Source of the DNA: Streptomyces sp. NBC_01142 | GTDB taxonomy: Bacteria; Actinomycetota; Actinomycetes; Streptomycetales; Streptomycetaceae | DNA length: 64,000 bases | Assembly: GCF_026341125.1 (NCBI RefSeq) | Contig: NZ_JAPEOR010000005.1 | Coordinates: 62,001-126,000 of the forward strand | Direction of reading: 5' to 3' | In this document: positions 1 through 64,000 of the stretch, piece after piece | How positions within the stretch are numbered: position 1 is the first letter of the stretch | Layout: each line of letters begins with the position of its first letter | Translations under genes and position numbers: made by a program | The notes under the pieces: model-generated | Databases searched by the model: none | Told to the model about the DNA's origin: nothing | The model's input: only the letters and a program-made list of their open reading frames with translations

Positions 1-200
1 AGGACGGTGCGGCCCAGGTGCGGGTGGGCGTGGACGATCCACACGAGGCCGGCGCACTCCGGGTCCGGGGTCCGGGTGGGGCGGGGCGCGGTGGCGGCCG
101 GGGGCGGGCCGGCGCCGAGGTGGGTGTCGTCGACGAACGGCAGGCCGGGGACGGGGTGGTCGGTGTTGGCGCCGTTCGCGAGGAGCCGGTGTGCAGCCAT
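1..200 (-). CDS. Partial hypothetical protein, 3' end outside the window
   Basis: An open frame on the minus strand starts at an ATG at 200 and runs off the left edge without a stop (66 codons visible). A GAAGGA ribosome binding site lies 11 bases upstream of the ATG. The visible residues begin MAAHRLLANG and contain a Pro/Ala/Arg-rich linker followed by ECAGLVWIVHAHPHLG. No family is recognised. It follows the IclR-type regulator gene in the same direction with 41 bp between, so the two may be co-transcribed. The length and any function are unknown because the gene is cut. Confidence 0.5.
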   Translation of the reverse strand, partial: MAAHRLLANGANTDHPVPGLPFVDDTHLGAGPPPAATAPRPTRTPDPECAGLVWIVHAHPHLGRTV

Positions 201-241
201 GGTCGTGGGTGTCCTTCGGGCAGGTTCGGTGAAAGAGGCGG

Positions 242-1093
242 TCAGGCGACGCGGCGGGCGGGCGCGGGGGCCGGATCCCGGCGGCAGGGGCCGGCTGCCC
301 GGCTGGCCGCCCGGCGCAGCAGGACCGCGAACTCCTGCGCCCGAAGCGGCTCGTGGAACAGCGGGTCGGCCCCGGTGAGGCTGAGGACGGCGACCAGGTG
401 TGGCCCGCGCAGGACGGGCGTGGCCAGGGTGCAGATGCCGGGACATCGGCGCAGCGCGATCCGGCTGGAGCGGATGGTGTCCCGCGTGGCGGCCGGCAGT
501 ACGAGCGGACGGTCGTCGGCGTTGACGGCGAGCTCGGCGGGAACGTACGCGAGCGCGGCGCGTCCGGCGGCGGTCGTGCGCGGGTCGTCGTCCTGCTGCG
601 CGGCCGCGGTGCGCAGCTCGGGGTGGGGGCACGCCAGGTCGACGAGCGTGAGGTGCAGTCCGAGGCCGAGCCTGAAGTGCGGCTCGTGCCAGGCCACGGC
701 GAGCCCGGTCTCCTGCTGCAGGTCCTCGACGACGCGGCGGACCGGCGCGGTGGCTGCGGCCGTGCCGGCGGGGTTCGTGGTGAGCGGTGCGGCGTCGCGG
801 GTGATCCGGTAGGTGCCGCGGCGGGTGCCGTGCTCGACGAGGCGCTCCAGGGCGGCGGCCTTGAGGAGCTTGGAGGCGTGTGAGGGCTGCAGGCCTGCGG
901 CGCGGGCGATGTCGGCGAGCTGGTGCTCCTGGTCGGCGCCCAGGCTCAGCAGTGCGTGAAGGACGCGGAAGCCTCGGCCGGCGGACTGCGGCGGCTGCCG
1001 GCCGTCGCTCACGGCGGCGAGGAGCGGGGGCACGGCGGGCGGGGACCAGTACGCGGACGAGGAGGGTCTCGGCGGGACGTCGATGCGGGACAT
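242..1093 (-). CDS. IclR-family-like transcriptional regulator
   Basis: A 283-residue protein that reads as a winged helix-turn-helix regulator of IclR type. Residues about 35-100 (FRVLHALLSLGADQEHQL followed by a DIARAAGL recognition segment) match the usual N-terminal wHTH. The C-terminal part (about 115-265) resembles the GAF-like ligand domain of IclR proteins, with the CPGICTLATPVL stretch and a terminal helix. The ATG at 1093 has a GGAGG box 4 bases upstream. The length is slightly above the family norm because of a disordered Pro/Ser-rich N-terminus. The ligand and targets are unknown; the adjacent reading frame cut by the window edge is a candidate. Family assignment is from pattern recognition only. 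Confidence 0.7.
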   Translation of the reverse strand: MSRIDVPPRPSSSAYWSPPAVPPLLAAVSDGRQPPQSAGRGFRVLHALLSLGADQEHQLADIARAAGLQPSHASKLLKAAALERLVEHGTRRGTYRITRDAAPLTTNPAGTAAATAPVRRVVEDLQQETGLAVAWHEPHFRLGLGLHLTLVDLACPHPELRTAAAQQDDDPRTTAAGRAALAYVPAELAVNADDRPLVLPAATRDTIRSSRIALRRCPGICTLATPVLRGPHLVAVLSLTGADPLFHEPLRAQEFAVLLRRAASRAAGPCRRDPAPAPARRVA

Positions 1094-1205
1094 GCAACCT
1101 CCGGGTCAGTGCGGCGCGGTGAGGCTCCAGACGTCGAGGGGGGAAGCCGGGGAGCCGGCCTGGGCGCGGCTCCGAGTCGGCGACATCGGGGGCGGTCAGG
1201 GTCGG

Positions 1206-1433
1206 TCAGGGTCGGTACGGGCGGCGGCTCGGTCGGAAGGCCGGCGGCTCGGTGGGGGCCGGCACGGCGACGTCGTCGAAGTCGTCGTCCCCCGCCGTGC
1301 TGAGGTTGAAGTAGCGGGGTTCCACGAACAGGTGCTGGGCCCGCCATTCCGGCGGCGGGGACAAGGGCGCGGGCCGGGGCCGTCGCACGGCCCCCTCGGT
1401 GCGGCCCGGCGGGATGCGGCGTTGGGTGTGCAC
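1206..1433 (-). CDS. Small hypothetical protein, 75 aa
   Basis: A short frame starting at GTG 1433 with a strong GAAGGAGA ribosome binding site 5-6 bases upstream. It begins 13 bp after the stop of the HNH lipoprotein gene, so it is probably in the same transcript. The protein is Arg/Pro-rich at both ends with a central acidic patch (STAGDDDFDDVAV). No domain, signal peptide or membrane segment is seen. The good ribosome binding site and operon position are the main reasons for calling it a gene. Confidence 0.5.
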   Translation of the reverse strand: MHTQRRIPPGRTEGAVRRPRPAPLSPPPEWRAQHLFVEPRYFNLSTAGDDDFDDVAVPAPTEPPAFRPSRRPYRP

Positions 1434-1446
1434 GACGTCTCCTTCT

Positions 1447-2199
1447 CTACTTCTGGCCCGGCAGGGCGACGCCCGTGCTGGCGTCGGTGGGCAGCACCTG
1501 GTTGGGGCAGCCGGCCAGGACGCGGGTCATGGCGGTCTTCTCCGGCGGTGTGACCCACAGGTGGTACTTGGCCTTGACCGCGATCTGCCGTGCGACGTAC
1601 GAGCAGCGGAAGGTCTTGTTGGGCGGAAGCCAGGTGGCCGCATCCGCGTCGGACTTCGCGGAGTTCGCCGGGCCATCGGCGGAAATCAAATTCAAGGGGT
1701 CGTTGCCTACTGCACGCCTTTGTTCCTGGGTGAGTTGGGCGGCGCCGGTGCGCCAGCTCGCGCCGAGCGCGACGGCGTGGTCGATCTGCACCTTGGCGCT
1801 CTGCGGGCCGCGGACGAAGTTGATGCGCTTGCCGGTGTAGGGGTCCTCGAGAGTGCCGGTTGCGATCACGCAGCGGGAGGTCCCCTTGAACGTGATCTTG
1901 TGCAGGTCGCGGCGAAGAACATCGTTTCGGGTATCGCACGAATTGCCCGATCCGGGCGCGGTGGTGGTGTCCGACCAGGCGGGCCCGAACTTGGCTTCGC
2001 GGTCGTATCCGGTCATCGGGGCGGGGCCCTTGACCGTGAGGCGGGCCAGGGCTCTCTGGGCGGTGCCGGCCGCCGCCGGACCCTGGGCGGCGGCCTTCGC
2101 GTTGTCGCTGCCGGGCTGGTCGGCGAGGGCGGAGCAGCCGGTCAGCGTGGCGGCAAGGGCGACGCCGGCCAGTGCCGCGCGGCGGGTGGTGACGTTCAA
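1447..2199 (-). CDS. HNH (GmrSD/DUF1524-type) nuclease-like lipoprotein
   Basis: A 250-residue secreted protein. The N-terminus (MNVTTRRAALAGVALAATLT then GC) is a lipoprotein signal peptide with a lipobox ending in the acylated Cys, so the mature protein should sit on the outer face of the membrane. The C-terminal half carries the HNH signature of the DUF1524/GmrSD C-terminal family: QIDHAVALGASW, then QRRAVGNDPLNLISADGPAN, with NPL/N-type metal-site residues and the final KSDADAATWLPP motif. Such extracellular HNH proteins are common in Streptomyces. TTG 2199 is chosen as start because AGAAGAGG lies 10 bases upstream and the signal peptide starts exactly there. Longer frames add unlikely Pro/Arg-rich sequence. 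It is followed by the 75-aa gene in the same direction. Confidence 0.82.
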   Translation of the reverse strand: MNVTTRRAALAGVALAATLTGCSALADQPGSDNAKAAAQGPAAAGTAQRALARLTVKGPAPMTGYDREAKFGPAWSDTTTAPGSGNSCDTRNDVLRRDLHKITFKGTSRCVIATGTLEDPYTGKRINFVRGPQSAKVQIDHAVALGASWRTGAAQLTQEQRRAVGNDPLNLISADGPANSAKSDADAATWLPPNKTFRCSYVARQIAVKAKYHLWVTPPEKTAMTRVLAGCPNQVLPTDASTGVALPGQK

Positions 2200-2257
2200 C
2201 TCGGCGGTACCTCTTCTTGATCCGGGTGGGCGCCGCTGCCGCGGCGCCCCTTGATGA

Positions 2258-3094
2258 TCACGCAGAGAGCGGGCGGGAGGAGGCAGGCGTGTGCAGGGCG
2301 TGTGCGAAGGCCCTGACCTGTTCCACGGCACCGTCGAGACCTGCCGGTGCTGACCCCTGCAGCAGGGGCCGGATCAGCGGGGAGCCGATCACGACCGCGT
2401 CAACGAACGGAGCCACCTGTTCTGCGAGTTGGGGGGTCGAGATGCCGATTCCGCCGACCACGGGCAGGCGGGAGTGCGTGCGCAGCCGTGCGGTGAAGTC
2501 GTTGAGCGCGGGCAGGTCCAGTTCCCCCTGATAGCCGGTGGGCGCGGGGGCGGCCGGGGCGTAGATCCAGCCGGAGGCGGCCGTGGCGATCGCGGCCAGC
2601 TGATCGTCGTCGGCGCTGCGCGGGGCGAATTGCGGGGTGTGGATGCCGGCCTTCCGGGCGGCTTCGATCCATTCGCCGGCCTCCGACGCGGGCAGGTCGG
2701 GGATCATCGCGCCGGCGGCGCCGGCCTGGGCGAGGTCCTGGGCGAAGCGCTGGATGCCGAAGTCGAGGACGGGCGCCCAGTAGCTCATGGCGACCACGGG
2801 GACGGCGGTGCTGGAGGCGGTGAGGCGGATGGTGGAGAAGACGTGGGCCATGCGCGCGCCCTGGCCCAGGGCCTGTGCGTACGCGGCGGAGATGTCCGGG
2901 CCGTCGAGGGTCGGGGTGTGGTGCGGGACGCCCACTTCGAGGAAGTCGGCGCCGTGGCGGGTGAAGGCGCGCAGGGTCTCGATCCCGGCCGTCCAGTTGG
3001 GGAAGCCGGCGGGCAGGAACGCGCCGAGGGCCGGTCGTTGGCGGTGGGTGAGCAGTGCGGTCAGCCCGGTGGCGGCAGGGGTCAGCGTGGTCAT
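2258..3094 (-). CDS. trpA: Tryptophan synthase alpha chain-like protein (orphan TrpA)
   Basis: 278 residues, the usual TrpA length. TrpA cleaves indole-3-glycerol phosphate to indole and glyceraldehyde 3-phosphate in a TIM-barrel. Both catalytic acids are in place: Glu in DFLEVGVP and Asp in TLDGPDI (equivalents of E. coli Glu49 and Asp60). Further TIM-barrel landmarks are AGAMIPDLPASEAG, the PRSADDDQLAAIA segment, VVGGIGISTPQLAE and VIGSPLI. The ATG at 3094 is preceded by GAAAGG. No trpB or other trp gene is adjacent, so it is an orphan copy. It may support the host pathway, act as a stand-alone indole-glycerol-phosphate lyase, or belong to an unseen pathway. Confidence 0.85.
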   Translation of the reverse strand: MTTLTPAATGLTALLTHRQRPALGAFLPAGFPNWTAGIETLRAFTRHGADFLEVGVPHHTPTLDGPDISAAYAQALGQGARMAHVFSTIRLTASSTAVPVVAMSYWAPVLDFGIQRFAQDLAQAGAAGAMIPDLPASEAGEWIEAARKAGIHTPQFAPRSADDDQLAAIATAASGWIYAPAAPAPTGYQGELDLPALNDFTARLRTHSRLPVVGGIGISTPQLAEQVAPFVDAVVIGSPLIRPLLQGSAPAGLDGAVEQVRAFAHALHTPASSRPLSA

Positions 3095-3181
3095 GACGGG
3101 GGCGCCTTTCGCAGGGCGTGGGGGTAGTGGGGCCCGCGATCTTGCGGTGGGTGGCACGCGCGCGGGGGCGAGGGATGCCGG

Positions 3182-3212
3182 GCCCCGGCCGCCGCTGGGC
3201 GGCGGCCGGGGC
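3182..3212 (-). terminator. Hairpin terminator after the SH3-like gene
   Basis: A perfect 14-bp GC-rich inverted repeat (arms 3182-3195 and 3199-3212, 3-nt loop) lies 10 bp beyond the stop of the 3223-3561 gene. There is no clear U tract, as is common for Streptomyces terminators. Confidence 0.6.
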
Positions 3213-3222
3213 GGAGCCGGGA

Positions 3223-3561
3223 CTAGCCGGCGAGGTGGAACTTGATCATGTCCTGGCGGATCCAGCCGAACGTGCCGGCCGGCAGCCCGCCCTTGGACCG
3301 GTTGATGAGCTTGGCCTTGTACCAGGAGCCGCTCTTGCAGTAGAGGCCCAGCTGGTCCTTGTCGTAGACCAGGCCCTTGGACTTGTACGAAGTGGACGGT
3401 CCGGTGCGGAAGTTGATGCCGTTGCCATCGACCTCGGCGCCCTGGTCGTAGTTGGAGCAGTCGCTGCTGGCGGCTGACGCAGTCGGCGCCAGGACGGCGG
3501 CACCGCCTGCCAGCAGTGAGACGGACAGGGCGACGGTGGCGAAGCGCTTGAGTACGGCCAT
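3223..3561 (-). CDS. Small secreted SH3-like domain protein
   Basis: A 112-residue protein with a classical Sec signal peptide (MAVLKRFATVALSVSLLAGG, cleavage after ASA) and a mature part of about 80 residues. The pattern GNGINFRTGPSTSYKSKGLV, then QLGLYCKSGSWYKAKLI and FGWIRQDM, is that of a bacterial SH3 domain, which often binds peptidoglycan peptides. Two Cys residues (CSN and LYCKSG) may form a disulfide. The ATG at 3561 was preferred over a TTG three codons upstream, since a GAAGGG box is better spaced for it. It stands between two hairpins, so it is probably a single-gene unit; the neighbouring LAHTG protein suggests a cell-surface theme. Confidence 0.75.
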   Translation of the reverse strand: MAVLKRFATVALSVSLLAGGAAVLAPTASAASSDCSNYDQGAEVDGNGINFRTGPSTSYKSKGLVYDKDQLGLYCKSGSWYKAKLINRSKGGLPAGTFGWIRQDMIKFHLAG

Positions 3562-3595
3562 GGCCTTCAAGGTCCCTTCAGGAGTGGTGGAGTTG

Positions 3596-3627
3596 CCCGG
3601 TGGCCCGCCATTGCGCGGGCCACCGGG
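3596..3627 (-). terminator. Hairpin terminator after the LAHTG surface-protein gene
   Basis: A perfect 13-bp inverted repeat (3596-3608 and 3615-3627, 6-nt loop) downstream of the stop at 3664 on the minus strand, in the gap before the next gene start at 3561. Confidence 0.6.
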
Positions 3628-3663
3628 GCCGGGGCGCGTCAGGGCGCCCCGGGCGTGGTGCCG

Positions 3664-4494
3664 TCAGGCCTGGTCGGCGGTGCGGCGGTCAGCACGGCGC
3701 TTGCCGTAGCCGACGACGCCCACGGTCGCCAGGCCGGCGGCGAGGAAGCCGCCGGCGGTGAGGGCGAGCGCTGTGTTGCCGTCCGCGCCCGTGTGCGCGA
3801 GGCTCCCGGCGGGCGTGATGGTGTCGCTGGCGCTGATCTGCTCGGTGGCACCGCCCTTGGGCGAGTTGTGCGAGCCGCCGCCCTTGCCCGAGTCCCCCTT
3901 GCCCGAACCGTCACCCGAGCCGCCGCTTCCCGAGGTCGGGTCCGGTGACGGCTCGATGGTCGGGTCGGTGCCCGGGTCCGTGGGGTCCGTCGTGGGCGGG
4001 TCCGTCGGGTCCGTGGTCGGCGGGTCCGTCGGATCCGTCGTGGGCGGGTCCGTCGGGTCCGTGGTCGGGGGATCCGTCGGATCCGTCGTGGGCGGGTCCG
4101 TCGGGTCCGTGGTCGGGGGATCCGTCGGATCCGTCGTGGGCGGGTCCGTCGGGTCGGTCGTCGGGGGATCCGTCGGATCCGTGGTCGGCGGGTCGGTGGG
4201 GTCGGTCCCCGGCTCGGTCGGGTCCGTGGTCGGCGGGTCGGTGGGGTCCGTGGTCGGCGGCGTCGTCGGGTCGGTCCCCGGCTCTCCGGTCGGGTCCGGG
4301 CTCGGGGAGTCGGCCTTCGCTGAAAGCTCCAGCTCCAGCGCGAGTGACGCGTCGTCCGTCGCCGAGGCGGACACCTTGGGTGATGGTGAGTCGGTGGCGG
4401 CGAGTGCAGCCGGGGCGGCCAGGGCCCCCGAGGCGGCGACGAGCGCGGCGGTCGCCACGACGCGACGCAGCACGCGCGTACGGGTCTTACGCAT
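3664..4494 (-). CDS. LAHTG sortase-anchored surface protein with Pro/Thr/Asp repeats
   Basis: 276 residues. The N-terminus (MRKTRTRVLRRVVATAALVA, cleavage near ALAA) is a signal peptide. The middle is a low-complexity stalk of about 12 TDPTDPPT units. The C-terminus has the LAHTG sorting signal, a hydrophobic helix (ALALTAGGFLAAGLATVGVV) and a basic tail (GKRRADRRTADQA). LAXTG is the motif used by class E sortases of Streptomyces, so the product should be linked to the cell wall. No globular domain is visible, so it may be a spacer or adhesion stalk. The repeat DNA (3950-4290) is prone to unit-number change. The DnaA-box-like element at 4598-4615 lies about 100 bp upstream. Confidence 0.85.
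   Translation of the reverse strand: MRKTRTRVLRRVVATAALVAASGALAAPAALAATDSPSPKVSASATDDASLALELELSAKADSPSPDPTGEPGTDPTTPPTTDPTDPPTTDPTEPGTDPTDPPTTDPTDPPTTDPTDPPTTDPTDPPTTDPTDPPTTDPTDPPTTDPTDPPTTDPTDPPTTDPTDPPTTDPTDPGTDPTIEPSPDPTSGSGGSGDGSGKGDSGKGGGSHNSPKGGATEQISASDTITPAGSLAHTGADGNTALALTAGGFLAAGLATVGVVGYGKRRADRRTADQA
3950..4290 (-). repeat. In-gene tandem repeat coding TDPTDPPT units
   Basis: Degenerate 24-bp direct repeats (GGGTCCGTCGGGTCCGT-like on the plus strand) form the stalk of the sortase-anchored protein. The frame is kept throughout, so this is a coding minisatellite. Confidence 0.85.
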
Positions 4495-4597
4495 GAGTGA
4501 GATCAGCCTCCAGTGCTGGCATGAGCAGGCCCGGCCGGACGACGCATCGGGCGCCGAGGCGAGGTGCCTGCTGGTGAATCGATCTTCGAAGCGGTGG

Positions 4598-4615
4598 CCT
4601 GTGGACAGAGTCCGG
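4598..4615 (-). promoter_or_regulatory. DnaA-box-like upstream element, copy 1
   Basis: Sense strand reads CCGGACTCTGTCCACAGG, about 105 bp upstream of the LAHTG gene start. AAGATC follows 16 bases after CTGTCC. It is one of a family of nearly identical elements in the window, all with the same orientation to the downstream gene. Confidence 0.6.
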
Positions 4616-4620
4616 AGATT

Positions 4621-5298
4621 TCAGGGCCGTCTCGCCAGCTGGCCCGCCGGCTGGGTGAGATGGCGGGCGAGCTCGCCGGGGTCACCGGTGTAGTGGCTGC
4701 TGAGAAGCCCGAGACGGGCCGCCGCTTCGACGTTGTCGGCCCGGTCGTCGACAAAGAGCGTCTGCTCCGGGGAAGGCCATCCGGCCACGGCGAGGGCAGC
4801 CTCGTACGCACGGCGGTGCGGTTTGTTCACACCGATTCGCGCGGAGTACACGGTCTTGGTGAACAACGTGGCGCACCAGTCGGTCGCGTCGAGCGCTGCA
4901 GCCAGGGGCCGGGGAGCATTGGACAAGAGCACCAAGGGAGTTCCGGCCCGGTGCGCGGCGTGCAGGACCTCCAGCACGGCCGGGTCGATGGTCGTCCACA
5001 TCTGGGTGTCGGCGTGGGTCAGCTCCGCCAGAAGGGCGCTGCCGGGCCTGGCCGACAGACCACCACGTAGCAGGCCGTCCCAGAAGACGTGCGTGGTGAT
5101 CGTGCCCTCGTCGTACGCCGTGCGCCGCTTCCAGAACGCCTTTTGGAACGCCGCGGCCTCCTGCGCGGGCCATCCGGCGAGTTCGGCCAGGCCCCTCCAC
5201 TGGGTGGGGCTCGGCTGCACGCCGAGGACCCCGTTGTAGTCGAGAATCGCGGCCTCAAGTCGTCTGCGGCGCAGGGTTGTCGGGGTAGGTGCGGTCAT
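4621..5298 (-). CDS. HAD-superfamily hydrolase
   Basis: 225 residues with an HAD phosphatase-like layout. The motif I region is AAILDYNGVLGV: the nucleophile Asp is present, but the second Asp of the usual DxD is Asn (DYN). Motif II is PLVLLSNAPRP. The motif III Lys is probably in RIGVNKPHRRAYEAAL, and motif IV is TLFVDDRADNVEAAARLG. A helical cap lies between motifs I and II. The missing second Asp suggests altered phosphatase chemistry. The ATG at 5298 overlaps the TGA of the upstream MFS gene (ATGA), indicating translational coupling. HAD/MFS neighbour pairs also occur elsewhere (E. coli ybjI/ybjJ), although the HAD subfamily differs. The substrate is unknown. Confidence 0.8.
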   Translation of the reverse strand: MTAPTPTTLRRRRLEAAILDYNGVLGVQPSPTQWRGLAELAGWPAQEAAAFQKAFWKRRTAYDEGTITTHVFWDGLLRGGLSARPGSALLAELTHADTQMWTTIDPAVLEVLHAAHRAGTPLVLLSNAPRPLAAALDATDWCATLFTKTVYSARIGVNKPHRRAYEAALAVAGWPSPEQTLFVDDRADNVEAAARLGLLSSHYTGDPGELARHLTQPAGQLARRP

Positions 5299-6467
5299 CG
5301 TTGCTCCAGGGCTCGGTGGGCGGTGAGCGCGACGCAGGCCGCCAGGACAACGGGCAGTGCGAGGGCCGCGGGCAGGCTGGTGAGGGAGGCGAGCGCGCCG
5401 ATGGCAGCGGGGCCGGCGAGCAGGCCGAGGTAGCCGGTCGCGGCCACGGCGCCGACAGCGCGGGGCCCTCCGCGTCCGGCGGCGGTGATGAGTGAGGGGA
5501 CGGCCGTGGAGAGGCCGAGACCGATGGCCATCCAGCCGAGGAGCGCACTCGGGGTCGTGCCGATGGCCACGCCGGCGCCAAGGCCGACGGTGGCCAGAAC
5601 CGCCCCGGCGCGGACCATGGCGGGTGCGCCGTAGCGCGACGTCAGCCGGTCGCCGAACAGTCGGCCGATGGCCATGGCGGCGCTGTAGACGGCGTACGCG
5701 GCCGCGGCGGTCGCTTCGGAGGCGTGCAGGGAGCGCAGGTGAACCGCCGACCAGTCTGCGGCGGCGCCCTCGGCGAGCAGACACGCAGCCGCAAGCGCGC
5801 CGAGCAGCCACACGGTGACGCGGCGAGAGGGGACCACCTGGGTGTCCTCATCCGCCGGTTCCGCGCGCTCAGACATTCCGTCGAGGCTCTGTGCGGTGCG
5901 TACCGCACGGTGTGCTGCGAGGGCTGCGAGAACGGTGCCGGCACCGACCAGGGTGAACAGCAGGCGGTACGGCATCCAGGTTGTGGCGACCACCAGCGCG
6001 GCGCCGCCGAGCGCACCGATCGAGTAGGCGGCGTGCAGCCCCGACATGATCGGCCGCTGGTAAGCCCGCTGGCAGTTGACGGCGGAGGAGTTCGCGCCGA
6101 CGTCGAGCAGACCGTGGGCGCAGCCGAACACCGCCGCGCCCAGGACCAGCGTCGGCAGCGTCCGGCACTGGCCCAGAAGGATGAGGGAGCAGCCGAACGC
6201 GATCGTCGGTCCGACGAGCAGGTGCGATGGCCCGCGCCGGGCGGCCAGGCGCCCGCCGGCCTGAAGCCCGGCGACCATGCCAGCTGCTGCGCCGAGCAGG
6301 ACGATCGCGAGCTGGCCTGCACTGAGGTGGACGGCCGTCTGGACCGCGGGCAACCGTGCGCCCCAGACGGCCATAGCGATGCCGAGGGCGGCGAAGACGC
6401 CGGTCAGCAGCCGCCGGTCTGCTGTCGGGGGCGCCGTCGGCACGGCCTGCGCGTTAGTGGTCGTCAT
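5295..6467 (-). CDS. MFS transporter (YbjJ-like)
   Basis: A 390-residue integral membrane protein with about 12 hydrophobic segments. The loop-2 motif is GGRLAARRGPSHLL, the segment FGCAHGLLDVGANSSAVNCQ resembles the YbjJ/fucose-permease-like branch of the major facilitator superfamily, and a second GDRLTSRYGAP-type loop starts the C-terminal half. A cytoplasmic loop (SERAEPADEDTQ) separates the two six-helix halves. It is full length. The ATG at 6467 was kept. It is translationally coupled to the HAD hydrolase, which suggests uptake or export of the metabolite the hydrolase acts on. A DnaA-box-like element lies about 240 bp upstream. Confidence 0.85.
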   Translation of the reverse strand: MTTTNAQAVPTAPPTADRRLLTGVFAALGIAMAVWGARLPAVQTAVHLSAGQLAIVLLGAAAGMVAGLQAGGRLAARRGPSHLLVGPTIAFGCSLILLGQCRTLPTLVLGAAVFGCAHGLLDVGANSSAVNCQRAYQRPIMSGLHAAYSIGALGGAALVVATTWMPYRLLFTLVGAGTVLAALAAHRAVRTAQSLDGMSERAEPADEDTQVVPSRRVTVWLLGALAAACLLAEGAAADWSAVHLRSLHASEATAAAAYAVYSAAMAIGRLFGDRLTSRYGAPAMVRAGAVLATVGLGAGVAIGTTPSALLGWMAIGLGLSTAVPSLITAAGRGGPRAVGAVAATGYLGLLAGPAAIGALASLTSLPAALALPVVLAACVALTAHRALEQR

Positions 6468-6705
6468 CTCGCCACCCGGAGGGTGAGCGGCCGGGGGGGC
6501 CGCGGTGTTCGGCCGGCGCGGGGGCGGAGTGTGCTGCGATGACGCGGGATCCGGTGACGGGCACGCGTGAGCATGACGATGTGCATGACGTCCTCACGTG
6601 GAAGGCGGCAAGAGGGCAGTGGAAGGCTTGGCGAGTCGGTTCTCGCCGTGGGCGGAGCGCAGTTGGTCACCGGCCGGTGGTGAGCACTGAGCATCACCTG
6701 GTCAG

Positions 6706-6723
6706 CCTGTGGATGGAGTTCGC
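6706..6723 (-). promoter_or_regulatory. DnaA-box-like upstream element, copy 2 (diverged)
   Basis: Plus strand reads CCTGTGGATGGAGTTCGC. The sense strand has ATCCACAGG. It is the most diverged copy and sits about 240 bp upstream of the MFS/HAD pair. Confidence 0.4.
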
Positions 6724-7016
6724 GCAATCTCCGGCCTCGACTACCGAAAAGCGCCTATTTGGCGGCTAATGTCGTCTACGCGACGACAGTTGAGGTTGCC
6801 GAATGCCGAATTGGCCCTGGGCGTCCTGTTCCTGGGCCTGGCCCTGGTCATGGCGTAGCCCCGCGCCCCACTACGGGCGAATGCCGGGCGCACTGACGCT
6901 CCACGACGGCTGCTCGCCTCGAGCGGGCAGTCCGGTGCCGGCTGATGTGATCGCCGATGACAGGCGCGTGCGCCCCAGACGACAGCGCAGTTGTCACGGT
7001 CGCCGAGTACGACGAG

Positions 7017-7049
7017 GCCCGGCGCACACACGGGGGATGTGCGCCGGGC
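7017..7049 (-). terminator. Strong hairpin, probable terminator
   Basis: A perfect 12-bp inverted repeat (7017-7028 and 7038-7049, 9-nt loop) about 200 bp downstream of the stop of the truncated MFS gene. Confidence 0.5.
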
Positions 7050-7254
7050 GCTGGGGTCACGGTAGCCGCAGGGCGGCGCGCTGCGGGGGCGAATGCCCCG
7101 GTTCATCTCAATCCGGCCAGCGGCTCGGCTGTTTGGCCGCAGGCGGCCGGAGGTGAGGGCGCGCGGATCGCGTGAGACGCCGGCGAGGCCTGCCACCATG
7201 GGGCGATGACCCTCGCAGTCGCACTCGCCGTCGGGACGGTGGTGGGATACGTGC

Positions 7255-8268
7255 TCAGGTGCTGTCGTCCTGCCCGGCGGGCGGTTCAGTGGGGGGCAGT
7301 ACGGCGGCCGCGATGGCCAGGGCGGGGACGGGATCGGCGAGCATCGGCAGCGAACCGAGCAGGAACCCGCCTCCGATGAACAGCAGTTGGCGGGCTGGCG
7401 AGCCCGGCCAGGTGCGCCGGCCATAGAGCAGTCCGCCCGTCAGGCTACCGACGGCGAGCGCGGCAGGGATCAGCGTCACCAAGTAGCCGGCGTGGTGGCG
7501 TTCCGCCGCCGCGAGGGCCACCACGTTCAAGGCCCCCAGGGTGATGCCCGCTCCGAACAGGGCGGCGGCCAGGGCGCGCAGGCCAGGGACCCGGATCGGT
7601 CCGATCCAGTGTGTGCGGGTGGGGACCGGCTGCCAGGTGCGGGTGGGTGGGGCGGTGAGGAACAGCGCGGCGCCCACCCCTCCGATCACGGCGGTGGCGG
7701 TGAGCACGAGGGCGGTGCCGTTCACGGCGTCGAGTCCGAGGACGAGGAGCGGCCCGCCGATGAATACGAGCTCCTGGGCGCAGGCATCGAGAGCGAGCGC
7801 GGCGCGGCGGTGCTGCGGGTTGTCGACGACGTGCGGCCACAGGACGCGGAGCGCGGCTTCCAGCGGCGGCGTGCACAGGCCTGCGGCCGCCGCGACGACT
7901 GCGGCGGGGGCTTGGTGGTCGGCCGGGTGGAGGAAGGCCAGGACCAGGAAGGCCGCGGTGGAGGCGAGGGAGGTGAGTCCGATGGCGAGGCGGTGGCCGT
8001 GCCGGTCCAGCAGGCGTCCCCACAGCGGCTGCCCGATCGCAGCGGCCAGTCCATACACGGCGGCGAGGACTCCGGCGAAGCTCAGCGTGCCGCCGTCGGC
8101 GCGGACGGCGATCAGGATCGCCAACGGGGCCATGGCGACGGGGAGGTGGCCTATGACCGCGCCCGCCAGGAGGCGGGTGACGTACGGGGTGGCCAGGACG
8201 TCGCGGTAGCGGGAGGCCGCGCGGACAGCGGATCTGCGCGGACGGTGCAGGAGGGGGCTGGTGGTCAT
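7255..8268 (-). CDS. MFS transporter, C-terminally short
   Basis: A 337-residue membrane protein with MFS features: GAVIGHLPVAMAPLAIL in helix 1-2, the loop motif GQPLWGRLLDRHGHRLAI, and the segment PPLEAALRVLWPHV. About ten hydrophobic helices are visible. The protein then ends in PPTEPPAGQDDST where helices 11 and 12 are expected, so it is some 60 residues short of a typical 12-helix MFS protein. At the same place a plus-strand small-protein remnant starts (ATG 7206), so the 3' end may have been lost by recombination. The start ATG 8268 has AAGGA 10 bases upstream; the longer frame adds a non-hydrophobic stretch. Function, if any, is unknown. Confidence 0.72.
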   Translation of the reverse strand: MTTSPLLHRPRRSAVRAASRYRDVLATPYVTRLLAGAVIGHLPVAMAPLAILIAVRADGGTLSFAGVLAAVYGLAAAIGQPLWGRLLDRHGHRLAIGLTSLASTAAFLVLAFLHPADHQAPAAVVAAAAGLCTPPLEAALRVLWPHVVDNPQHRRAALALDACAQELVFIGGPLLVLGLDAVNGTALVLTATAVIGGVGAALFLTAPPTRTWQPVPTRTHWIGPIRVPGLRALAAALFGAGITLGALNVVALAAAERHHAGYLVTLIPAALAVGSLTGGLLYGRRTWPGSPARQLLFIGGGFLLGSLPMLADPVPALAIAAAVLPPTEPPAGQDDST

Positions 8269-8329
8269 GGGCGAGCGGTCCTTGGTGTCGTACGCCGGGG
8301 AGGGTGCGCGGCGGCCGCGCGGGAGGAGG

Positions 8330-8359
8330 GGCCGGCCCATCCCGGGGGACGGGCCGGCC
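8330..8359 (-). terminator. Hairpin downstream of the transfer operon end
   Basis: Inverted repeat with 9-bp arms (8330-8338 and 8351-8359) and a partly self-complementary loop, located past the stop of the cell-wall hydrolase gene at 8512. It may mark the 3' end of the long minus-strand transfer operon. Confidence 0.4.
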
Positions 8360-8511
8360 TGCGTGGAGGACTCCTCGTGGACCGGGCGGCGCCCGGCGAC
8401 CGGGATCGGTCCCGACCAGGGCCTGCGCCCAACTGGACGGGAGCGTGGGGGCAGGCCCTGCGGCGAGGGCGGCGCAGATGCCTACGATGAGTCCTCATCA
8501 GGGGCCGGCGA

Positions 8512-9714
8512 CTATCCGGCCTTGGGGAAGACCGGCGGGGTCCAGCCGATGTACTTCGCGCCCCACTTGGTTTCGAACAACTCGGCGTCGACGACGTCGA
8601 TGTAACCCGGCCTCAAGATGTCGTTCGAGGCGACCTTGCCGCCTCCGAGGTAGACGGCGATGTGCCCGGCCCGGTGGCCTGTGTCCCAATACATCAGGGC
8701 CCCCGCGGGGGGATGGCGGTCGCCGTCGTGCTGCATGGACTTCGGGACGACTTGGTAGTGGTCGATGGCGTAGTTGACGCCGGAGAACTGCCAGCCGTAG
8801 ACGATCGCGGTGAAGGCCAGGCAGCGCTGGTACCAGTCGGCGGAGGAGCCCGGCCCGGAGTGCTTCTTGGCCCAGGCGATGGCCTCATCCACCGAGCGCG
8901 GGTTCTTCAACTCCCAGGTCTGCTTGCCGTCGGTGAACTTGCCGCCGGCGCTGCCGCCCGTGCCGCCGCCGGTGCCCGGCTTCGCCACGCCGCACCCGTT
9001 GTTCTCGCTGGTGACCGGCGTGCTGTCGCCGCCGGCGCTGCTGGAGTCGCCGGAGCCGGTGGTGGAGCCGCCGCGCTCGAGGTTGATGTCGGCGTCCTTG
9101 GCGAGCTTGCGCATCGCCGTCTCGTGCCCGGCGTACAGCTCGGGGTGGGCGGAGTTCTGGACCTTCTGGGCGGCCGTGCCGAGGGGGAGCTTGTCCCAGC
9201 CTTTGACGTCGACGAGGCCGCCGTTCGTGCCGCGGCCGAGGAAGAACGATTCGGCGGAGTAGCTCGGCGTCATGATCTGCTGCTTGGTGCCCCAGTCCAT
9301 GGAGGGCCGCTGCTGGAAGAGCCCCACCGAGTCGCGGTCACCGTGATCCAGGTTCTGCATCGTGCTCTCCTGCATCGCGGTCATGAGCGCGATGAGGGTG
9401 GCGCGGCCGGGCAGCTTGGCCTTCTTGGCCGCCTTGTCGATCTCCTTGGCGTACTCGACCTGCTGGTCGTGCAGGGTGCCGGAGGCCTGGCTGCCGGCGC
9501 CGTCGGCGTCCGAGACGGCGGAGGCGTCTGCTGTGCCGGGCCCGGTGTCCTCGCAGTCGGAGGCGCTCGCCTTCCCGGCGGGGAAGAACATGCCGAGCAG
9601 GAGCAGCCCGACGAAGAAGACGACCAGGGCGATGGCGCCGAACTTGAGCTGCGCGCCCTTCTTGACGACTCCGGTGGCCTTGAGGGCGCCGCGCATGAGA
9701 TCCCGCTCGTCCAC
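8512..9714 (-). CDS. Conjugation cell-wall hydrolase, NlpC/P60-type (TcpG/VirB1-like role)
   Basis: A 400-residue protein expected to cut peptidoglycan for the transfer channel. One N-terminal membrane anchor (about 24-46, FGAIALVVFFVGLLLLGMFF) is followed by a lysozyme-like region (about 95-175). That region has ALIALMTAMQESTMQNLDHG, then DSVGLFQQRPSMDWG, which is the Glu/GLFQQRP pattern of actinobacterial muralytic domains. A Ser/Gly-rich linker follows. The C-terminal papain-like domain has RCLAFTAIVYG (likely nucleophile Cys) and HRAGHIAVYLGGGKVASND (likely His). GTG 9714 has GGAGGAG 4 bases upstream, overlapping the end of the previous gene, so the two are tightly coupled. It is the last gene of the transfer operon. 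The two-enzyme layout matches TcpG-type hydrolases of Gram-positive conjugative plasmids. Confidence 0.82.
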   Translation of the reverse strand: MDERDLMRGALKATGVVKKGAQLKFGAIALVVFFVGLLLLGMFFPAGKASASDCEDTGPGTADASAVSDADGAGSQASGTLHDQQVEYAKEIDKAAKKAKLPGRATLIALMTAMQESTMQNLDHGDRDSVGLFQQRPSMDWGTKQQIMTPSYSAESFFLGRGTNGGLVDVKGWDKLPLGTAAQKVQNSAHPELYAGHETAMRKLAKDADINLERGGSTTGSGDSSSAGGDSTPVTSENNGCGVAKPGTGGGTGGSAGGKFTDGKQTWELKNPRSVDEAIAWAKKHSGPGSSADWYQRCLAFTAIVYGWQFSGVNYAIDHYQVVPKSMQHDGDRHPPAGALMYWDTGHRAGHIAVYLGGGKVASNDILRPGYIDVVDAELFETKWGAKYIGWTPPVFPKAG

Positions 9715-9716
9715 GG

Positions 9717-10541
9717 CTACTCCTCCAGCCCGAGGACGCGGGTGACCATCCAGCGGGAGGCGGCGTCGGCGCGCGCGACCTCGATGGTCAGGTGGCGGGT
9801 GTAGCTGTAGGGGTCGGTGGCCTTGACGTCGAGGGTCACGTCAGCCTGCAGGTAGACGCGGACCGAGGTGTCCGGTGCGGGCCGGTCCTTCGCGCTGGGC
9901 CGCCCGACGTCGACCTTGGTGGGCTTGGCCTCGGTGGCCTGCGCGGCGACCAGCTGGTTGAAGTCGCGGTCGTCGTGCTTGGTGAGGTTCTCCACGAGGG
10001 GGGTGGAGGCGTACGGGGCGGCACGCTGCACGGCCGCCTTGTGGCTGCCGTCCTGGACCGGGCGGCGTTCGGTGTAGGCGGTGACGAATGCCCTGGCGAC
10101 GGCCTCGGGGTTGTCGGCCACCGTGGGCGCGCTCGCCGTGGGCGTGGGCGAGGCGCTGGACGGCGCTTCGGGCGCCACCACGGTCGGAGTCGCCTTGGGC
10201 TTCGCGGTGTCGGCGCCGTGGTGGTCGGGCCACAGCCAGGCAGCGCCTGCAACAGCCGCCGCCACGATCAGGGCGATGACCGGGATGACCGCCGGCGTGG
10301 GGGTCTTCTTGCGTTCCTCGCGGATCCACTCGGTGCGCTCGTCACGGCGGGCCGAGCGCCACCGGCGCTTTGCCTTGCGGCGCTTGCGGCCGCGCAACTC
10401 GTCGATCTCGGGCGGGAGTTCCTCCCGGGCCAGCAGCTCGCGCCACTCGGCGGCGCTCTGCGGCACCGGCGCCCGCCCGGACTTCCTGCGGGACGTGGCG
10501 GAGTCGGTGTCAGGGGTGCGGGGGTCCTTCTCGTGCGTCAC
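9717..10541 (-). CDS. VirB8/TcpC-like single-pass conjugation protein
   Basis: 274 residues: a charged cytoplasmic N-terminus with a Lys/Arg-rich stretch (RGRKRRKAKRRWRSARRDER), one transmembrane helix (about 86-103, AVIPVIALIVAAAVAGAAWL), a Pro/Thr/Ser linker, and an exported domain of about 130 residues. The exported domain contains EAVARAFVTAYTERRPVQDG and ends with a SRWMVTRVLGLEE strand. This layout is that of NTF2-like VirB8/TcpC-type scaffold proteins; no motif makes it certain. GTG 10541 has GGAGCC upstream. It is coupled to the hydrolase gene downstream (3 bp apart). The hairpin at 10600-10630 separates it from the VirB6-like gene. Confidence 0.65.
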   Translation of the reverse strand: MTHEKDPRTPDTDSATSRRKSGRAPVPQSAAEWRELLAREELPPEIDELRGRKRRKAKRRWRSARRDERTEWIREERKKTPTPAVIPVIALIVAAAVAGAAWLWPDHHGADTAKPKATPTVVAPEAPSSASPTPTASAPTVADNPEAVARAFVTAYTERRPVQDGSHKAAVQRAAPYASTPLVENLTKHDDRDFNQLVAAQATEAKPTKVDVGRPSAKDRPAPDTSVRVYLQADVTLDVKATDPYSYTRHLTIEVARADAASRWMVTRVLGLEE

Positions 10542-10599
10542 AACGGGCTCCGTACGGGCGGCGCATAGGGGTATGCGGGCATGGCGAGATGGCCCCGGG

Positions 10600-10630
10600 G
10601 CGGTCCGGCCGCCTGTTGCGGCCGGACCGC
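10600..10630 (-). terminator. Intra-operon hairpin (attenuator or terminator)
   Basis: A perfect 13-bp repeat (10600-10612 and 10618-10630, 5-nt loop) between the VirB6-like and VirB8-like genes. It could lower expression of the two distal genes. Confidence 0.6.
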
Positions 10631-10683
10631 CGGGGATCTCGTGCGGGTGGAAGGGGTGGGCGGGCGCCCGGGGTCAGGCGGGC

Positions 10684-12705
10684 TCAGGAACTCCCGCGCG
10701 GGCGAGGCGGTCCGTTACGGGTTCCGCTGGCCGGCAGGGCGCCGCTGCCCGGCGGGCGGCCGGGCGTACGCGGCGGCCGCGGGGTGGCCGGCGGCGGATA
10801 GGTGCGGAACCTGGCGCCGGTCGGGTTGGCCGGCCGGTTGATGACGGTGCCCTGGATGGTGGTGGGCCTGTGGGACGGGTTGGCCGGCGGGACTCCGGTA
10901 CGCCGGGGCGCGCCGGGCCGCACGGTGTAGCCGCCCGCGGTCGTGCCTCCCGGCCCAGTGCGTCCGGGGCCGCTGGGCCGGCGCGGTCCGGGGCGGGGTC
11001 CGGTACCGGGGCGGGTGCGCCGTCCGCTGGGCGCGCCGGGACCAGTGCCGGCGGGACCGGTGGGTCCTGACGGTGCGCCGGGGAGGCCGGGGCCACCCGG
11101 TCCGGGCCGGTGCGCGGTGGGCGGGTAGCTCGGCGGCGGCGGGATCGTGCGGCTGGGACGGCTGCGGACATCGCCGGTGTTGGACGATCCGCTGCCGGAG
11201 TCGTCGCCGCTGCCGCCGCGTCCGCCGCCGCGGCTGTCGGGGGTGGGGTGACGGTCCATGTCGCCGAAGCGGCCCCGCCTCCGGCCGCCGCCGACTGCGT
11301 TGCGCAGGCGGCGGGCGGAGCGCATCCGGCCGAGAGTGGAGAGCACACCGCGGCCGGCCATCTGGGCGCCGCCGGCGCCGACGATGCCGTCGAGGCGGCC
11401 CTTGACCTTGAACGCCATGGCGGCGGCGCAGATGTTGAGGGCGCTGACCATGAGCCAGCCGTAGGTCGGCAGCAGCGACATCATCGCGACGCAGACCACC
11501 ATGACCGAGCCGAGGAGCATGGTCGCGGTGAACGAGACCATCACCAGACCGATGAGCATTTCAAACCATTGCACCCCCCACTGCCTCGGTTTTCCTGGAA
11601 TGCACCAGAGGGTGGCGAATGCGACGCCGCAGACCAGCAGCATCAACGCGCCGATGAGACTGGCCAAAGTCGTGAAGGCCAAGGTCAGGGCGAGGGCGCA
11701 GAAGATGACGCAGCTGATGATGCCGGCGATGAGGACACCGATCCGGCCGCCGGGGGTGTGTCCCTGGCGCCACTGGACGGCTTCACTGCCGACGGTCTCG
11801 TCGTTGAGGGTGGAGGAGAGGTAGTCCTCACGCGCGTCCATGTCGGTGCCGAGCTTGACGACCTCGTTGCCCCACCTCTGGCATGCCTTGACGGACCCAA
11901 GATCCGCTATGCACCAGGGCGTTGCCACATATGTGCGCCACACCGCGTCGCCGGCCCGGCGGACCGTGTTGTCCTTCTCGTTGTCCGACCACTTCGGGGT
12001 GGGTGTCTTGAACGGCATCGCCGCGTCGTCGTTGCCGGACAGACCGGCGCCGATCGTGGTCATGGCGACCGAGGCGCCCAACTGCCGTCCGTTGTCGACG
12101 CCCTTGACCCAGGTGGCGGGAGCGACAAGGAAGGTGGTGGCGATCGCCGCGCTCGCAGCGACCCAGGCGAGCTGCCCGAGCGGGGAGGACTCCGACTTCT
12201 TGGCCCAGGCGACGAAGGCGCCGACCGCGACGGCGGTCGGCAGGAACGTCGTCATCATCGGGCCGGCCGCGGCGCCGATCGCCTTGGAGATGGCGCCCTC
12301 GACCTCCGGGAGGCTGACCACGTTGAAGCACCAGCCGACCACCACCACGGCGGCCCGGCCCACCAGGGTGAGGACCTGCATCAGCATGTTCCCGAACCCG
12401 TGCAGCCAGCCGTCGATCAAGTCGCCGCCGGTCAGGTCGTCCGAGAGCTGCTTGTCGAGCTGGTACACCTCGGGGCTGTAGGACTCGAACAGCGTTCCCT
12501 GGCCCGGGGGTTTGAAGGGAGACGGCATCATGTCGCCGATGCCGCCCGGCTTGTAGTCGTCGGTGCCGTCGGCGGCCGCGGCCGGTGCGAGGACGCCGAG
12601 GGTGGCCAGGATGCCGGCCGTGGGGATCATCAGGGTGCGCAGCCGCGGCAGGGCGAGCCAGATCCGGATCGCCGCGTAGCGGAATCGTTTCAGCAGTTGC
12701 TTCAT
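10684..12705 (-). CDS. VirB6/TcpH/TrbL-like polytopic conjugation protein
   Basis: 673 residues. An amphipathic basic N-terminus precedes a hydrophobic segment (LMIPTAGILATLGVLAPAAA, perhaps a signal). There are then at least seven transmembrane helices, for example ALTLAFTTLASLIGALMLLV and MVVCVAMMSLLPTYGWLMVS. Between them is an extracytoplasmic loop with conserved Cys pairs (PWCIADLGSVKACQRW). The last about 200 residues are a Gly/Pro/Arg-rich disordered tail. This is the usual plan of VirB6-type channel proteins of actinobacterial transfer systems. ATG 12705 has TGGAGC upstream and overlaps the stop of a 58-codon ORF (ATGA). The gene lies directly downstream of virB4, as tcpH does relative to tcpF. 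Confidence 0.78.
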   Translation of the reverse strand: MKQLLKRFRYAAIRIWLALPRLRTLMIPTAGILATLGVLAPAAAADGTDDYKPGGIGDMMPSPFKPPGQGTLFESYSPEVYQLDKQLSDDLTGGDLIDGWLHGFGNMLMQVLTLVGRAAVVVVGWCFNVVSLPEVEGAISKAIGAAAGPMMTTFLPTAVAVGAFVAWAKKSESSPLGQLAWVAASAAIATTFLVAPATWVKGVDNGRQLGASVAMTTIGAGLSGNDDAAMPFKTPTPKWSDNEKDNTVRRAGDAVWRTYVATPWCIADLGSVKACQRWGNEVVKLGTDMDAREDYLSSTLNDETVGSEAVQWRQGHTPGGRIGVLIAGIISCVIFCALALTLAFTTLASLIGALMLLVCGVAFATLWCIPGKPRQWGVQWFEMLIGLVMVSFTATMLLGSVMVVCVAMMSLLPTYGWLMVSALNICAAAMAFKVKGRLDGIVGAGGAQMAGRGVLSTLGRMRSARRLRNAVGGGRRRGRFGDMDRHPTPDSRGGGRGGSGDDSGSGSSNTGDVRSRPSRTIPPPPSYPPTAHRPGPGGPGLPGAPSGPTGPAGTGPGAPSGRRTRPGTGPRPGPRRPSGPGRTGPGGTTAGGYTVRPGAPRRTGVPPANPSHRPTTIQGTVINRPANPTGARFRTYPPPATPRPPRTPGRPPGSGALPASGTRNGPPRPRGSS

Positions 12706-12878
12706 GCCATCGGCTCCAGACCGTCGGCCACCGGGTCTGGGGTGGCGCCGGCGCCCGGGGCGCCGGTGGCCGCGCAGGCCGCGACCGTGGCGGTCAGGTT
12801 GCGCTGTCGTGAGGTCACGGCGGGCTGCCTCCTTGGTTCGCAGGCGGCGTCGGCCGGCCCGCTCCGGGTGGGGGTCAT
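12702..12878 (-). CDS. Tiny coupled ORF between virB4 and virB6-like genes
   Basis: A 58-codon frame whose ATG (12878) overlaps the virB4 stop (ATGA) and whose TGA (12704-12702) overlaps the start of the next gene (ATGA). A second possible start, GTG 12818 (38 residues, MTSRQRNLTATVAACAATGA), has an excellent AAGGAGG box 9 bases upstream. The product is Ala/Gly/Pro-rich with a short hydrophobic stretch (LTATVAACAATGAPGAGA) and no known domain. It may be a real small transfer protein or only a coupling relay. Confidence 0.5.
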   Translation of the reverse strand: MTPTRSGPADAACEPRRQPAVTSRQRNLTATVAACAATGAPGAGATPDPVADGLEPMA

Positions 12879-15475
12879 GCGGCTTCCGACCCTTCCTCCG
12901 GCGGGTTGTGGACAGAGTCCGCGGATTCGGCGCCGGTGAACTCGTCCTGGGGCATGGCGTCCTGGAGGGCGGTCTCGCGGTCCTCGGCCTGGTCCCTGGG
13001 GTTGGTGGACAGCGCGCGCAGCAGCTCGTAGGAGGGGGCGTCCCACTGCATGGTGGCCACCCGGTCACGCCGGTCCCTCACGATGCAGTGACCGTGGCGG
13101 ATGTCGCCGTGCGCGTCCTTGCCGACCCCGTGGATCAGGGCGCGGGTGCTGTCCGACACGGGCAGTCGCAGCAGTTCGGCCATCGCGTCCTGCTGACTGC
13201 GAGTGCTCTGCTCGAACGCACAAACCGTCGTAATTGCCTCCAGAACACCGTCCATGCCGAGCAGCGACTTCGGGTCCTGGGTGTCGATCGCCAGAGAGGT
13301 GTCGAGGGCCCTTCCCGTACGGGCGATGTAGTCGATGAAGCGCCGGCCGTCGTCGGTGCCCGTCAGGACGTGAACCTCCGGAATCGCCACGACTTTCGGG
13401 AGATTTCGCAGGTCAGCGCGGGCGGAGGTGTTCAACGCGTACGCGATCAGGCCGCGCATCAGCGCCAAGGAGACCCGCTCGGTCATCGTCATCTCCCCCG
13501 GGCGGGTGCCGGCCTGCGGCATCGTCAGGCCGGGCACCTGGACCAGCCACAGGCCCGGCTCGGGACGCAGCGGCGAGGCCCCGTCGTGCGGGTTTCCCAG
13601 CAGAGGCGCACCGAGCTGGGTCTGCGACAGTTCCGAGAGCGCCTCGCCGGCATCGATCGCGAGCGGGTCGCTGCTCGCCTGCAGGTACTCGATCACCCGC
13701 CAGGTCGCCGCGTCCTCGTGCTGGGCAACCGCGTTGCAGGCCCGCAGCAGGTGCGTCTCCACACCGGCGTCACGCATCCGCTCCGGCAGGATGATCAGAA
13801 GCTGGCTGACGACCTGGAGGGCGGCGTCGCCCTTGGGCAGGAGCCGGAAGACATCGGCCACGGCCGGGGTATCGACACCGCAGGTGACGTGGTGCGAGTC
13901 GAGGCCGAGGTACTCGCCGGCCTTCACCAGGCCGCCTTCGTCACCCTTGAAGCCCAGCATCAAACTGAACGCGCCCTTGAGGCCTGCGATCAGCGTCGCC
14001 AGCATCATGCTCGTGGTCTTGCCGCGCCCGGACCGGCCGACGAACGCTGTGGTCGTCGCGTCACCCCTCGCGCTGCCGGCGGTGATGTCGATACGGCAGA
14101 CGCCCGGGGTGGTGCCGGTGAGGAGGCCCGCGATCGGGCCTTCGTCGTCCCCGGCTTCCGAGCCGCCCCAGAACATGCTGGCGGCGAGCGCGTCGGTCGT
14201 ACGGATGTGGCCGAGGTCCAGCACGCGGAGCATGTCGCCGATCTGCGCCTCCAGCCACAGTTCCCGCTGTTCCTCGGAGGCGACCGTGACGTCGATGGAC
14301 AGGCCCGCGTAGTGGGCGGTGACCGCGTCGGTGCGGGCGCGGAGGTCGTCGAGGGACTCGGTGGAGGAGACGATGATCCGCGGGTGGTCCTCCAGCAGAG
14401 TCATGCCGTCGCGGCTCATCTGCCGGCGCAGGTCCTCCATCACCGCCTCGGTCTCCTCGGTCTCCGCGAAGGTTTCGCCGGCGGATCCTTCGGAGGCGCT
14501 GCGGCGCTGTTCCTTGGCGGACTGGCGCTGCTTGTCGACGGACTTGATCGCGGCGCCCTTCTGCCACACCGAGAACCGCACCGACGCCTCCGGGCAGACC
14601 AGCGCGTCGTCGCCGGTGACCGGGTGGGTGTAGCTGATCTCGCTGAGGCAGCGCAGCCATTCCTGTTCGCCGGGGGTGATGAGTTCCTCGGGGAAGGCGG
14701 GCATCGCCAGCACGCTGACCCAGGCGGCGGTCTCGCCGCGGGCGTCCATCATGCGTACGTGGTCCGCGTGCGGGATGGCCTTGGACTGGGTCAGGCGGAC
14801 CAGGGAGGCGCCGCTGATGGTGGGCAGGTGCGGCGGGGCAGGCTGCGGACGGAAGCTCTCCCGCGAGACGGCCCAGGCCAGCAGCTCCGCCGGAGCGATC
14901 CGCGCACGCCACGGGGTGGCCTCCAGGCGGCGCTCCATCCGCCGGGCCAGGCCGTCCAGGTGGGCGAGTTCGGTCTCGTCGAGACCGGTGTGGCCCACGC
15001 CGAGCGCGCCGGTGACGCCGTTCTTGACGGTGGCGTTCGCCGCGGAGTCGCGCTCGACGAGGCGTATGCCGAGCAGGATGTGCCGCTGCGGCAGGTCGAG
15101 GGTGTCCAGGCGCTGCGCCCACATCGCGGCGACCGCCTCGACATCCCCGGCGGTGAAAATCTGCCGTGCTTCCTCGCGGTAGTCCTCGCCGTCCAGGCGC
15201 GCCCAGATGACCTTGAGGTGGCAGTCGTAGCCCGGCAGGACCTTGGCGAGCGCCAGCGCGGCCGCGTCCTGCTCCATGTCCTGGCGGTCCTCGGGCATGA
15301 GGTCCGTGTTGGAGCTGCTCAGCGTGAACCAGGCCTCCGCGGCGACGTCGGTGACCACCAGGCCGTCGGCGATGGCCACCAACTGCGGTTCCTTCATGAG
15401 GCGTTCCGCGCCGAGGCCCAGGAGGCGGCCGAACTTGGACGCGGACTTCTTCGCCGCCTTCGTGGTGGTGCTCAT
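12875..15475 (-). CDS. VirB4/TcpF-like conjugation ATPase
   Basis: 866 residues. VirB4 proteins are cytoplasmic hexameric ATPases that power type IV secretion. The N-terminal half matches the structural VirB4 domain (ADGLVVTDVAAEAWFTL near the start). The ATPase core has Walker A AFVGRSGRGKTTSMML (about residues 478-490), a Walker B-type region with LPKVVAIPEVHVL and an Asp-Gly-Arg loop, and a FIDYIARTGRALDTSLAIDT motif typical of VirB4. ATG 15475 has GAAGGAG 8 bases upstream and overlaps the stop of the preceding P-loop gene. The last codons contain a fortuitous or conserved TTGTGGACAGAGTCCG match to the upstream element family. It is the central motor of the transfer operon. Confidence 0.88.
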   Translation of the reverse strand: MSTTTKAAKKSASKFGRLLGLGAERLMKEPQLVAIADGLVVTDVAAEAWFTLSSSNTDLMPEDRQDMEQDAAALALAKVLPGYDCHLKVIWARLDGEDYREEARQIFTAGDVEAVAAMWAQRLDTLDLPQRHILLGIRLVERDSAANATVKNGVTGALGVGHTGLDETELAHLDGLARRMERRLEATPWRARIAPAELLAWAVSRESFRPQPAPPHLPTISGASLVRLTQSKAIPHADHVRMMDARGETAAWVSVLAMPAFPEELITPGEQEWLRCLSEISYTHPVTGDDALVCPEASVRFSVWQKGAAIKSVDKQRQSAKEQRRSASEGSAGETFAETEETEAVMEDLRRQMSRDGMTLLEDHPRIIVSSTESLDDLRARTDAVTAHYAGLSIDVTVASEEQRELWLEAQIGDMLRVLDLGHIRTTDALAASMFWGGSEAGDDEGPIAGLLTGTTPGVCRIDITAGSARGDATTTAFVGRSGRGKTTSMMLATLIAGLKGAFSLMLGFKGDEGGLVKAGEYLGLDSHHVTCGVDTPAVADVFRLLPKGDAALQVVSQLLIILPERMRDAGVETHLLRACNAVAQHEDAATWRVIEYLQASSDPLAIDAGEALSELSQTQLGAPLLGNPHDGASPLRPEPGLWLVQVPGLTMPQAGTRPGEMTMTERVSLALMRGLIAYALNTSARADLRNLPKVVAIPEVHVLTGTDDGRRFIDYIARTGRALDTSLAIDTQDPKSLLGMDGVLEAITTVCAFEQSTRSQQDAMAELLRLPVSDSTRALIHGVGKDAHGDIRHGHCIVRDRRDRVATMQWDAPSYELLRALSTNPRDQAEDRETALQDAMPQDEFTGAESADSVHNPPEEGSEAA

Positions 15476-16326
15476 CGCTGGGACTCCTTCGTGGTGCGGG
15501 CGGCAGGGCGCGGGGCGTGGCTGTGGCGGACGAAGTCGGCGGCGGCGCCTTCGCTGATGCGGGCGGCCTGCACGAGGCGGTGGGAGCCGTCGCGGGTGAG
15601 GTGGTGCCACAAGCCGGGGCGAAAGCCGAAGCCGGGAGAACAGGGCTGGTCGGCGAGTCCGGCGCGACGCCAGGTCCGCTTGCTGGGGTCGTGCAGCAGG
15701 CGCGTGGAGAACAGGTCCCGCGCCAGCCCGGTGAGCTGTCCGGGCAGGTCAGAGCAGGCGAGGATCACCTGGATCCCGGCCAGCCGGCCGTGGGCCAGGA
15801 CGGCTGTCAGCGCGTCGAGGGCCATCCCGTTGGGGCGCGGGGAGATCCAGTGGTCCGCCAGGACGGCGGTGGTGTCCTTCTCCACCATCAGCAGGCGCCG
15901 CGGACCGGGGCGCCCCGCGGCCGCGCGGCCGCGGGCCTGATGCGCCAGCCCCATCAGATGCCGGTGCATCTGGTCGGGCTCGTCCACGTAGGTGACGCCG
16001 TGTTCCAGACCGCGGGCCCAGTCCTGGCTGATCATGCGGACGTCGAGGATGTCCAGCTGCTCACCGCGGGCCAGTGCCTGTACGCCGAGGCTGCGCAGCA
16101 GCTGGCTCGCGCCCATCCCGGGAGGGGCGACCACCAGGACGTGGCCGTCCCCGGGGCCGAAGTGCACGCCACGGCCTTGTTCGTCGAGCCCGATCAGGGA
16201 CAGCTCGCTCGCCTGGGCGGCCTGCTGGCCAGCTCCCTGGGTGAGGTGAACGTCCGCCGGCGGCAGCTGGCTGTCCGGCACAGCCGGGGCCGGCGGACGG
16301 GGGCGGCGTCGGGGAAGGAAGTTCAT
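15472..16326 (-). CDS. Degenerate P-loop (HerA/FtsK-type) conjugation protein A
   Basis: 284 residues with a RecA-like fold pattern: beta strand GHVLVVAPPGMGASQLLRSL where a Walker A is expected, then EQLDILDVR, a GVTYVDEPDQMHRHL region, RRLLMVEKDT (Walker B-like) and LAGIQVILACSDLPGQL. The P-loop lacks the Lys (GMGAS in place of GKS/T), so ATP hydrolysis is doubtful. It is clearly a paralogue of the next gene upstream (shared DWARGLE/HWARDLP block and the HRH/HDH motif). It is coupled at both ends by ATGA overlaps with virB4 and its paralogue. A structural or regulatory subunit for the VirB4 or TcpA motor is a reasonable inference. Confidence 0.7.
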   Translation of the reverse strand: MNFLPRRRPRPPAPAVPDSQLPPADVHLTQGAGQQAAQASELSLIGLDEQGRGVHFGPGDGHVLVVAPPGMGASQLLRSLGVQALARGEQLDILDVRMISQDWARGLEHGVTYVDEPDQMHRHLMGLAHQARGRAAAGRPGPRRLLMVEKDTTAVLADHWISPRPNGMALDALTAVLAHGRLAGIQVILACSDLPGQLTGLARDLFSTRLLHDPSKRTWRRAGLADQPCSPGFGFRPGLWHHLTRDGSHRLVQAARISEGAAADFVRHSHAPRPAARTTKESQR

Positions 16327-17147
16327 GCCGCCTCACCCGTCTCGATCACACCGCGCGCCAGCGCGCGGGCTTCGGAGTCGCTGAGGTAGAGGGCCTGGAA
16401 CGCGGTCGTCTTCTGGTCGGCGACGACGTGCATGCGGCCCGGGATGAGGGAGTAGGGCGGGATGGACCACACCTCGGGGGCGATGCGCTGCCACAGGGCA
16501 GCGCCGCCGTAGGCGAGGATCCGCGTGGGGAAGACGTCCTTGACGGGTACGGCGCCCAGGCCCGGCAGGCCGACGCGCGGGTTTCCGGCGAAGACCTGGA
16601 TGCCGAAGGCGGGGCCGGCGGCGAGCAGGACGCCGAGGGCTTCGACACCGGGGGCTTCTTCCATCTGGGTGTCGGGCCGGGTCTGGGACCAGTACTCGCG
16701 TAGTCCGTACGCGACGGTGCCCAGGTGCTCGATGACCATGACGCGGCGTCCGCTCCAGCTGCCGTCCCAGTCGCCGGTGCCGTCCTGCAGAGCGGCCACG
16801 TTGATCAGCAGGTGGTCGTGGATCTCCGGGATCCGGGAGAGGTAGCGCACTCCGGGCAGGTCGCGGGCCCAGTGGTGGCCGGCGCCGCCCGGGTCGATGA
16901 GGTCGACGCTCGCTCCGAGCGCGAGGGCCTGCGCGGTGAGCGTGCGCAGCAGGGTGGTGGTGCCGCCGCCGGCGCCGGTGGCGACCAGGGCGTGTTCGGC
17001 GGTGGCGGGCAGGTGGACGGGGCGGTCGCCGTCGGCGAGGCCGAGCAGCGGGGTGCGGGCGGCGTTCAGCGCGGGCAGGGTGTGCGGGTCGGACAGGCGC
17101 ACCGACTTGCGCAGGGCCTGGATCGGGATGGAGGTCTGGGTGGTCAT
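16323..17147 (-). CDS. Degenerate P-loop (HerA/FtsK-type) conjugation protein B
   Basis: 274 residues, paralogous to the gene downstream. The nucleotide-loop region is HALVATGAGGGTTTLLRTLT, again without the Walker A Lys. It is followed by ASVDLIDPGGAGHHWARDLP, GRRVMVIEHLG (Walker B-like, Glu present) and AFGIQVFAGNP. The C-terminal part has PTRILAYGGAALWQRIAP, the position where FtsK-like proteins respond to the target. ATG 17147 shares its A with the stop of the TcpE-like gene (TGATG). Two such proteins in tandem inside a conjugation operon suggest a heteromeric inactive ATPase pair. The motor partner would be VirB4 or the TcpA-like translocase. Confidence 0.7.
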   Translation of the reverse strand: MTTQTSIPIQALRKSVRLSDPHTLPALNAARTPLLGLADGDRPVHLPATAEHALVATGAGGGTTTLLRTLTAQALALGASVDLIDPGGAGHHWARDLPGVRYLSRIPEIHDHLLINVAALQDGTGDWDGSWSGRRVMVIEHLGTVAYGLREYWSQTRPDTQMEEAPGVEALGVLLAAGPAFGIQVFAGNPRVGLPGLGAVPVKDVFPTRILAYGGAALWQRIAPEVWSIPPYSLIPGRMHVVADQKTTAFQALYLSDSEARALARGVIETGEAA

Positions 17148-17734
17148 CAGCTGCTGCCCTTCGGTGCGTGCCGGGCGGCGCTGCGGCGTCGCTTGGCGGT
17201 CTTGGTGCGGGCCTTGGCGACGGCGTCGGGGCCGTACATGCGCAGGCGGGGCCGCAGGTGGGCGGGCTTGCCGCAGGATTCGGCGGCGTCCGGGTTGTCG
17301 CCGTCGGTGGTGAAGTAAGAGGAGAAGGCCGGCATCTCGGCGAGCTGCGGGGCGCGTTCGGCCAGGCGCTGGGTGCGCAGCCGCAGGCCGACCTTCGGGG
17401 CGGGGATGCGGCCGCGGCCGATGACCGGGCGGACCCCGTGGTTGAGGTAGTTCAGCCGCACCCCCCAGAGCAGGAGGTTGGTGCGCCGCCAGTACGTGGT
17501 GGAACGTTTCGCCCCGTAGTAGGTGAAGAACAGCGGGGGCAGCAGGAACAGCGGGATCAGCGGCTTGAGGGGGAACCCGAAGAGCAGCAGCCAGGCGCCC
17601 CACCACAGCGGGAACATCACCGCGCCGTACTTCAAGGTGGTCCGCGGAAGGCCTTCGCCCAGGTCCAGGCCCAGCAGTTCGTGCTGCCGGGTCTCCAAGT
17701 CCCAGTGCCGGGTGTAGGTGTTGGAGGTTCGCAT
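17147..17734 (-). CDS. TcpE-like conjugation membrane protein
   Basis: 195 residues: a soluble N-terminus (MRTSNTYTRHWDLETRQHEL), two adjacent transmembrane helices (about 38-75, VMFPLWWGAWLLLFGFPLKP then LIPLFLLPPLFFTYYGAKRS), and a basic cytoplasmic tail. The tail contains TYWRRTNLLLWGVRLNYLNH and a long Arg/Lys-rich end. This matches the TcpE family of Gram-positive conjugation systems. It lies 10 bp after the small two-TM gene and is coupled to the following P-loop gene. The family is known to be needed for wild-type transfer in pCW3. Confidence 0.75.
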   Translation of the reverse strand: MRTSNTYTRHWDLETRQHELLGLDLGEGLPRTTLKYGAVMFPLWWGAWLLLFGFPLKPLIPLFLLPPLFFTYYGAKRSTTYWRRTNLLLWGVRLNYLNHGVRPVIGRGRIPAPKVGLRLRTQRLAERAPQLAEMPAFSSYFTTDGDNPDAAESCGKPAHLRPRLRMYGPDAVAKARTKTAKRRRSAARHAPKGSS

Positions 17735-17744
17735 CGCCGCCGCC

Positions 17745-17981
17745 TCAGCCCGTGCCGGTGAAGACGGTGGCGATCTTGGCGCCGATGAACTTCAGGATCG
17801 TGACGGCCTGATTCGGCGTGAAGATCATGACCGCGACGACGCTGCCGCCGACCATGTGTGTGATCAGCGCGCCCCACTCTTTTTTCATCCAGTGCCCGAA
17901 GCCGCGGACGGCCAGGACGGCGACGAAGAGGGAGCCGACGACGGCCAAGATCCAGGAAACGAGCGCGTTGTCTCCGCCCAT
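17745..17981 (-). CDS. Small two-TM conjugation protein (TcpD/VirB2-like position)
   Basis: 78 residues with two hydrophobic helices (NALVSWILAVVGSLFVAVLA and ITHMVGGSVVAVMIFTP) joined by a short basic loop (GHWMKKEWG). Size, topology and place in the operon (between TcpC-like and TcpE-like genes) match TcpD or pilin-like VirB2 subunits. There is no decisive motif. ATG 17981 is preceded by a GGAGTGGATCC-type box. Confidence 0.65.
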   Translation of the reverse strand: MGGDNALVSWILAVVGSLFVAVLAVRGFGHWMKKEWGALITHMVGGSVVAVMIFTPNQAVTILKFIGAKIATVFTGTG

Positions 17982-18074
17982 GGGGGATCCACTCCTTGGG
18001 TTGGTGGGGATGGGTGTTGAAGGGCCGGCCGAGCGACGGGCCCGCAGCAGCCGCCGCGGTGTAGGGCGAGGCCG

Positions 18075-19115
18075 CTACGCGGTCTTTGCGGTGACCGCCT
18101 CGACCTGCCAGCGGCTCGCGCTGCTGGCCGAGACCTTGGTGAGGGTGATCTGGTAGGTCTGCTGGATCTGGGCGCCGCCGAGCTTCCAGCGCACGGTCGC
18201 CGTGCCTAGGCGCTTGTCGCCGCTGCCGGCGTCCACGACCCAGGAGTCGAGGCTGTCGAGCGTCAGCCCGGAGCCGAGCGGCTGGATGTCGGCGCCGGGT
18301 GCGGCCGCCTGGTCCTCGCTGCCCGCGGCCCAGGACTTGAGGAAGTCCTTGACCGTGTCGCGGGTCAGCCCGGAGAGCTGGGAGTCGGCCTCGGGGCCGT
18401 CCGGCGCCGTGTAGCCGGCGGCGGTCGGCATGCCGACCATTGCGGGCTCGCCGGTGACCACCACCCGGCCGTTCCCCTGGGCAACGGGCACCTCCAGGCC
18501 GCGCCAACTCGTCGCGGTCTGCTGCTTGTTGCCGCTGCCGGTCACGGTGCTCACCCGGACGTCGACGCGTACCCGGGCCCGCTTGCCGCCGACTTGGGTG
18601 ACCGGGCCGGGGATGGTCTGCGCGACCAGCTGGACCCCGGCGCCGTTCCACCCGAGCTTCGGGTCGATCCCCTTGGCGAGGTCCGCCTCGAGCTCCTTCG
18701 CGCGGGAGTCGGGATCCTGGGCGTTCCAGTTCATGTACGAGCGGGCGAACCGGGCGGCGACCTGCTGCGCCTCGGCCTCGGGCACGTTGTTCTTCTTCGC
18801 CTCGGCCTGCGGGTCCGTCTGCTCGACGGGGGCCGGCGCCTTGGTGGGGAACACCCACGTCCGTACACCGGTGAACGCGGCCAGTCCGATGACCAGCCAG
18901 ATCGCCACCCGGCCCGCTTTCCGTGCAGCCGAGCGCCCCGAGGACTCCTCCTCTTCCGCCCAGCCGAGCGCGGCCGGCGCCCGGGTCGACGTCCTTCCCT
19001 CCCCCGCCTCCGGCAAAGGCGTCTCCACCGAGGCGTCCGCGACAGCGGTGTTTCCTTCATCACCGCCCTTGGGCTCTTTCGGTGGAAGATTCAGCATCTT
19101 CCGCAGCGCACTCAT
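18075..19115 (-). CDS. TcpC-like (VirB8-type) conjugation transporter component
   Basis: 346 residues: an acidic cytoplasmic part, one transmembrane helix (about 85-103, AIWLVIGLAAFTGVRTWVF) and two extracytoplasmic NTF2-like domains. TcpC of pCW3 has this plan, with the C-terminal domain needed for contacts in the channel. Typical sequence includes EAEAQQVAARFARSYMNWNA at the start of domain 1, TRDTVKDFLKSWAAGSEDQA at the start of domain 2 and SASSRWQVEAVTAKTA at the end. ATG 19115 was chosen for its GAGGAG box 6 bases upstream. The DnaA-box-like element with a perfect TTATCCACA core lies about 120 bp upstream, so a promoter probably starts here. Confidence 0.8.
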   Translation of the reverse strand: MSALRKMLNLPPKEPKGGDEGNTAVADASVETPLPEAGEGRTSTRAPAALGWAEEEESSGRSAARKAGRVAIWLVIGLAAFTGVRTWVFPTKAPAPVEQTDPQAEAKKNNVPEAEAQQVAARFARSYMNWNAQDPDSRAKELEADLAKGIDPKLGWNGAGVQLVAQTIPGPVTQVGGKRARVRVDVRVSTVTGSGNKQQTATSWRGLEVPVAQGNGRVVVTGEPAMVGMPTAAGYTAPDGPEADSQLSGLTRDTVKDFLKSWAAGSEDQAAAPGADIQPLGSGLTLDSLDSWVVDAGSGDKRLGTATVRWKLGGAQIQQTYQITLTKVSASSASRWQVEAVTAKTA

Positions 19116-19231
19116 CCCGTACTCCTCGGCCAATTCCCAATAACCGACCTCCGCGCATAAGGGCATGGCGGGTCGCCATGCGGCCTCACGCTTTTCGCGG
19201 AAAGCTCACACGGGAAACGTAGAAGCGTTGG

Positions 19232-19249
19232 CCTGTGGATAAGTTCCGG
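19232..19249 (-). promoter_or_regulatory. DnaA-box-like upstream element, copy 3 (perfect TTATCCACA)
   Basis: Sense strand CCGGAACTTATCCACAGG, followed after 15 bases by TACGTT. Located between the terminator of the TcpA-like gene and the start of the TcpC-like gene. TTATCCACA is the consensus DnaA box, but the setting is that of a promoter. Confidence 0.65.
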
Positions 19250-19295
19250 CGATTGCGGCGCCGCCATCCGGGCCGGGGGTGCGGACACAAAGAAA

Positions 19296-19323
19296 GGGGG
19301 CCACGGGAAATCCCGTGGCCCCC
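19296..19323 (-). terminator. Strong intrinsic terminator after the TcpA-like gene
   Basis: A perfect 13-bp inverted repeat (19296-19308 and 19311-19323). The minus strand continues with a T-rich TTTCTTTG tail. It lies 25 bp past the stop at 19348. Confidence 0.85.
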
Positions 19324-19347
19324 TGCGGTGCCTATGCGCCAGGCCGG

Positions 19348-21270
19348 TCAGTCGTGGCCGGCGCCGCCCTGCTGCTCCTCGTCCTGGTCGTCGTCGGCGG
19401 CGTCCTCCGCCTCGTCCACGTCACCCTGGTCGTCCTCCTCGCGCTCGGCGTCCTCGTCGGAATCGTCGGGCTCCTCCTCGTCGGGCCCGTAGTACTCGGC
19501 GAGGTCGGCCAGGGCGAACAGCTCCTTGCCGTCGACGACTTGGCCGGCAGGGAAGTTCTTCCGGCGCCGCTTGTGCTGACGCATCAGCTCGGAGCTGACC
19601 TCGATCCCGTCTTCGGCCAGCCGGCGGGAGATCTCCGCCAGCGGGAGCAGCTCGACCTCCTCCTCGGGCTCGGCGACGACATCCTGCTCGGCGTCGGCCT
19701 CCAGGACCGGCGGCTCGTCCTTGACCATGCTCACCGACGGAAGCTCACCGCTGCCGTCCTGGCCTGCGGGTATGGCCTGCGGATCGGCTTCCTTCGTGAA
19801 CAGGGGCCTGGACTCCTGCAGCAGGGACGGCAGCCGCTGAGGACTGCGGGCCGGCGGGGCACCGTACAGGTCCTCAGTGCTGTAGCCGCGCTGCGCGCGC
19901 AGCTCCATGCTGTGGGTGCGGAAGTCCTCCGGGTCCGCGTACGGGACCTGGATCCAGACCCGCCGGTTGCCCTCGATGATCATCATGCGGCCGGCCCGGT
20001 CGACGGACTCCGGCACGGGCGTCGTATTGACGATCATCTTCCACTGATTTGCGTTGAAATTTCCCATAAGGATCATTCGGAACATGTTGCGCAGGCCCCG
20101 GGAGCCGACCGCAGCTTCCCGCAGGTCCTGGAACACACCGATGATCGTCACGTTGACGTGCCGGCCCATGCGCATGATGGACGCGATGTCGCCCCAAATG
20201 GGGTCGCTGGCAGGCTCGCCCTTTTCCTTGTTCTCGTTCCACCACTCCTTCGACGCATCACCGAATTCATTGCCCTCTTCGAGAATGAGGGTGAGACGGT
20301 CGAAGTTCTTCCGCGGGTTGCCCTTCTTCACATAGTTCCGGGCCTCCACCTCACGGGCAGCCCAGGAAATCGCGGACCGCATGTCCCCGATATTCCCCGG
20401 GTCGGTGTAGAGATGTACGCCCTCGACGCCTTCGAAGCAGTTGATGGACGCCATCTTCACGTCGATGCCGATAACGGTCGCGCGCTGGCGCACCAGCTGC
20501 GTGATGATCATCTGGAGGAACGAGGACTTTCCGCCACCGGAACCCACCGAAAGGGCCCACATTGCGGTTTCTCCGGTCATTTCCTTGATTACCGGGCGCT
20601 GGCGTTCGTCGATGCCAAGTACGAGCTGGCCCGGCTCGCACGCAGCGATCGCCTTCTGCACGAGGTCACTGAAGAAGTCGACCGTCTCAGGCGGCTCCAG
20701 CTTCGGCTTCGGCTTCTGCGGGGTGAACACCACGTTGAACGGGTGGTTCTTGAGATTCCACTCCCCCGCCCACAGCCCGCCCATTCGGTCCTGGATCAGC
20801 TCACGCATCTGCTCCTTGAAGCCACCCGGATCGTGCCAGCCATCAGGCAGGCGGACGGCGACGAACGATCGGTCGATGGGGATGTTGAGAGCGCGCAGCC
20901 GCTGGTGATCGTCCCATTCGGAAAGGAGGTCCTTGAGGGCCATGGACATCGGGATCACCAGGGCCCGCATGTGGTGGCGCCGGCCGCGCCCGCGGATCGC
21001 CGCGACGACCACGATCGGGACGGCCACGGCCGCGGCGATGATCGACACGCGTATCACGCGGTCGTGGTCCTTGATCCACCACCACATCCACGCGGCCCAG
21101 CCGGCCCAGGCCAGAAGCACCAGTCTCAGCAGGGCGATTCCCCACCGCGGCAGGCTGCCCGGTGGTCTCGGCTCACCGTCCAGCGGGGCCCCGCTGACAA
21201 ACCGCCCGAGGACCATGGCCCCCTGCTCCAGGCCGTCTTCGAGCTGCTTGTCGAACTTAGTCTGCGCCAC
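19348..21270 (-). CDS. TcpA/FtsK-like DNA translocase (coupling protein)
   Basis: A 640-residue protein, the probable DNA pump of the transfer system. Two N-terminal transmembrane helices (about 45-65 and 74-92) are followed by an FtsK/HerA ATPase. Walker A is ALSVGSGGGKSSFLQM (about 240-253) and Walker B is RLTLILEEGNEF (about 325-336). A RMGRHVNVTIIGVFQDLREA segment and the RGLRNMF arginine-finger-like motif follow. The last 100 residues are very acidic (DEEEPDDSDEDAEREEDDQG), preceded by an SRRLAEDGIEVSSELMRQHK block that may be a winged helix. The intact Walker motifs contrast with the two degenerate P-loop paralogues in the same operon. GTG 21270 has a GGGGAAG box. A strong terminator follows. 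Confidence 0.85.
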   Translation of the reverse strand: MAQTKFDKQLEDGLEQGAMVLGRFVSGAPLDGEPRPPGSLPRWGIALLRLVLLAWAGWAAWMWWWIKDHDRVIRVSIIAAAVAVPIVVVAAIRGRGRRHHMRALVIPMSMALKDLLSEWDDHQRLRALNIPIDRSFVAVRLPDGWHDPGGFKEQMRELIQDRMGGLWAGEWNLKNHPFNVVFTPQKPKPKLEPPETVDFFSDLVQKAIAACEPGQLVLGIDERQRPVIKEMTGETAMWALSVGSGGGKSSFLQMIITQLVRQRATVIGIDVKMASINCFEGVEGVHLYTDPGNIGDMRSAISWAAREVEARNYVKKGNPRKNFDRLTLILEEGNEFGDASKEWWNENKEKGEPASDPIWGDIASIMRMGRHVNVTIIGVFQDLREAAVGSRGLRNMFRMILMGNFNANQWKMIVNTTPVPESVDRAGRMMIIEGNRRVWIQVPYADPEDFRTHSMELRAQRGYSTEDLYGAPPARSPQRLPSLLQESRPLFTKEADPQAIPAGQDGSGELPSVSMVKDEPPVLEADAEQDVVAEPEEEVELLPLAEISRRLAEDGIEVSSELMRQHKRRRKNFPAGQVVDGKELFALADLAEYYGPDEEEPDDSDEDAEREEDDQGDVDEAEDAADDDQDEEQQGGAGHD

Positions 21271-21355
21271 GGCCCACTTCCCCTTCCACGCTCAGCCCCC
21301 TCCAGCTCCCGCGCACACGCGGAAGAACGGTCAAGAGCGAACGTAGGAAGATCAG

Positions 21356-21372
21356 CCTGTGGACAGAGTCCG
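21356..21372 (-). promoter_or_regulatory. DnaA-box-like upstream element, copy 4
   Basis: Sense strand CGGACTCTGTCCACAGG, then TACGTT 15 bases after CTGTCC. About 85 bp upstream of the TcpA-like gene. Confidence 0.65.
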
Positions 21373-21456
21373 CGAACGCGGGGCTCCACGGCCTGTCGAA
21401 CTGCGAGGAGCAGCTGGTGTGTTCGCGAAGGGTCAGCCACGAGCGAGGGTGGGCCG

Positions 21457-22049
21457 ATGGGCGAGCGTCGAACAGCAGGTGCCGGCCGCATGCCGTCGGC
21501 GGGGGTCGACGGGACGCCCGCCTACTGGTCGATGCTGGATCGGGAGGCCGCCCGCTTCGCCGGAAGCCGAGCGGCAAGCGCGCCGGGCGACTGGTCTGAT
21601 GCGCAGGGCCTGATGATGCGTCTGCGACCGCACTGTGCGGCCAGCCTGCTCGACCTGTGCACGCTGCTGGTTCTGCGCGTCATCGACGCTGCCCCGCCGA
21701 GCTCCGTGACGACCAAGGCCGACCGAAGCTGTCGAACCTCATCAGGGGCCAGTCCGATGCCCTCACCACGATCGAGACGTCATCCTCGGCGAACGCGCGG
21801 TTGCAGCGAGGGCCCGTGACGGCCAACGATCTGTCCGACGTCGAGCAGCAGGTCGAGCGGATCAACAAACTCGAGACGACGGTGGCCGCAGCCCTTCAGA
21901 TCCGGGCCGGGCATCCCGAGGCGCGGCGCAACGTCCGCCGAGCCCTGACCGACCGCGGCGAGGGCGTACGCGAAACGACGGCGATCTTCGGCATCCTCAG
22001 CGAGATCATGGAAACCATCGGCCGCCGCACCGCTCGCACTGGGGCCTGA
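21457..22049 (+). pseudogene. Probable frameshifted hypothetical gene
   Basis: From ATG 21457 one frame gives gene-like protein (GTPAYWSMLDREAARFAGSR, then DAQGLMMRLRPHCAASLLDL). It loses protein character near 21690. The neighbouring frame then carries a convincing helical C-terminus (TANDLSDVEQQVERINKLET, ending ETIGRRTARTGA) to a TGA at 22049. A one-base indel near 21690 would join them into about 195 residues. No family is recognised. It is the only plus-strand unit in the transfer region. A sequencing error could also explain the break. Confidence 0.4.
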
Positions 22050-22063
22050 GACTCCAGCCCCCC

Positions 22064-22080
22064 ACCGTGTCAGACACGGT
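22064..22080 (+). terminator. Short hairpin after the frameshifted ORF
   Basis: ACCGTGT/ACACGGT arms around a 3-nt loop, 15 bp after the TGA at 22049. Weak evidence for a terminator. Confidence 0.3.
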
Positions 22081-22312
22081 TGTCGGTAGTGTCGTCGACG
22101 GCGCGCTTCAGGGCCCCGCACCTTCCGGACCGAGCATCCGCAGGGTCGTGATCGCCGGAAGAGGGCTCCGAGAGCGGCGATTCTGACGTTCACCGCGGAT
22201 GGCGGCACCCGCCGGGCGCAGCTTAGGATCGCCCCTGACGAAGAATCGAACAGATCGAACAGGGGGCAACTGCGGCCCCCGCCGATGGAGTCCACCCGCG
22301 TCGGGGTTCCCC

Positions 22313-22675
22313 TCAACTCGCGGAGCTGGACAGGGACGTGAGTCCGATGATCAGCCCGCCGTAAGCCAGCACCAGCAGCAGGACGACCAGGAGTAGCAGC
22401 CAGCCTGTCAGGATGACGACGAGCGCGAGACTACGGTCGCGGCCACCGAGGTGCTAGCCGCGACGCCGGCCGAGATGTCCGGCCGGGATCGCGCCCGCAC
22501 CGAGCATGCGCATGGCGACGGCGTAGTACTGCCCATGCATGAGCCAGAACAGCGGCGTCGCGAAATTCGCCACCATGAGCCCCACGCCCAGCGCAGCGGA
22601 TCAGGCGCTGATCAGGGCAGGCGTGTTGCGGGCCTCGACTCCTGACACGGCGGTCGACGGCGTGCGGTTGTTCAT
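22313..22675 (-). pseudogene. Small membrane protein gene with in-frame TGA and TAG
   Basis: A 121-codon frame starting at ATG 22675, with a GGGGAGAGG box 5 bases upstream, and ending at TGA 22313. It is interrupted by an in-frame TGA (22603-22601, codon 25) and TAG (22456-22454, codon 74). The conceptual product has a soluble start (MNNRTPSTAVSGVEARNTPA), a hydrophobic middle (LGVGLMVANFATPLFWLMHG) and a very hydrophobic C-terminal helix region (LALVVILTGWLLLLVVLLLV). The frame length is an exact multiple of three and the ribosome binding site is intact, so it looks like a recently inactivated gene for a 120-aa membrane protein. Confidence 0.55.
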
Positions 22676-22804
22676 CGAGGCCTCTCCCCGTCAGGACCAG
22701 ATCGCCACCCTACGAGAGGCGAGAGGACGAGGCGGCGAGGCCATCCGCCTTGTGGGTGCGGCCTTGGTGGTCTCTCCTCAGTGGCGCCGACACCGACGGG
22801 TGAC

Positions 22805-24184
22805 CTACGAGGCGCCCTTCAGCACCGTGAGGTGCTGGCCCCGCTGCTGCCGCTCCTCCTCGTCCTTCGTGATCCGGTGAGCCTGACCGCGGTTCACTTC
22901 CCGGCCATGGGCCGCGAGCCAGTCGACCACGGTAGGTGTGTGCGTGGAGCCGAGCACCCCCATCGCGTACCGGACCGCAGCCGCATTGGACTTCAGCCGT
23001 TCGATGGCCGACTCATGCTCGGCGCTCGCCGGGCCTTGAATTTCCCCCTCCCCCAAACTCGGGTCTGCGGACTCCGAGCCCGCCTCCCCCGTAGTCGAGT
23101 CACCGCCGAGATCGCTGCCGAGCTCCTCCTCATTCGGCCCGGTCTCGCCACCTGGTGGGGTAGGCAGCAACCCGGACTCGCTGTGACCGCCTTGCTGAAC
23201 AAGTGGAACTTGGGACCCTGGCGTGATCTGCTCAGTGGAGGGTTCGAGGATCACCGTTCGAAGTGAGCCCTCTCCTTCGGGGCCGGCGTCGGACCTTGCC
23301 TCCCGCTCTCCACGCGAGCCTGCATCCGCGGCCGCCTCGCCCTCCGAGTGGAGCACCGACTCGACCGCCGACGAATCCGTCCGCTCAGGCCGTGCCGCAT
23401 AGGCGAACCCCTCATTCTCATCGTGGTCCCAGCGAGTCCTGGGCACGGCACACTCCTCAAGTTCGTACACGCCCTTCGCGTCCTCTTCTGGTTCACGAGA
23501 TCGCGGGTGGGTCGAAACCTCAAGCGGTATGCCATAGCGCGCGATCCGTAGCGGGAGGAGTTCCTCAACCGGCGCCTTCCAACGCCAGCCCCGCCCATAG
23601 CGCCCTCGCAGTCGGGCCTGGTAGACAAGCCGCTGCTGCTCGGCCTGGATCACATCGTCGTACTTCCGGATCTCCCAAAGCTTCATCCGGCGCCAAAGCC
23701 TGAACGTGGGCAGAGGAGCCAGCAGCCACCGCCAGAGACGCACGCCCTCCATGTGCCGGTCCGCCGTGATCGCCGCCAGCCTGCCGACGGCATGCCGGGC
23801 CGCCTCGACCGTCACCACGAAGAGGACAGGGATCACGCCGTGCATTCCGACGCCCACCGGGTCCGGCCAAGCCGCCGCCGCGTTGAACCCGATCGTCGCC
23901 GCTGTGAGAAGCCACGCGGCCTGCCTCAGCATCGGGAAGGGGATGCGCAACCACGTGAGCAGCAGATCGAGCGCCAGGAGTACCGCGATCCCAGCATCCA
24001 CGCCAATTGGAAAGACAGTAGCGAAGGCTCCGAAACCCTTGTGGACAGCGAGCTCTCGTACAGCCGCATACGAGCCTGCGAATCCAATCGCTGCAATGAA
24101 GACCGCCCCTGTCACGACAACGGCGATGAGTATGCGTTGGGTTCTGTTCAGCCGGACGGCGTCGTCGTCTCTGCTGCGCTCCAC
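22805..24184 (-). CDS. DUF2637 (Spd-like) plasmid membrane protein
   Basis: 459 residues. The N-terminal 150 residues form the DUF2637 membrane domain: four hydrophobic helices with VTGAVFIAAIGFAGSYAAVR, the AFATVFPIGVDAGIAVLLAL motif and WLLTAATIGFNAAAAWPDP. DUF2637 proteins occur mainly on actinobacterial plasmids and integrative elements, next to transfer and spread genes. The middle is a basic region (RLWRRMKLWEIRKYDDVIQA) and a long acidic disordered stretch. The C-terminus (ALRYAMGVLGS-like, then VVDWLAAHGREVNRGQAHRI) looks like a small winged helix. GTG 24184 has GGGAGTGG upstream and a DnaA-box-like element 47 bp away. It heads the minus-strand transfer region. Confidence 0.78.
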   Translation of the reverse strand: MERSRDDDAVRLNRTQRILIAVVVTGAVFIAAIGFAGSYAAVRELAVHKGFGAFATVFPIGVDAGIAVLLALDLLLTWLRIPFPMLRQAAWLLTAATIGFNAAAAWPDPVGVGMHGVIPVLFVVTVEAARHAVGRLAAITADRHMEGVRLWRWLLAPLPTFRLWRRMKLWEIRKYDDVIQAEQQRLVYQARLRGRYGRGWRWKAPVEELLPLRIARYGIPLEVSTHPRSREPEEDAKGVYELEECAVPRTRWDHDENEGFAYAARPERTDSSAVESVLHSEGEAAADAGSRGEREARSDAGPEGEGSLRTVILEPSTEQITPGSQVPLVQQGGHSESGLLPTPPGGETGPNEEELGSDLGGDSTTGEAGSESADPSLGEGEIQGPASAEHESAIERLKSNAAAVRYAMGVLGSTHTPTVVDWLAAHGREVNRGQAHRITKDEEERQQRGQHLTVLKGAS

Positions 24185-24230
24185 TTCCCACTCCCTCTAG
24201 ATCTGAGTTTGGGTAGCGTGCAGTGGGCGC

Positions 24231-24248
24231 CCTGTGGACAGAGTCCGC
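24231..24248 (-). promoter_or_regulatory. DnaA-box-like upstream element, copy 5
   Basis: Plus strand CCTGTGGACAGAGTCCGC, 47 bp upstream of the DUF2637 gene start. Sense orientation as in the other copies. Confidence 0.6.
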
Positions 24249-24432
24249 GCCTAGCGAGTGTGCGTTGCAGAACAGGGCCGACTGGGTGAATCCCGCGGCT
24301 GCCTGGCCAGGTGCCGCGTGGCGCGGGGAAATACTGAGAGAGGCGGGGGTAGGTTCATAGCCGCGCGATAGGGAGGGCTTTGCGACCCGGATCGCATTCC
24401 CCCTTCACGCGCGTCGGCGCCTTCCGGCCTGC

Positions 24433-26613
24433 GGGTACCCGGGGTACCCGGCACCGCCGAGCTCACCTCAGCACCTTGGCCCGCGCCCACCAGCCGCCGC
24501 GGGCCAAGGTGTAGATCAGCACCCGATGGAAGTTCCGCGGGCGCCCGACAGAGCCAAGGCGGGCCGAGTACCCGACTCGGCCGTCGCGTGCCACTCCCAT
24601 CTGGCACCCGACCAGAGCGCCCGCGGACCCTACACCGACGGGCCCCCATCCCTGCGCCAGCCGTCCGGGTACTCGGCACCGGTCGACAACGTCGGCGGGT
24701 ACCCGGGGTACCCGACACCGCCGTGCTCTGACTCCCCCCGCCCGGCGGGTACCCGGGGTACCCGGCACCGGTCGACAACGATGGTGGGCACCCGGCAACT
24801 TCAGCTCCCGCGGCCCGGCGGGTACCCGGGGTACCCAACACCGCCGAGCTCTGACTCCGCGGGTACCCGGGGTACCCAACACCGCCGAGCTCTCGACTCC
24901 CCCGGCCCGGCGGGTACCCGGGGTACCCGACACCCGCCGAGCTCTGACTCCGCGGGTACCCGGGGTACCCAACACCGCCGAGCTATCGACTCCCCCGGCC
25001 CGGCGGGTACCCGGGGTACCCAACACCGCCGAGCTCTGACTCCCCCCGCCCGGCGGGTACCCGGGGTACCCGGCACCGGTCGACAACGATGGTGGGCACC
25101 CGGCAACTTCAGCTCCCGCGGCCCGGCGGGTACCCGGGGTACCCAACACCGCCGAGCTCTGACTCCGCGGGTACCCGGGGTACCCAACACCGCCGAGCTC
25201 TCGACTCCCGCGGCCCGGCGGGTACCCGGGGTACCCAACACCGCCGAGCTCTGACTCCGCGGGTACCCGGGGTACCCAACACCGCCGAGCTCTCGACTCC
25301 CCGGCCCGGCGGGTACCCGGGGTACCCAACACCGCCGAGCTCTGACTCCGCGGGTACCCGGGGTACCCAACACCGCCGAGCTCTCGACTCCCCCGGCCCG
25401 GCGGGTACCCGGGGTACCCAACACCGCCGAGCTCTGACTCCGCGGGTACCCGGGGTACCCAACACCGCCGAGCTCTCGACTCCCGCGGCCCGGCGGGTAC
25501 CCGGGGTACCCAACACCGCCGAGCTCTGACTCCGCGGGTACCCGGGGTACCCGGCACCGCCGAGCTATCGACTCCCCCCGGCCCGGCGGGTACCCGGGGT
25601 ACCCAACACCGCCGTGCTCTGACTCCCCCCGCCCGGCGGGTACCCGGGGTACCCGGCACCGGTCGACAACGATGGTGGGCACCCGGCAACTTCAGCTCCC
25701 GCGGCCCGGCGGGTACCCGGGGTACCCAACACCGCCGAGCTCTGACTCCGCGGGTACCCGGGGTACCCAACACCGCCGAGCTCTCGACTCCCCCGGCCCG
25801 GCGGGTACCCGGGGTACCCAACACCGCCGAGCTCTGACTCCGCGGGTACCCGGGGTACCCAACACCGCCGAGCTATCGACTCCCCCGGCCCGGCGGGTAC
25901 CCGGGGTACCCAACACCGCCGAGCTCTGACTCCCCCCGCCCGGCGGGTACCCGGGGTACCCGGCACCGGTCGACAACGATGGTGGGCACCCGGCAACTTC
26001 AGCTCCCGCGGCCCGGCGGGTACCCGGGGTACCCGGCACCGCCGAGCTCTGACTCCGCGGGTACCCGGGGTACCCAGCACCGCCGTGCTCTCGACTCCCC
26101 CGGCCCGGCGGGTACCCGGGGTTCCCGGCACCGCTCGACAACGCCGGCGGGCACCCGGCAACTTCAGCTTCCCCGGCCCGGCGGGTACCCGGGGTACCCA
26201 ACACCGCCGAGCTCTCGACTCCCCCCGCCCGGCGGGTACCCGGGGTTCCCGGCACCGCTCGACAACGCCGGCGGGTACCCGGGGTACCCGGCACCGCCGA
26301 GCTCTCGACTCCCCCGGCCCGGCGGGTACCCGGGGTTCCCGGCACCGCTCGACAACGCCGGCGGGCACCCGGCAACTTCAGCTTCCCCGGCCCGGCGGGT
26401 ACCCGGGGTACCCAACACCGCCGAGCTCTCGACTCCCCCCGCCCGGCGGGTACCCGGGGTTCCCGGCACCGCTCGACAACGCCGGCGGGTACCCGGGGTA
26501 CCCGGCACCGCCGAGCTCTCGACTCCCCCGGCCCGGCGGGTACCCGGGGTTCCCGGCACCGCCGTGTTCCGACTCCGCGGGCACCCGGGGTACCCGGCAC
26601 CGCTCGACAATCG
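24433..26613. repeat. parS: Centromere-like array of GGGTACCCGGGGTACCC palindromes
   Basis: By eye, about 33 perfect copies of the 17-bp palindrome GGGTACCCGGGGTACCC and some 10 variants (second half GGTTCCC, or first half GGGCACCC). One copy is isolated at 24433-24449 and the rest are dense from about 24700 to 26613. Each core is two GGGTACCC palindromes one base apart. Cores are separated by a few alternating spacers: AACACCGCCGAGCTCTGACT-type (about 24 bp), a 34-bp type ending CGGCCCGGC, and a longer type with GGTCGACAACGATGGTGGGC. The array directly follows the two-gene partition operon, so a centromere bound by the partition proteins is the best reading. An origin iteron set is the alternative. 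Long open frames through it are repeat artefacts. Confidence 0.85.
24463..24540 (-). pseudogene. Fragment of the replication-type winged-helix gene
   Basis: Minus-strand frame reads RNFHRVLIYTLARGGWWARA and ends KVLR-stop. It matches DFHHALIYTPTPGGWWARKL in the intact 443-aa protein at 32876-34207. Only about 25 residues are recognisable, embedded between the first, isolated palindrome and the dense array. It shows that a related replication-type gene once lay here. Confidence 0.55.
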
Positions 26614-26624
26614 GGAGAGAACAT

Positions 26625-26660
26625 GACGGTGGCCCGGCGCGCATGCGCCGGGCCACCGTC
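26625..26660 (-). terminator. Strong terminator of the partition operon
   Basis: A perfect 16-bp inverted repeat (26625-26640 and 26645-26660, loop GCAT), 12 bp past the stop of the second partition gene and just before the palindrome array. Confidence 0.8.
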
Positions 26661-26671
26661 TCAAGGGTCGT

Positions 26672-27724
26672 TCAGTTTGCAGCTTCAGCCAGATCGATCC
26701 CGAACTCCTCGCAGAGTTCCTGCGCCATCTTCATGAACTCTATGGCGGCCTCACGGGCGCGAGGCTCATCGGTTGCCCGCAGCGAGCGGATGGCTTCCTT
26801 GGCCTGGACTGCCTGACGAACGTTGTCTGCGCCTGCCTCCGTAGACCTCGTTGACTGGCCGACCACCTTGGGCTTCTGCTCGACAGGCTCGGCAAAGCCG
26901 AGGAACGCGGCAGCCTCGTGGAGGTTCTTCTCCGTGATCTTCTTCCGTGATGCCTCCTCCCACGTCTGCCGAACGGCGTCAGCTCCGAAGGTTTCGAAGA
27001 CCGGGCAGAGCGGCCGGAGGTGCTTCTCGACGAGCTCCATCGAGGTCACAGACTCGAGTGCCATGACGACTGGTACTGCGCGAATGATCTTGTTGGCGTA
27101 GTTCTTGCCGAACCCGAACCGTGCCTTCATCAGCGCATCGAAGTCGGGCAGCCCCACGACCTCCCAGAGCTTCTCCTCCTTGATGGCCAGGAAGTTCTGC
27201 CCCTGCACGATGATCTTCTGCTGCTGGACGCGCTGCTCATTGGCGCGAGCTGCCATCTCCGCCTGGGCGATCCCTCGGGCGTAGTGGTTGAGACGCTCCT
27301 TGGGGTCCTCGGTGTCAGGGCGTGAGAACGGACGGATCTCGACGTACCCGTTCCGATCACGATCGGCTGGCAGCCGCACCAGGCCATCGCCGTCGTCGCC
27401 CGGAAGGAGAAGGTCAGAGTCGGGATCGTCCTCTGCCTCCTGGCTCACCTTCGCAGTCTCCGTCGATGAGGCATTCGCGCCGGCCTCTTCGCTGGCCCCT
27501 TCGCTGGCTTCAGCATCTGACGCAGCGAGGTCATCGCCACTTGAGCTTGCGGTGTCGTTGTCGACGTCAGGGGCAGCCACGTCCTGTTCTTGCGTTGCCT
27601 TCAGTCGCTCCGCTTCCCACTCCGCTCGAACCTGCTCGCGGGTGCGGACCGCCGGAACTGCCCCGCCTTCCGGCTGACCACTCGTCGACCCCTTGGGGAG
27701 GGTAGCGGGACGATACTTGCTCAT
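26672..27724 (-). CDS. ParB-like partition partner / centromere-binding protein candidate
   Basis: 350 residues, second gene of the partition operon. Its ATG overlaps the parA stop (ATGA). The N-terminal 125 residues are basic then acidic and disordered. Residues about 140-290 are helical, with LNHYARGIAQAEMAARANEQ, a KLWEVVGLPDFDALMKARFG segment, then FGKNYANKIIRAVPVVMALE. The last resembles the helix-turn-helix used by plasmid ParB/KorB-type proteins. The ParB CTP-binding motif (GERRWRA-like) is absent. Position, coupling to parA and the adjacent array make it the likely DNA-binding partner, but homology to ParB is not proven from sequence alone. Confidence 0.65.
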   Translation of the reverse strand: MSKYRPATLPKGSTSGQPEGGAVPAVRTREQVRAEWEAERLKATQEQDVAAPDVDNDTASSSGDDLAASDAEASEGASEEAGANASSTETAKVSQEAEDDPDSDLLLPGDDGDGLVRLPADRDRNGYVEIRPFSRPDTEDPKERLNHYARGIAQAEMAARANEQRVQQQKIIVQGQNFLAIKEEKLWEVVGLPDFDALMKARFGFGKNYANKIIRAVPVVMALESVTSMELVEKHLRPLCPVFETFGADAVRQTWEEASRKKITEKNLHEAAAFLGFAEPVEQKPKVVGQSTRSTEAGADNVRQAVQAKEAIRSLRATDEPRAREAAIEFMKMAQELCEEFGIDLAEAAN

Positions 27725-28899
27725 GCTGCGAGCTCCTTAGCCAGTTTCCGCATCGCCTCAGCTTGCGAACAGTCTGCGGCGTACTGGAACAGTGGGATCT
27801 CGTAGTCCGAGGACTCTCGGCCTTCGATGCTGTCCTTCAACTCCGCGAGCACAATGGGGGAGTGGAGGGTGTTCCACTCGTCGTAGAACCCCTTCGTTAC
27901 GGTGCCCTTCCGGGAGTCGTAGGCGTTGATGATGAACCCAAGCTGGTCCACCTCGATCCGCATGTTCTTGCACGTCGTCTCGATCTGGCCTTTGAGCAGG
28001 TTGTACGCGCGGAAGGATGACCGGTCGGACCAGACCGGAATCAGGATTCCCGAGTGGTCGATGAGCTCGCCGGGGCGTCGGTGGACGTAGTCGATCGCGA
28101 GCTCCATGCCCAGCCCCAGGTTCGGAGGGCCGTCGAGTACGACCACGTCGTAGTCGTCCTCGACCGGCTCGAGTGCGCGACGCAGGCAGGTGTCGCGGCC
28201 GGCGGACATCGTCGCCAGGGCAGCGTCCATCAGGAACGCGTCCTCAAACACCGGCAGTATGTGCAGACGGCCATCGAACATGGGCCCCGGGTTGATCTCG
28301 CGGCCCTCCATGGGCACTTCCTCGAGCGCGATGATCGACCGCCGCAGATGCTGTGTCGCCTTGCCGAGCATGTGCTGGAGAAGACTGTCTCCTCCTGTGG
28401 GGAGTTCAGCCACCTGGAGGCGTGCGGAGAGGTGACCCTGCGGGTCGTAGTCGACGATCAGGACCTTCAGGCCTAGCTCGGCAAAGGCCTGGGCGAGCGC
28501 TGCCGCGATGAACGTCTTGCCCACGCCGCCCTTCTGGTTGCCGACGAGGATCCGCTTGACGGGCTGCCGGACCAACCGATCGACGGGGGAGGGGTGACGG
28601 AGAAGCCAGTGCGTGATGGCTTGAGCGATGCCTTGAACCTTCGTCAGGCTCCGCGCCTCACACTCATGCTCGAAGCGCTCGACGCCGCCGGCAGGTACGT
28701 AGGAGGCCCAGGACTTCGCGCCCTTGACATCGACCTTCTCGACGTCGGGGTTCTCGTACCAGAGGGTCAGTGCGTTCACGATGGCGTCGGAGACGTTGAG
28801 GCCGTGCTCAGCAGCACGGATCTTCAGGTCTCGCCGCATCTCCGGCATGACGTTGGCGATCAGCTTTTCAGTGCCGGATTCGCTGTTGGTGATGGTCAT
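27721..28899 (-). CDS. parA: ParA partition ATPase with N-terminal ribbon-helix-helix-like domain
   Basis: 392 residues. The ATPase has the deviant Walker A LVGNQKGGVGKTFIAAALAQ, the switch I-like VLIVDYDPQGHLSARLQ, and DVVVLDGPPNLGLGMELAID. ParA proteins position plasmid copies on the nucleoid. The first 60 residues (IANVMPEMRRDLKIRAAEHG, then NVSDAIVNALTLWYEN) read as a ribbon-helix-helix DNA-binding domain of the MetJ/Arc/CopG type. In type Ib systems this domain is normally a separate small protein. ATG 28899 was chosen; ATG 28926 is possible and neither has a clear ribosome binding site. An imperfect palindrome sits just upstream (28918-28933) and could be the autoregulatory operator. 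Coupled to the downstream partition gene. Confidence 0.85.
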   Translation of the reverse strand: MTITNSESGTEKLIANVMPEMRRDLKIRAAEHGLNVSDAIVNALTLWYENPDVEKVDVKGAKSWASYVPAGGVERFEHECEARSLTKVQGIAQAITHWLLRHPSPVDRLVRQPVKRILVGNQKGGVGKTFIAAALAQAFAELGLKVLIVDYDPQGHLSARLQVAELPTGGDSLLQHMLGKATQHLRRSIIALEEVPMEGREINPGPMFDGRLHILPVFEDAFLMDAALATMSAGRDTCLRRALEPVEDDYDVVVLDGPPNLGLGMELAIDYVHRRPGELIDHSGILIPVWSDRSSFRAYNLLKGQIETTCKNMRIEVDQLGFIINAYDSRKGTVTKGFYDEWNTLHSPIVLAELKDSIEGRESSDYEIPLFQYAADCSQAEAMRKLAKELAA

Positions 28900-28917
28900 G
28901 GTGGGCAACTTATCAGT

Positions 28918-28933
28918 CACCGACATGTCAGTG
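28918..28933. promoter_or_regulatory. Candidate parA operator palindrome
   Basis: Plus strand CACCGACATGTCAGTG, a 16-bp palindrome with one mismatched pair, 19 bases upstream of the chosen parA start (it overlaps the alternative ATG 28926). Ribbon-helix-helix proteins usually bind such short palindromes. Confidence 0.4.
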
Positions 28934-29337
28934 CGGTAGGCTGCCCCGTGTTGCCCGAGATGATCATGTTTCCAGCGCGCAGGCTGCGCCAACTGGGGGA
29001 CCGTCGGCTGCATTAATCAGACATAACGGCCTCGTGGAGCCCTCGAATTCACTCGACTGCTGCCACGCCTCACTCGACCTTGACTGACTAACTTGTCTGC
29101 AGGAACGGCCACTCGGCGACCAAAACTGCAGCTGCGACTCCTGTCGACGGTCAACCGCTCCCGCTCGCACAGGCTTGGGGCTCAACTCCACCCTCGTGTA
29201 GGCCCATCGCAGGGTAGTTCCAGGCGAATCCAGCCCCCCGCCGACGCGCCCTCCAGGCAGATGCTCAATCGGCGCCTCACAAGACTCAACCCGAAGACTG
29301 GCAGCTGCCCGGCAGCCACCTCTCGATCCACCTGGTC

Positions 29338-29364
29338 CCAGCGGGTACCTGCGGTACCCGCTGG
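29338..29364. repeat. Perfect inverted repeat with GGTACC halves, related to the array core
   Basis: Arms CCAGCGGGTACC (29338-29349) and GGTACCCGCTGG (29353-29364) around TGC. It contains GGGTACC and GGTACCC, the half-sites of the 24.4-26.6 kb array, but differs in spacing. It lies about 440 bp upstream of parA, so it could be an extra binding site or operator for the partition proteins. Confidence 0.6.
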
Positions 29365-29634
29365 CTGGACGGTCCGTTCTCGGCTGCATCCTGAACCTCG
29401 TTTCGATGCGACCGAAGCGCGATTGAACCATCAAATCGCAACCTAAAGATGAGTGGAAGAGTGGCGGTCGAGTTGTCAAAACCACTCTCAAATACGTCGC
29501 CCGTTTTAACACTTCAAATAGCAAATTCGACCGCTGAAATGAAGGGAGAAAACACCCTGGAGCGCGTCCGCCACGCCGAGCCAAAACCACAACACCGCAG
29601 GTCAGGGAGGGTGTATGGTGACGTTCGCGTAATT

Positions 29635-29649
29635 AGATTTCGCAAATCT
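29635..29649. repeat. AT-rich inverted repeat
   Basis: AGATTT and AAATCT arms around CGC in the most AT-rich part of the putative origin region. Confidence 0.35.
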
Positions 29650-29854
29650 CGAATACCCGAATAGGGTCACGAAACTCGGGGTTGAGCCTGCTGAACCATG
29701 GCAGCGCATCCGCGATAGATGATCGCCTATCAAGCTCGTTCTCTACCTGGATTCGACACGCAAGGAGGAGCGGTGGTCAGGCTGACACGTGCTGGACGCA
29801 GGTGCGCCGACCGCTGCGAGCCCAAGTGCTCCGACCACAGGGCGCAGCTGATCT

Positions 29855-29866
29855 CTATCCACAGGC
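29855..29866 (+). promoter_or_regulatory. DnaA-box-like upstream element, copy 6 (plus orientation)
   Basis: CTATCCACAGGC on the plus strand, about 240 bp upstream of the plus-strand replication-type gene. This is the only copy found in front of a plus-strand gene, and it is flipped accordingly, so orientation relative to the gene is conserved. Confidence 0.5.
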
Positions 29867-29897
29867 CCAGGCCTGCAGGATGCCCCGAACACGAACA

Positions 29898-29922
29898 GGC
29901 CCGGGATCTGCAGTCCCGGGCC
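29898..29922 (+). terminator. Hairpin upstream of the replication-type operon
   Basis: Arms GGCCCGGGA (29898-29906) and TCCCGGGCC (29914-29922), extended by GAAC/GTTC with a bulge. It may be a terminator/attenuator in the leader of the replication-type operon. Confidence 0.45.
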
Positions 29923-30093
29923 GTTCGCTCTGCGTGGAGGGGGTGTTGGTCAGCCAGATAGCCAGCTGAGTGCCGGTGTCGCCGGGTCCGTCTCTCGTGC
30001 TTGCCCTAGCCAGTCGGACCGCGGTGACGGTGTCCCCTTCCCTCCTCGATTATGGAGCAGATCATCGCTGTCCGTACGAGGGCTGGCTCAGTC

Positions 30094-32757
30094 ATGCCGA
30101 AAACGGCTGATCGGGCGGCTCGTTCCAAGCGTTCTGGTTCGTCCTGGCGTCGTAGTGCGCGCGCGGGCGAGGTTGTCGAGTTGGCGGGTCCGGTCCCGGA
30201 GTCGGGTCCTGGTGATCCGCTGGTGTTGAACCGGGCGATGCGTGCCCGGCTGTATGCCGCGGTGCGGTGCCTCCTGGCGGACAAGTCCCTTGAGGGCGCA
30301 CCCGATTCAGTGCGCCTCGCGGCGGTGGTGCTGCTGGCGAAGGCGCCTGCGCGCAGTGCCGTACTGCGTCTTCGGGCGGGGGAGATGGGGCGGTGGCTCG
30401 GGTTCTCCGAGTCGTACGTCGACCACAAGGTGCTGCCCGCGATGCGCGAGGCCGGCGTGGTTGAGACCGACGCGCTGACCGATGAGTCCGGTCGGGTGAC
30501 GGGGCTGGAGTGGAAGTTCCTGCCGTTGCTCGCCGCGCGCGAGAGCGGCGATCCGATGCACCCGCTCGCCCTGGTCCGCAAGGACTTGGCGACCCTCCTT
30601 CGGTTCTGCGAGGCGCTGTTCGCCCCGGGTTGGGCGCCGATCGACGGTCCGGTGACGCCGCCGGGGCTGCTGGCGGCGCGGCGGGGGAGGGGTGCGGCGA
30701 CGGACCGGCTCGCTCTGCTGCTCCTGGCGCTGCAGACCCGGCCGGACGGGCGCGTTCGTCTCGTCGGCGGTTCGGTGAAGGAGAGCCGCGGGCGCGCGGA
30801 TGCCACGGTCGCGAAGGCACTGGGTTGTTCGGTCTCCGGCGGCGGCAAGGTGGTCGATCGCCTGGAGCGTCTCCAGCTGGTCGAGGTGGTGCGCGGGACG
30901 ACCGAGACGGGCCAGTACGGCAAGGGCCGGCTTGTGGTTCCGGCGGTCGCGTCCGCGTTCGGGCGCGGTGGTGCGCCGCTGGTCGTTGTCGAGGACGTCG
31001 TCGAGGAGCCGCAGGAGGCTGCGGCGTGTCCGTCGTGCGCGCACGGTTCGGTCCATGGTGAGGACGGGGCGGCCGGCGAGGTCTTGGTGCTGTCGGGGGA
31101 GGGCTGGCAGCAGGAGTCGTTCGACGATGTCGAGCCCGAGGATTTCCAGCGCCCCGCTGCTGCACCCGGAGATCTTGAAGGGGCCTCGGAGCCGGAAGAG
31201 CCGCTGACCAGCGGGGAAGAGGCCCCCGGGGCCGAGCCGGAGCCCGGTTTGGTGGAGCGCCCTGCTGGTGCACCCCTCCACGCCGACCACGCGCCTGGGG
31301 TTTCTCTCTCTGGTTCTCTCTCGCTCTCTGGTGGGTTTTCCGGCGGAGCCGATCCGGGGTGCGGTGATCTGCCGGAGCGCGCGGGCACCCGCGAGGACGG
31401 GCCGGACCACACCTGCGCAGCTGCGGCTGGGCGGGGGCTGGGCGGCCCGCTTCGCGGGGAACAGCAGCAGGAAGCAGATGGTGAGTCGGGTCGGTCGGTC
31501 GAGCTTGGCTCGGTGAAGGGCTCGGCGAAGCCGTCGGGGACCCTGGTGTTCGTCAGGCCTGCGGCCTTGCCGGCGGGCCTTGAGTCGGTGCTCGCGCCGG
31601 TGCGGGTGGTGTGGGAGCGGATCCTCCGGCCGGCTGCCCGCCGTCATGTCACTGCGGCGGTCCGGGTCCAGCTCGGCGCGCTGCGGGGGATCGTCGGTCC
31701 GCAGGACGCCGAACAGGCCCTCGCCGAGCGCCTCGAGCGGCGCCTTGATCAGCAGATGGGCCGGCCGGTCACCGACCCGGTGGGCTGGATCCTGGGCCGC
31801 GGCCTGGTCCAGCGGGCGTGGTGCTGGTCGCAGCTGTGCGACGAGGGCCGGCGGATGGACACCGGCGCCGACTGCCCCAGCTGCCAGGTCCTGATCGGTG
31901 ACCGGCGCGGACTGCGCGCGCGGATCGCCGCGGAGACCGCCCGGGAGCTGGCCGGAGCGGCGCCGCAGGTGCTGCAGGCCGAGATGGAGAAGCGGCTGAA
32001 CGCCGCGGTGACGTACGAGGCCGCGGCCCAGGCCGTACGCCGGGAGCGGGCGGTTGCCGAGCAGCAGGCCCGCGCCCAGGTCGTCGAGCAGCGCCGGGCC
32101 GAGTACGCGGCGGCCGAGCGGGAGCGCCTTGCCCGCCCGTGCGACGACTGCGGGATCCCGGACGCGGCCGGCCGGTGCCTGCTGTGCACCGAACGCCGGG
32201 CCGTGGATCGGGCGTTGGCCGAGGCGGTCGACTTCGCGGTCATGGCCCGTGCCGACCTCGCCGACCAGGGCGCGGTCGCCGAAGCCACGAAGCGGTGCAC
32301 GGCGGACACCCGGGCGCTGCTGGAGCAGCACTTGGACCGGCTGCGCGCCGACGGCGCCGACGAGGGCGGGCTGCTGCTCGCCGCGCGGGAGACGGCCGAC
32401 AAGATCCGCGACCGGCGCCGCGAGAGCCTGAACGTCCGGCTGATGCGCTCGACGGAGGCCGAGGCGGAGGCGGACAAGGCGTACGACGCCAAGATGCGCG
32501 CCGCGCATCGGTTCCCGAACCGGGAGATGGCCGAGGCTGCCGCCGAGCGTGTGGCGGACGAGGCCCTGCTGCGGGCGGTGGAGTTCTTGTTCGCCGACCG
32601 GGCCCGGCAGTTGCGGATCGCCCGGGGCGAGCAGCCGGCCCGGCCCGTGGCGACGGATTGGTCGAGCCGCTGCGCCGAGCTCGCCGACCAGGAGCTCCCC
32701 GAGGACCCCGCCGAGCGCTCCGGTTCCCGGGTGCTGGAGGCGGTGAGCGCGGCATGA
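30094..32757 (+). CDS. Large winged-helix, zinc-ribbon plasmid protein (replication-type)
   Basis: 887 residues. The N-terminal 250 residues hold at least two winged-helix units (LRLRAGEMGRWLGFSESYVD with KVLPAMREAGVVETDAL, and ADATVAKALGCSVSGGGKVV with DRLERLQLVEVV). An acidic disordered middle follows. The C-terminal half begins with a helical domain (ALRGIVGPQDAEQALAERLE). It then has Cys pairs (GADCPSCQVLIG; PCDDCGIPDAAGRCLLC) likely to bind zinc, and long charged helices. Similar wHTH proteins are encoded near origins of actinobacterial plasmids. A role in initiation or its control is inferred from position only. ATG 30094 has GAGGG upstream; ATG 30052 would add 14 residues but has no ribosome binding site. 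First gene of a three-gene coupled unit. Confidence 0.65.
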   Translation: MPKTADRAARSKRSGSSWRRSARAGEVVELAGPVPESGPGDPLVLNRAMRARLYAAVRCLLADKSLEGAPDSVRLAAVVLLAKAPARSAVLRLRAGEMGRWLGFSESYVDHKVLPAMREAGVVETDALTDESGRVTGLEWKFLPLLAARESGDPMHPLALVRKDLATLLRFCEALFAPGWAPIDGPVTPPGLLAARRGRGAATDRLALLLLALQTRPDGRVRLVGGSVKESRGRADATVAKALGCSVSGGGKVVDRLERLQLVEVVRGTTETGQYGKGRLVVPAVASAFGRGGAPLVVVEDVVEEPQEAAACPSCAHGSVHGEDGAAGEVLVLSGEGWQQESFDDVEPEDFQRPAAAPGDLEGASEPEEPLTSGEEAPGAEPEPGLVERPAGAPLHADHAPGVSLSGSLSLSGGFSGGADPGCGDLPERAGTREDGPDHTCAAAAGRGLGGPLRGEQQQEADGESGRSVELGSVKGSAKPSGTLVFVRPAALPAGLESVLAPVRVVWERILRPAARRHVTAAVRVQLGALRGIVGPQDAEQALAERLERRLDQQMGRPVTDPVGWILGRGLVQRAWCWSQLCDEGRRMDTGADCPSCQVLIGDRRGLRARIAAETARELAGAAPQVLQAEMEKRLNAAVTYEAAAQAVRRERAVAEQQARAQVVEQRRAEYAAAERERLARPCDDCGIPDAAGRCLLCTERRAVDRALAEAVDFAVMARADLADQGAVAEATKRCTADTRALLEQHLDRLRADGADEGGLLLAARETADKIRDRRRESLNVRLMRSTEAEAEADKAYDAKMRAAHRFPNREMAEAAAERVADEALLRAVEFLFADRARQLRIARGEQPARPVATDWSSRCAELADQELPEDPAERSGSRVLEAVSAA

Positions 32758-32879
32758 ACCCCACCGTCACCGTGGCTGCGCCGCCGCGCGGCGCACGATC
32801 CGCACCACCAGGTTCTCCTCACGCCGGACGAGTGCGCCGGGATGTGGTGTCCCCCCTGCGACCTGGGGAGACGTCATGA
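32754..32879 (+). CDS. Tiny coupled ORF between the two replication-type genes
   Basis: A 41-residue frame whose ATG overlaps the stop of the upstream gene (ATGA, 32754-32757) and whose TGA overlaps the next start (ATGA, 32876-32879). The sequence starts MNPTVTVAAPPRGARSAPPG and is basic and Pro-rich. The frame following the upstream gene's own stop also looks protein-like here (VLLTPDECAGMWCPPCDLGR, with a CxxC), so a frameshift or readthrough history cannot be excluded. It may serve as a coupling relay. Confidence 0.4.
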   Translation: MNPTVTVAAPPRGARSAPPGSPHAGRVRRDVVSPLRPGETS

Positions 32880-34207
32880 GCAGCAGGACGCTTTCCCGGG
32901 CCCGGCGCGGGCAAGCGGGGCCGGTGTGGGAGCGGCGCCAGCTCAGCCGCCGATCCCAGCACCTGCTGCTGGAGGGTGACGTCGAGGGCCGCTACGCCGG
33001 ACACAACGACGCGGAGTCCGGCTACCGGCTCACCGCCGCCTTGGCGCTGGCCTGTTCACAGCCGGGCCGGGAATGGACACCCGCCGACTTCCACCACGCC
33101 CTCATCTACACCCCGACCCCGGGCGGCTGGTGGGCGCGCAAGCTCCGCGAGCGCAAGGGCGTGCAGTACGCCGAGAACAAGCTCACCGCGATGCTGGAGA
33201 ACGCCCGCGCTTTCGCCGGCACCCGAGGGACGATCACCGGCCGTCCGGACGCCCTGGAGAACATCGCCGAGATCCGGTACGCCGTCGAATCCCTCGCCTG
33301 GCCGACCCGGGGCGGGGGAGCGGTCGACCACAAGAACCTCGCCGCCCGCCTCAGCCGGTGCGACCGCGCCGGCGGTGCCGACCACACGATCGCGGTTCGG
33401 CCGCTCGCCGAGGCGATGGGGTGTGCGAAGTCGACCGCCGAGAAGAGCAACGAACGCCTGGAGAAGGCCGGCTGGCTCATCAAGGAGGAGGTGGGCTCGG
33501 GCAAGAACCACGGCACCCGATGGCGGCTGAAGATCCCCGACCCCGTCCGCGCGCACCTCGCGTGTGCAGAGTCGGGACAGATCCTGACCCCCCACCCACC
33601 ACTGCAGCTGGAAACTGTCCCGGACCCGCACACTTTCACCGACACCGCCGCGCTCGCCGAGGTCATGGCCCACGACGCCTTCCACCACTACGGCCACGGC
33701 ACCAGCGGCGCCCGCCTGTTGGCCTGCCTCGACGTCACCGAAGGACTCAGTCCCGCCCAGCTGCAGCAGGCCACCACCCTGCACCGCACCACCGTCGCCC
33801 GCCGCCTCGACAAGCTCGTCGCCGACGGCCTCGCCCACGAGCGCGAGGGCCTGTACTACCTGAGCCCCGACCTCGCCGGCCCCGTACGCCTGCACCCCGA
33901 CGACGAGGTCCTCACCCAGGCCGCCGAGCAGCAGGGAACCACGGGCAGAGGAGAGCGCCGGCGAGAGCGGCACGCCCGTGAACGCGCCAACTACCAGCGG
34001 TGGAAGGCCGAGCGCACCCGGCGCCGCCACCCCGAACGACCGCGCCCGGTCCTCGTGCCCGAGGGCGTCGTCGACCCCGAGACCGGCGAACTCCTCGACG
34101 AACGATGGCGCGGCTGGGACACCTCCGACCCCACCCGCCCCGTCTGGCTCGCGCCCGGCGCCATCCCCCGCCCCAACCAGACCACTCCACCCGCGCAGGC
34201 AGCATGA
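32876..34207 (+). CDS. Winged-helix plasmid replication-type protein
   Basis: 443 residues. The N-terminus is basic. The segment WTPADFHHALIYTPTPGGWW is followed by KLRERKGVQYAENKLTAMLE. Residues about 130-220 contain a wHTH (IAVRPLAEAMGCAKSTAEKS, then NERLEKAGWLIKEE). A second HTH lies at about 290-335 (LSPAQLQQATTLHRTTVARR with KLVADGLAHE). The end is Arg-rich. A short fragment of a relative is found at 24463-24540 beside the palindrome array. Together with the large upstream gene it forms the likely replication or copy-control unit; no endonuclease or helicase motif is seen. The start overlaps the tiny ORF stop. Confidence 0.65.
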   Translation: MSSRTLSRARRGQAGPVWERRQLSRRSQHLLLEGDVEGRYAGHNDAESGYRLTAALALACSQPGREWTPADFHHALIYTPTPGGWWARKLRERKGVQYAENKLTAMLENARAFAGTRGTITGRPDALENIAEIRYAVESLAWPTRGGGAVDHKNLAARLSRCDRAGGADHTIAVRPLAEAMGCAKSTAEKSNERLEKAGWLIKEEVGSGKNHGTRWRLKIPDPVRAHLACAESGQILTPHPPLQLETVPDPHTFTDTAALAEVMAHDAFHHYGHGTSGARLLACLDVTEGLSPAQLQQATTLHRTTVARRLDKLVADGLAHEREGLYYLSPDLAGPVRLHPDDEVLTQAAEQQGTTGRGERRRERHARERANYQRWKAERTRRRHPERPRPVLVPEGVVDPETGELLDERWRGWDTSDPTRPVWLAPGAIPRPNQTTPPAQAA

Positions 34208-34294
34208 ACCAACCCGCCGGTCCGTGGCGAAGAGGCAACGTGCAACAGCCCCAACACCCTTCATCAGAGCCCCAGTTGACCCGAGACTGGTCCC

Positions 34295-35026
34295 ATGACC
34301 AGCGATCTCATGGGCTCCCGGTCCCCGCATGCCCTCATTCAGACCGTGATCATCAGCTACGGCGACGGACACCACGACGCGCCCCGAGGCGACGCACTCC
34401 GGGTGGATACCCGTCCGCTGCGCAACCCGCCCGAGGACCCGGCCGTACGCGCCCGGATGCTCCACTCCACCGGCCTGGATCCCGAGGTACGCGCCTACGT
34501 GCTCAGCTCGCCCGGTGCCGAGCGCCTGATCGAGCGCAGCACCCGGCGCGCGCTCACGCTCCTCGGGCAGTCGACGGACGGCCGCCGCGTCGACCTGCAC
34601 GTTCTGTGCGGTGGCGGCCGCCACCGGTCCGTCGCAGTCGCCGAGGAGGTGGCCGATCGCCTTCGCACCGCCGGCTACGGCGTGGAGACCGAACACCCCC
34701 ACATCACCCGGCCGATCCTGCCTGCCGTGACATGGCCATCGCTGATCACCGAGCACGAACTGGCCGCACTCTGGCTCCTCGCGCGCGGCCTGCACCACAC
34801 GGAGATCGCCAAGAAGCTCAAGGTGCGCCCGGAGACCGCAGGCCGACTCCTGCACGGTGCGCAGGGCCGGCTACGAGCGCGCACCCTCGCTCACGCGGTC
34901 GCGCGCGGCTATGAGACCGGCATCATCCAACCCGCGCCCCTGCAACTCGCCGATCACCTCCGCCTCAACGCAGCGCACCGGGAAGGGGAGCACCACCACA
35001 TCACCCGCCCCGACTTCGACTCCTAG
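34295..35026 (+). CDS. RapZ C-terminal domain fused to a LuxR-type HTH
   Basis: 243 residues. Residues about 15-130 match the RapZ C-terminal domain, an RNA- and metabolite-binding fold: DTRPLRNPPEDPAVRARMLH, STGLDPEVRAYVLSSPG, then DLHVLCGGGRHRSVAVAEEV (equivalent to the GCTGGxHRSV signature). Residues about 148-215 form a LuxR/FixJ-type HTH (LITEHELAALWLLARGLHHT, then EIAKKLKVRPETAGRLL). The RapZ N-terminal P-loop domain is absent. The fusion suggests a one-component regulator sensing a ligand through the RapZ-C fold. ATG 34295 has only a weak ribosome binding site. The gene follows the replication-type genes by about 90 bp in the same direction. Confidence 0.75.
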   Translation: MTSDLMGSRSPHALIQTVIISYGDGHHDAPRGDALRVDTRPLRNPPEDPAVRARMLHSTGLDPEVRAYVLSSPGAERLIERSTRRALTLLGQSTDGRRVDLHVLCGGGRHRSVAVAEEVADRLRTAGYGVETEHPHITRPILPAVTWPSLITEHELAALWLLARGLHHTEIAKKLKVRPETAGRLLHGAQGRLRARTLAHAVARGYETGIIQPAPLQLADHLRLNAAHREGEHHHITRPDFDS

Positions 35027-35252
35027 CGCCCCGCGCCGGCCAGCTCGCCCGTCAGCCAGCCGCGAGCCCTCGGCGTCCCGCTCGTCGTCACCGCCGGCAC
35101 AAGCCCGGTGGAGCGGGACACCCGCCCCGGTCCGCAGGTTCGGCCGCCGGGCGGCTCCTGATCCCGAAGATCCCGCCCGTCGCGCCCGGACGTGCGGCAC
35201 AATCGCTCCCTGGGCGCAGCGCCCGGGGCAGGCACGATGCACGGGCGGGGCG

Positions 35253-38018
35253 ATGGAGGACGTACGGGAGCTGCTGGCCGAGTACGGCCAGGCCCACAGC
35301 GACGAACTGTCGGAGCAGGACCGCTACCGGCTCCTGGTCGAGGTGGTGGCGTCCCTGATCCGGCGCACCGACCCCGATGCGACGGTTGCCCACCGCTCGA
35401 CCGATGAGCCGGCCGTGTTCTTCGAGCTCGCCGGACGCGACTACGCGATCACCGTGACGACCGCGTCGGGCGACGATGCTGCCGAGGCGGCTCGCGCCGC
35501 GGTGCAAGCCCGCGAACGGGACCTCGGGCAGGGGGTGCGATGGGTCCTGGTATGCGCAAGGGCTGCGGGCCAGGAGGTGGACGAGACGGTGCGCGCCGTC
35601 CTGCGGAGCCAGGGCGTCTTCCTCGACCGTGACCACCTCGAGGCTGCCGTCTGCGACCTTGCCCAGCTCGCGACCCTGATCCGCGCGGCCTTCCGCCCGC
35701 CGCGCTCGCCGCACACCCTGCTGCACGAGCTCTTGCTGCAAGAACCCCAGGAGCCTGCCCCGGCCCTGTCGTTGGCGGCCCGCCCGTACGGGGCGGCGAG
35801 CCTCCCGTCCCGTACGCCGGCAGGCATCGACCTCTCCGTGGTCCTGGCCGGCGAGGCCTGGCCGCTGCGGCCGACCGGGCTGGCCTGGGAGTCCGCCGAG
35901 CACGCGCTGATCACCACCGAGGCCGGCCTTGCGGACGTGGACCTGCAGCGGGGCGGGACCCGGTGGCGGCTGCCCCTTCCTGGCGTGCACGGCGCCGCGG
36001 CGGTGCTGCCGGACGGATCGGTGTGGGTGCTGTGCGGGCCGGCGGTGGTGATGTGGCGCGACGGCGTGCTGCGGGCGGCGGGCGGCGGATTCGAGGCGAA
36101 CGCCAGCCTGTTGCTCGGCCCAGAGTCGAGCGTGTGGGTCCTGTCCGGATCCGGAGCGACGCTCGGCACGGGGACCGGCTCGACCCTGGCGCTCACGCGG
36201 CTCGGTGAGGAGGTGGGCGACCAGCAGCGGTACTCCATCGACTTCGACGCGGCGGTCCGCTCGGCCGGCTGGCTCGGCGAGCGGCGCTTCCTCCTCGCCG
36301 CCGGCGGACACAGTGCCGTCGTCGACCTCGCCGTCAGCACCAGCGCCGGGGGACACGAGGACTGGATGCTGACCCCGGTGTCCTACCCCGGACATCTGGC
36401 ACGCAGCGGCGCCGACGCCGTCCTGGTGGCCGGGCGGTCCGGCTCGGGCGTCGGCGTGGAACTGCACACCCTCGACGCGACCGCCCGCACCAGCGACGCG
36501 GTCGCCGAGCTGCAACTCGGCGACGTACTCGGTCTCGTCCAAAGCCCAGCCGGCGGACCCGCCTACCTGCTGGGGTCGCTGCCGACGAACGACGTCACCG
36601 CCGTCCACCCCGTGCTGGTGAAGATCACCGGCCATGTACCTGCCGCCTCACCAGCGGCCGAAGAACCCGCGCCGCCGGCCGCCGACCCCTACAGCGAGGT
36701 GCGCCGCCAGGCCCGCGGCATCAAGAAGGACTACGCCCTGGAGAAGTTCCCGCTGCCGGACGGCAAGGGCGGCATGGGCATCGTCCACGAGGCCGTGCAC
36801 AAGGAGACGGGAGCCGTCGTCGCCTTCAAGAAGCCCCGCTCGCTGCGCGAGAACCTGACCGCGAGGATGCTCCGCGAAATCGAGGTGGCGCAAAAGCTCG
36901 GCAGCAACCGCCACGTCATGCCGGTCCTCGACTCCAGCCCCCGGGCCGAGTGGTTCGTCATGCCGATGGCCCAGAGCACCGCCGAACGCCTCCAGCCCGA
37001 ACTGCAGCACGACCAAACCGCACTGCGGGCCCTGGTGGACGCGGTCGCGTCCGCCCTGACCGACGCCCACCGCCTGGACTACCTGCACCGCGACATCAAG
37101 CCCGCCAACATCCTCCTCCTCGACGGGCGCTGGGTCCTCGGCGACTGGGGCATCGTGCGCCGCCCCCGCGGGCAGACGACCAACCCCAGGCGCACCGGCA
37201 CCGCGATCGGGACCGCCGAGTTCGGCGCCCCCGAACTGTCCGTCGATCCTCACAACGCCACGCCCGCCAGCGACATCTACAGCCTGGGCAAGGTCATCGG
37301 GTGGCTGCTCACCGGCCTTCCCCCGGAGCCGAACGTGCCGCTGCTGCCGCCTGGGCCCTGGCGAGGCGTCGTACGGCACTGCACCTACCGCGATCCGCGG
37401 CAGCGCCCGCAGACGATCGCCGACTTCCTCGACCTGGTCGAGCGGGAGACCGCACCGCAGATCGACCTGCCCGTCGCGCGGGCCCAACAACTCCTGACCG
37501 CCGCCCAGGAGGGAGATACCGACGCCGCCCGCCGGCTGCTGACACTGGCCGCCGACCACGGCAGCGACTACGAGCTCTACCTGGACGTCCTGCCCGGCCT
37601 GGAGATGGACACGGCCGCACCACTCCTGCTGGCCCACCCCGAGCAGGCCCGCACCCTGGTGGAGGCGATGACCGGGCACGTCCGCGGCGACGGCACCGGC
37701 TGGCCGCACTGGAACGAATCCAAGCGAGCCATCGCCTGGCTGCGCGGCGTCGCCCGCCACGCAGCCCGAGAAGAACAGTGGGACCTGCTGGAAGAGGCCG
37801 CCCGCGGCATGTGCACCTGGGACGAGGCATCGAACGAGTTCGACCAGCAGATCGCGACCCGGGACTGGCTGCGCCACCTTCGCGGCCAGGCAGCCAGGAT
37901 CCTCGCCGGCGTACTGCGCGACCACCCCGGCAGCGCACGCTTCTACTACGAACTCGCAGGCGAGCGCGCCGTGGACATGGCCATCCGCAACGCCGTCAAC
38001 CACGCGACCAGCAACTGA
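35253..38018 (+). CDS. Ser/Thr protein kinase with N-terminal nuclease-like/propeller region
   Basis: 921 residues. The kinase domain (about 490-730) has a Gly-rich loop DGKGGMGIVHEAVHKE, the ATP Lys in VVAFKKP, catalytic loop YLHRDIKPANILLLDGRW (about 605-622), DWG in place of DFG (LGDWGIVRR), and an APE-like FGAPELSVDP. The first about 130 residues (FFELAGRDYAITVTTASGDD, WVLVCARAAG) look like a small alpha/beta sensor or restriction-endonuclease-like fold. Residues about 180-470 have repeated WVL/GxWL blades suggestive of a beta-propeller. A helical C-terminal domain follows. No transmembrane segment is present, unlike PknB-type receptors. Large soluble multi-domain kinases in plasmid accessory regions can be defence effectors, but that is inference. 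ATG 35253 was the only suitable start. Confidence 0.82.
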   Translation: MEDVRELLAEYGQAHSDELSEQDRYRLLVEVVASLIRRTDPDATVAHRSTDEPAVFFELAGRDYAITVTTASGDDAAEAARAAVQARERDLGQGVRWVLVCARAAGQEVDETVRAVLRSQGVFLDRDHLEAAVCDLAQLATLIRAAFRPPRSPHTLLHELLLQEPQEPAPALSLAARPYGAASLPSRTPAGIDLSVVLAGEAWPLRPTGLAWESAEHALITTEAGLADVDLQRGGTRWRLPLPGVHGAAAVLPDGSVWVLCGPAVVMWRDGVLRAAGGGFEANASLLLGPESSVWVLSGSGATLGTGTGSTLALTRLGEEVGDQQRYSIDFDAAVRSAGWLGERRFLLAAGGHSAVVDLAVSTSAGGHEDWMLTPVSYPGHLARSGADAVLVAGRSGSGVGVELHTLDATARTSDAVAELQLGDVLGLVQSPAGGPAYLLGSLPTNDVTAVHPVLVKITGHVPAASPAAEEPAPPAADPYSEVRRQARGIKKDYALEKFPLPDGKGGMGIVHEAVHKETGAVVAFKKPRSLRENLTARMLREIEVAQKLGSNRHVMPVLDSSPRAEWFVMPMAQSTAERLQPELQHDQTALRALVDAVASALTDAHRLDYLHRDIKPANILLLDGRWVLGDWGIVRRPRGQTTNPRRTGTAIGTAEFGAPELSVDPHNATPASDIYSLGKVIGWLLTGLPPEPNVPLLPPGPWRGVVRHCTYRDPRQRPQTIADFLDLVERETAPQIDLPVARAQQLLTAAQEGDTDAARRLLTLAADHGSDYELYLDVLPGLEMDTAAPLLLAHPEQARTLVEAMTGHVRGDGTGWPHWNESKRAIAWLRGVARHAAREEQWDLLEEAARGMCTWDEASNEFDQQIATRDWLRHLRGQAARILAGVLRDHPGSARFYYELAGERAVDMAIRNAVNHATSN

Positions 38019-38140
38019 CGCTCCCGGCTGCGAGCACCTCGACACACCCGCCGCAACGAGCAGCGTCCCGCCCCGCCTCGCGACCGGGTGCCCTCCGGCC
38101 GGCGCGGCCCGACCCGAAGGCGCGAAGCGGCGCCGAGCAG

Positions 38141-38656
38141 CTACGCCTCCATCCGGGCCAACTCCCGGACGGCCTGCAGGGACGCCGGGCTGAGCTGGGC
38201 GGCTTCCGCCTCACCAAGGACTCGCCGAGCGAAACTGAGCGTGGCCTGGCGCGGGAGGACACGCGTGTTGAACGCGGTCCTGGCCTGCAGCAGGGAGTTG
38301 CCGAAGTGGCGTGCGGTGTGGCCCAGATCCGACGGGTCGCCAGAGCGAGCAGCGGCCACCAGGCCGAGGGCGCTCTTGGCGACCTCCTGCTGCTCCTTAC
38401 GGACGGTGCGGACCGCATCGGCCGCGGCGTAGCCGACCACCATCACGAGCGGGAGGAGGCCGGCCGCCGCGAAGTCGGCACTCGTCATCTCGTCCAGGCC
38501 GATGCCCACCCACCACATGACCAGGGGAGCGGCAGCGGCGGTGAGCAGCGGCCAGGCGATGGCCGACCCCCACGCCGCGGCGGTGAACCGGCGGCGTATC
38601 GCCGCCGGGGTCAGGGCCGGCGCAGGTGCTTCCTCATCCTTCATGCAGAGCATCAT
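38141..38656 (-). CDS. Two-TM membrane protein, unknown function
   Basis: 171 residues with two membrane helices (about 27-50, AAWGSAIAWPLLTAAAAPLV; about 62-82, FAAAGLLPLVMVVGYAAADA) and a helical cytoplasmic tail (RTVRKEQQEVAKSALGLVAA, ending SLQAVRELARMEA). No family is recognised. It is convergent with the kinase gene, which ends about 120 bp away. ATG 38656 or 38644 (MKDEEAPAPA) may be the start. Confidence 0.6.
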   Translation of the reverse strand: MMLCMKDEEAPAPALTPAAIRRRFTAAAWGSAIAWPLLTAAAAPLVMWWVGIGLDEMTSADFAAAGLLPLVMVVGYAAADAVRTVRKEQQEVAKSALGLVAAARSGDPSDLGHTARHFGNSLLQARTAFNTRVLPRQATLSFARRVLGEAEAAQLSPASLQAVRELARMEA

Positions 38657-38670
38657 GCCTGCTCACGCGG

Positions 38671-38935
38671 TCAGGCCGCCGACGAGGTGGGCGTCCAGAC
38701 CGCGCTGAGGACGTGGTGGGTGCGCTCGGCGAAGACGGTGCAGGATGTGGTGTCCCCGCATCCTGCCGGGTGCAGATCCAGGAGATGGGCGCCGTGGCCG
38801 CGCCCGCACCCCCGGCCGGGCAGCGACATCCCCGGCGAGCGCGGTGGCGTCGGGTCCGCGGGCGACCACGGCGATCGTCAACCGGTCGCCCTCAGCCGTT
38901 GAGGCAGGACCGCGGTCGGCGCCGGAGCCGGCCAC
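38671..38935 (-). pseudogene. Decayed 3' fragment of the isoaspartyl-type methyltransferase gene
   Basis: This stretch repeats the end of the intact gene at 44825-46069. One frame reads RLTIAVVARGPDATALAGDV, like FEIAVVAHGSGATALADDV. After a frameshift, another frame reads HGAHLLDLHPAGCGDTTSCT, then VFAERTHHVLSAVWTPTSSAA-stop, like the C-terminus of the intact protein. The DNA around 38671-38830 is visibly similar to 44821-44980. The rest of the gene is missing. Confidence 0.7.
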
Positions 38936-39007
38936 GGTCGAGAGGGGACCGGCAGGGCGATCACCCGCAACAGGCGGTGCGCCCGACGACCTCGACGGCC
39001 GAGGGAC

Positions 39008-39595
39008 TCAGTAACCCTTGTGTGGGTTGAGAGCGCGCACCCGGTGGAGGAAGGTCGGGTCAGGACTCATGGCGACGTGCTGGCCGGTGTCGGTGTCGAG
39101 GTAGCCCCACTGACCGGTGTTCCCGGCTCCGCAGACCATGAGCGTGAGCGTCCCGTCCGGCTCGTGTACTTCGGTGACCTCGTGGTAGACGGCGAGAGGC
39201 AGATCGTTCACCGTGCCGCTTGTGTGGCTGACACCTCGGGCGGGAACGATGTGCCCGCCCTGCGAGGCGTAGCGGTCTTCGTCGTAGCCACCCAGGAGTA
39301 CATGGGACCGGAAGGGCCAAGGGTGATCGTGGGGGTGCGCCTGGTCGCCGCCTCGCCGGTCGGGCAGCCGCCACAGATTGATCTTCACAGTGCTCTCAGC
39401 CGTCCGGTGCAGGACCAGCTCGGCCTTGTAGGCGTCACCCCTGTCGTCGGGGACGAGGGTCCAGCAGCTCGGGCTGATGAACTGCTCCCAGGTCAGTGGA
39501 GCGAGTTCCGGTATGTGGCTCTCGACTCCGGCTGAGGCCGCCTCGAAGATCTCGCTGGTGACGGTCAGACCGGGCACGATCGTGGTCGCCTTCAT
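39008..39595 (-). CDS. Cupin-like (cysteine-dioxygenase-like) protein
   Basis: 195 residues. A double-stranded beta-helix pattern is suggested by the metal-site-like cluster GDQAHPHDHPWPFRSHVLLG (several His) and the second His in VARGVSHTSGTVNDL-type sequence (PARGVSHTSGTVNDLPLAVY), then YHEVTEVHEPDGTLTLMVCG. This resembles cysteine dioxygenase-like cupins. The substrate is unknown. ATG 39595 was used; a GAGG box is very close. It stands alone on the minus strand next to the methyltransferase fragment. Confidence 0.6.
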   Translation of the reverse strand: MKATTIVPGLTVTSEIFEAASAGVESHIPELAPLTWEQFISPSCWTLVPDDRGDAYKAELVLHRTAESTVKINLWRLPDRRGGDQAHPHDHPWPFRSHVLLGGYDEDRYASQGGHIVPARGVSHTSGTVNDLPLAVYHEVTEVHEPDGTLTLMVCGAGNTGQWGYLDTDTGQHVAMSPDPTFLHRVRALNPHKGY

Positions 39596-39761
39596 GCCTC
39601 GAGTCTGGCGCGTCCTCCAAGCACGGGAAGCCGGTTCCCGCCAACCGCTCCGCAGACAGGAAGATCGGCGGGACGTAGGCGTCTCGGCCATATCGCCGGC
39701 ATATAGCCCTCCATCCACGGTCCGCGTTCCCCATCGGGCTGCCGCATGTCAGGATCTGCCC

Positions 39762-40106
39762 ATGTTCTCTTTGGGGCGGGACGGCATGCGCGACCTGCAA
39801 GCGCGGGCCGAGGACCTGAGCAATGACCTTGCCAGTGGCCAGTGGAAGCCGAACCGCTTCGACAGGCGCGCTCTGCTCAAGCTGACCGGCGCCGACGGCC
39901 CGGTCATCGACCGCGAGGCGATCGTCACCATGTTCGACCAGCTCTACAAGGAGCGCGGGCCCCGGCAGCTCAACAACATGACGGGCCGGCTGACGACGCT
40001 GCTGATGAACACGGCGGCGGCACAAGACATGCCGTCGATCGCCGCACTTCCTGAAGGGCAGGAGGCGCTGAGCGCGGTCCGATCGCTCGTCCGCAGCGCG
40101 GCGTAG
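39762..40106 (+). CDS. Hypothetical protein, 114 aa
   Basis: A soluble, helical protein (DGMRDLQARAEDLSNDLASG, RRALLKLTGADGPVIDREAI, TMFDQLYKERGPRQLNNMTG) with no recognised family. The ATG has AGGA 7 bases upstream. The following membrane-anchored gene starts 4 bp after the stop, so the two are probably co-expressed. Confidence 0.6.
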   Translation: MFSLGRDGMRDLQARAEDLSNDLASGQWKPNRFDRRALLKLTGADGPVIDREAIVTMFDQLYKERGPRQLNNMTGRLTTLLMNTAAAQDMPSIAALPEGQEALSAVRSLVRSAA

Positions 40107-40110
40107 CTGT

Positions 40111-40509
40111 ATGGGAACAGGGTGGCTGGTGCTCATAGCCACCGGCGTGGTCGTCGCCGGCTGGTTCCTGACTGCGATGTACCGGGGCGCCGCTAACCAC
40201 GCTCGATCGCAGACCCGGCAAGACCTGATCAAGCTCGGCAGCATCCCGACGATCGCTAAGACGCTGACGGACATGAGCAGTCTGCCGGCGTACGCCTTCA
40301 TGGCCCCCTTCGCGGAGGGCCGCACGCACCCGTTCGGCTGGCTGTGGTGGCGGATCGAGAAGGATGCCGACGGCGACTCGCGGCAGCACATGGGGTGGGC
40401 ACTGACCTACCGGAGAGCACGCAAGGCCGCCGGCCTTCCGCTTTCGATCCGAGCGCACCACACGGAGGTCACCCTGGCGCAGGGGCAGGACCGTCCGGCT
40501 GACCGCTGA
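40111..40509 (+). CDS. Membrane-anchored hypothetical protein, 132 aa
   Basis: An N-terminal hydrophobic helix (WLVLIATGVVVAGWFLTAMY) followed by a soluble part with GSIPTIAKTLTDMSSLPAYA and a Trp-rich GWLWWRIEKD motif. Family unknown. It follows the 114-aa gene by 4 bp. Confidence 0.55.
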   Translation: MGTGWLVLIATGVVVAGWFLTAMYRGAANHARSQTRQDLIKLGSIPTIAKTLTDMSSLPAYAFMAPFAEGRTHPFGWLWWRIEKDADGDSRQHMGWALTYRRARKAAGLPLSIRAHHTEVTLAQGQDRPADR

Positions 40510-40605
40510 CGTCCGGACACGAGGGCGCGGGGGAGGGCGAGCCGCCGCCTGCGGAACTGATCGAAGTGGCGGACGCCGCACGCCCCAGGCACGTAGTTTG
40601 ACGGC

Positions 40606-41130
40606 ATGGCTGACATGCGGAATCTGTGGTGGTCGGCGGGCCGAATGGCCTTCAGCGTGGCGGAGGACGGCAGTTGGCGAAACCAACGGTGGTCCGACTC
40701 CCTGCGCCGCTCGGCCACCCTGCTCGAGCCGGTCTGGCCCAAGCACGACACCGGCGGACCGTTCACCTTCGCGCTCCCCACGATCGCGCTGCTCCTGTAC
40801 GCGGGCCCGCTCGACGACGAGCCCGAGAGCGCGCCGGTGGAGAACATCGTGGCCGCGCTGACCCCGCGCCGAGCCGACGAAGACGCGCCGTCGCTCGAGG
40901 ACACCATTCGCGCGGGCCTGGCCGAGCGCCATCACGACCTGGACGACGACTCGAAGCTGTCTGCCCTGGTCCGCTCGCTGACCGCCTATCACGAGCCGGT
41001 GACCCACACCGCGAGCGGATGGGACCTCCCCGCCTTCGAGCAGACGCCCGGCGGCTCGCTGCTGGACGCGGGAGCGCGGTGGGCGCACCACCGTTTCACG
41101 CACCACTACCTTCAGGGCAGCGTGGCCTGA
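40606..41130 (+). CDS. Hypothetical protein, 174 aa
   Basis: A soluble protein starting MADMRNLWWSAGRMAFSVAE. It has a hydrophobic strand (FTFALPTIALLLYAGPL), an acidic middle and a His/aromatic-rich end (RWAHHRFTHHYLQGSVA). No family is recognised. It is convergent with the endonuclease/phosphatase gene, 13 bp apart. Confidence 0.55.
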   Translation: MADMRNLWWSAGRMAFSVAEDGSWRNQRWSDSLRRSATLLEPVWPKHDTGGPFTFALPTIALLLYAGPLDDEPESAPVENIVAALTPRRADEDAPSLEDTIRAGLAERHHDLDDDSKLSALVRSLTAYHEPVTHTASGWDLPAFEQTPGGSLLDAGARWAHHRFTHHYLQGSVA

Positions 41131-41143
41131 CCTTCCGGCGGAC

Positions 41144-41977
41144 TCAGGCGAGGCGGCTCAACTCGAAGGTGGCGCTGACCGCGCCGTGATCGGACAGCTC
41201 CTTGTCGATCGGCTCCAAGTGCACCTGGTAGTCGACAAGCGCCGGCGCCAGGGCGGGGCTCATGAGGATGAGGTCCTGGCGCCGGGGCACGTCCCCTTCC
41301 CCGAACGCGGCAGTCGGGGCCACCCCCTGCCCGGAGGGGTGGCTCGCGTCCAGGAACCCGGCGCGTCCCAGAAGTTCGGTCGCGTCCCGATCGGAGACCT
41401 CTTCCTCGCGGGGCAGCCGGAGTTGGCCGTTTTTGGCGTGTGCCGGCAGCCGCGTCCAGTCAGGTTCCGGATAGCCGAGGCCGATGGCGTTGATGTCGCC
41501 GACAACGAGGGAGCGGCGGCCGGGGGCGGCCAGTACGCCCAGCGGCGACACCTCCCGCGCGCGATTGCGCGGGTCGAACGGGTCCAGGTGCAGATTGCGC
41601 AGTTCCAGCAGCCCTTCCAGGCCCGGCACGACCAGGTTCGCCCAGCCCATGACGTGGTGGTACCGATCCCGGTCCGCGCCCTGTGCGGCGAGCTGGACAC
41701 GACGGCTCAGCATGATCACGGTGTGGAAGCGGTGACCGCTCGTCGTCTCGTTGGCGTACGCGAGATAGGCGCTGCCCATGCCGAGGGCGTTCAAGGTCTG
41801 GTACATGCGTCGTTGGCCGAGGAGATCCCAGAAGTTGCACTCCTGCAGCGCCAGGACGTCTGCCTCAAGACTCTTGAGGAACGGGATCTGCCCGTGCCAT
41901 CGGTCACCGCCGCCGAGGCCGAAGTCGTCGTGGCCGCCGAACAGCGTGTTGAACGTGACGACTCTGATCGCGGTCAT
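41144..41977 (-). CDS. Endonuclease/exonuclease/phosphatase-family protein
   Basis: 277 residues with the metal-site motifs of the EEP superfamily: TAIRVVTFNTLFGG (Asn), DVLALQECNFWDLLG (QE), RNLHLDPFDPRN (H and D), SLVVGDINAIGLG (GDxN), and KELSDHGAVSATFEL (SDH). EEP enzymes cut phosphodiester bonds in DNA, RNA, phospholipids or nucleotides. The target is not apparent. ATG 41977 has GGGAGAG 6 bases upstream and overlaps the stop of the upstream 2H phosphoesterase gene (ATGA), so the two are co-translated and may act on the same substrate. Confidence 0.8.
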   Translation of the reverse strand: MTAIRVVTFNTLFGGHDDFGLGGGDRWHGQIPFLKSLEADVLALQECNFWDLLGQRRMYQTLNALGMGSAYLAYANETTSGHRFHTVIMLSRRVQLAAQGADRDRYHHVMGWANLVVPGLEGLLELRNLHLDPFDPRNRAREVSPLGVLAAPGRRSLVVGDINAIGLGYPEPDWTRLPAHAKNGQLRLPREEEVSDRDATELLGRAGFLDASHPSGQGVAPTAAFGEGDVPRRQDLILMSPALAPALVDYQVHLEPIDKELSDHGAVSATFELSRLA

Positions 41978-42645
41978 TCCGACTCTCCCAGTGCAATCGT
42001 GGCGAGACGATTCCATGTCACGGTCTTCGACGCCGTGTCCGTCTGCGCGGTGACGTCGACGAGATGGACCGTGCTGATGTGCAGCGGAGCGTGGCTGGGG
42101 CGGATACGCCGCAGGATGCGCTGGGCCGCGTCAGAGTCGGCCTCGGCATGGGCGTAGGCCGTCGTCAAGTGCTGCAGGCCCCACTGGTAGCGGCATGCCT
42201 CGTCACCGAGCGCGGCCCGTGTGCCCGCGCGGGCGGCCGTGTGCAGGGCAGCCAGCTCGTCGTCCGGCGCGAGATCCGCAATGACTCCGGAGTGATACGA
42301 GAGCAGCGACCCCACGGTGACGGTGAACGGCTCGACGCCACCGATCCGCGCGGACACCTCCTCGACGAGCTTGTCCCGCTGCTCCGGGGTGATCTCGTCG
42401 GCCGGGACGCTGATCTGGTCGACCGTAATGTGGAGCCATTTCAACTCCACTGGCGTGATGGGGAACCCGGCCTCCACGAGAGCCTGGTTGGACTCCGTGA
42501 CCAGGTCGCTGAGCTCCTGGTGTCTTGGGTCCGCCCAGTCCAACTCGACGTACCAGTGAAGGAGCGTCCCGGCTTGCCACGACTGTGCACCGGCCTTGAA
42601 CTCGAACGGCTTCATGGAGTGGAACGGTACGGCCGGCCGGATCAC
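41974..42645 (-). CDS. 2H phosphoesterase (2'-5' RNA ligase-like), first copy
   Basis: 223 residues with two H-x-T/S motifs (ELKWLHITVDQI and HAPLHISTVHLVDV), the catalytic pair of the 2H superfamily that opens or forms 2',3'-cyclic or 2'-5' phosphodiesters. The spacing (about 130 residues) is normal. GTG 42645 is preferred: GAAGG lies 10 bases upstream, while ATG 42615 has none. Its stop overlaps the start of the EEP gene. Confidence 0.7.
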   Translation of the reverse strand: MIRPAVPFHSMKPFEFKAGAQSWQAGTLLHWYVELDWADPRHQELSDLVTESNQALVEAGFPITPVELKWLHITVDQISVPADEITPEQRDKLVEEVSARIGGVEPFTVTVGSLLSYHSGVIADLAPDDELAALHTAARAGTRAALGDEACRYQWGLQHLTTAYAHAEADSDAAQRILRRIRPSHAPLHISTVHLVDVTAQTDTASKTVTWNRLATIALGESE

Positions 42646-42691
42646 CGAGGCAGGGCCTTCGTCTACCTGGCTGGAACTCGCCCCCAGGTCG

Positions 42692-43312
42692 CTACCGGTA
42701 CAGCGGGTCGTCCGGGTCGTGGATCTCGAAAGGACGGTCGGGGGCGCGTTCAGCGTGCCGGATTGAGAGCTGCACGGAGGTCTCGGGCATCACCATCTCC
42801 ACCGTCTCTGGAGGGCGCGGCAGCAGCACGCTGGGCGGGAACCCGTCGGGCAGAGCGCTCCGGTCGAGGTTCTCCAGCCACCAGCGCATCCAGCCGTAGA
42901 GGGCCGACGCGTAGAACTCCGGCGCTCCGCCCTTCGCATGTACGTGCACGGTGTACCCTACGGGCTGCCACACCGACGGCGGTTGTACGCGTACCCACAC
43001 CAGCGCGCTGTGGTTGCCCGTGACAGCGCCGACCACCAAGACCCCGGGGTACGCACGCACCGCGTCCTCGAGGACGTCGAACGCGCCGTTGGGCGGCGGG
43101 GCGTTGGTGGCGTCCACCACGATGACGGAAGCGCTCTCCTTGATCCCCGGCTCGGCGTTCGGCGGCGCCATCAGATGCAGAGCGGGACCGTTCTCCCCTT
43201 CCGCGGCCGACAGGTCGCGGGGTGTCACGTGGACGCGAAGGTGCTCTGACGGGGACGAGACGCGAGTCTCCAACCTCCACGCCGCCAGCACTCTTCCCGC
43301 TGCCTTGCTCAT
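42692..43312 (-). CDS. Hypothetical protein, 206 aa
   Basis: A beta-rich soluble protein (HLRVHVTPRDLSAAEGENGP, SASVIVVDATNAPPPNGAFD, GVLVVGAVTGNHSALVWVRV) with a Trp-rich segment (YGWMRWWLENLDR). No family is recognised. It lies 46 bp upstream of the 2H phosphoesterase gene in the same direction, so it may belong to the same operon, and it is divergent from the second 2H gene. Confidence 0.6.
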   Translation of the reverse strand: MSKAAGRVLAAWRLETRVSSPSEHLRVHVTPRDLSAAEGENGPALHLMAPPNAEPGIKESASVIVVDATNAPPPNGAFDVLEDAVRAYPGVLVVGAVTGNHSALVWVRVQPPSVWQPVGYTVHVHAKGGAPEFYASALYGWMRWWLENLDRSALPDGFPPSVLLPRPPETVEMVMPETSVQLSIRHAERAPDRPFEIHDPDDPLYR

Positions 43313-43595
43313 CGATCCCCCTCGTAGTGTTCCAAGTGTCCGTGACCATCGTTGCCGCTCCGGCCCGGGAAAGGAACAGGGGCACGGCCCCCGCTGTGGC
43401 CTTTGGATCGCTCGGACGCGGAGGGCAACTCGTCAGCTCGCGGGTGGGCGGAGCGGATACACGCCGGGAAGAGAGGGTACGGAGGCTTTTGGCTCAAGTG
43501 CCGCTGCAGACCGTGCCGTTGCGCGCGCAGGCGGCTGGTGAGTTCGGTAGCGTGCGGGAGCGCACGGCGTGATTCCGCAGGTGGAAGGTGGGGGT

Positions 43596-44723
43596 ATGGA
43601 GAGCTTCTTCTCTCCGAAGAGGACGTGGGCGCAGGGCCCGTATCTGCACTTCGTGGCGAGGTTGGACGACCCTGCGTACGTGGAGTACACGCGGGCGCAC
43701 CACGAGCTGCTCGCAGAGTACGGCGGCCAGCTGGGGACCGTGCCCGCCGAGTGGCTGCACTGGACCGTGCTCGGCGTCCATCACAACCTGACACGGGAGC
43801 AGGTGGAGCGCGCGGTTGAGCGGGTCCGCACGAAGCTCGCCGACTACGGCGGATGCGTGGACGCCGAGCTGGGCCCCGTGTGGCCCGGCCCAAGCGCCGT
43901 GACCGTGGCGATGTACCCGGAGCCGCCGCTCGCGGCCGTGACCACCAAGGTCCGCGAAGCCGTCTCCACGGTGGAGGGCATCAGCCCACGACCGGCTCCG
44001 GACCGGGAGTGGCCGCACTCCACGCTCGCGTACTACCGCACAGGCGACGTCCATGACGCCCGCTTCAACCGCCGCCTTCGCGAGATCCGACCGGACCGCG
44101 TCAAGATCAGCATCGACCGTGTGCACGCCGTCTACATGCACCAGGACCTCGACCTCGGGTACTACCGGTGGGATCACCTCGCGGAACTGCCCCTGGGAAA
44201 CTCCGCGATCCTGACGGTCCGCGACCGCCTGGACGAGCTGGTCACACAAGCGGAGCGCGAGGGCAGCAGCCTGTGGGCCGAGGCGTGGCGGCGCGTGCGC
44301 ACCGCGCTGGCCCCCGCGTTCGGCGACGAGAAGTTCCGCCCGTCCCACTCCACACTCGACGTCGGCATCGACAACGTCGAAGCCGCGGGTGCTCTGGCCG
44401 TCAGCCTCTACCTGCTGGCCCGTGAACGCTCCGTCGCTGCGGCCGACATCACCATCCAGGACCTGGAGGAGCTGGCCGGCGCCCCGTTCCAATACACGAG
44501 CCCCCGGTTGCACGAACAGATTCACAGCCGACTCGAAGCGGTAGGGCACGCGTTGGACGACGCCGACGATCCCGTCATGGTGCGCTGGCGCGCCCTGGAC
44601 TACGTCCACAAGGAGCATTCGGGCGCGGATCTGGACGACAGTTCCCTTCGTGCCGGGCACGCGGGCGAGAACGGACTGCACCGTGTCCTTGCGCCGTTCT
44701 ACCGGGACCGCATCCGTCTCTGA
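43596..44723 (+). CDS. 2H phosphoesterase-like protein with C-terminal helical domain, second copy
   Basis: 375 residues. The N-terminal about 190 residues carry both 2H motifs (PAEWLHWTVLGVHH and DREWPHSTLAYYRTG). The remaining part is helical with another HST (KFRPSHSTLDVGIDNVEAAG) and ends in HRVLAPFYRDRIRL. ATG 43596 has GGAAGGTGGGGG upstream; GTG 43569 is less likely. It is divergent from the operon with the first 2H gene and the EEP gene. Two 2H enzymes plus an EEP enzyme within 3.6 kb suggest processing of an RNA or cyclic-nucleotide phosphodiester. Confidence 0.7.
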   Translation: MESFFSPKRTWAQGPYLHFVARLDDPAYVEYTRAHHELLAEYGGQLGTVPAEWLHWTVLGVHHNLTREQVERAVERVRTKLADYGGCVDAELGPVWPGPSAVTVAMYPEPPLAAVTTKVREAVSTVEGISPRPAPDREWPHSTLAYYRTGDVHDARFNRRLREIRPDRVKISIDRVHAVYMHQDLDLGYYRWDHLAELPLGNSAILTVRDRLDELVTQAEREGSSLWAEAWRRVRTALAPAFGDEKFRPSHSTLDVGIDNVEAAGALAVSLYLLARERSVAAADITIQDLEELAGAPFQYTSPRLHEQIHSRLEAVGHALDDADDPVMVRWRALDYVHKEHSGADLDDSSLRAGHAGENGLHRVLAPFYRDRIRL

Positions 44724-44824
44724 ACGGCGGTGATCGCGGCGGGAGCCAGCATCCTTCGGTCGCGGACAGCGTGCTCACCCGGCGCCGGCCTTGCACGGGA
44801 GCCCTCACATGCCGAACGAGTCAG

Positions 44825-46069
44825 TCAGGCCGCCGAGGTGGTGGGCGTCCAGACCGCACTGAGGATGTGGCGGTCGCGCTCGGCGATGACCGTGCCGGAC
44901 GTGGTGTCCCCGGAGCCTCGTGGGTGCAGCTCCAGATGGTGGGCGCCGCGGCCGCGCCACGTCGTGTTCCATTCCCGCAGCCGGGCGGCGACATCGTCGG
45001 CGAGTGCGGTGGCGCCCGATCCGTGGGCGACCACGGCGATCTCGAACCGGTCACCCTCCCCGCCCAGCCCGCGGCGGTTGGCCAGGTACGCCACCGTGGC
45101 GCCGCGGTGGAAGCCAGGACCGCCCCACGGCATCAGGGGCTGTACGACACCGGAGGCGACCGCGTCCTGACCGGCGCTGACCTTGGTGAAGCCCGGGGTG
45201 CGCGGGTCGGCCATCAGCCACAGGTGCAGCGCCTCCCACCCGGGACCGTCGTCCACCCGCACGCCCGTCCACTCCACCGCCCGCGGCCCCTTCAGACAGT
45301 CGTGCAGTCCTGCCGCATCCACCGGCCGGTCGTCCTCCAGGCGCAGCACGAGCGCGCCGCCGCCGACGTCGACCGCCCGCGGCACCCGGGCACCGGGCCC
45401 GGTGACCGGGATGAAGCCGCACGTCTCAGTGGACACCGACACCCAGTGCTCGCGGCGGCGTTCGAACGCCGCCGCCAGCGGCCACGCCAGGCGCAGCGGG
45501 ACGACGAGCCGGCCGCCGGGGGCGAGCTGGTGCAGCCACGCCTCCTCGATGTCGAACGCGCCGGCCGTCACGAGGATCCGGTCGAAGGGACCGAGACCTG
45601 CAGCTCCAGCCCGGCCGTCGCCATGCCGGACCACCACGCGCCCGTACCCGGCCGCGCGCAGGGCCGCTTCTGCGCGCGCGGCGACGTCGCGGTCGCTTTC
45701 GATGGTGACGACCTGCCCCGCCGGGCCGACGAGGCAGTAGAGGAGGGCCGCGTTGTAGCCGGTGCCGGCCCCCACTTCGAGGACCCGGTGTCCGCGCTGC
45801 ACCCCGGCCTGCTCGAGCATCGCGGTCACCACCTGGGGCGCGGACGCCGAGCTGAGCACACTGCCGGCGGCATCACGCTTGATCGTCACCGAGGTGTAGA
45901 CGCCGTAGGCGTCCTCCAGCGTGGCTTCGGGGACGAACCGGTGCCGCTCCACGGCCCGCAGCGCGGCCTCCACCTGCGGCGAGTGCAGAACGTGGTGCTG
46001 GCGCAGCAACGTGACCATCGCCTCGTGAGGTTCCAGGGTGCTCACGCCAGGGGCCGTGCCGGAGTCCAT
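44825..46069 (-). CDS. Protein-L-isoaspartate O-methyltransferase-like enzyme with C-terminal extension
   Basis: 414 residues. The SAM-binding motif I is HRVLEVGAGTGYNAALLY, preceded by the PCMT-like SSASAPQVVTAMLEQ. Motif II/III are QVVTIESDRDVAARAEAALR, PFDRILVTAGAFDIEEAWLH and LAPGGRLVVPLRL. The C-terminal about 200 residues (GGALVLRLEDDRPVDAAGLH, then the end repeated at 38.7 kb) are found in the Streptomyces PCMT-like enzymes linked to the FxLD peptide system. No FxLD precursor is seen nearby. ATG 46069 lacks a clear ribosome binding site. A decayed partial duplicate exists at 38671-38935. Confidence 0.75.
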   Translation of the reverse strand: MDSGTAPGVSTLEPHEAMVTLLRQHHVLHSPQVEAALRAVERHRFVPEATLEDAYGVYTSVTIKRDAAGSVLSSASAPQVVTAMLEQAGVQRGHRVLEVGAGTGYNAALLYCLVGPAGQVVTIESDRDVAARAEAALRAAGYGRVVVRHGDGRAGAAGLGPFDRILVTAGAFDIEEAWLHQLAPGGRLVVPLRLAWPLAAAFERRREHWVSVSTETCGFIPVTGPGARVPRAVDVGGGALVLRLEDDRPVDAAGLHDCLKGPRAVEWTGVRVDDGPGWEALHLWLMADPRTPGFTKVSAGQDAVASGVVQPLMPWGGPGFHRGATVAYLANRRGLGGEGDRFEIAVVAHGSGATALADDVAARLREWNTTWRGRGAHHLELHPRGSGDTTSGTVIAERDRHILSAVWTPTTSAA

Positions 46070-46166
46070 CTGCGGAGTCTGCCAGCACGCGCTCCAACAG
46101 CGGAGGAGCGGGCGGACCGAGTTTCGGCCAACCCGCCCACGCGCGCCGACGGCGCGGCCGCGGTGG

Positions 46167-46379
46167 TCACCCGGCGTCGACCTCGTACAGCACGTGCACG
46201 TAGCGGAGCCTGGCCACGGCCTCGTCGCTCGCACCCTTCCAGTCCAGGTAGAGGACCAGATCCTCGAGGTCGTCGGAGTCGGGCCAGTCGGGGTCGGCGG
46301 CGACGTCGCGGGCGAGAACGCCGCTCTCCAGCGTCGTGTGGCGCTGCTCCTCCAGCCACTGCTTGAAGGTGATGCTCAT
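46167..46379 (-). CDS. YozE SAM-like-fold small protein
   Basis: 70 residues. TFKQWLEEQRHTTLESGVLA, then RDVAADPDWPDSDDLEDLVL, YLDWKG fits the YozE_SAM_like pattern (FxxWLxxQ, LAxDVxxDxxFP, YL). YozE proteins are small helical proteins of unclear role. ATG 46379 has GGAG 8 bases upstream, close to the end of the HD-domain gene (5 bp), so it is translated from the same message. Confidence 0.7.
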   Translation of the reverse strand: MSITFKQWLEEQRHTTLESGVLARDVAADPDWPDSDDLEDLVLYLDWKGASDEAVARLRYVHVLYEVDAG

Positions 46380-46384
46380 ATCCG

Positions 46385-46933
46385 CTACTCCGCGATCGCG
46401 TTGACGGCAGACGGAGCCGGGGTGCCGGGACAGTGCTCGTCCAGTTCCGCGAGCAGCGCCGGATTGACGATCCGCACGATCGCCTCGATGTCGGAGCGGC
46501 TTGCCGCCGGCCACAGTGCGGCGCGCGCCGTGCGGTACTTCGCGGCCAGGCGCTCCCGCTTGTCCGCCGGCAGCTGGGCCGCCCGGTCGGGGTGGGAGTT
46601 GTGCGCGTTGTCGGCGATCTTCACGAGCGTCGCCGACGGGTCGTCGGTGATGCGCCGGATCTTCTCCTCGTACGCCACGCCCGCCTGGTTGGTCACCGCC
46701 TCGACGATCTCGACGACCCGCGCAGGGATGCCGGTGCCCAGCAGCTTCTCGGCCGTCCAGTCGGTGTCCTCCACGATGTCGTGCAGCAGGCCCGCCATGA
46801 CGAGCTCGTCGCCGAACGGCGCGAGCCCGGCGGCGACCGCACGGACGTGCTCGATATAGGGCACGCCGATCTTGTCGACTTGCCCGGCATGCGCGCCCTC
46901 GGCCAGGACGGCGACCTCGCTGACGGACTTCAT
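46385..46933 (-). CDS. HD-domain phosphohydrolase (RSH/SpoT-hydrolase-like)
   Basis: 182 residues. HD motifs are VPYIEHVRAVAA (His), LVMAGLLHDIVEDTDWTAEK (HD) and TLVKIADNAHNS (the Lys-Ala-Asp-Asn that replaces KLADRLHN of RelA/SpoT hydrolases). Such single-domain proteins hydrolyse (p)ppGpp or related nucleotides, or are other metal phosphohydrolases. No synthetase domain is present. ATG 46933 has a perfect GGAGG. It is followed by the YozE-like gene. Confidence 0.78.
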   Translation of the reverse strand: MKSVSEVAVLAEGAHAGQVDKIGVPYIEHVRAVAAGLAPFGDELVMAGLLHDIVEDTDWTAEKLLGTGIPARVVEIVEAVTNQAGVAYEEKIRRITDDPSATLVKIADNAHNSHPDRAAQLPADKRERLAAKYRTARAALWPAASRSDIEAIVRIVNPALLAELDEHCPGTPAPSAVNAIAE

Positions 46934-47046
46934 GCTTCCTCCTTCACCGGGCGGCACCCGGCTTTCGACAACGACCGCGGACGGCCGGTTGGTTGGTGAA
47001 CACCCTGCCGTACACCGGCGGCGGGCATGGACCGCGGCAGGGGTGA

Positions 47047-47442
47047 TCAGGCGGCGGCCGCCAGGGCGGCCAGGACGAGCGCGGTGACATGGGCGGTCTG
47101 GTCCACGAAGGCGGCACCGCCCCTCGCCGCGCACTGCGGCGCGTTGCCGACGTGCTCCATCCACCACAGGACCGGCCACCGGCGGTCCAGGAAAGCGTGC
47201 GAGGCGCCGATCCACCCCAAGACGGCGGCTGTGACCGGGCCACTCAACGACAGGTCCAGCACCACCGTGCCCAAGGACAGAAGTACCGCGGAGACCAGCA
47301 CATGGGTTGCGGCGTGGCTCAGGTTGGCGCACCACCCGGTGACGCCGCGCTCGGCCTTGTGCTCTGCCTGGTGATCGGTCTGCAGGGCGTAGTCGGCGAT
47401 CAGATGCGCGGCGTACAACAGGACGAAAACGGTGGCGAGCAT
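47047..47442 (-). CDS. DUF3307-type membrane protein
   Basis: 131 residues with three to four membrane helices. The segment VFVLLYAAHLIADYALQTDH, QAEHKAERG is the DUF3307 signature (DYxLQ), and a DRRWPVLWWMEH loop follows. Function of the family is unknown. ATG 47442 has GGAGGA 8 bases upstream. Confidence 0.7.
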   Translation of the reverse strand: MLATVFVLLYAAHLIADYALQTDHQAEHKAERGVTGWCANLSHAATHVLVSAVLLSLGTVVLDLSLSGPVTAAVLGWIGASHAFLDRRWPVLWWMEHVGNAPQCAARGGAAFVDQTAHVTALVLAALAAAA

Positions 47443-47549
47443 GGCGAAGGTCCTCCGAGGCGTCGAGCACGAGTCGTCGTGCCGCATCCACTGTGGGGAC
47501 ACCGCTCCTCCCGCTCCGCTCCCACGGCGCACACCGGCCGTGACGCCCC

Positions 47550-48494
47550 TCACAACGTCTCTGCGCCCTCGGCCGGGTCCGGGGCGAGGGAGGACAGCGC
47601 CACGGTCGCGGCGTCCTGCGCCGACTGCAGTGCTTCGTTGAAGAGCTCAAGAGCCTTGGCGACCTCTTCGCTCATCCCCGCGATCTCGGTGACCGCGAGC
47701 TCATCGCGAGCGGTGGCCGCCAGGAGGTCGAGCAGTTCCTCGGTCCCCGTCGTCAGCTGTCTCAGCTGCCTGAGCTCGCGACGACGCTCCTCGGCCTCGG
47801 CGATCTGCGCGGCGTAGTTCTCCAGGGCCTCGACGCGGCGCCCGATACTGGAGAGGCTGATCCGGAGGATCTTGCGGCGGGGTTCCATGGCCTGCGCCAC
47901 CACCGCGCTGACCGCCGTCGTCGGCCCTTGCCCGGCTACCCGGCTATAGGTGCGCAGCGCGTCGGCGACCTCCCACACCTGGCCGTCCAGCCGCCTGTCG
48001 TTGTGCAGCTTGTCCGCCGGGTCCAACCGCTGCACCGAGGAACGCTGGACTCGCGTGGCGGCCCGCGCGGCACGAGCGAGCAACTCGGCCGCCTCCGAGT
48101 TGAGTTCGCGGCCCAGGACGAACTGGTCGTGCGCATCGGCTATCCGCAGCAGGACAGCCGTGCGCCGACGACGCTTCAGTACTGCGACCGCGCAGCTCAG
48201 CCCATAGGCGCAGGCTCCCACACCGAACATGAACATGCTGCGGGCGAACACGCTGAGCAGGAGCCCCCCGAACCACCATGCGGCGCGACGACCGCCGAGG
48301 GGATCGGCCAGACCCCACCACGGGCTGGTGCGTTCGGCGGCAACCGCCTCGCGCAGCAGTGCGGGATCGGCCTGCCGCAGGAGCTCCTGAACGTGATCCG
48401 GCAGTTCCGGGTCCAGCGTCAGCTGCGGCGCAGCGGTGCCGGCGTCCCCCGAAACCGCGCGCTCAGCAACCGATGGCTTCCACCATTCACTCAC
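47550..48494 (-). CDS. Membrane protein with cytoplasmic coiled coil, unknown function
   Basis: 314 residues. Two membrane helices (about 75-110, AAWWFGGLLLSVFARSMFMF then GVGACAYGLSCAVAVL) are followed by a long helical region rich in Arg/Glu (NYAAQIAEAEERRRELRQLR) to the end. No family is recognised. GTG 48494 is preferred over ATG 48515 because AGGAGGGGAG lies 7 bases upstream of it. Confidence 0.6.
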   Translation of the reverse strand: MSEWWKPSVAERAVSGDAGTAAPQLTLDPELPDHVQELLRQADPALLREAVAAERTSPWWGLADPLGGRRAAWWFGGLLLSVFARSMFMFGVGACAYGLSCAVAVLKRRRRTAVLLRIADAHDQFVLGRELNSEAAELLARAARAATRVQRSSVQRLDPADKLHNDRRLDGQVWEVADALRTYSRVAGQGPTTAVSAVVAQAMEPRRKILRISLSSIGRRVEALENYAAQIAEAEERRRELRQLRQLTTGTEELLDLLAATARDELAVTEIAGMSEEVAKALELFNEALQSAQDAATVALSSLAPDPAEGAETL

Positions 48495-48530
48495 CTCGGT
48501 GACTCCCCTCCTCATAGTTGCGGTCGGCCC

Positions 48531-48827
48531 TCAGCGCTCGTGATGGGCATCGGCCACGGCGACGGCCGGCGGAGAGAACGAGGCCAGCGCACGCAGCACC
48601 TCGTCGTAGACGACCTGCTCGCCGAAGACCTTCAGCGCGCCGTCGAAGTTCTCCACTTGGAGGACGTCTCCGTCGCCCGCCCAGACCTGGCCTTCGGCCG
48701 GCCTCACTGGGCCGCCGCCCAGGCTCGCCTCGTCGAGCATCGACAGCGGACCGGTCAGCTCGGGCGACAGGTGCTGCACGCGATCCAGGGCGTCGGCGAG
48801 CTCGGTGGATGTGAGCTTCTTGTACAT
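48531..48827 (-). CDS. Hypothetical protein, 98 aa
   Basis: A small acidic protein (MYKKLTSTELADALDRVQHL, GQVWAGDGDVLQVENFDGAL) without a known domain. A GGAAG box precedes ATG 48827. It lies about 35 bp upstream of the coiled-coil membrane protein gene in the same direction. Confidence 0.55.
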   Translation of the reverse strand: MYKKLTSTELADALDRVQHLSPELTGPLSMLDEASLGGGPVRPAEGQVWAGDGDVLQVENFDGALKVFGEQVVYDEVLRALASFSPPAVAVADAHHER

Positions 48828-49047
48828 CTGCTTCCACTCTCTGTGCGGGGCATCGGGATGGGCGGTGTCGGTGCTGCAGCCGCGGCATCGGACATGGGCT
48901 CGGACGTCACGGGCGACGGTCACCGCAGCCGGGGGCCAGGGTCGGCGAGATCTGCGGGGTCTTCCGGAGAGGACGGGATGGGCAGGCCGGCCGCCTGGGC
49001 CTTCAGCTGTGCCCAGAGGCAGGTCGGAGCCGGTGCGCCGGCCGCGG

Positions 49048-49905
49048 TCAGTGGATCTCCTCCTGGCCGGCGGCGCCGGCGGACGGGGTGTCGATGCCGG
49101 AGTGGCGCTCTCCCTTGCCGGTGAGGCTGACGACGAGGTCCTCCTCGTGGCCGGCGTCCATCTCCTTGGTCTCCTTCTTGTAGATCTTGCGGATGCGGAC
49201 CAGGCCGTGGTCGATGAGGTTGTCGAGCGCGACGGAGACGTCGGAGTCGGCCGGCTGGGCGTGCAGCTGAAGCTGGTGCCCGTTGCCCACGACCCCCTCG
49301 ATCGCGCCGGCGGCGACCTGGTGGCCGGCACCGGGGGAGGGCACCTCGGTGCCGGACGCGGCCGCGGCGAGGGTTTCCAGCAGGGCGCGCTCGAGCGGGG
49401 TGAGGGGGATCTCGGTGCGGCGCACCCCGGGCGTGCGGTTGTACTCCTTCTCGGCGAACGTGCGCACGCCGGCCGCGAGGTAGACGGGACCGGAGGCCAG
49501 CTCCTGGACGAAGTAGGGCTCCAGCTTGCTGCGCAGCTGGCTGGCCCGGCTCTTGGTAGTTCCGGTGATCTGGGCGACCTCCGACAGGCCGGCCAGCTCG
49601 GGCACGAGCGGTTCGGCGAGCCGGCGGTCGAACTCCTCTTCCGTGAGCACTTCGAACCCGGTCATCTGGTGCAGCCAGATCTCGTGCTTCAGCAGGGCGC
49701 CCTGGACGTACTCGACGCCGCGGGTGCCGGCGTCGACGGGGCTGTCCGCCTCGAGGAACAGGCGCACGGTCAGGCCGCCGGCGGGGGAGGAGCCGATGGA
49801 CGCGTCGTAGCGGGACAGGTTCTCGTGGAGGTCGCTGATGATCGTGTCGGGCGGGGTCTCGCTCACGTCGTACTCGACGCGCACGTTGTAGGTGTTCTGG
49901 GTCAT
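49048..49905 (-). CDS. Winged-helix-like hypothetical protein, 285 aa
   Basis: An N-terminal beta-rich domain (YNVRVEYDVSETPPDTIISD, GGLTVRLFLEADSPVDAGTR) precedes a helix-turn-helix (LVPELAGLSEVAQITGTTKS, RASQLRSKLEPYF). A possible second winged helix follows (PLTPLERALLETLAA with ALDNLIDHGLVRIRKIYKKE). A DNA-binding regulator is likely; the ligand is unknown. ATG 49905 was used. Confidence 0.6.
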   Translation of the reverse strand: MTQNTYNVRVEYDVSETPPDTIISDLHENLSRYDASIGSSPAGGLTVRLFLEADSPVDAGTRGVEYVQGALLKHEIWLHQMTGFEVLTEEEFDRRLAEPLVPELAGLSEVAQITGTTKSRASQLRSKLEPYFVQELASGPVYLAAGVRTFAEKEYNRTPGVRRTEIPLTPLERALLETLAAAASGTEVPSPGAGHQVAAGAIEGVVGNGHQLQLHAQPADSDVSVALDNLIDHGLVRIRKIYKKETKEMDAGHEEDLVVSLTGKGERHSGIDTPSAGAAGQEEIH

Positions 49906-49949
49906 GGCTTCCTCATCTCGGGGGCAGGGCGGTGACGGCGCGGTCGGCC

Positions 49950-49975
49950 GGGCGCCGGGGATGTCCCCGGCGCCC
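49950..49975 (-). terminator. Hairpin terminator after the HicA-like gene
   Basis: A perfect 12-bp inverted repeat (49950-49961 and 49964-49975), extendable by flanking CGGCC, 9 bp past the stop at 49984. Confidence 0.6.
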
Positions 49976-49983
49976 CCGGCCGA

Positions 49984-50256
49984 TCAGTGAGTGCGCTGGG
50001 GCTTGGGCTTGCCCTTGCGCTCGGTCTCGTAGACGAAGCCGAAGCGCTTGAGGTCCGCCTTCGCGTTCTTCAGGCCGCGGTACTCACTTGGGGTGCTGGG
50101 CATCGTGGTGACGAACGTCAGCACCTCCTCCTGCGTGGCGGTGGCCTCGGAGACGACGAGGAACACCCGGTAGTGACTGTTCTTGGTTTCTATGAACCGG
50201 AATCCCTGCTTCTCCGCCTTCTTCTTCATCTGGTTCAGGTCCTTCTTGGTGGCCAT
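49984..50256 (-). CDS. Small HicA-like (dsRBD-fold) protein
   Basis: 90 residues. KKDLNQMKKKAEKQGFRFIE, then TKNSHYRVFLVV, resembles the HicA toxin pattern (K-L...GF....GSHxxF). The usual GSH is NSH, and no HicB antitoxin is adjacent. The C-terminus is basic (TERKGKPKPQRTH). It may be an RNA-binding protein, not an active toxin. ATG 50256 has AGGGGAG 4 bases upstream. Its promoter (50291-50319) belongs to a promoter family also seen at 54965 and 58757. Confidence 0.6.
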   Translation of the reverse strand: MATKKDLNQMKKKAEKQGFRFIETKNSHYRVFLVVSEATATQEEVLTFVTTMPSTPSEYRGLKNAKADLKRFGFVYETERKGKPKPQRTH

Positions 50257-50668
50257 GTTCTCCCCTAACGCTTAACGCCGTCAAGAAATATGATCTCACA
50301 CATTGCTAAACATCGTCAAGCATTACGAAAAAAGACCGTGGGTGGTGGTGTGGAGCGGCCCGGTGGAGCCGCCACGCGGCCGTGTCGCGGCCTCGCGCAC
50401 CGGCCCAGACCCGGTAGGTGCGGCACGGCCGAACGCATCGGCCCCATGGGGTGCGGCGGGCGCCGGTCGGCCGAAACAGCACGACCGCTCCGAGGCGAGC
50501 GCTATGGTGTCCCCCGGGCAGGGACTGCTGCCTCCGTCCGCACCAGGTGGCCCGGACCCACAGGTGCACCAGCGGCGGGAAGAGACGAGTCGTCACGTCA
50601 GTTGCACAGCCTTCACTGCATCTGCCGGTACGCCGGTCCGGGGAGTCGTGCCGCGGAACGGAAGCCCC
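50257..50668. other. Divergent promoter region
   Basis: 412 bp between the HicA-like gene and the degenerate MinD-like gene. The left part is AT-rich and holds the minus-strand promoter. The right part has a possible earlier start for the plus-strand gene (ATG 50504, GAGGCGAGC upstream) but the sequence there is not protein-like. Nothing else is seen. Confidence 0.4.
50291..50319 (-). promoter_or_regulatory. Promoter of the HicA-like gene (GTTTARCAATGTG family)
   Basis: Minus strand TTGACG (50319-50314), 17-bp spacer containing GTTTAGCAATGTG, then AGATCA (50296-50291). The spacer sequence is shared with the promoter at 54965-54993. Confidence 0.6.
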
Positions 50669-52510
50669 ATGTCCAGGGACAGCAACACCATCCTGCTGCG
50701 CCAGCAGTACACCGGCGAGCCACGCCAGGCGGCCCAAGCCTTCTACCAGGCCCGGGGCCTGTACTTCGGCCTCGTACCCGACGCCACCGACCCTCAGCAG
50801 CAGCTCCTCGAAGCCGTCGTGATGCTCAGCCTCGCCCGCCCCCGCCTGCCCGAACCGGCCGAAACGGCCTCGCGCTTCGGCCTGCGCGGCGTTTCCCCGG
50901 ACGTCGACCAACTCGTCCTGTGGCCCGACCCGGACCACCTCCCACAACTCCTCGCACGGATCCTGCCGACACGCACCTCAGCAGGCATCGGGGGTGTCGC
51001 CGGCCTGCGCGTGCGACCGCCAGCCGGCCGCACCGACACCCTGCTCCTCGCCCGCCCCGGCAACCGCGCCCACCTGACCGTCCGCGCCCGGCGCCGAGAC
51101 CTGGCGGCCGCCGAGCAGTGGGCCAAGGACACCGGCCTCGAACCGCTGTGGACCGCCCGTACCGCACAGGCCGACGAACACGAGGCCTGGAGGTATCTGG
51201 TCGAGGGCATGCCACCCGAGGAACGCGCCGTCTGGAGCAGGGCCCTGCGCCGTATCGCCTTGCAGCCGACCGGATCCCGCGACTGGGCGGAGCGCCTGCC
51301 CACCCGCCAGGAACTGGACGGACCCAAGCCCCAGCGGATCGAGGCCCGCCCGGTCGGCCCGGCCGGCGGCCCCGCCCGCGGCGTCATCGCGGTGACCACC
51401 TCCCGCGGGCAGGCGGGCCTGGGCTGCACCACCGCGGCCCTCGCCCTGGCCGCCGCTCTCGCCCACACCGGCACCAGGGTGGCCTTCCTCGGCACCGGCG
51501 CCGAAGACCCCAACGGACTTGCCTACCTCCTGCGCGACGATCTTCCGCCCGCCGGAGTGTTCACCGACCTCGCGGACGACCTGCCCGGCTGCGGTGCCCT
51601 GCGTGCCATGACGCTGCCACCCGACGCCGCGCGCGCCCGCGACCTGCTCAGCCAGGCCTCCCGCACCCACGACACGGTGGTCCTGGACGCCGGCGCCGTC
51701 TTCCAGATGCGCCACCTCGTCGAGCACGCCGACGCCGTCATCGCCCTGGCCCCGTACCAGCCAGCGGTCTGGGGACACACCGAGGACACCGCACAGCTCC
51801 TGCAGTTCCTGGACACGAGGTTCGCCGCCTACGTAGAGGCCCGCACCGAGACCGAGGACTTCTACGACGCCGAGCACCCCGACGTCTACTTCGCGGAAGA
51901 CCGCAGCAACTACGCCGACAGGTGGTGGGCCGAGTTCGAGAACGCCCCGCACGCCTCGGACGACTGGCCCCGCCTGCCCGACGAGTCGGCAACCGCCCAT
52001 CTCCGCGCCTGGCGCCGAGACTTCATCAACTTCCTCGACCGTGAGGGGCGCCGCCGCCACCCGACCACCTGGAGCGCAGTCGCCGCGGTGTGGGCGGACC
52101 GCAACCGCGCCCGCAACGCCCGCGGACTCCAGCCCGACGAGGATGCAAACGACCTCAGCGCCTACCTCGGCGAGCACGACATCAAGTCGGTTCGGCACCT
52201 GGCCGATCCGGCACCCGTCACGGCCTGGCTCCTGCGGCAGTTCGACAGCCTCGTCGAGACCGGGCCGACGCTCCTCCTGCCCCGCGTCCCCGAGGACGTC
52301 GACCAGCACCAACTCGCCGAGGTCCGCGAAGGCCTGCGCGCCCACGGGATCCCGGACATCGTCACCTGGCCCGAGCTGGACGAACTGCGCGAGCTGCCCT
52401 TCATCATCGCCGGTGTGACCAGCATGTCGGACGAGGCCGCGGCCGCCGCCAACCACCTCGCCCTGGCCGCCGCCGACTGCCTTGCCGCGCGCAAGGGGGC
52501 CACCGTGTGA
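50669..52510 (+). CDS. MinD/ParA-like protein with degenerate Walker A
   Basis: 613 residues. After an N-terminal region of about 220 residues (NTILLRQQYTGEPRQAAQAF, LWPDPDHLPQLLARILP) comes a MinD/ParA-type fold: VIAVTTSRGQAGLGCTTAAL, then ALAAALAHTGTRVAFLGTGA, HDTVVLDAGAVFQMRHLVEH and ADAVIALAPYQPAVWGH. The deviant Walker A (KGGxGKT) has become RGQAGLGCTT: both Lys residues are lost, so normal ATP hydrolysis is unlikely. The C-terminal 200 residues are of unknown fold. ATG 50669 has GGAAG upstream. Its role on the element is unknown. Confidence 0.65.
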   Translation: MSRDSNTILLRQQYTGEPRQAAQAFYQARGLYFGLVPDATDPQQQLLEAVVMLSLARPRLPEPAETASRFGLRGVSPDVDQLVLWPDPDHLPQLLARILPTRTSAGIGGVAGLRVRPPAGRTDTLLLARPGNRAHLTVRARRRDLAAAEQWAKDTGLEPLWTARTAQADEHEAWRYLVEGMPPEERAVWSRALRRIALQPTGSRDWAERLPTRQELDGPKPQRIEARPVGPAGGPARGVIAVTTSRGQAGLGCTTAALALAAALAHTGTRVAFLGTGAEDPNGLAYLLRDDLPPAGVFTDLADDLPGCGALRAMTLPPDAARARDLLSQASRTHDTVVLDAGAVFQMRHLVEHADAVIALAPYQPAVWGHTEDTAQLLQFLDTRFAAYVEARTETEDFYDAEHPDVYFAEDRSNYADRWWAEFENAPHASDDWPRLPDESATAHLRAWRRDFINFLDREGRRRHPTTWSAVAAVWADRNRARNARGLQPDEDANDLSAYLGEHDIKSVRHLADPAPVTAWLLRQFDSLVETGPTLLLPRVPEDVDQHQLAEVREGLRAHGIPDIVTWPELDELRELPFIIAGVTSMSDEAAAAANHLALAAADCLAARKGATV

Positions 52511-52648
52511 CCCCTCCGGCCCGGCCGCGGGAGCGCGCCGCCCGATCCGGCCACGCCGCCACCCGCTACCCCGACGACAAGCCGGCCGCCGGGCATCGAC
52601 TCCCGCAGCCTGACTCTTCCGACCTCGGCCCGAACGGACGCCACCTTC

Positions 52649-52903
52649 ATGACCGTTGAGAACCCCATAGCCGTGCTCCAAGAGCACCTTGACGGCCTGC
52701 AGCAGGAGTACGGGCCGGCACATCCGGAGGTCATCGAGGCCTGGACAAAGCTCGCGGAGCTGACCGGCCAACGAGGCGACCCCCGCGGTGCTGCGCGCCA
52801 GTACCAGCAACTCGGTGACACCCTGCGCGAACACATCGGCCCGTTCGACGGGAAAGTGCTGGACGCCTACGAGGGAATGGCCCGCTGGGTGGCCGGCGGC
52901 TGA
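52649..52903 (+). CDS. Small TPR-like helical protein, 84 aa
   Basis: Helical repeat-like sequence (VLQEHLDGLQQEYGPAHPEV, EAWTKLAELTGQRGDPRGAA, RQYQQLGDTLREHIGP) that fits one to two tetratricopeptide repeats. Partner unknown. It lies 138 bp after the degenerate MinD-like gene in the same direction. Confidence 0.55.
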   Translation: MTVENPIAVLQEHLDGLQQEYGPAHPEVIEAWTKLAELTGQRGDPRGAARQYQQLGDTLREHIGPFDGKVLDAYEGMARWVAGG

Positions 52904-53203
52904 CCTTTTCCAGTCAGGTCAGGAGCAACTGCCGGGGTGTGCCCGGAGAGATGTTGGCGGCCCCCGTCCAGTTCCCTGCCTTCGCCTCCGCAGGGTGCGG
53001 TGGCGGCGCGTGATCGAGGACGGGGGGCCAGTGTCATGTTCTTCGGTGGTCGACTCCGGCGGGCGAGGTGTCCAGCGCCGGAGCGGGAAGGGCACGCCGC
53101 GCGCAGGCAGACCTCCGTGCTCAGGCGCGGGGAGAAGAGGGACGTGGACCACGCCCACGATCCGGGCTGGGCGTCGCTTCGTCGTCCCGGAGCCGTGCGG
53201 CGG
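52904..53203. other. Spacer without recognisable gene
   Basis: 300 bp between convergent genes. Short frames on both strands have Arg/Gly-rich translations without domain character. Nothing further is seen. Confidence 0.4.
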
Positions 53204-53839
53204 TTATGCGTCGTACTCGCGCACCCGGGCGATGAGGCGGGAGGCGACGGTTTCCGCGACGGGGTCCAGGTCGGGCCGGATTCCGGCCACGGCGGCGAGC
53301 AGGGCGTAGGCGAGGCGGGACTCGCCCTTGGTCAGTACGGCCAGGCGCGGGCCCGGACGGTCGAGCTCGACGTTGAACTCCGCGGTTGCCACGGTGAGGC
53401 CACGCAGGGCGGGGCCGTACTCGGCGGCGCGCTCGGTGAGGCGGGCGGTGAGCGCTGCGGCGAGCGGAGCCAGCTGGGTGGCCGTTCCTTCGACGAGCGT
53501 GATCAGTGTGTGGACCGCTGCGGTCTCTCCGCTGGTCAGGACAGCCAGACGCGGGCCGGGACGGTCGAACTCAACAGTGAACTCTGCTGCCATGGCGTCG
53601 AGTTCACCGTCAGGACTGCCGGTCAGGGTGGTGATGCCGTCGTTGGCGTCGAGGTTCAGACCGCCGATCGTGCCCGCCATGATGACCGTCCCGGTCTGCA
53701 CGCCGCCGGTGATGCTGTTAGGCCGTGTTGCTAAAGAAGGCTGGTGGGCCGGGTGCACCCAGACTTCGTCGTTGAGCAGCGCCATTCCCGGTACGGGGCA
53801 GGCCTCCCACCTGCGCCGGTGCAGCTGCGTGGTGTCCAT
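53204..53839 (-). CDS. Hypothetical protein with internal duplication
   Basis: 211 residues if started at ATG 53839. The C-terminal 160 residues (from MAGTIGGLNLDAND, ATG 53680) are the safest part. They contain two copies of a block: EFTVEFDRPGPRLAVLTSGE and EFNVELDRPGPRLAVLTKGE, about 68 residues apart, each followed by a helix. The N-terminus includes a GGVQTGTVIMAGTIGG segment similar to short beta motifs at the start of some Streptomyces regulatory proteins. The longer start would include one TTA codon (in SLATRP), rare in this window, so expression could depend on the bldA tRNA. Function unknown. Confidence 0.5.
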   Translation of the reverse strand: MDTTQLHRRRWEACPVPGMALLNDEVWVHPAHQPSLATRPNSITGGVQTGTVIMAGTIGGLNLDANDGITTLTGSPDGELDAMAAEFTVEFDRPGPRLAVLTSGETAAVHTLITLVEGTATQLAPLAAALTARLTERAAEYGPALRGLTVATAEFNVELDRPGPRLAVLTKGESRLAYALLAAVAGIRPDLDPVAETVASRLIARVREYDA

Positions 53840-53926
53840 CTCGCTACGTAAACTGCTGGCTCGTGCGCCTGCTTGTGATGCCAACGTGCCCACTGACGGC
53901 TTCCCGTTCGACCGAAGGACTGAGCC

Positions 53927-54226
53927 GTGCCCGACCGACCTGAAATTGTCTGCATCTGCGGCTCTACCCGGTTCGTGGACGAGATGCGAGCGGTGAACCG
54001 TGATCTGACCTTCGCAGGTGTCATTGTCGTCGCGCCAGGCGAAGCAGACGAGTTGATCACCGACGAGCAGAAGACCGCGCTGGACGCCCTCCACCTGCGC
54101 AAGATCGACCTGGCCGACCGGGTTCTGGTCGTCAACCCCGGCGGGTATATCGGCGAGTCCACGAGCAGGGAGATCGCATATGCGCACGCCACCGGCAAGC
54201 CGATCTCGTTCACCGATCCCATCTGA
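53927..54226 (+). CDS. Nucleoside 2-deoxyribosyltransferase-like (DUF4406-type) protein
   Basis: 99 residues. EIVCICGSTRFVDEMRAVNR, then VIVVAPGEADE, LHLRKIDLADRVLVVNPGGY, IGESTSREIAYAHATGKPIS match the nucleoside 2-deoxyribosyltransferase-like Rossmann family (GSTR motif, D-A-D strand, S-T-E helix). Activity on a nucleotide or sugar-nucleoside is likely but not defined. GTG 53927 has GAAGGA 7 bases upstream. Confidence 0.75.
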   Translation: MPDRPEIVCICGSTRFVDEMRAVNRDLTFAGVIVVAPGEADELITDEQKTALDALHLRKIDLADRVLVVNPGGYIGESTSREIAYAHATGKPISFTDPI

Positions 54227-54305
54227 CCAGTAGATGCTTCCTGGTGCGCGCAGGCAATAGCCCACGCGGAACGCGGGAGCCGCGGTGGGCCGGGCGGCGC
54301 AGGGG

Positions 54306-54536
54306 TCATGAACGGGCGGGGTCGCGCTCCGCCTTCTTTGCCTTAGCGGCATCTTCGGTCGGGGCGGTATTGCCGGCGGCGTCCTGGATCGACAGGTCCA
54401 GGTACAGGCGCGCCAGTGCGATGTACTCGGCGCGCCGCCGGGAGCTGATGTTCTCCCACGATGCCTGGGCGGCGTACGCCTGGGCCTTGTCCCGGTTGGT
54501 CGTGTGGTAGTCGAAGTTCGGCTTCATGTGCCGCAT
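54306..54536 (-). CDS. Hypothetical protein, 76 aa
   Basis: A helical small protein (HTTNRDKAQAYAAQASWENI, SRRRAEYIALARLYLDLSIQ) with a charged tail. ATG 54536 has GAAGGA 9 bases upstream. It lies 57 bp after the 105-aa gene in the same direction, so it is probably the second gene of the unit driven from 54965-54993. Confidence 0.6.
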   Translation of the reverse strand: MRHMKPNFDYHTTNRDKAQAYAAQASWENISSRRRAEYIALARLYLDLSIQDAAGNTAPTEDAAKAKKAERDPARS

Positions 54537-54593
54537 GACGCGGGTTCCTTCCGGATGTGCCGGCGCTCGAGGTCGGCCGGTGCGGCCGGCCGC

Positions 54594-54911
54594 TCAGAGG
54601 TTGATCAGGTCGCGGATCGCGTCGGGCAGCTGGGCGATCTGGTCGGGGCGGTCGAAGTAGTAGTCGCGGATGCGGCCGGCGAGCTCGCGGTCCACGGTCA
54701 CCGCCTGCGGCGCCGCCGGCAGTTCGAGCGCGGTGCGCGCGGCGTCGTCCAGGTGCGCGGCGAGCGGCTGGTAGTCCCGCTCGTCGGTCTGTGTCATCAG
54801 GTCGTCGAAGGTGGGGCGAGGGCCGACCTTCGGGAGCGGGCCGACGGGGCGCATCGCGGGCTGGTCCGCCAGCCGCGAGTCGCGGGGAGTGGGCTGCTGC
54901 TGGTCTGTCAT
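54594..54911 (-). CDS. Hypothetical protein, 105 aa
   Basis: A Pro-rich N-terminus and an acidic/helical C-terminus (FDDLMTQTDERDYQPLAAHL, IRDYYFDRPDQIAQLPDAIR). No family is recognised. ATG 54911 has GGAGGA 4 bases upstream; the TTG four codons earlier overlaps that box. Its promoter is one of the best consensus promoters in the window. Confidence 0.6.
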   Translation of the reverse strand: MTDQQQPTPRDSRLADQPAMRPVGPLPKVGPRPTFDDLMTQTDERDYQPLAAHLDDAARTALELPAAPQAVTVDRELAGRIRDYYFDRPDQIAQLPDAIRDLINL

Positions 54912-54964
54912 GTCGTCCTCCAAGGTCCGGTGGGGAGATTCGGTTGCTCCTCACCCTGAAAATC

Positions 54965-54993
54965 ATCCTACTCACATTGTTAAACTTTGTCAA
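54965..54993 (-). promoter_or_regulatory. Consensus promoter (GTTTARCAATGTG family)
   Basis: Minus strand TTGACA (54993-54988), 17-bp spacer AAGTTTAACAATGTGAG, TAGGAT (54970-54965). It lies about 55 bp upstream of the 105-aa gene and about 20 bp from the 3' end of the first ADP-ribosyltransferase gene. Confidence 0.8.
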
Positions 54994-55015
54994 GCGATAT
55001 GAAAAAGTAGCCCTG

Positions 55016-56416
55016 TCAGTGTCGGGGGACCTCGTTCATATCGACGAGCTGCACCACAACGCACTTCCGTCCCTTGATCGTCACGTTCTCCTGGACGCCC
55101 ACGGACACCCAGTTCGAGCCGCTCTCGTGGAGCCGCTCCCGCTCCAGATTCCCGTACTGCGACACGTGCGCCACAGCGGCCCCGCGGCGGGAGACCATCT
55201 CGAAAACGACGGCATGGTCGGCCTTGCCGGACTGGCCGTTGTCCTCCCAGTCAGTCCGCGCGAAGTACTCGTCGGCCGCCACGTTGGAGCAGTGGGACGA
55301 GGAGAGGAACGACGGGCTGTGGTAGCGGCTGCCGGCCGGGAAGTTCTCCCGGGCCCATTGCGCGACCCGGTTGCCCTTGCGGACCTCCAGCGGGGGAGTG
55401 AACCCGCGGAAGGTCCGGTGCGGCACCTCGGCCGCGCCCGCCGAGCGGATCGCCGAGTTGATGTTCCCGGTGACCACCCGCATCGGGACGTCCATCTTCT
55501 CCGCCGGCTGGTCGAGGTCGCGCCCGTTGTAGAGGTGGGCGTTGATCTGCCGGTACTTCGAGCCGGTGTAGGTGCTGACCCAGTGGTGCTGCTCGGAGCT
55601 GAGGCTGGAGGCCCACGCATTCGACTCGGGCACCAGCACCCCGGCCCGGTTCTCCTCCAGCTGATCCCGGTGTGGGTCGCGGCCCAGCCCGTGCCGCTCC
55701 CACGGGCGGGCCGCCTGCCGGCTGCGCGCCGCGGCGATGATCTGCTCGGCATGATCGGCGGGCACGCGGTCGTAGATGACCTGGCCGTTCTCCACCCGGT
55801 AGGGCCAGGGCGAGTTGGCCAGCGCCTGGTAGCGGCCCTGGTCGAGCCGGTTGAACACGACCCGGGCGTGCGGCGGTTCATCTCCGTCCGCCGGATACAC
55901 GGTCGCTGAGCCGGCGAAGTCGTCCCCGCGCCAGGCCACCGTCTGCCCGCCGTCGGCACGCGGCACGAACGTGGCAGACCCGCCCGCCCCGCTGGCCCGC
56001 GCGAACGCGTCGGCGGCACGGACGTGCTCGGGGTACTCCGGCAGCTGCGCCGCGCCCCACTCGTCCTCGGCCGGCTCGGGCGTTCGCGCGGGCATCGCCC
56101 ACGCGACGCGGGGGTCGGCGGCATTGGGGTAGCGGGGCGCCTGCTTGCGGTCTTTCAGCATGGTGCGGGTCGCGGCCGCGGACAACTTCGCGTTGTCCGC
56201 GTACAACTTGGCCTGCTCGTCGTCACCGTTCTCGGCGGCCTGACGGGTCTTGGCCTCCCACATCTGGGCCGTGGCGTACGCGCCGTGCGCGGGGTGCCCG
56301 GCGCCGGCCACGGCGACGTCCTTGCGCAGCGCGGTCGAGGCAGCGCGGCGCGCGGCCCGAACGGCCGGGTGGGACGAGCCGCACCTGCGCCCGCCCTTCG
56401 ATTGCGACCTGCACAC
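55016..56416 (-). CDS. ADP-ribosyltransferase toxin-like protein 1 (R-S-E class)
   Basis: 466 residues. ADP-ribosyltransferases of the R-S-E class move ADP-ribose from NAD+ to a target. The catalytic domain (about 300-466) has HRTFRGFTPPLEV (Arg), YHSPSFLSSSHCS (S-x-S) and GNLERERLHESGSNWVSVG (ExE). The N-terminus (MCRSQSKGGRRCGSSHPAVR) is a Cys/basic module shared with two other proteins of this island. A helical segment and a middle domain (ARVVFNRLDQGRYQALANSP, then PYRVENGQVIYDRVPADHAE) follow and are shared with the paralogue downstream. GTG 56416 has GGAGGG 7 bases upstream. A DnaA-box-like element lies about 80 bp upstream. No signal peptide is present. No obvious immunity gene is directly adjacent. 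Confidence 0.82.
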   Translation of the reverse strand: MCRSQSKGGRRCGSSHPAVRAARRAASTALRKDVAVAGAGHPAHGAYATAQMWEAKTRQAAENGDDEQAKLYADNAKLSAAATRTMLKDRKQAPRYPNAADPRVAWAMPARTPEPAEDEWGAAQLPEYPEHVRAADAFARASGAGGSATFVPRADGGQTVAWRGDDFAGSATVYPADGDEPPHARVVFNRLDQGRYQALANSPWPYRVENGQVIYDRVPADHAEQIIAAARSRQAARPWERHGLGRDPHRDQLEENRAGVLVPESNAWASSLSSEQHHWVSTYTGSKYRQINAHLYNGRDLDQPAEKMDVPMRVVTGNINSAIRSAGAAEVPHRTFRGFTPPLEVRKGNRVAQWARENFPAGSRYHSPSFLSSSHCSNVAADEYFARTDWEDNGQSGKADHAVVFEMVSRRGAAVAHVSQYGNLERERLHESGSNWVSVGVQENVTIKGRKCVVVQLVDMNEVPRH

Positions 56417-56493
56417 CGCAGTGCCCTCCCTTCCTCGCCCGCGATCCGCGGGGCTGCCCCGGCGGGCAGCCACGTGATCTTGGAAGGGGTGGC

Positions 56494-56511
56494 CTGTGGA
56501 CAGAGTCCGGC
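56494..56511 (-). promoter_or_regulatory. DnaA-box-like upstream element, copy 7
   Basis: Plus strand CCTGTGGACAGAGTCCGG, about 80 bp upstream of the first ADP-ribosyltransferase gene. The sense strand continues with AAGATC 16 bases after CTGTCC, as in copy 1. Confidence 0.65.
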
Positions 56512-56550
56512 GATTGGCGGCACGGGCGGGTGGGCGCATGCGCACACGGC

Positions 56551-56584
56551 GCTGGGCCGGACCCGGTCTCGGGTCCGGCCCAGC
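56551..56584 (-). terminator. Hairpin terminator after ADP-ribosyltransferase gene 2
   Basis: A perfect 14-bp inverted repeat (56551-56564 and 56571-56584, 6-nt loop), 18 bp past the stop at 56602. Confidence 0.7.
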
Positions 56585-56601
56585 GGGGCAGAGGCGGGGG
56601 G

Positions 56602-57927
56602 TCAGTAGCGGTGGCTGTCCTGGGTGTCGCAGAGCTGGACCACCATGTACTTGCGCTTGCCGATGGTGACGCCTTCCTGGATGCCGACGACCGTCCACTC
56701 CATGCCGCGCGGCATCAGGCGCTCGCGCTCGTGGTTGCCGTACTTGGAGACCGATGCCACGGCTGCGCCGCGGCGGCTGACCGTCTCGAAGACCACCCCG
56801 TGGTCCGCTCCCCAGCTGTTGGAGAACCTGGCGGCCACCGCCGGATCGTGCGAGACCGACATGTAGGAGTCGTCCCGGTACTGGGCGCCGACCACGAACT
56901 TCTCGCGCACCCACGAGGAGACCCGGTTGCCGGCCAGGACTTCCGGGGGCGGGGTGAAGCCCCGGTACCCGCGGTGCGCGGTCTCGGAGACGCCGGCCGC
57001 CGCGATCGCCGAGTCCATGTGCTTGGTGACCGTGCGCATCTTCACCTTGAGGTGCGCTGCCGGTTCGTCCAGGCTCCGGTGCTTGTAGAGGTGCTCGTTG
57101 ATCGCCTGGTAGTCGTGGCCGGTGTACTTCTTGATCCACCTGCGCTGGCTGTTGTTGAGGCCGTCGACCCACCGCTGCGACTCGGGCCAGAGCTTTCCGG
57201 CCTCGGCGGCGTCGAGCTTGTCGCGGTGGGCGGCGTCGCTGAGCCCGTGCCGCTCCCACGGCTTGGCAGCGCGGCGGGAGGCGGCCGCGTGGATGATCTG
57301 CTCGGCGTGGTCGACCGGGACGCGGTCGTAGATGACCTGGCCGTTCTCGACCCGGTAGGGCCACGGCGAGTCGGCCAGCGCCTGGTAGCGGTCGCGGTCG
57401 AGCTGGCTGAACACGACCCGCGCGTGCGGGGGTTCGTCGCCCTCGCTCGGGTAGACCGTGGCGGCGCCGCCGAAGCCCTGGTCGTTCCAGGCGGTCGTCT
57501 GCCCGCCGTCGGCCCGCGGCGGCAGGACCCGGGCGCGCCCGCCGATGCCCGCCGCGCCGGCCAGCGCTCGCGCCGCGCGGGTCTGCTCGGGCGGCGGCGG
57601 GGGCGGCGCCGCAGTCAGGGCCTCCGCATCGCCGGCGTCCGGGTAGGGCTCCTTGGGCTGCTTGCCGCGGGCGTACGCGCGGGCCGCGGCCGCGCACTTC
57701 TTCGCGTTGTCCGCGTACATCCGCGCCCGGTCGTCGTCACCGGCGTCGAGGGCTTCCTTGGTGCGCGCCGTCCAGGCCTGCGCGTTCGCGTACGCCGCCT
57801 GCGCGTCCGCGTCCCCGGTCTCGGCGACGGTCTTGCCCAGCTGGAGGGAGGCGGCGCGCCGAGCCGAGCGCATGGCCGGCTGCGACGACGTACACCGCCG
57901 GCCTCCTTTCGCTATGGACCTGCACAC
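56602..57927 (-). CDS. ADP-ribosyltransferase toxin-like protein 2 (R-S-E class)
   Basis: 441 residues, paralogous to the gene at 55016-56416 over the whole length. Catalytic motifs: HRGYRGFTPPPEV (Arg), YRDDSYMSVSHDP (S-x-S) and GNHERERLMPRGMEWTVVG (ExE followed by the PRG typical of the family). The N-terminus starts MCRSIAKGGRRCTSSQPAMR. The middle domain with PYRVENGQVIYDRVPVDHAE is nearly identical to that of the paralogue. GTG 57927 has GGGAG 5 bases upstream, as in the sister genes; ATG 57939 would add four residues. The strong similarity of the middle and C-terminal parts implies duplication with later divergence. Confidence 0.82.
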   Translation of the reverse strand: MCRSIAKGGRRCTSSQPAMRSARRAASLQLGKTVAETGDADAQAAYANAQAWTARTKEALDAGDDDRARMYADNAKKCAAAARAYARGKQPKEPYPDAGDAEALTAAPPPPPPEQTRAARALAGAAGIGGRARVLPPRADGGQTTAWNDQGFGGAATVYPSEGDEPPHARVVFSQLDRDRYQALADSPWPYRVENGQVIYDRVPVDHAEQIIHAAASRRAAKPWERHGLSDAAHRDKLDAAEAGKLWPESQRWVDGLNNSQRRWIKKYTGHDYQAINEHLYKHRSLDEPAAHLKVKMRTVTKHMDSAIAAAGVSETAHRGYRGFTPPPEVLAGNRVSSWVREKFVVGAQYRDDSYMSVSHDPAVAARFSNSWGADHGVVFETVSRRGAAVASVSKYGNHERERLMPRGMEWTVVGIQEGVTIGKRKYMVVQLCDTQDSHRY

Positions 57928-57996
57928 GCCCGCTCCCATCTGCCGCTTGCCGCGCGACCACCCGTCCGGGCGGTTGGGTGATCTTGCGGAGGCGGG

Positions 57997-58014
57997 CCTG
58001 TGGACAGAGGCCGG
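57997..58014 (-). promoter_or_regulatory. DnaA-box-like upstream element, copy 8
   Basis: Plus strand CCTGTGGACAGAGGCCGG, about 70 bp upstream of the second ADP-ribosyltransferase gene. AAGATC follows at the same distance as in copies 1 and 7. Confidence 0.65.
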
Positions 58015-58040
58015 CGAACGAGCAGACGGGCAGGCGCAGC

Positions 58041-58073
58041 GCACCCCCCGGGCACGGCGTGCCCGGGGGGTGC
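58041..58073 (-). terminator. Very strong hairpin
   Basis: A perfect 15-bp inverted repeat (58041-58055 and 58059-58073, 3-nt loop) between the second ADP-ribosyltransferase promoter and the ligA-tail fragment. Confidence 0.65.
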
Positions 58074-58093
58074 GGCAGGGTCGGCGAAACGCG

Positions 58094-58131
58094 GTGAGGC
58101 GGGGCGGCCGCGTACGGCTGCCCCGCCTCAC
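58094..58131 (-). terminator. Duplicated copy of the ligA terminator
   Basis: Arms 58094-58110 and 58115-58131 around CGTA, one mismatched pair. Almost the same sequence as the intact ligA terminator at 59780-59817. It lies 17 bp past the stop of the ligA-tail fragment, so the gene end and terminator were duplicated together. Confidence 0.75.
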
Positions 58132-58147
58132 CGGGTCGATGGAGGAT

Positions 58148-58310
58148 CTACGCGAGGTGGTCGGCGATCCGTGTCGCGGACTCCTCGGTCAGGATCGTGA
58201 TGGCCGGCTGCTGGGCCGGGGCGAGTTCGGACCCGGCGCTCTCGCCCGCGACCGGCAGCGTGGTCTTGGTGCTGACACTGGCCGCGGGCGCCGCGTGCTT
58301 TGCCGAGGCT
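58148..58310 (-). pseudogene. ligA 3'-end fragment (BRCT tail)
   Basis: Minus-strand frame ASVSTKTTLPVAGESAGSEL, APAQQPAITILTEESATRIA, DHLA-stop. It aligns with the intact LigA end (SVSKKTTLLVAGENAGSKLA, KAQQLGIKILDEETFAALVA, DHLS). Only about 50 codons remain, followed by a copy of the terminator. It is a vestige of a second ligA or of a partial duplication. Confidence 0.75.
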
Positions 58311-58429
58311 CCGGGCGCTCCTGGGAAGGAGGGACACCGGGGGTTGCGGGGGAGCGCGTCTTGGGGCGACTCGGTCGCCCGTTCACGGTGTTCGAGCCTG
58401 TGAGCCGGCCTGGGCCTTTCCTCCTGCGG

Positions 58430-58723
58430 TCAGCTGAGGGTCGGCTCGGGGTTGGAACGCCGCCGGATGGACGGGTCGAGCGCCACCTGCACGGAGGGGA
58501 GGCTGTCGACGCGGCCGTCCTCCTTGTAGACCACGGTCACGCCGCCCACGATTTCGAAGGCGGGATCGTTGTCCTTCAGGAACTCGCGTGCACCGACCTC
58601 GAAGACGTACATCGTCTCGTTCTCCACGATCGTGCGGTCGTCGATGGAGAACGTCCCGAGCTTCCAGGTGGGCTCAAGTTCTGCGCGCACGCGGTCACGT
58701 GCCTGCTCGTACGTGATGGTCAT
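58430..58723 (-). CDS. Imm35/YrhB-like immunity protein candidate
   Basis: 97 residues. ITYEQARDRVRAELEP, then ETMYVFEVGAREFLKDNDPA and FEIVGGVTVVYKEDGRVDSL fits the short alpha/beta Imm35 (YrhB) pattern: helix, WVF-like strand, and a final VVxKxxGxVxxL hairpin. Such proteins neutralise co-encoded toxins. It lies between toxin-like genes. ATG 58723 is used; TTG 58735 is possible. It has its own consensus promoter, as expected for an immunity gene. Confidence 0.6.
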   Translation of the reverse strand: MTITYEQARDRVRAELEPTWKLGTFSIDDRTIVENETMYVFEVGAREFLKDNDPAFEIVGGVTVVYKEDGRVDSLPSVQVALDPSIRRRSNPEPTLS

Positions 58724-58756
58724 GAGTGTGTCCAATCCTTCAGAGTCTATATCACT

Positions 58757-58785
58757 AATGTACTCACAGAGGGGAGTCGTGTCAA
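58757..58785 (-). promoter_or_regulatory. Promoter of the immunity-like gene
   Basis: Minus strand TTGACA (58785-58780), 17-bp spacer ending CTCTGTGAG, TACATT (58762-58757). The TGTGAG just before the -10 is shared with the promoter at 54965. Confidence 0.75.
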
Positions 58786-58818
58786 GTTTTCACTACTCGT
58801 CCCGGCTGTGCCGACCGC

Positions 58819-59640
58819 TCAGTCCGCGATGAAGGGCGCAAGGGTCTTCTTGGAAGGGGTGGGTTTGTCATCGAGCCGCAAGTACCCGGACTCCGTGGCG
58901 AGGGAGAAGTAGTGCGAGGCATCGGTCACCGGAGGTGTCGGCTGCGCGTCGATGAACCGGATCTTGCCGTCGACGTTCTCGACGTTGAAGGCGTGGCCGC
59001 CTCCGTTCTTCCATCGGACCCTGACGATGCCGCGCGAGCCGGGTTCGGCGAAGGCCCGCTCCACCTGCGAGCGGCCGACATCCGACGCCGATTTGTCGCA
59101 GTGCGTGAACTTCTGCCAGCCGCCCCAGGGTTCGCTGTACTCGACGAACGATCGGCCACCCGTCGTGTCCGGCGCCGCCTGGACGTCCAGTCCGCGTCGG
59201 CGCAGCTCGTAAGCCTGCGACACGTGGGTGCAGTTGTGCGAGTAGGCCCGCACCCCTGCCTGGTACTTCGGGTTGGCACCGGCCAGCGCCTTGTCCACCT
59301 GCTTGGTCGTACGCCGTGCCTCGGCGGCTCGGGCCACACGCCCCTGCGTGTGGATCCGGGCCAGGTGTGCCGCGTGGTTCATCTGGTTCTTGGCGTCAAG
59401 CGCGGCGCGCTCTGCGGCTTCGTGGTCACCGGCCTCGGCGGCGGCGCGGGCACGGTCCGCGCTGGACTGGGCGCGTTCGTGCGCCTCCCAGGCGCCGCCG
59501 CCGTAGTCGACCTCGCCGTCGTCGAGGGCCTGCCGGTATCCCTTCGCCGCTGCGGAGGTGACCGTGGCGTACCGGGCGCGCCGCACCGCCAGACTGCTCC
59601 CCCGGCAGCGCCGGCCGCCCTGGGCGAGTGATCTGCACAC
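58819..59640 (-). CDS. Papain-fold (Tox-PL-like) toxin-like protein
   Basis: 273 residues. The C-terminal domain (about 120-273) has the papain-fold toxin signature: YQAGVRAYSHNCTHVSQAYE, LRRRGLDVQAAPD (candidate catalytic Cys in HNCTH), and GGGHAFNVENVDGKIRFIDA (His, followed by Asp/Gln). Tox-PL enzymes act as peptidases, deamidases or deubiquitinase-like toxins. The N-terminus (MCRSLAQGGRRCRGSSLAVR) is the same module as on the two ADP-ribosyltransferases and is followed by a helical Ala/Arg-rich spacer. GTG 59640 has GGGGAG 5 bases upstream. The immunity-like gene lies about 95 bp downstream. Confidence 0.75.
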   Translation of the reverse strand: MCRSLAQGGRRCRGSSLAVRRARYATVTSAAAKGYRQALDDGEVDYGGGAWEAHERAQSSADRARAAAEAGDHEAAERAALDAKNQMNHAAHLARIHTQGRVARAAEARRTTKQVDKALAGANPKYQAGVRAYSHNCTHVSQAYELRRRGLDVQAAPDTTGGRSFVEYSEPWGGWQKFTHCDKSASDVGRSQVERAFAEPGSRGIVRVRWKNGGGHAFNVENVDGKIRFIDAQPTPPVTDASHYFSLATESGYLRLDDKPTPSKKTLAPFIAD

Positions 59641-59702
59641 GTCTACTCCCCTGCTCCGGGGCCAGTTACCTGGCCGTTCACGAAGCAGGGTGAAATGGCA
59701 GG

Positions 59703-59719
59703 CCTGTGGACAGAGGCCG
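59703..59719 (-). promoter_or_regulatory. DnaA-box-like upstream element, copy 9
   Basis: Plus strand CCTGTGGACAGAGGCCG, about 65 bp upstream of the Tox-PL-like gene. Confidence 0.6.
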
Positions 59720-59779
59720 CCCGTTCAGGGGAGCGCCGGCCGCGGCGCTCAGTGCCCACCCACGTGACGGCGAGACGCG

Positions 59780-59817
59780 GTGAGGCGGGGCAGCCGCGTA
59801 CGGCTGCCCCGCCTCAC
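59780..59817 (-). terminator. ligA terminator
   Basis: A perfect 17-bp inverted repeat (59780-59796 and 59801-59817) around CGTA, 18 bp past the ligA stop. Confidence 0.8.
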
Positions 59818-59834
59818 TGGGGGGAAGGGAAGGG

Positions 59835-61889
59835 TCAGGAGAGGTGGTCGGCGACCAGCGCCGCGAACGTCTCCTCGTCCAGGATCTTGATGCCGAGCTG
59901 CTGGGCCTTGGCGAGCTTGGACCCGGCGTTCTCGCCCGCGACCAGCAGAGTCGTCTTCTTGCTGACGCTGCCCGCGGGCTCGCCGCCCGCGGCCTCGATC
60001 AGCTCGTTCATCGCGGTCCGGTTGCGTCCGGCGAGCGGACCGGTCATGCCACCGGTGACCACGACGGAGTCCCCGGCGAGCGGGCCGGAGGTGTTCTTCG
60101 CGGGGGCGTCCGGCTGCTCCATGTTCACGCCCGAGGCCTTCAACTTGGCGATGACGGGGCGCAGCACCTGAAGGTGGGCGACGATCTTCGCCGCGTTGGC
60201 GGAGCCGACCTTGTTCACCCTCACGGTCACCTGGGCCAGAGCCTCGGCGTCGGCGGCCAGGACCTCGTCCATGGTGCCGAACTGGCGGGCGAGAGCCTTG
60301 GACACGGACCGGCCGGTCCGCACGATTCCGAGGCTGCACAGCACCCGGTCCAGCGGCTGCTCCTTGGCCTTGGCGATCTCGCCGAGCACCGTCTTCGCCC
60401 GCTTCGCGGACCCCGTGGCCTCGGCCAGCTGCTCCTCGGTCAGGGCGAAGTAGTCCGCGACGTCGCCGAGGACGCCCATGTCGACCAGGGCCTCGATGTA
60501 GGTGTCGCCGAGCCCCTCGATGTGCAGCTGCTCGCGGCCGACCGCGTAGATGAGGCCGGCGAGCGCACCGCAGGTGCCGTTGATGCCCTCGGCGCACTCC
60601 CACCGCTCACCGGAGGTGTCGACGTCGCCGCCGCACTGCGGACAGGACGAGGGGAACTCGACGGGCCGCTCGCTGCCGGTGCGCTTGTCCGCCGCCACGC
60701 CCAGGACCTGCGGGATCACATCCCCGGCCTTGGCGATGACTACGGTGTCCCCGACCTTCAGGCCCAGCTCGCGGATGAACCGCGGGTTGTTCAGCGTCGC
60801 GAACTCCACCGTGCTGCCCTCCAGCTCGACCGGCTCCAGCACCGCGCGGGGCGCGATGATGCGGGTCTTGCCGACGTTCCACTCGATGTCGATGAGCCGG
60901 GTTTCCGCCGTCTCAGGCGGCAGCTTGAAGGCGGTGGCCCAGTGCGGGTGATCACTCGCGTTCCCGGCCTCCTCCTGCTCGGCGACCGCGTTCGCCTTGA
61001 CGACCACGCCGTCGATCCCGAACGGCAGGTCCGGCCGCATCGCGGCGATCTCGTCGACCCGCTGCTGCGCCTCGGCCAGCGTGGCGTACACCCGCAGTCC
61101 GGCCGCGGAGTCGGCGGTGGTCTGCACCCCCGCCTCGGAGACCTGCGCGAGCAGCTCCTCGTGCGTGGACACGGCCGGGGCGAACGGCACGGCGTCCAGC
61201 TCGACGGCCCCGTACGCGAAGAACGAGAGCTCGATGCGGTACGGGCGGTTCTTGGCCGCCAGCGTGCCAGCCGCTCCCGCGCGCGGGTTCTTGAACGGCT
61301 TGGCCTTGTGCGCGCGGCGGGTCTCGTTGGCCGCCTGGAACTGGGCGCGGGTCAGCAGGACTTCGCCGCGGATCTCGATAGTCAGCGGCACGGACAGCGT
61401 CGCGGGCAGACCGTCGATGACGCCGATCGCGTGCGAGACGTCCTCGCCCGTCGCATGGTCGCCGCGCTTGATGAGCTGGTCCAGGCGGCCGTCGCGGTAG
61501 CGGGCGGCCACGGCCAGACCGTCGAGCTTCGGCTCGACCGCGTACCCGCCGCGCACCGGTCCGCCCAGGCGGCGCGACAGCGACGCCTGCCACTTCACCA
61601 GCTCGTCGGGCGAGTACACGTTGCCGAGCGACAGCATGGGCACGGTGTGGGCGACGTCGCCCACCGGGGCCGCGCCGCCGCCGACCTTGCCGGTGGGGGA
61701 GTCGTAGCGCAGGTGCTCGGGGCGGGCGCGCTCGTACTCGCGGATCTGGCGGGCCAGCTGGTCATACGCGGCGTCGGACAGGGTGGTGTCCCCCGGCCCG
61801 TAGTACGCCCGGCAGGCGGCGAGGGCGGTGTCCACCGCGGTGTTGTACGCCGTGAGGTCGGCCAGGGGAGCAGCGAGTGCAGTGGTCAT
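59835..61889 (-). CDS. ligA: NAD-dependent DNA ligase LigA
   Basis: 684 residues, full length for bacterial LigA, which seals nicks using NAD+. Domain Ia and the adenylation domain carry the active-site Lys in YAVEPKLDGLAVAARYRDGR (KxDG), plus IEIRGEVLL and FGIDGVVVKAN. The OB fold follows (GKTRIIAPRAVLEPVELEGS). The four-Cys zinc finger is SSCPQCGGDVDTSGERWECA, EGINGTC. HhH repeats (IEGLGDTYIEALVDMG) and a C-terminal BRCT domain (LAGDSVVVTGGMTGPLAGRN, KKTTLLVAGENAGSKLAKAQ) complete the protein. An extra plasmid-borne ligA is unusual, since every chromosome has one. It could support plasmid replication or repair. ATG 61889 has GAGAGGAAACC upstream. Confidence 0.92.
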   Translation of the reverse strand: MTTALAAPLADLTAYNTAVDTALAACRAYYGPGDTTLSDAAYDQLARQIREYERARPEHLRYDSPTGKVGGGAAPVGDVAHTVPMLSLGNVYSPDELVKWQASLSRRLGGPVRGGYAVEPKLDGLAVAARYRDGRLDQLIKRGDHATGEDVSHAIGVIDGLPATLSVPLTIEIRGEVLLTRAQFQAANETRRAHKAKPFKNPRAGAAGTLAAKNRPYRIELSFFAYGAVELDAVPFAPAVSTHEELLAQVSEAGVQTTADSAAGLRVYATLAEAQQRVDEIAAMRPDLPFGIDGVVVKANAVAEQEEAGNASDHPHWATAFKLPPETAETRLIDIEWNVGKTRIIAPRAVLEPVELEGSTVEFATLNNPRFIRELGLKVGDTVVIAKAGDVIPQVLGVAADKRTGSERPVEFPSSCPQCGGDVDTSGERWECAEGINGTCGALAGLIYAVGREQLHIEGLGDTYIEALVDMGVLGDVADYFALTEEQLAEATGSAKRAKTVLGEIAKAKEQPLDRVLCSLGIVRTGRSVSKALARQFGTMDEVLAADAEALAQVTVRVNKVGSANAAKIVAHLQVLRPVIAKLKASGVNMEQPDAPAKNTSGPLAGDSVVVTGGMTGPLAGRNRTAMNELIEAAGGEPAGSVSKKTTLLVAGENAGSKLAKAQQLGIKILDEETFAALVADHLS

Positions 61890-62034
61890 GCAGGTTTCCT
61901 CTCGGAAGGGGATGGGGGCAAGGCGGCCCGCAGTCGGGGCCGTCCCGGGGCGACGGACTCGGGGATCGGAGTGGTCGCCTGTGGTGCAGCGCCCTGCTCG
62001 TGCGGGGCACGAGCGGTTGAGGCGCGGCCGGGGG

Positions 62035-62418
62035 TTACGGAAGTTCGAGGTGCTGGTCGCACACCCACGACTGGACCCAGCCCTCGGTGACGCGGTCGAG
62101 CAGGACGTCGTGGCCGTTGGTGCCGGGCTCGCACAGTCCGCACTCCACGCGGTCGGCGCGCAGCAGCTGGAGCGGGGTGAAGCGGGTGTCGCTCGGAACG
62201 CTCCACCGTTCGACGCGGACGGTGTCGTTGTCGTACGGGCGGTAGCTGACGGGGATGCGGGACATCCCCGGAGGGTCGTGGTGGTCGGTGCCGGTCACGG
62301 TGACCGCGGTGCCGTTCACGGTGAGGAGATCGCCCTCGCGCAGTTCGCGGGCCTCGACGCCGGTGACGACGGAGCCGGTCATGACGAACACACCCGCGGG
62401 CAGGTCAGCAAGGCGCAT
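62035..62418 (-). CDS. Hypothetical protein, 127 aa
   Basis: A beta-rich small protein (ADLPAGVFVMTGSVVTGVEA, REGDLLTVNGTAVTVTGTDH) with a CGLC motif and a later Cys (SWVCDQHLELP) that might bind a metal. No family is recognised. ATG 62418 has GGAAGGA about 9 bases upstream. Confidence 0.6.
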   Translation of the reverse strand: MRLADLPAGVFVMTGSVVTGVEARELREGDLLTVNGTAVTVTGTDHHDPPGMSRIPVSYRPYDNDTVRVERWSVPSDTRFTPLQLLRADRVECGLCEPGTNGHDVLLDRVTEGWVQSWVCDQHLELP

Positions 62419-62555
62419 CAGAGGCGTCCTTCCAGGGAGTTGGGAAGCGGGTGGACAGCAGGCGGGGAGGTCGCGAACGCCGTCCTCCCCGCCCTGGCCC
62501 GTGGCCGGTGCGGGACGAGGCCGGCGAGCGGCCCGCCCCGCACGGCGCGGGTGTG

Positions 62556-63011
62556 CTACGCCGCTGCGGCGAAGGCGTTGCGGATGACCTTGAGCTGCTG
62601 CTCGGCCGTCTTCGCGCGCGGCTTCCACTCATCCAGTTCGCGGGTGGCCTTGGTCAGCTTCTTCAGGGCGGCGTCCAGTTCGGTGCTGTACCAGGTGGCC
62701 TTCTGCGCGCGCTCGATGAGCTCGGCGAGCGTCAGCCCGCTCACGTCGATCGCCGACGGGTCCGGAGTGGTCTTCGGCGCCTTGACCGCCTGGTTCTTGT
62801 GGACCTTCGTGTGCGGCCACACCCCGCTCGCGGACGGCCGGGTGAACTCGCACCCCTGCCAGACGCAGTTGTAGACGACGGTGTCGTCCTCCAGGAGGAC
62901 CTTCAGGACCTCCTTGAAGTAGCGGCGGTTCTCCGGAGTGCTGCGGGGGGTCTCGGCGAACTCGAAGGCCATGACCTTGAGGCCGTTGAGAATTCCATTC
63001 GCGGTTGCCAC
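62556..63011 (-). CDS. C2H2-type zinc-finger-like hypothetical protein
   Basis: 151 residues. The segment YNCVWQGCEFTRPSASGVWP, HTKVH has a C-x4-C-x12-H-x3-H pattern like a C2H2 zinc finger. Before it is FEFAETPRSTPENRRYFKEV. After it is a helical coiled stretch (LTLAELIERAQKATWYSTEL, KKLTKATRELDEWKPRAKTA). A DNA-binding or structural role is possible. GTG 63011 has AGGA 9 bases upstream. Confidence 0.6.
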   Translation of the reverse strand: MATANGILNGLKVMAFEFAETPRSTPENRRYFKEVLKVLLEDDTVVYNCVWQGCEFTRPSASGVWPHTKVHKNQAVKAPKTTPDPSAIDVSGLTLAELIERAQKATWYSTELDAALKKLTKATRELDEWKPRAKTAEQQLKVIRNAFAAAA

Positions 63012-63060
63012 AGGTGCAGTTCCTAACGGGAAGAAGGGGGAGGGCAGTTGGCGGGAAGGG

Positions 63061-63102
63061 CGGCCACGGGACGCCGGGGACGGGACCGGCGCCCCGTGGC
63101 CG
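63061..63102 (-). terminator. Long hairpin terminator
   Basis: Arms 63061-63077 and 63086-63102, 17 bp with one mismatch, 12 bp past the stop of the 225-aa gene. Confidence 0.65.
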
Positions 63103-63114
63103 GTCGGTGAGCCG

Positions 63115-63792
63115 CTACACGGTGGCCAGCGCGGGCGGCAGGCTGTGGCGGTCGATGAGGTCGCGCACCCACGCCGGGGCCTCACGCAGGGAGCCGCCGG
63201 GGGAGGTGGGGTAGTACGGCTTCTCGCCGCGGTTCTGCTCCGGGGCGGGCTGCTGCCCGGTCGCCACCCACGGCCCCTGGAACATGGCGACGTCCAGCCG
63301 CCACACGTTGTCCTCGGCGACGTAGGTGAACTTGACGGCGTCGGGGCGCAGCGGGTTCGGCGTCGGCCTGTTCAGGGGGTGCCACTGCGGGATCTCGGCG
63401 GTGCCGCTGATCCCGGAGTAGATGGTGCGCTGCGCGCTGTCGTGCGTGCGCGTGTACCGGGCGGGCAGCAGGGCGTCCGGATCGGACGCCGTGCTCATGA
63501 GGTCGTTGAGCCATCCGGGGCGGCCGGTGCTGGCGTTCTCGGGGTAGTGGTGCTGCTGGCCGCGGTGGGCGTGTCCGGACTGCCCGTCGGGGGCGTGGTT
63601 GCCCGTGCACGTCACGATCTCCAGCTTCCACGCGGAGCCCCGGCGGCTGGTGTACGTCAGCCGGAACCCGGTGACGGCCAGTGGCGCGACCTCGGTGGGA
63701 AGGTGCGGCACCGATCCGTCTGCGGACGGGGCGATCGTGTACTCCACGATGCGGGTCGCGTAGTCGTTGATCAGCGTGAGGACGGCGGTCAC
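63115..63792 (-). CDS. Hypothetical protein with duplicated half-domains, 225 aa
   Basis: A soluble protein. Two regions look alike: VTGFRLTYTSRRGSAWKLEI with VTCTGNHAPDGQSG, and AVKFTYVAEDNVWRLDVAMF with QGPWVATGQQPAPE. Each is followed by a YYP/YPxxxxG segment and a W-(L/V)-x-DL-(M/I) helix (WLNDLMST and WVRDLIDR). This suggests an internal tandem duplication. No known family. GTG 63792 begins MTAVLTLINDYATRIVEYTI; its ribosome binding site is weak. Confidence 0.55.
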   Translation of the reverse strand: MTAVLTLINDYATRIVEYTIAPSADGSVPHLPTEVAPLAVTGFRLTYTSRRGSAWKLEIVTCTGNHAPDGQSGHAHRGQQHHYPENASTGRPGWLNDLMSTASDPDALLPARYTRTHDSAQRTIYSGISGTAEIPQWHPLNRPTPNPLRPDAVKFTYVAEDNVWRLDVAMFQGPWVATGQQPAPEQNRGEKPYYPTSPGGSLREAPAWVRDLIDRHSLPPALATV

Positions 63793-63818
63793 AGCGGAGG
63801 AATCCCTTTTCGGTCGGC

Positions 63819-64000
63819 TCAGCGGATGCGCGTGTGGCGGGCGGAGATGGCCGCGTCGCTCAGCACGCAGGTCGGGCAGGAGCGGGGCGTGGTGGCGGAC
63901 GACGGGCCGGACTTCCAGGTCAGGCCCCGCCCGCAGCGCCCCCATACGGATGCGATCCAGTAGTCGGCGCGCTCCTCGGCCCAGAGGCTGTCGGGGTTGC
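63819..64000 (-). CDS. Partial hypothetical protein, 5' end outside the window
   Basis: A minus-strand frame open from the right edge to a TGA at 63819, about 60 codons (SLWAEERADYWIASVWGRCG, RGLTWKSGPSSATTPRSCPT, then CVLSDAAISARHTRIR). A CPTC pair and an upstream Cys hint at a metal site. It is followed 27 bp later by the 225-aa gene in the same direction. Confidence 0.5.
   Translation of the reverse strand, partial: NPDSLWAEERADYWIASVWGRCGRGLTWKSGPSSATTPRSCPTCVLSDAAISARHTRIR

Follow-up and report, generated by a model that had tools for sequence, protein, structure and literature searches.

Type I partition systems whose ParB is a ribbon-helix-helix protein include TP228 ParF–ParG and that of pSM19035, and ParG binds centromere repeats. 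Ribbon-helix-helix proteins that bind centromere repeats are also described for other type I systems in a report stating that deletion of the SLP2 system lowers stability (PMC13245405). On SCP2 of Streptomyces coelicolor, the partner of ParA is ParT, a ParB-like protein without a CTPase domain, which is reported to load at an 18-bp inverted-repeat parS and to spread without CTP, and whose N-terminal SRR is needed for ParA binding (PMC12260392). SpdA2-sps of pIJ101 likewise combines a Streptomyces plasmid stability protein with its palindrome; its abstract leaves ParA unmentioned, and we liken it to the present locus by description (PMC4170104). Here we compare these systems with a locus in a 64,000-nucleotide stretch of DNA from a Streptomyces-like genome (the window, meaning the whole stretch that was analysed), where an initial annotation had proposed that a large palindromic array next to parA is a candidate centromere of a new type.

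Results

The features of the locus are given below by position in the window; L numbers denote individual loci.

24433..26595, minus strand: putative parS array, 39 copies of a 17-bp inverted repeat; relatives have palindromes at the corresponding position behind parB
24450..24696, no strand assigned: 247-bp interruption that separates core 1 from core 2 and contains a decayed winged-helix gene fragment
26625..26660, minus strand: hairpin resembling a terminator for the parAB operon, −38.9 kcal/mol
26672..27724, minus strand: parB, ParT-like, 350 aa, no CTPase domain detected
27721..28899, minus strand: parA, 392 aa, predicted tandem ribbon-helix-helix (10–49, 62–101) and ParA/Soj-like ATPase (112–392)
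28900..28933, minus strand: parA leader, with the dyad CACTGACATGTCGGTG; the ATG is preceded at 7 bp by a −10-like element
29338..29364, no strand assigned: one diverged site resembling parS, upstream of parA and with arms of 12 bp, GGGTACCTGCGGTACCC; counterparts in L005 and L006

The array

Searching the window for the 17-mer GGGTACCCGGGGTACCC with up to two mismatches, we found 33 perfect and 6 one-mismatch copies at 24433–26595; the expectation from shuffles under the same search was 0.02. All cores lie in a single orientation and read GGGTACCC-C-GGGTACCC on the parAB strand. Core 1 is set apart from the remaining cores by 264 bp, and the main block (24697–26595) has start-to-start distances of 51 bp (12 times), 41 bp (10), 73 bp (6), 50 bp (5), 39 bp (2), 42 bp and 52 bp, with higher-order units of 92 bp, 124 bp and longer (TRF). 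These counts bear out the initial annotation, which had described more than 30 perfect cores with spacers of a few types, although the distance classes include variants. It had also placed the array beyond the terminator of a two-gene partition operon, where we indeed find the strong hairpin at 26625–26660 between parB and the array. The KpnI sites it noted in the cores are real: the window contains 79 GGTACC sites, 72 of them in the array. We found nothing that gives them importance.

The exact 17-mer occurs 33 times in the 10.1-Mb genome, every time within the array; this copy number derives from a single assembly. Across 392 genomes of the genus it was present in 14 (once in 12 of them, twice in one and 33 times in G000), and the reversed 17-mer, as a control, was present in 4 genomes, once each. 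A single-protein search of 199 genomes found G000 alone, and tblastn of four viral stretches recovered with the 17-mer gave no match to the window's Par proteins. The two 20-kb ends of the 162-kb contig (C5) share nothing by blastn at E ≤ 1e-5; the contig is, we infer, a plasmid.

The partition proteins

Alignment with relatives puts the likely start of parA at 28899, not 29013. The resulting protein has 110 residues before its ATPase domain, versus approximately 50 in SCP2 ParA, and they are predicted to form two strand-helix-helix units (E10–17, H19–31, H36–49 and E62–69, H72–82, H87–101). A profile of 18 such ParA N-termini gave weak matches in the PDB, to ParG (1p94, E = 0.2, second unit), to a CopG-family protein (E = 1.2) and to 2kel, which we take to be a ribbon-helix-helix protein (E = 0.02); a better score (2.8e-5) went to the designed protein 4yxx, in which no stretch passed, and a ribosomal chain reached 0.4. 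Pfam matches were also weak, RHH_10 being found in 14 of the 18 homologues at E ≤ 1 (best, 1e-4) and scoring 0.11, below the cut-off, for the window's ParA. A search of 72,556 sequenced plasmid records with this predicted N-terminal domain gave 481 matches at E ≤ 1e-5, of which 465 are from Streptomyces, and SLP2 is among the 481; phage records gave no match at the same threshold. We found no description of a tandem ribbon-helix-helix ParA among the titles and beginnings of abstracts listed in a literature search, which is no proof of absence. Most of the ParA-family loci listed carry a TAnnnT-like element approximately 7 bp before the ATG, often in or beside small dyads, and we regard the parA leader as a candidate leaderless promoter combined with an operator for the predicted ribbon-helix-helix units.

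No small ribbon-helix-helix ParB follows parA in the window; the downstream protein has 350 aa and is predicted to be helical in its ordered parts. It begins with a basic peptide (MSKYRPATLP, compared with SRRSLALP in SCP2 ParT). In the predicted model the first third is of low confidence with one helix, followed by a long helix at 141–183 (43 residues), a helical region at 186–275, a linker and C-terminal helices at 297–349. Structure comparison of the model likened region 186–275 to ParB DNA-binding domains, which stood among the best rows with middling Z scores (7o0n, 7.5; 6sdk, 7.3) and with Raf1 close at 6.4; Foldseek returned nothing at E ≤ 0.001. The window's ParB had no match in Pfam or NCBIfam at E ≤ 0.01. 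ParB_N, the CTPase domain of canonical ParABS systems, was absent at E ≤ 1 from the ParBs of the window, L006, L008 and L012 and from SCP2 ParT, and the positive control, SLP2 ParB, matched it at 8.7e-9. Nor is a CTPase domain visible in the predicted model, in which residues 50–120 are of low confidence. None of 50,697 phage records matched the window's ParB at E ≤ 1e-5; this ParB and the ParA N-terminus do match viral contigs of IMG/VR.

Comparison with described systems

Like SCP2 ParATS, the window pairs an adjacent parA with a ParB-like protein that has no detectable CTPase domain, a basic N-terminal peptide, a long helix before the DNA-binding region and C-terminal helices (the last two predicted in the window), as well as an inverted-repeat site of 16–18 bp; unlike SCP2, where parS is one 18-bp site inside parT, it has 39 sites outside the gene (PMC12260392). 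There is no direct BLAST match between the window's ParB and SCP2 ParT; a profile of the former reaches the latter at E = 4e-4 with 35% probability. Several relatives bridge the gap to SCP2 ParT, namely L030 (4e-4), L044 (4e-7) and L153 (1e-14), all in a small database, and L191 (3e-9), in which a ParT homologue detectable by tblastn partners a window-type ParA. Given this resemblance and the lack of a detectable CTPase domain, we read the window's system as a variant of the ParA-ParT-parS kind, a membership that is likely on these comparisons. The claim of a new type of centromere stands only in part: a ParA-ParT-parS system with an 18-bp inverted-repeat parS had already been published (PMC12260392), and what differs here is the size of the array and the tandem ribbon-helix-helix units predicted at the start of ParA.

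The parAB locus of SLP2 from S. lividans (NC_004933.1) encodes a full-length homologue of the window's ParA, 49% identical over 393 aa and sharing its N-terminal domain; its ParB, by contrast, is canonical, with Pfam ParB_N and HTH_ParB, and we saw no array in the scanned stretches of the 8.3-kb locus. Type I systems with a ribbon-helix-helix ParB (PMC13245405) share with the window a centromere repeat array and the presence of ribbon-helix-helix units, but in the window these units are predicted to lie inside the ATPase protein and the array is apparently read by a helix-turn-helix ParB.

Palindromes after parB in relatives

Thirteen plasmid records were recovered by tblastn with the window's ParB. 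L005, whose ParB is 69% identical, carries the window's core after parB in 22 copies with up to two mismatches, and L026 carries it in 3 copies; the core is identical in all three loci, at a ParB identity of 68–69%. L006 has GAAGACCC-G-GGGTCTTC in the same place, in either orientation (4 copies, with one more upstream of parA), and L008 has 3 copies of GGATACCGCGGTATCC. Elements of approximately 90 kb, here termed phage-plasmids since several of them are classed as viral in IMG/VR, have GGTGACCA and its mirror after parB, mostly as two copies approximately 45 bp apart; their palindrome, GGTGACCA-A-TGGTCACC, has arms that are not themselves palindromic, as is the case for GAAGACCC-G-GGGTCTTC. 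From these arms, the unit is best read as one inverted repeat of approximately 17 bp, and the two 8-bp palindromes per core reported initially look like a coincidence of the window's lineage. The half-sites GGGTACCC, GGATACCG, GGTGACCA and GAAGACCC have GRNKACCN in common.

Among loci with window-like ParBs at E ≤ 1e-40, 22 of 23 (the window included) have, after parB, the palindrome typical of the group to which they belong; in the exception, L152, the sequence stops 134 bp after parB. When the 22 testable loci were put through a stricter shuffle test, 12 beat all 20 shuffles, 5 were equalled by one shuffle and 5 failed. The window has 39 sites; of the ParB relatives seen, one has 22 and most have 1–4. 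When exact cores were masked, the listed blastn matches between the arrays of the window and L005 did not exceed 29 bp and fell at imperfect, unmasked cores; this confinement to cores, among the matches listed, suggests that a conserved core was amplified independently in the two arrays. We considered and dropped a helical phasing of the cores: distinct core distances group near multiples of 10.2–10.5 bp (p 0.003–0.011; 0.045 at 10.6), and L026 and the phage-plasmid pairs at 44–45 bp do not fit.

If the palindromes served to terminate transcription ahead of the gene that follows parB, one would point to several loci of the ParA family in which a longer hairpin directly after parB encloses the palindrome: L189, L157 and L169, as well as several phage-plasmids at their first site. 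A separate hairpin precedes the array in the window and in L005, however, and 39 copies over 2 kb, cores without T-runs after them and copies upstream of parA fit so poorly that we consider this reading barely credible.

Isolated sites upstream of parA occur in three of the four close relatives (the window, L005 and L006; absent from L026), that of the window at 29338–29364 being a two-mismatch copy of the core within the dyad. The array is also interrupted: 24482–24541, between the first two cores, is a decayed fragment of the winged-helix gene at 32876–34207. In L005 the counterpart, also between cores 1 and 2 (7214–7430), is longer, with 74 codons at 73% identity. Plasmids commonly carry arrays of iterons close to their rep genes, and this fragment inside the array could be taken to mean that the repeats are iterons for a replication initiator, perhaps the winged-helix protein itself or the 901-aa protein at 30052–32757. 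L005 and L006 also have genes upstream of parAB that correspond in place and size, with DNA similarity for the winged-helix gene. We nevertheless consider iterons unlikely, as the palindromes of the phage-plasmids still follow parB though other genes come next, and the palindrome varies with the DNA-binding part of ParB, as described below.

A wider sample was drawn by ParA, taking 40 of 72 near-full-length ParA matches; removal of identical parA copies left 69 loci, and dropping those with less than 250 bp after parB left 65. A repeated palindrome beyond all 20 shuffles was found in 25 of the 65, a count that retains L187, L181 and L185, whose CCCCGCGTGCGCGGGG repeats scored in the palindrome scan but, in L187, resemble a CRISPR array. 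Many of the remaining loci encode ParBs with no detectable similarity to the window's, for example of the canonical SLP2 type.

Several minor observations came from this sample. L187 has, at 750–1380 upstream of a related parA, repeats of approximately 28 bp with a 61-bp period (GGACCATCCCCGCGTGCGCGGGGAGCAG), resembling a CRISPR array on a plasmid and presumably of type I-E; L181 and L185 have a similar palindrome at the same period. In L153 and L191, where a ribbon-helix-helix ParA is paired with a ParT homologue, TGTCCAATTGGACA comes after parB, in two copies in the case of L191. SLP2 (L237, 5928–5950) has a 23-bp dyad, GACCGTTAACGGCGTTAACGGTC, inside parB, a possible centromere of the branch with canonical ParBs, and odd-centred dyads with CGCCG, like that one, occur in L174, L171, L177 and L188.

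Which protein reads the palindrome

Two recombinant loci separate the possible binders. The ParA of L044 is 85.6% identical to that of L038, and its leader, CTGGTAATTTGCTCGCC, is exact in 17 of the 69 ParA-family loci, L044 included. Residues 1–45 of its ParB are identical to five relatives at 20–29 of 42–45 positions (20–34 of 43–46 among the relatives themselves), and residues 76 to the end at 42–50 of 205–206 (157–178 of 215–216 among the relatives). The N-terminus of this ParB goes with its ParA, and its palindrome, GTGCCACATGTGGCAC, present twice, differs from that of the relatives. Searching viral contigs for GTGCCACATGTGGCAC gave 14 stretches, two of which encode an L044-type ParB part: the contig of L044 itself and L229, which stands outside the 69 loci and was found by the DNA pattern alone. 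L229 has the L044-type part at 75% identity and the palindrome twice, 70 bp apart; by eye its ParB N-terminus differs from that of L044, and its 274-aa ParA-like ORF has no match to L044's ParA at E ≤ 1e-5. A similar search with GGTGACCAATGGTCACC gave 10 stretches, 6 of which encode a matching ParB, all on contigs already in the sample and thus adding no new evidence.

A partial Mantel test over 31 loci, with half-sites assigned by inspection, one half-site common to 17 loci and kinship ignored, related the palindrome to ParB given ParA (r = 0.81, p = 0.0002) and not to ParA given ParB (r = −0.33, p = 0.998). In the loci compared, the palindrome changes with the predicted DNA-binding part of ParB, and the parA leader behaves separately. 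Since L044 and L229 separate the possible binders, the array is most likely a parS read by the DNA-binding part of ParB.

The same data bear on the idea that the ribbon-helix-helix N-terminus of ParA binds the palindromes, which would make ParA both motor and centromere-binding protein. In other type I systems the centromere repeats are indeed bound by proteins such as ParG, and the second ParA unit resembles ParG, if weakly (E = 0.2), but L044 has its relatives' ParA and leader without their palindrome, L229 has L044's palindrome without its ParA, and the Mantel test favours ParB; binding by ParA is therefore very unlikely. A further proposal is a conjugation locus, with clt-like sites for the FtsK-like protein at 19348–21270, or else a functionless selfish amplification. 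Streptomyces TraB proteins recognise clt repeats, Tra-like genes adjoin the array (with an FtsK match below the Pfam cut-off), and the closest relatives differ in copy number, between 3 and 39. We find either proposal highly improbable given a site pattern that tracks parB, a core of which 33 of the 39 copies are perfect and which L005 and L026 share with differing spacers, and the isolated sites upstream of parA in the window, L005 and L006.

Discussion

Each of these alternatives covers part of the picture, and none accounts for the change of the palindrome with ParB. The comparisons support the array as a candidate centromere, with a palindrome that follows parB in plasmid and phage-plasmid relatives and tracks the DNA-binding part of ParB. 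We therefore hold it very probable, from sequence comparison, that the array serves a low-copy Streptomyces plasmid as its centromere (parS) and that each 17-bp repeat is bound by a dimer of the ParT-like ParB; the five ParB relatives that failed the shuffle test and the unproductive GGTGACCAATGGTCACC search lower our confidence slightly. We infer the following course. Each inverted repeat would serve as one site for a dimer of the neighbouring ParB, bound through its ParB-like DNA-binding region, and the basic N-terminal peptide would contact ParA, like the SRR of SCP2 ParT. ParB loaded on the array would then stimulate the ATPase of ParA, so that the plasmid moves along nucleoid-bound ParA-ATP, and the tandem ribbon-helix-helix N-terminus of ParA would probably bind the parA leader and autoregulate the operon. 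That many sites raise the ParB load, with or without sliding, is our guess.

A broader picture, on which we are evenly divided, is of mix-and-match modules: a tandem ribbon-helix-helix ParA would combine with ParB DNA-binding halves, ParT-like or canonical, that bring their own centromeres, the ParB N-terminus would stay with ParA, and the window's lineage would have a CTPase-less ParB on an array of approximately 40 sites, where site number may replace sliding. This family bears on how a partition protein without a CTPase domain builds a dense centromere complex. Its related ParBs act, on this reading, at natural centromeres that range from 1 to 39 sites, which would make the trade between site number and spreading directly measurable, and the recombinants suggest cut-and-swap points at which the ParA-facing N-terminus and the DNA-reading part could be handled as separate modules.

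Two further observations concern other parts of the contig. A protein with a RapZ C-terminal domain (34295–35026) adjoins a large Ser/Thr kinase (35001–38018), and window positions 3973–4298 hold a 24/48-bp tandem repeat of the GGATCCGTCGGATCCGTCG type, approximately 6 copies of 48 bp and possibly coding.
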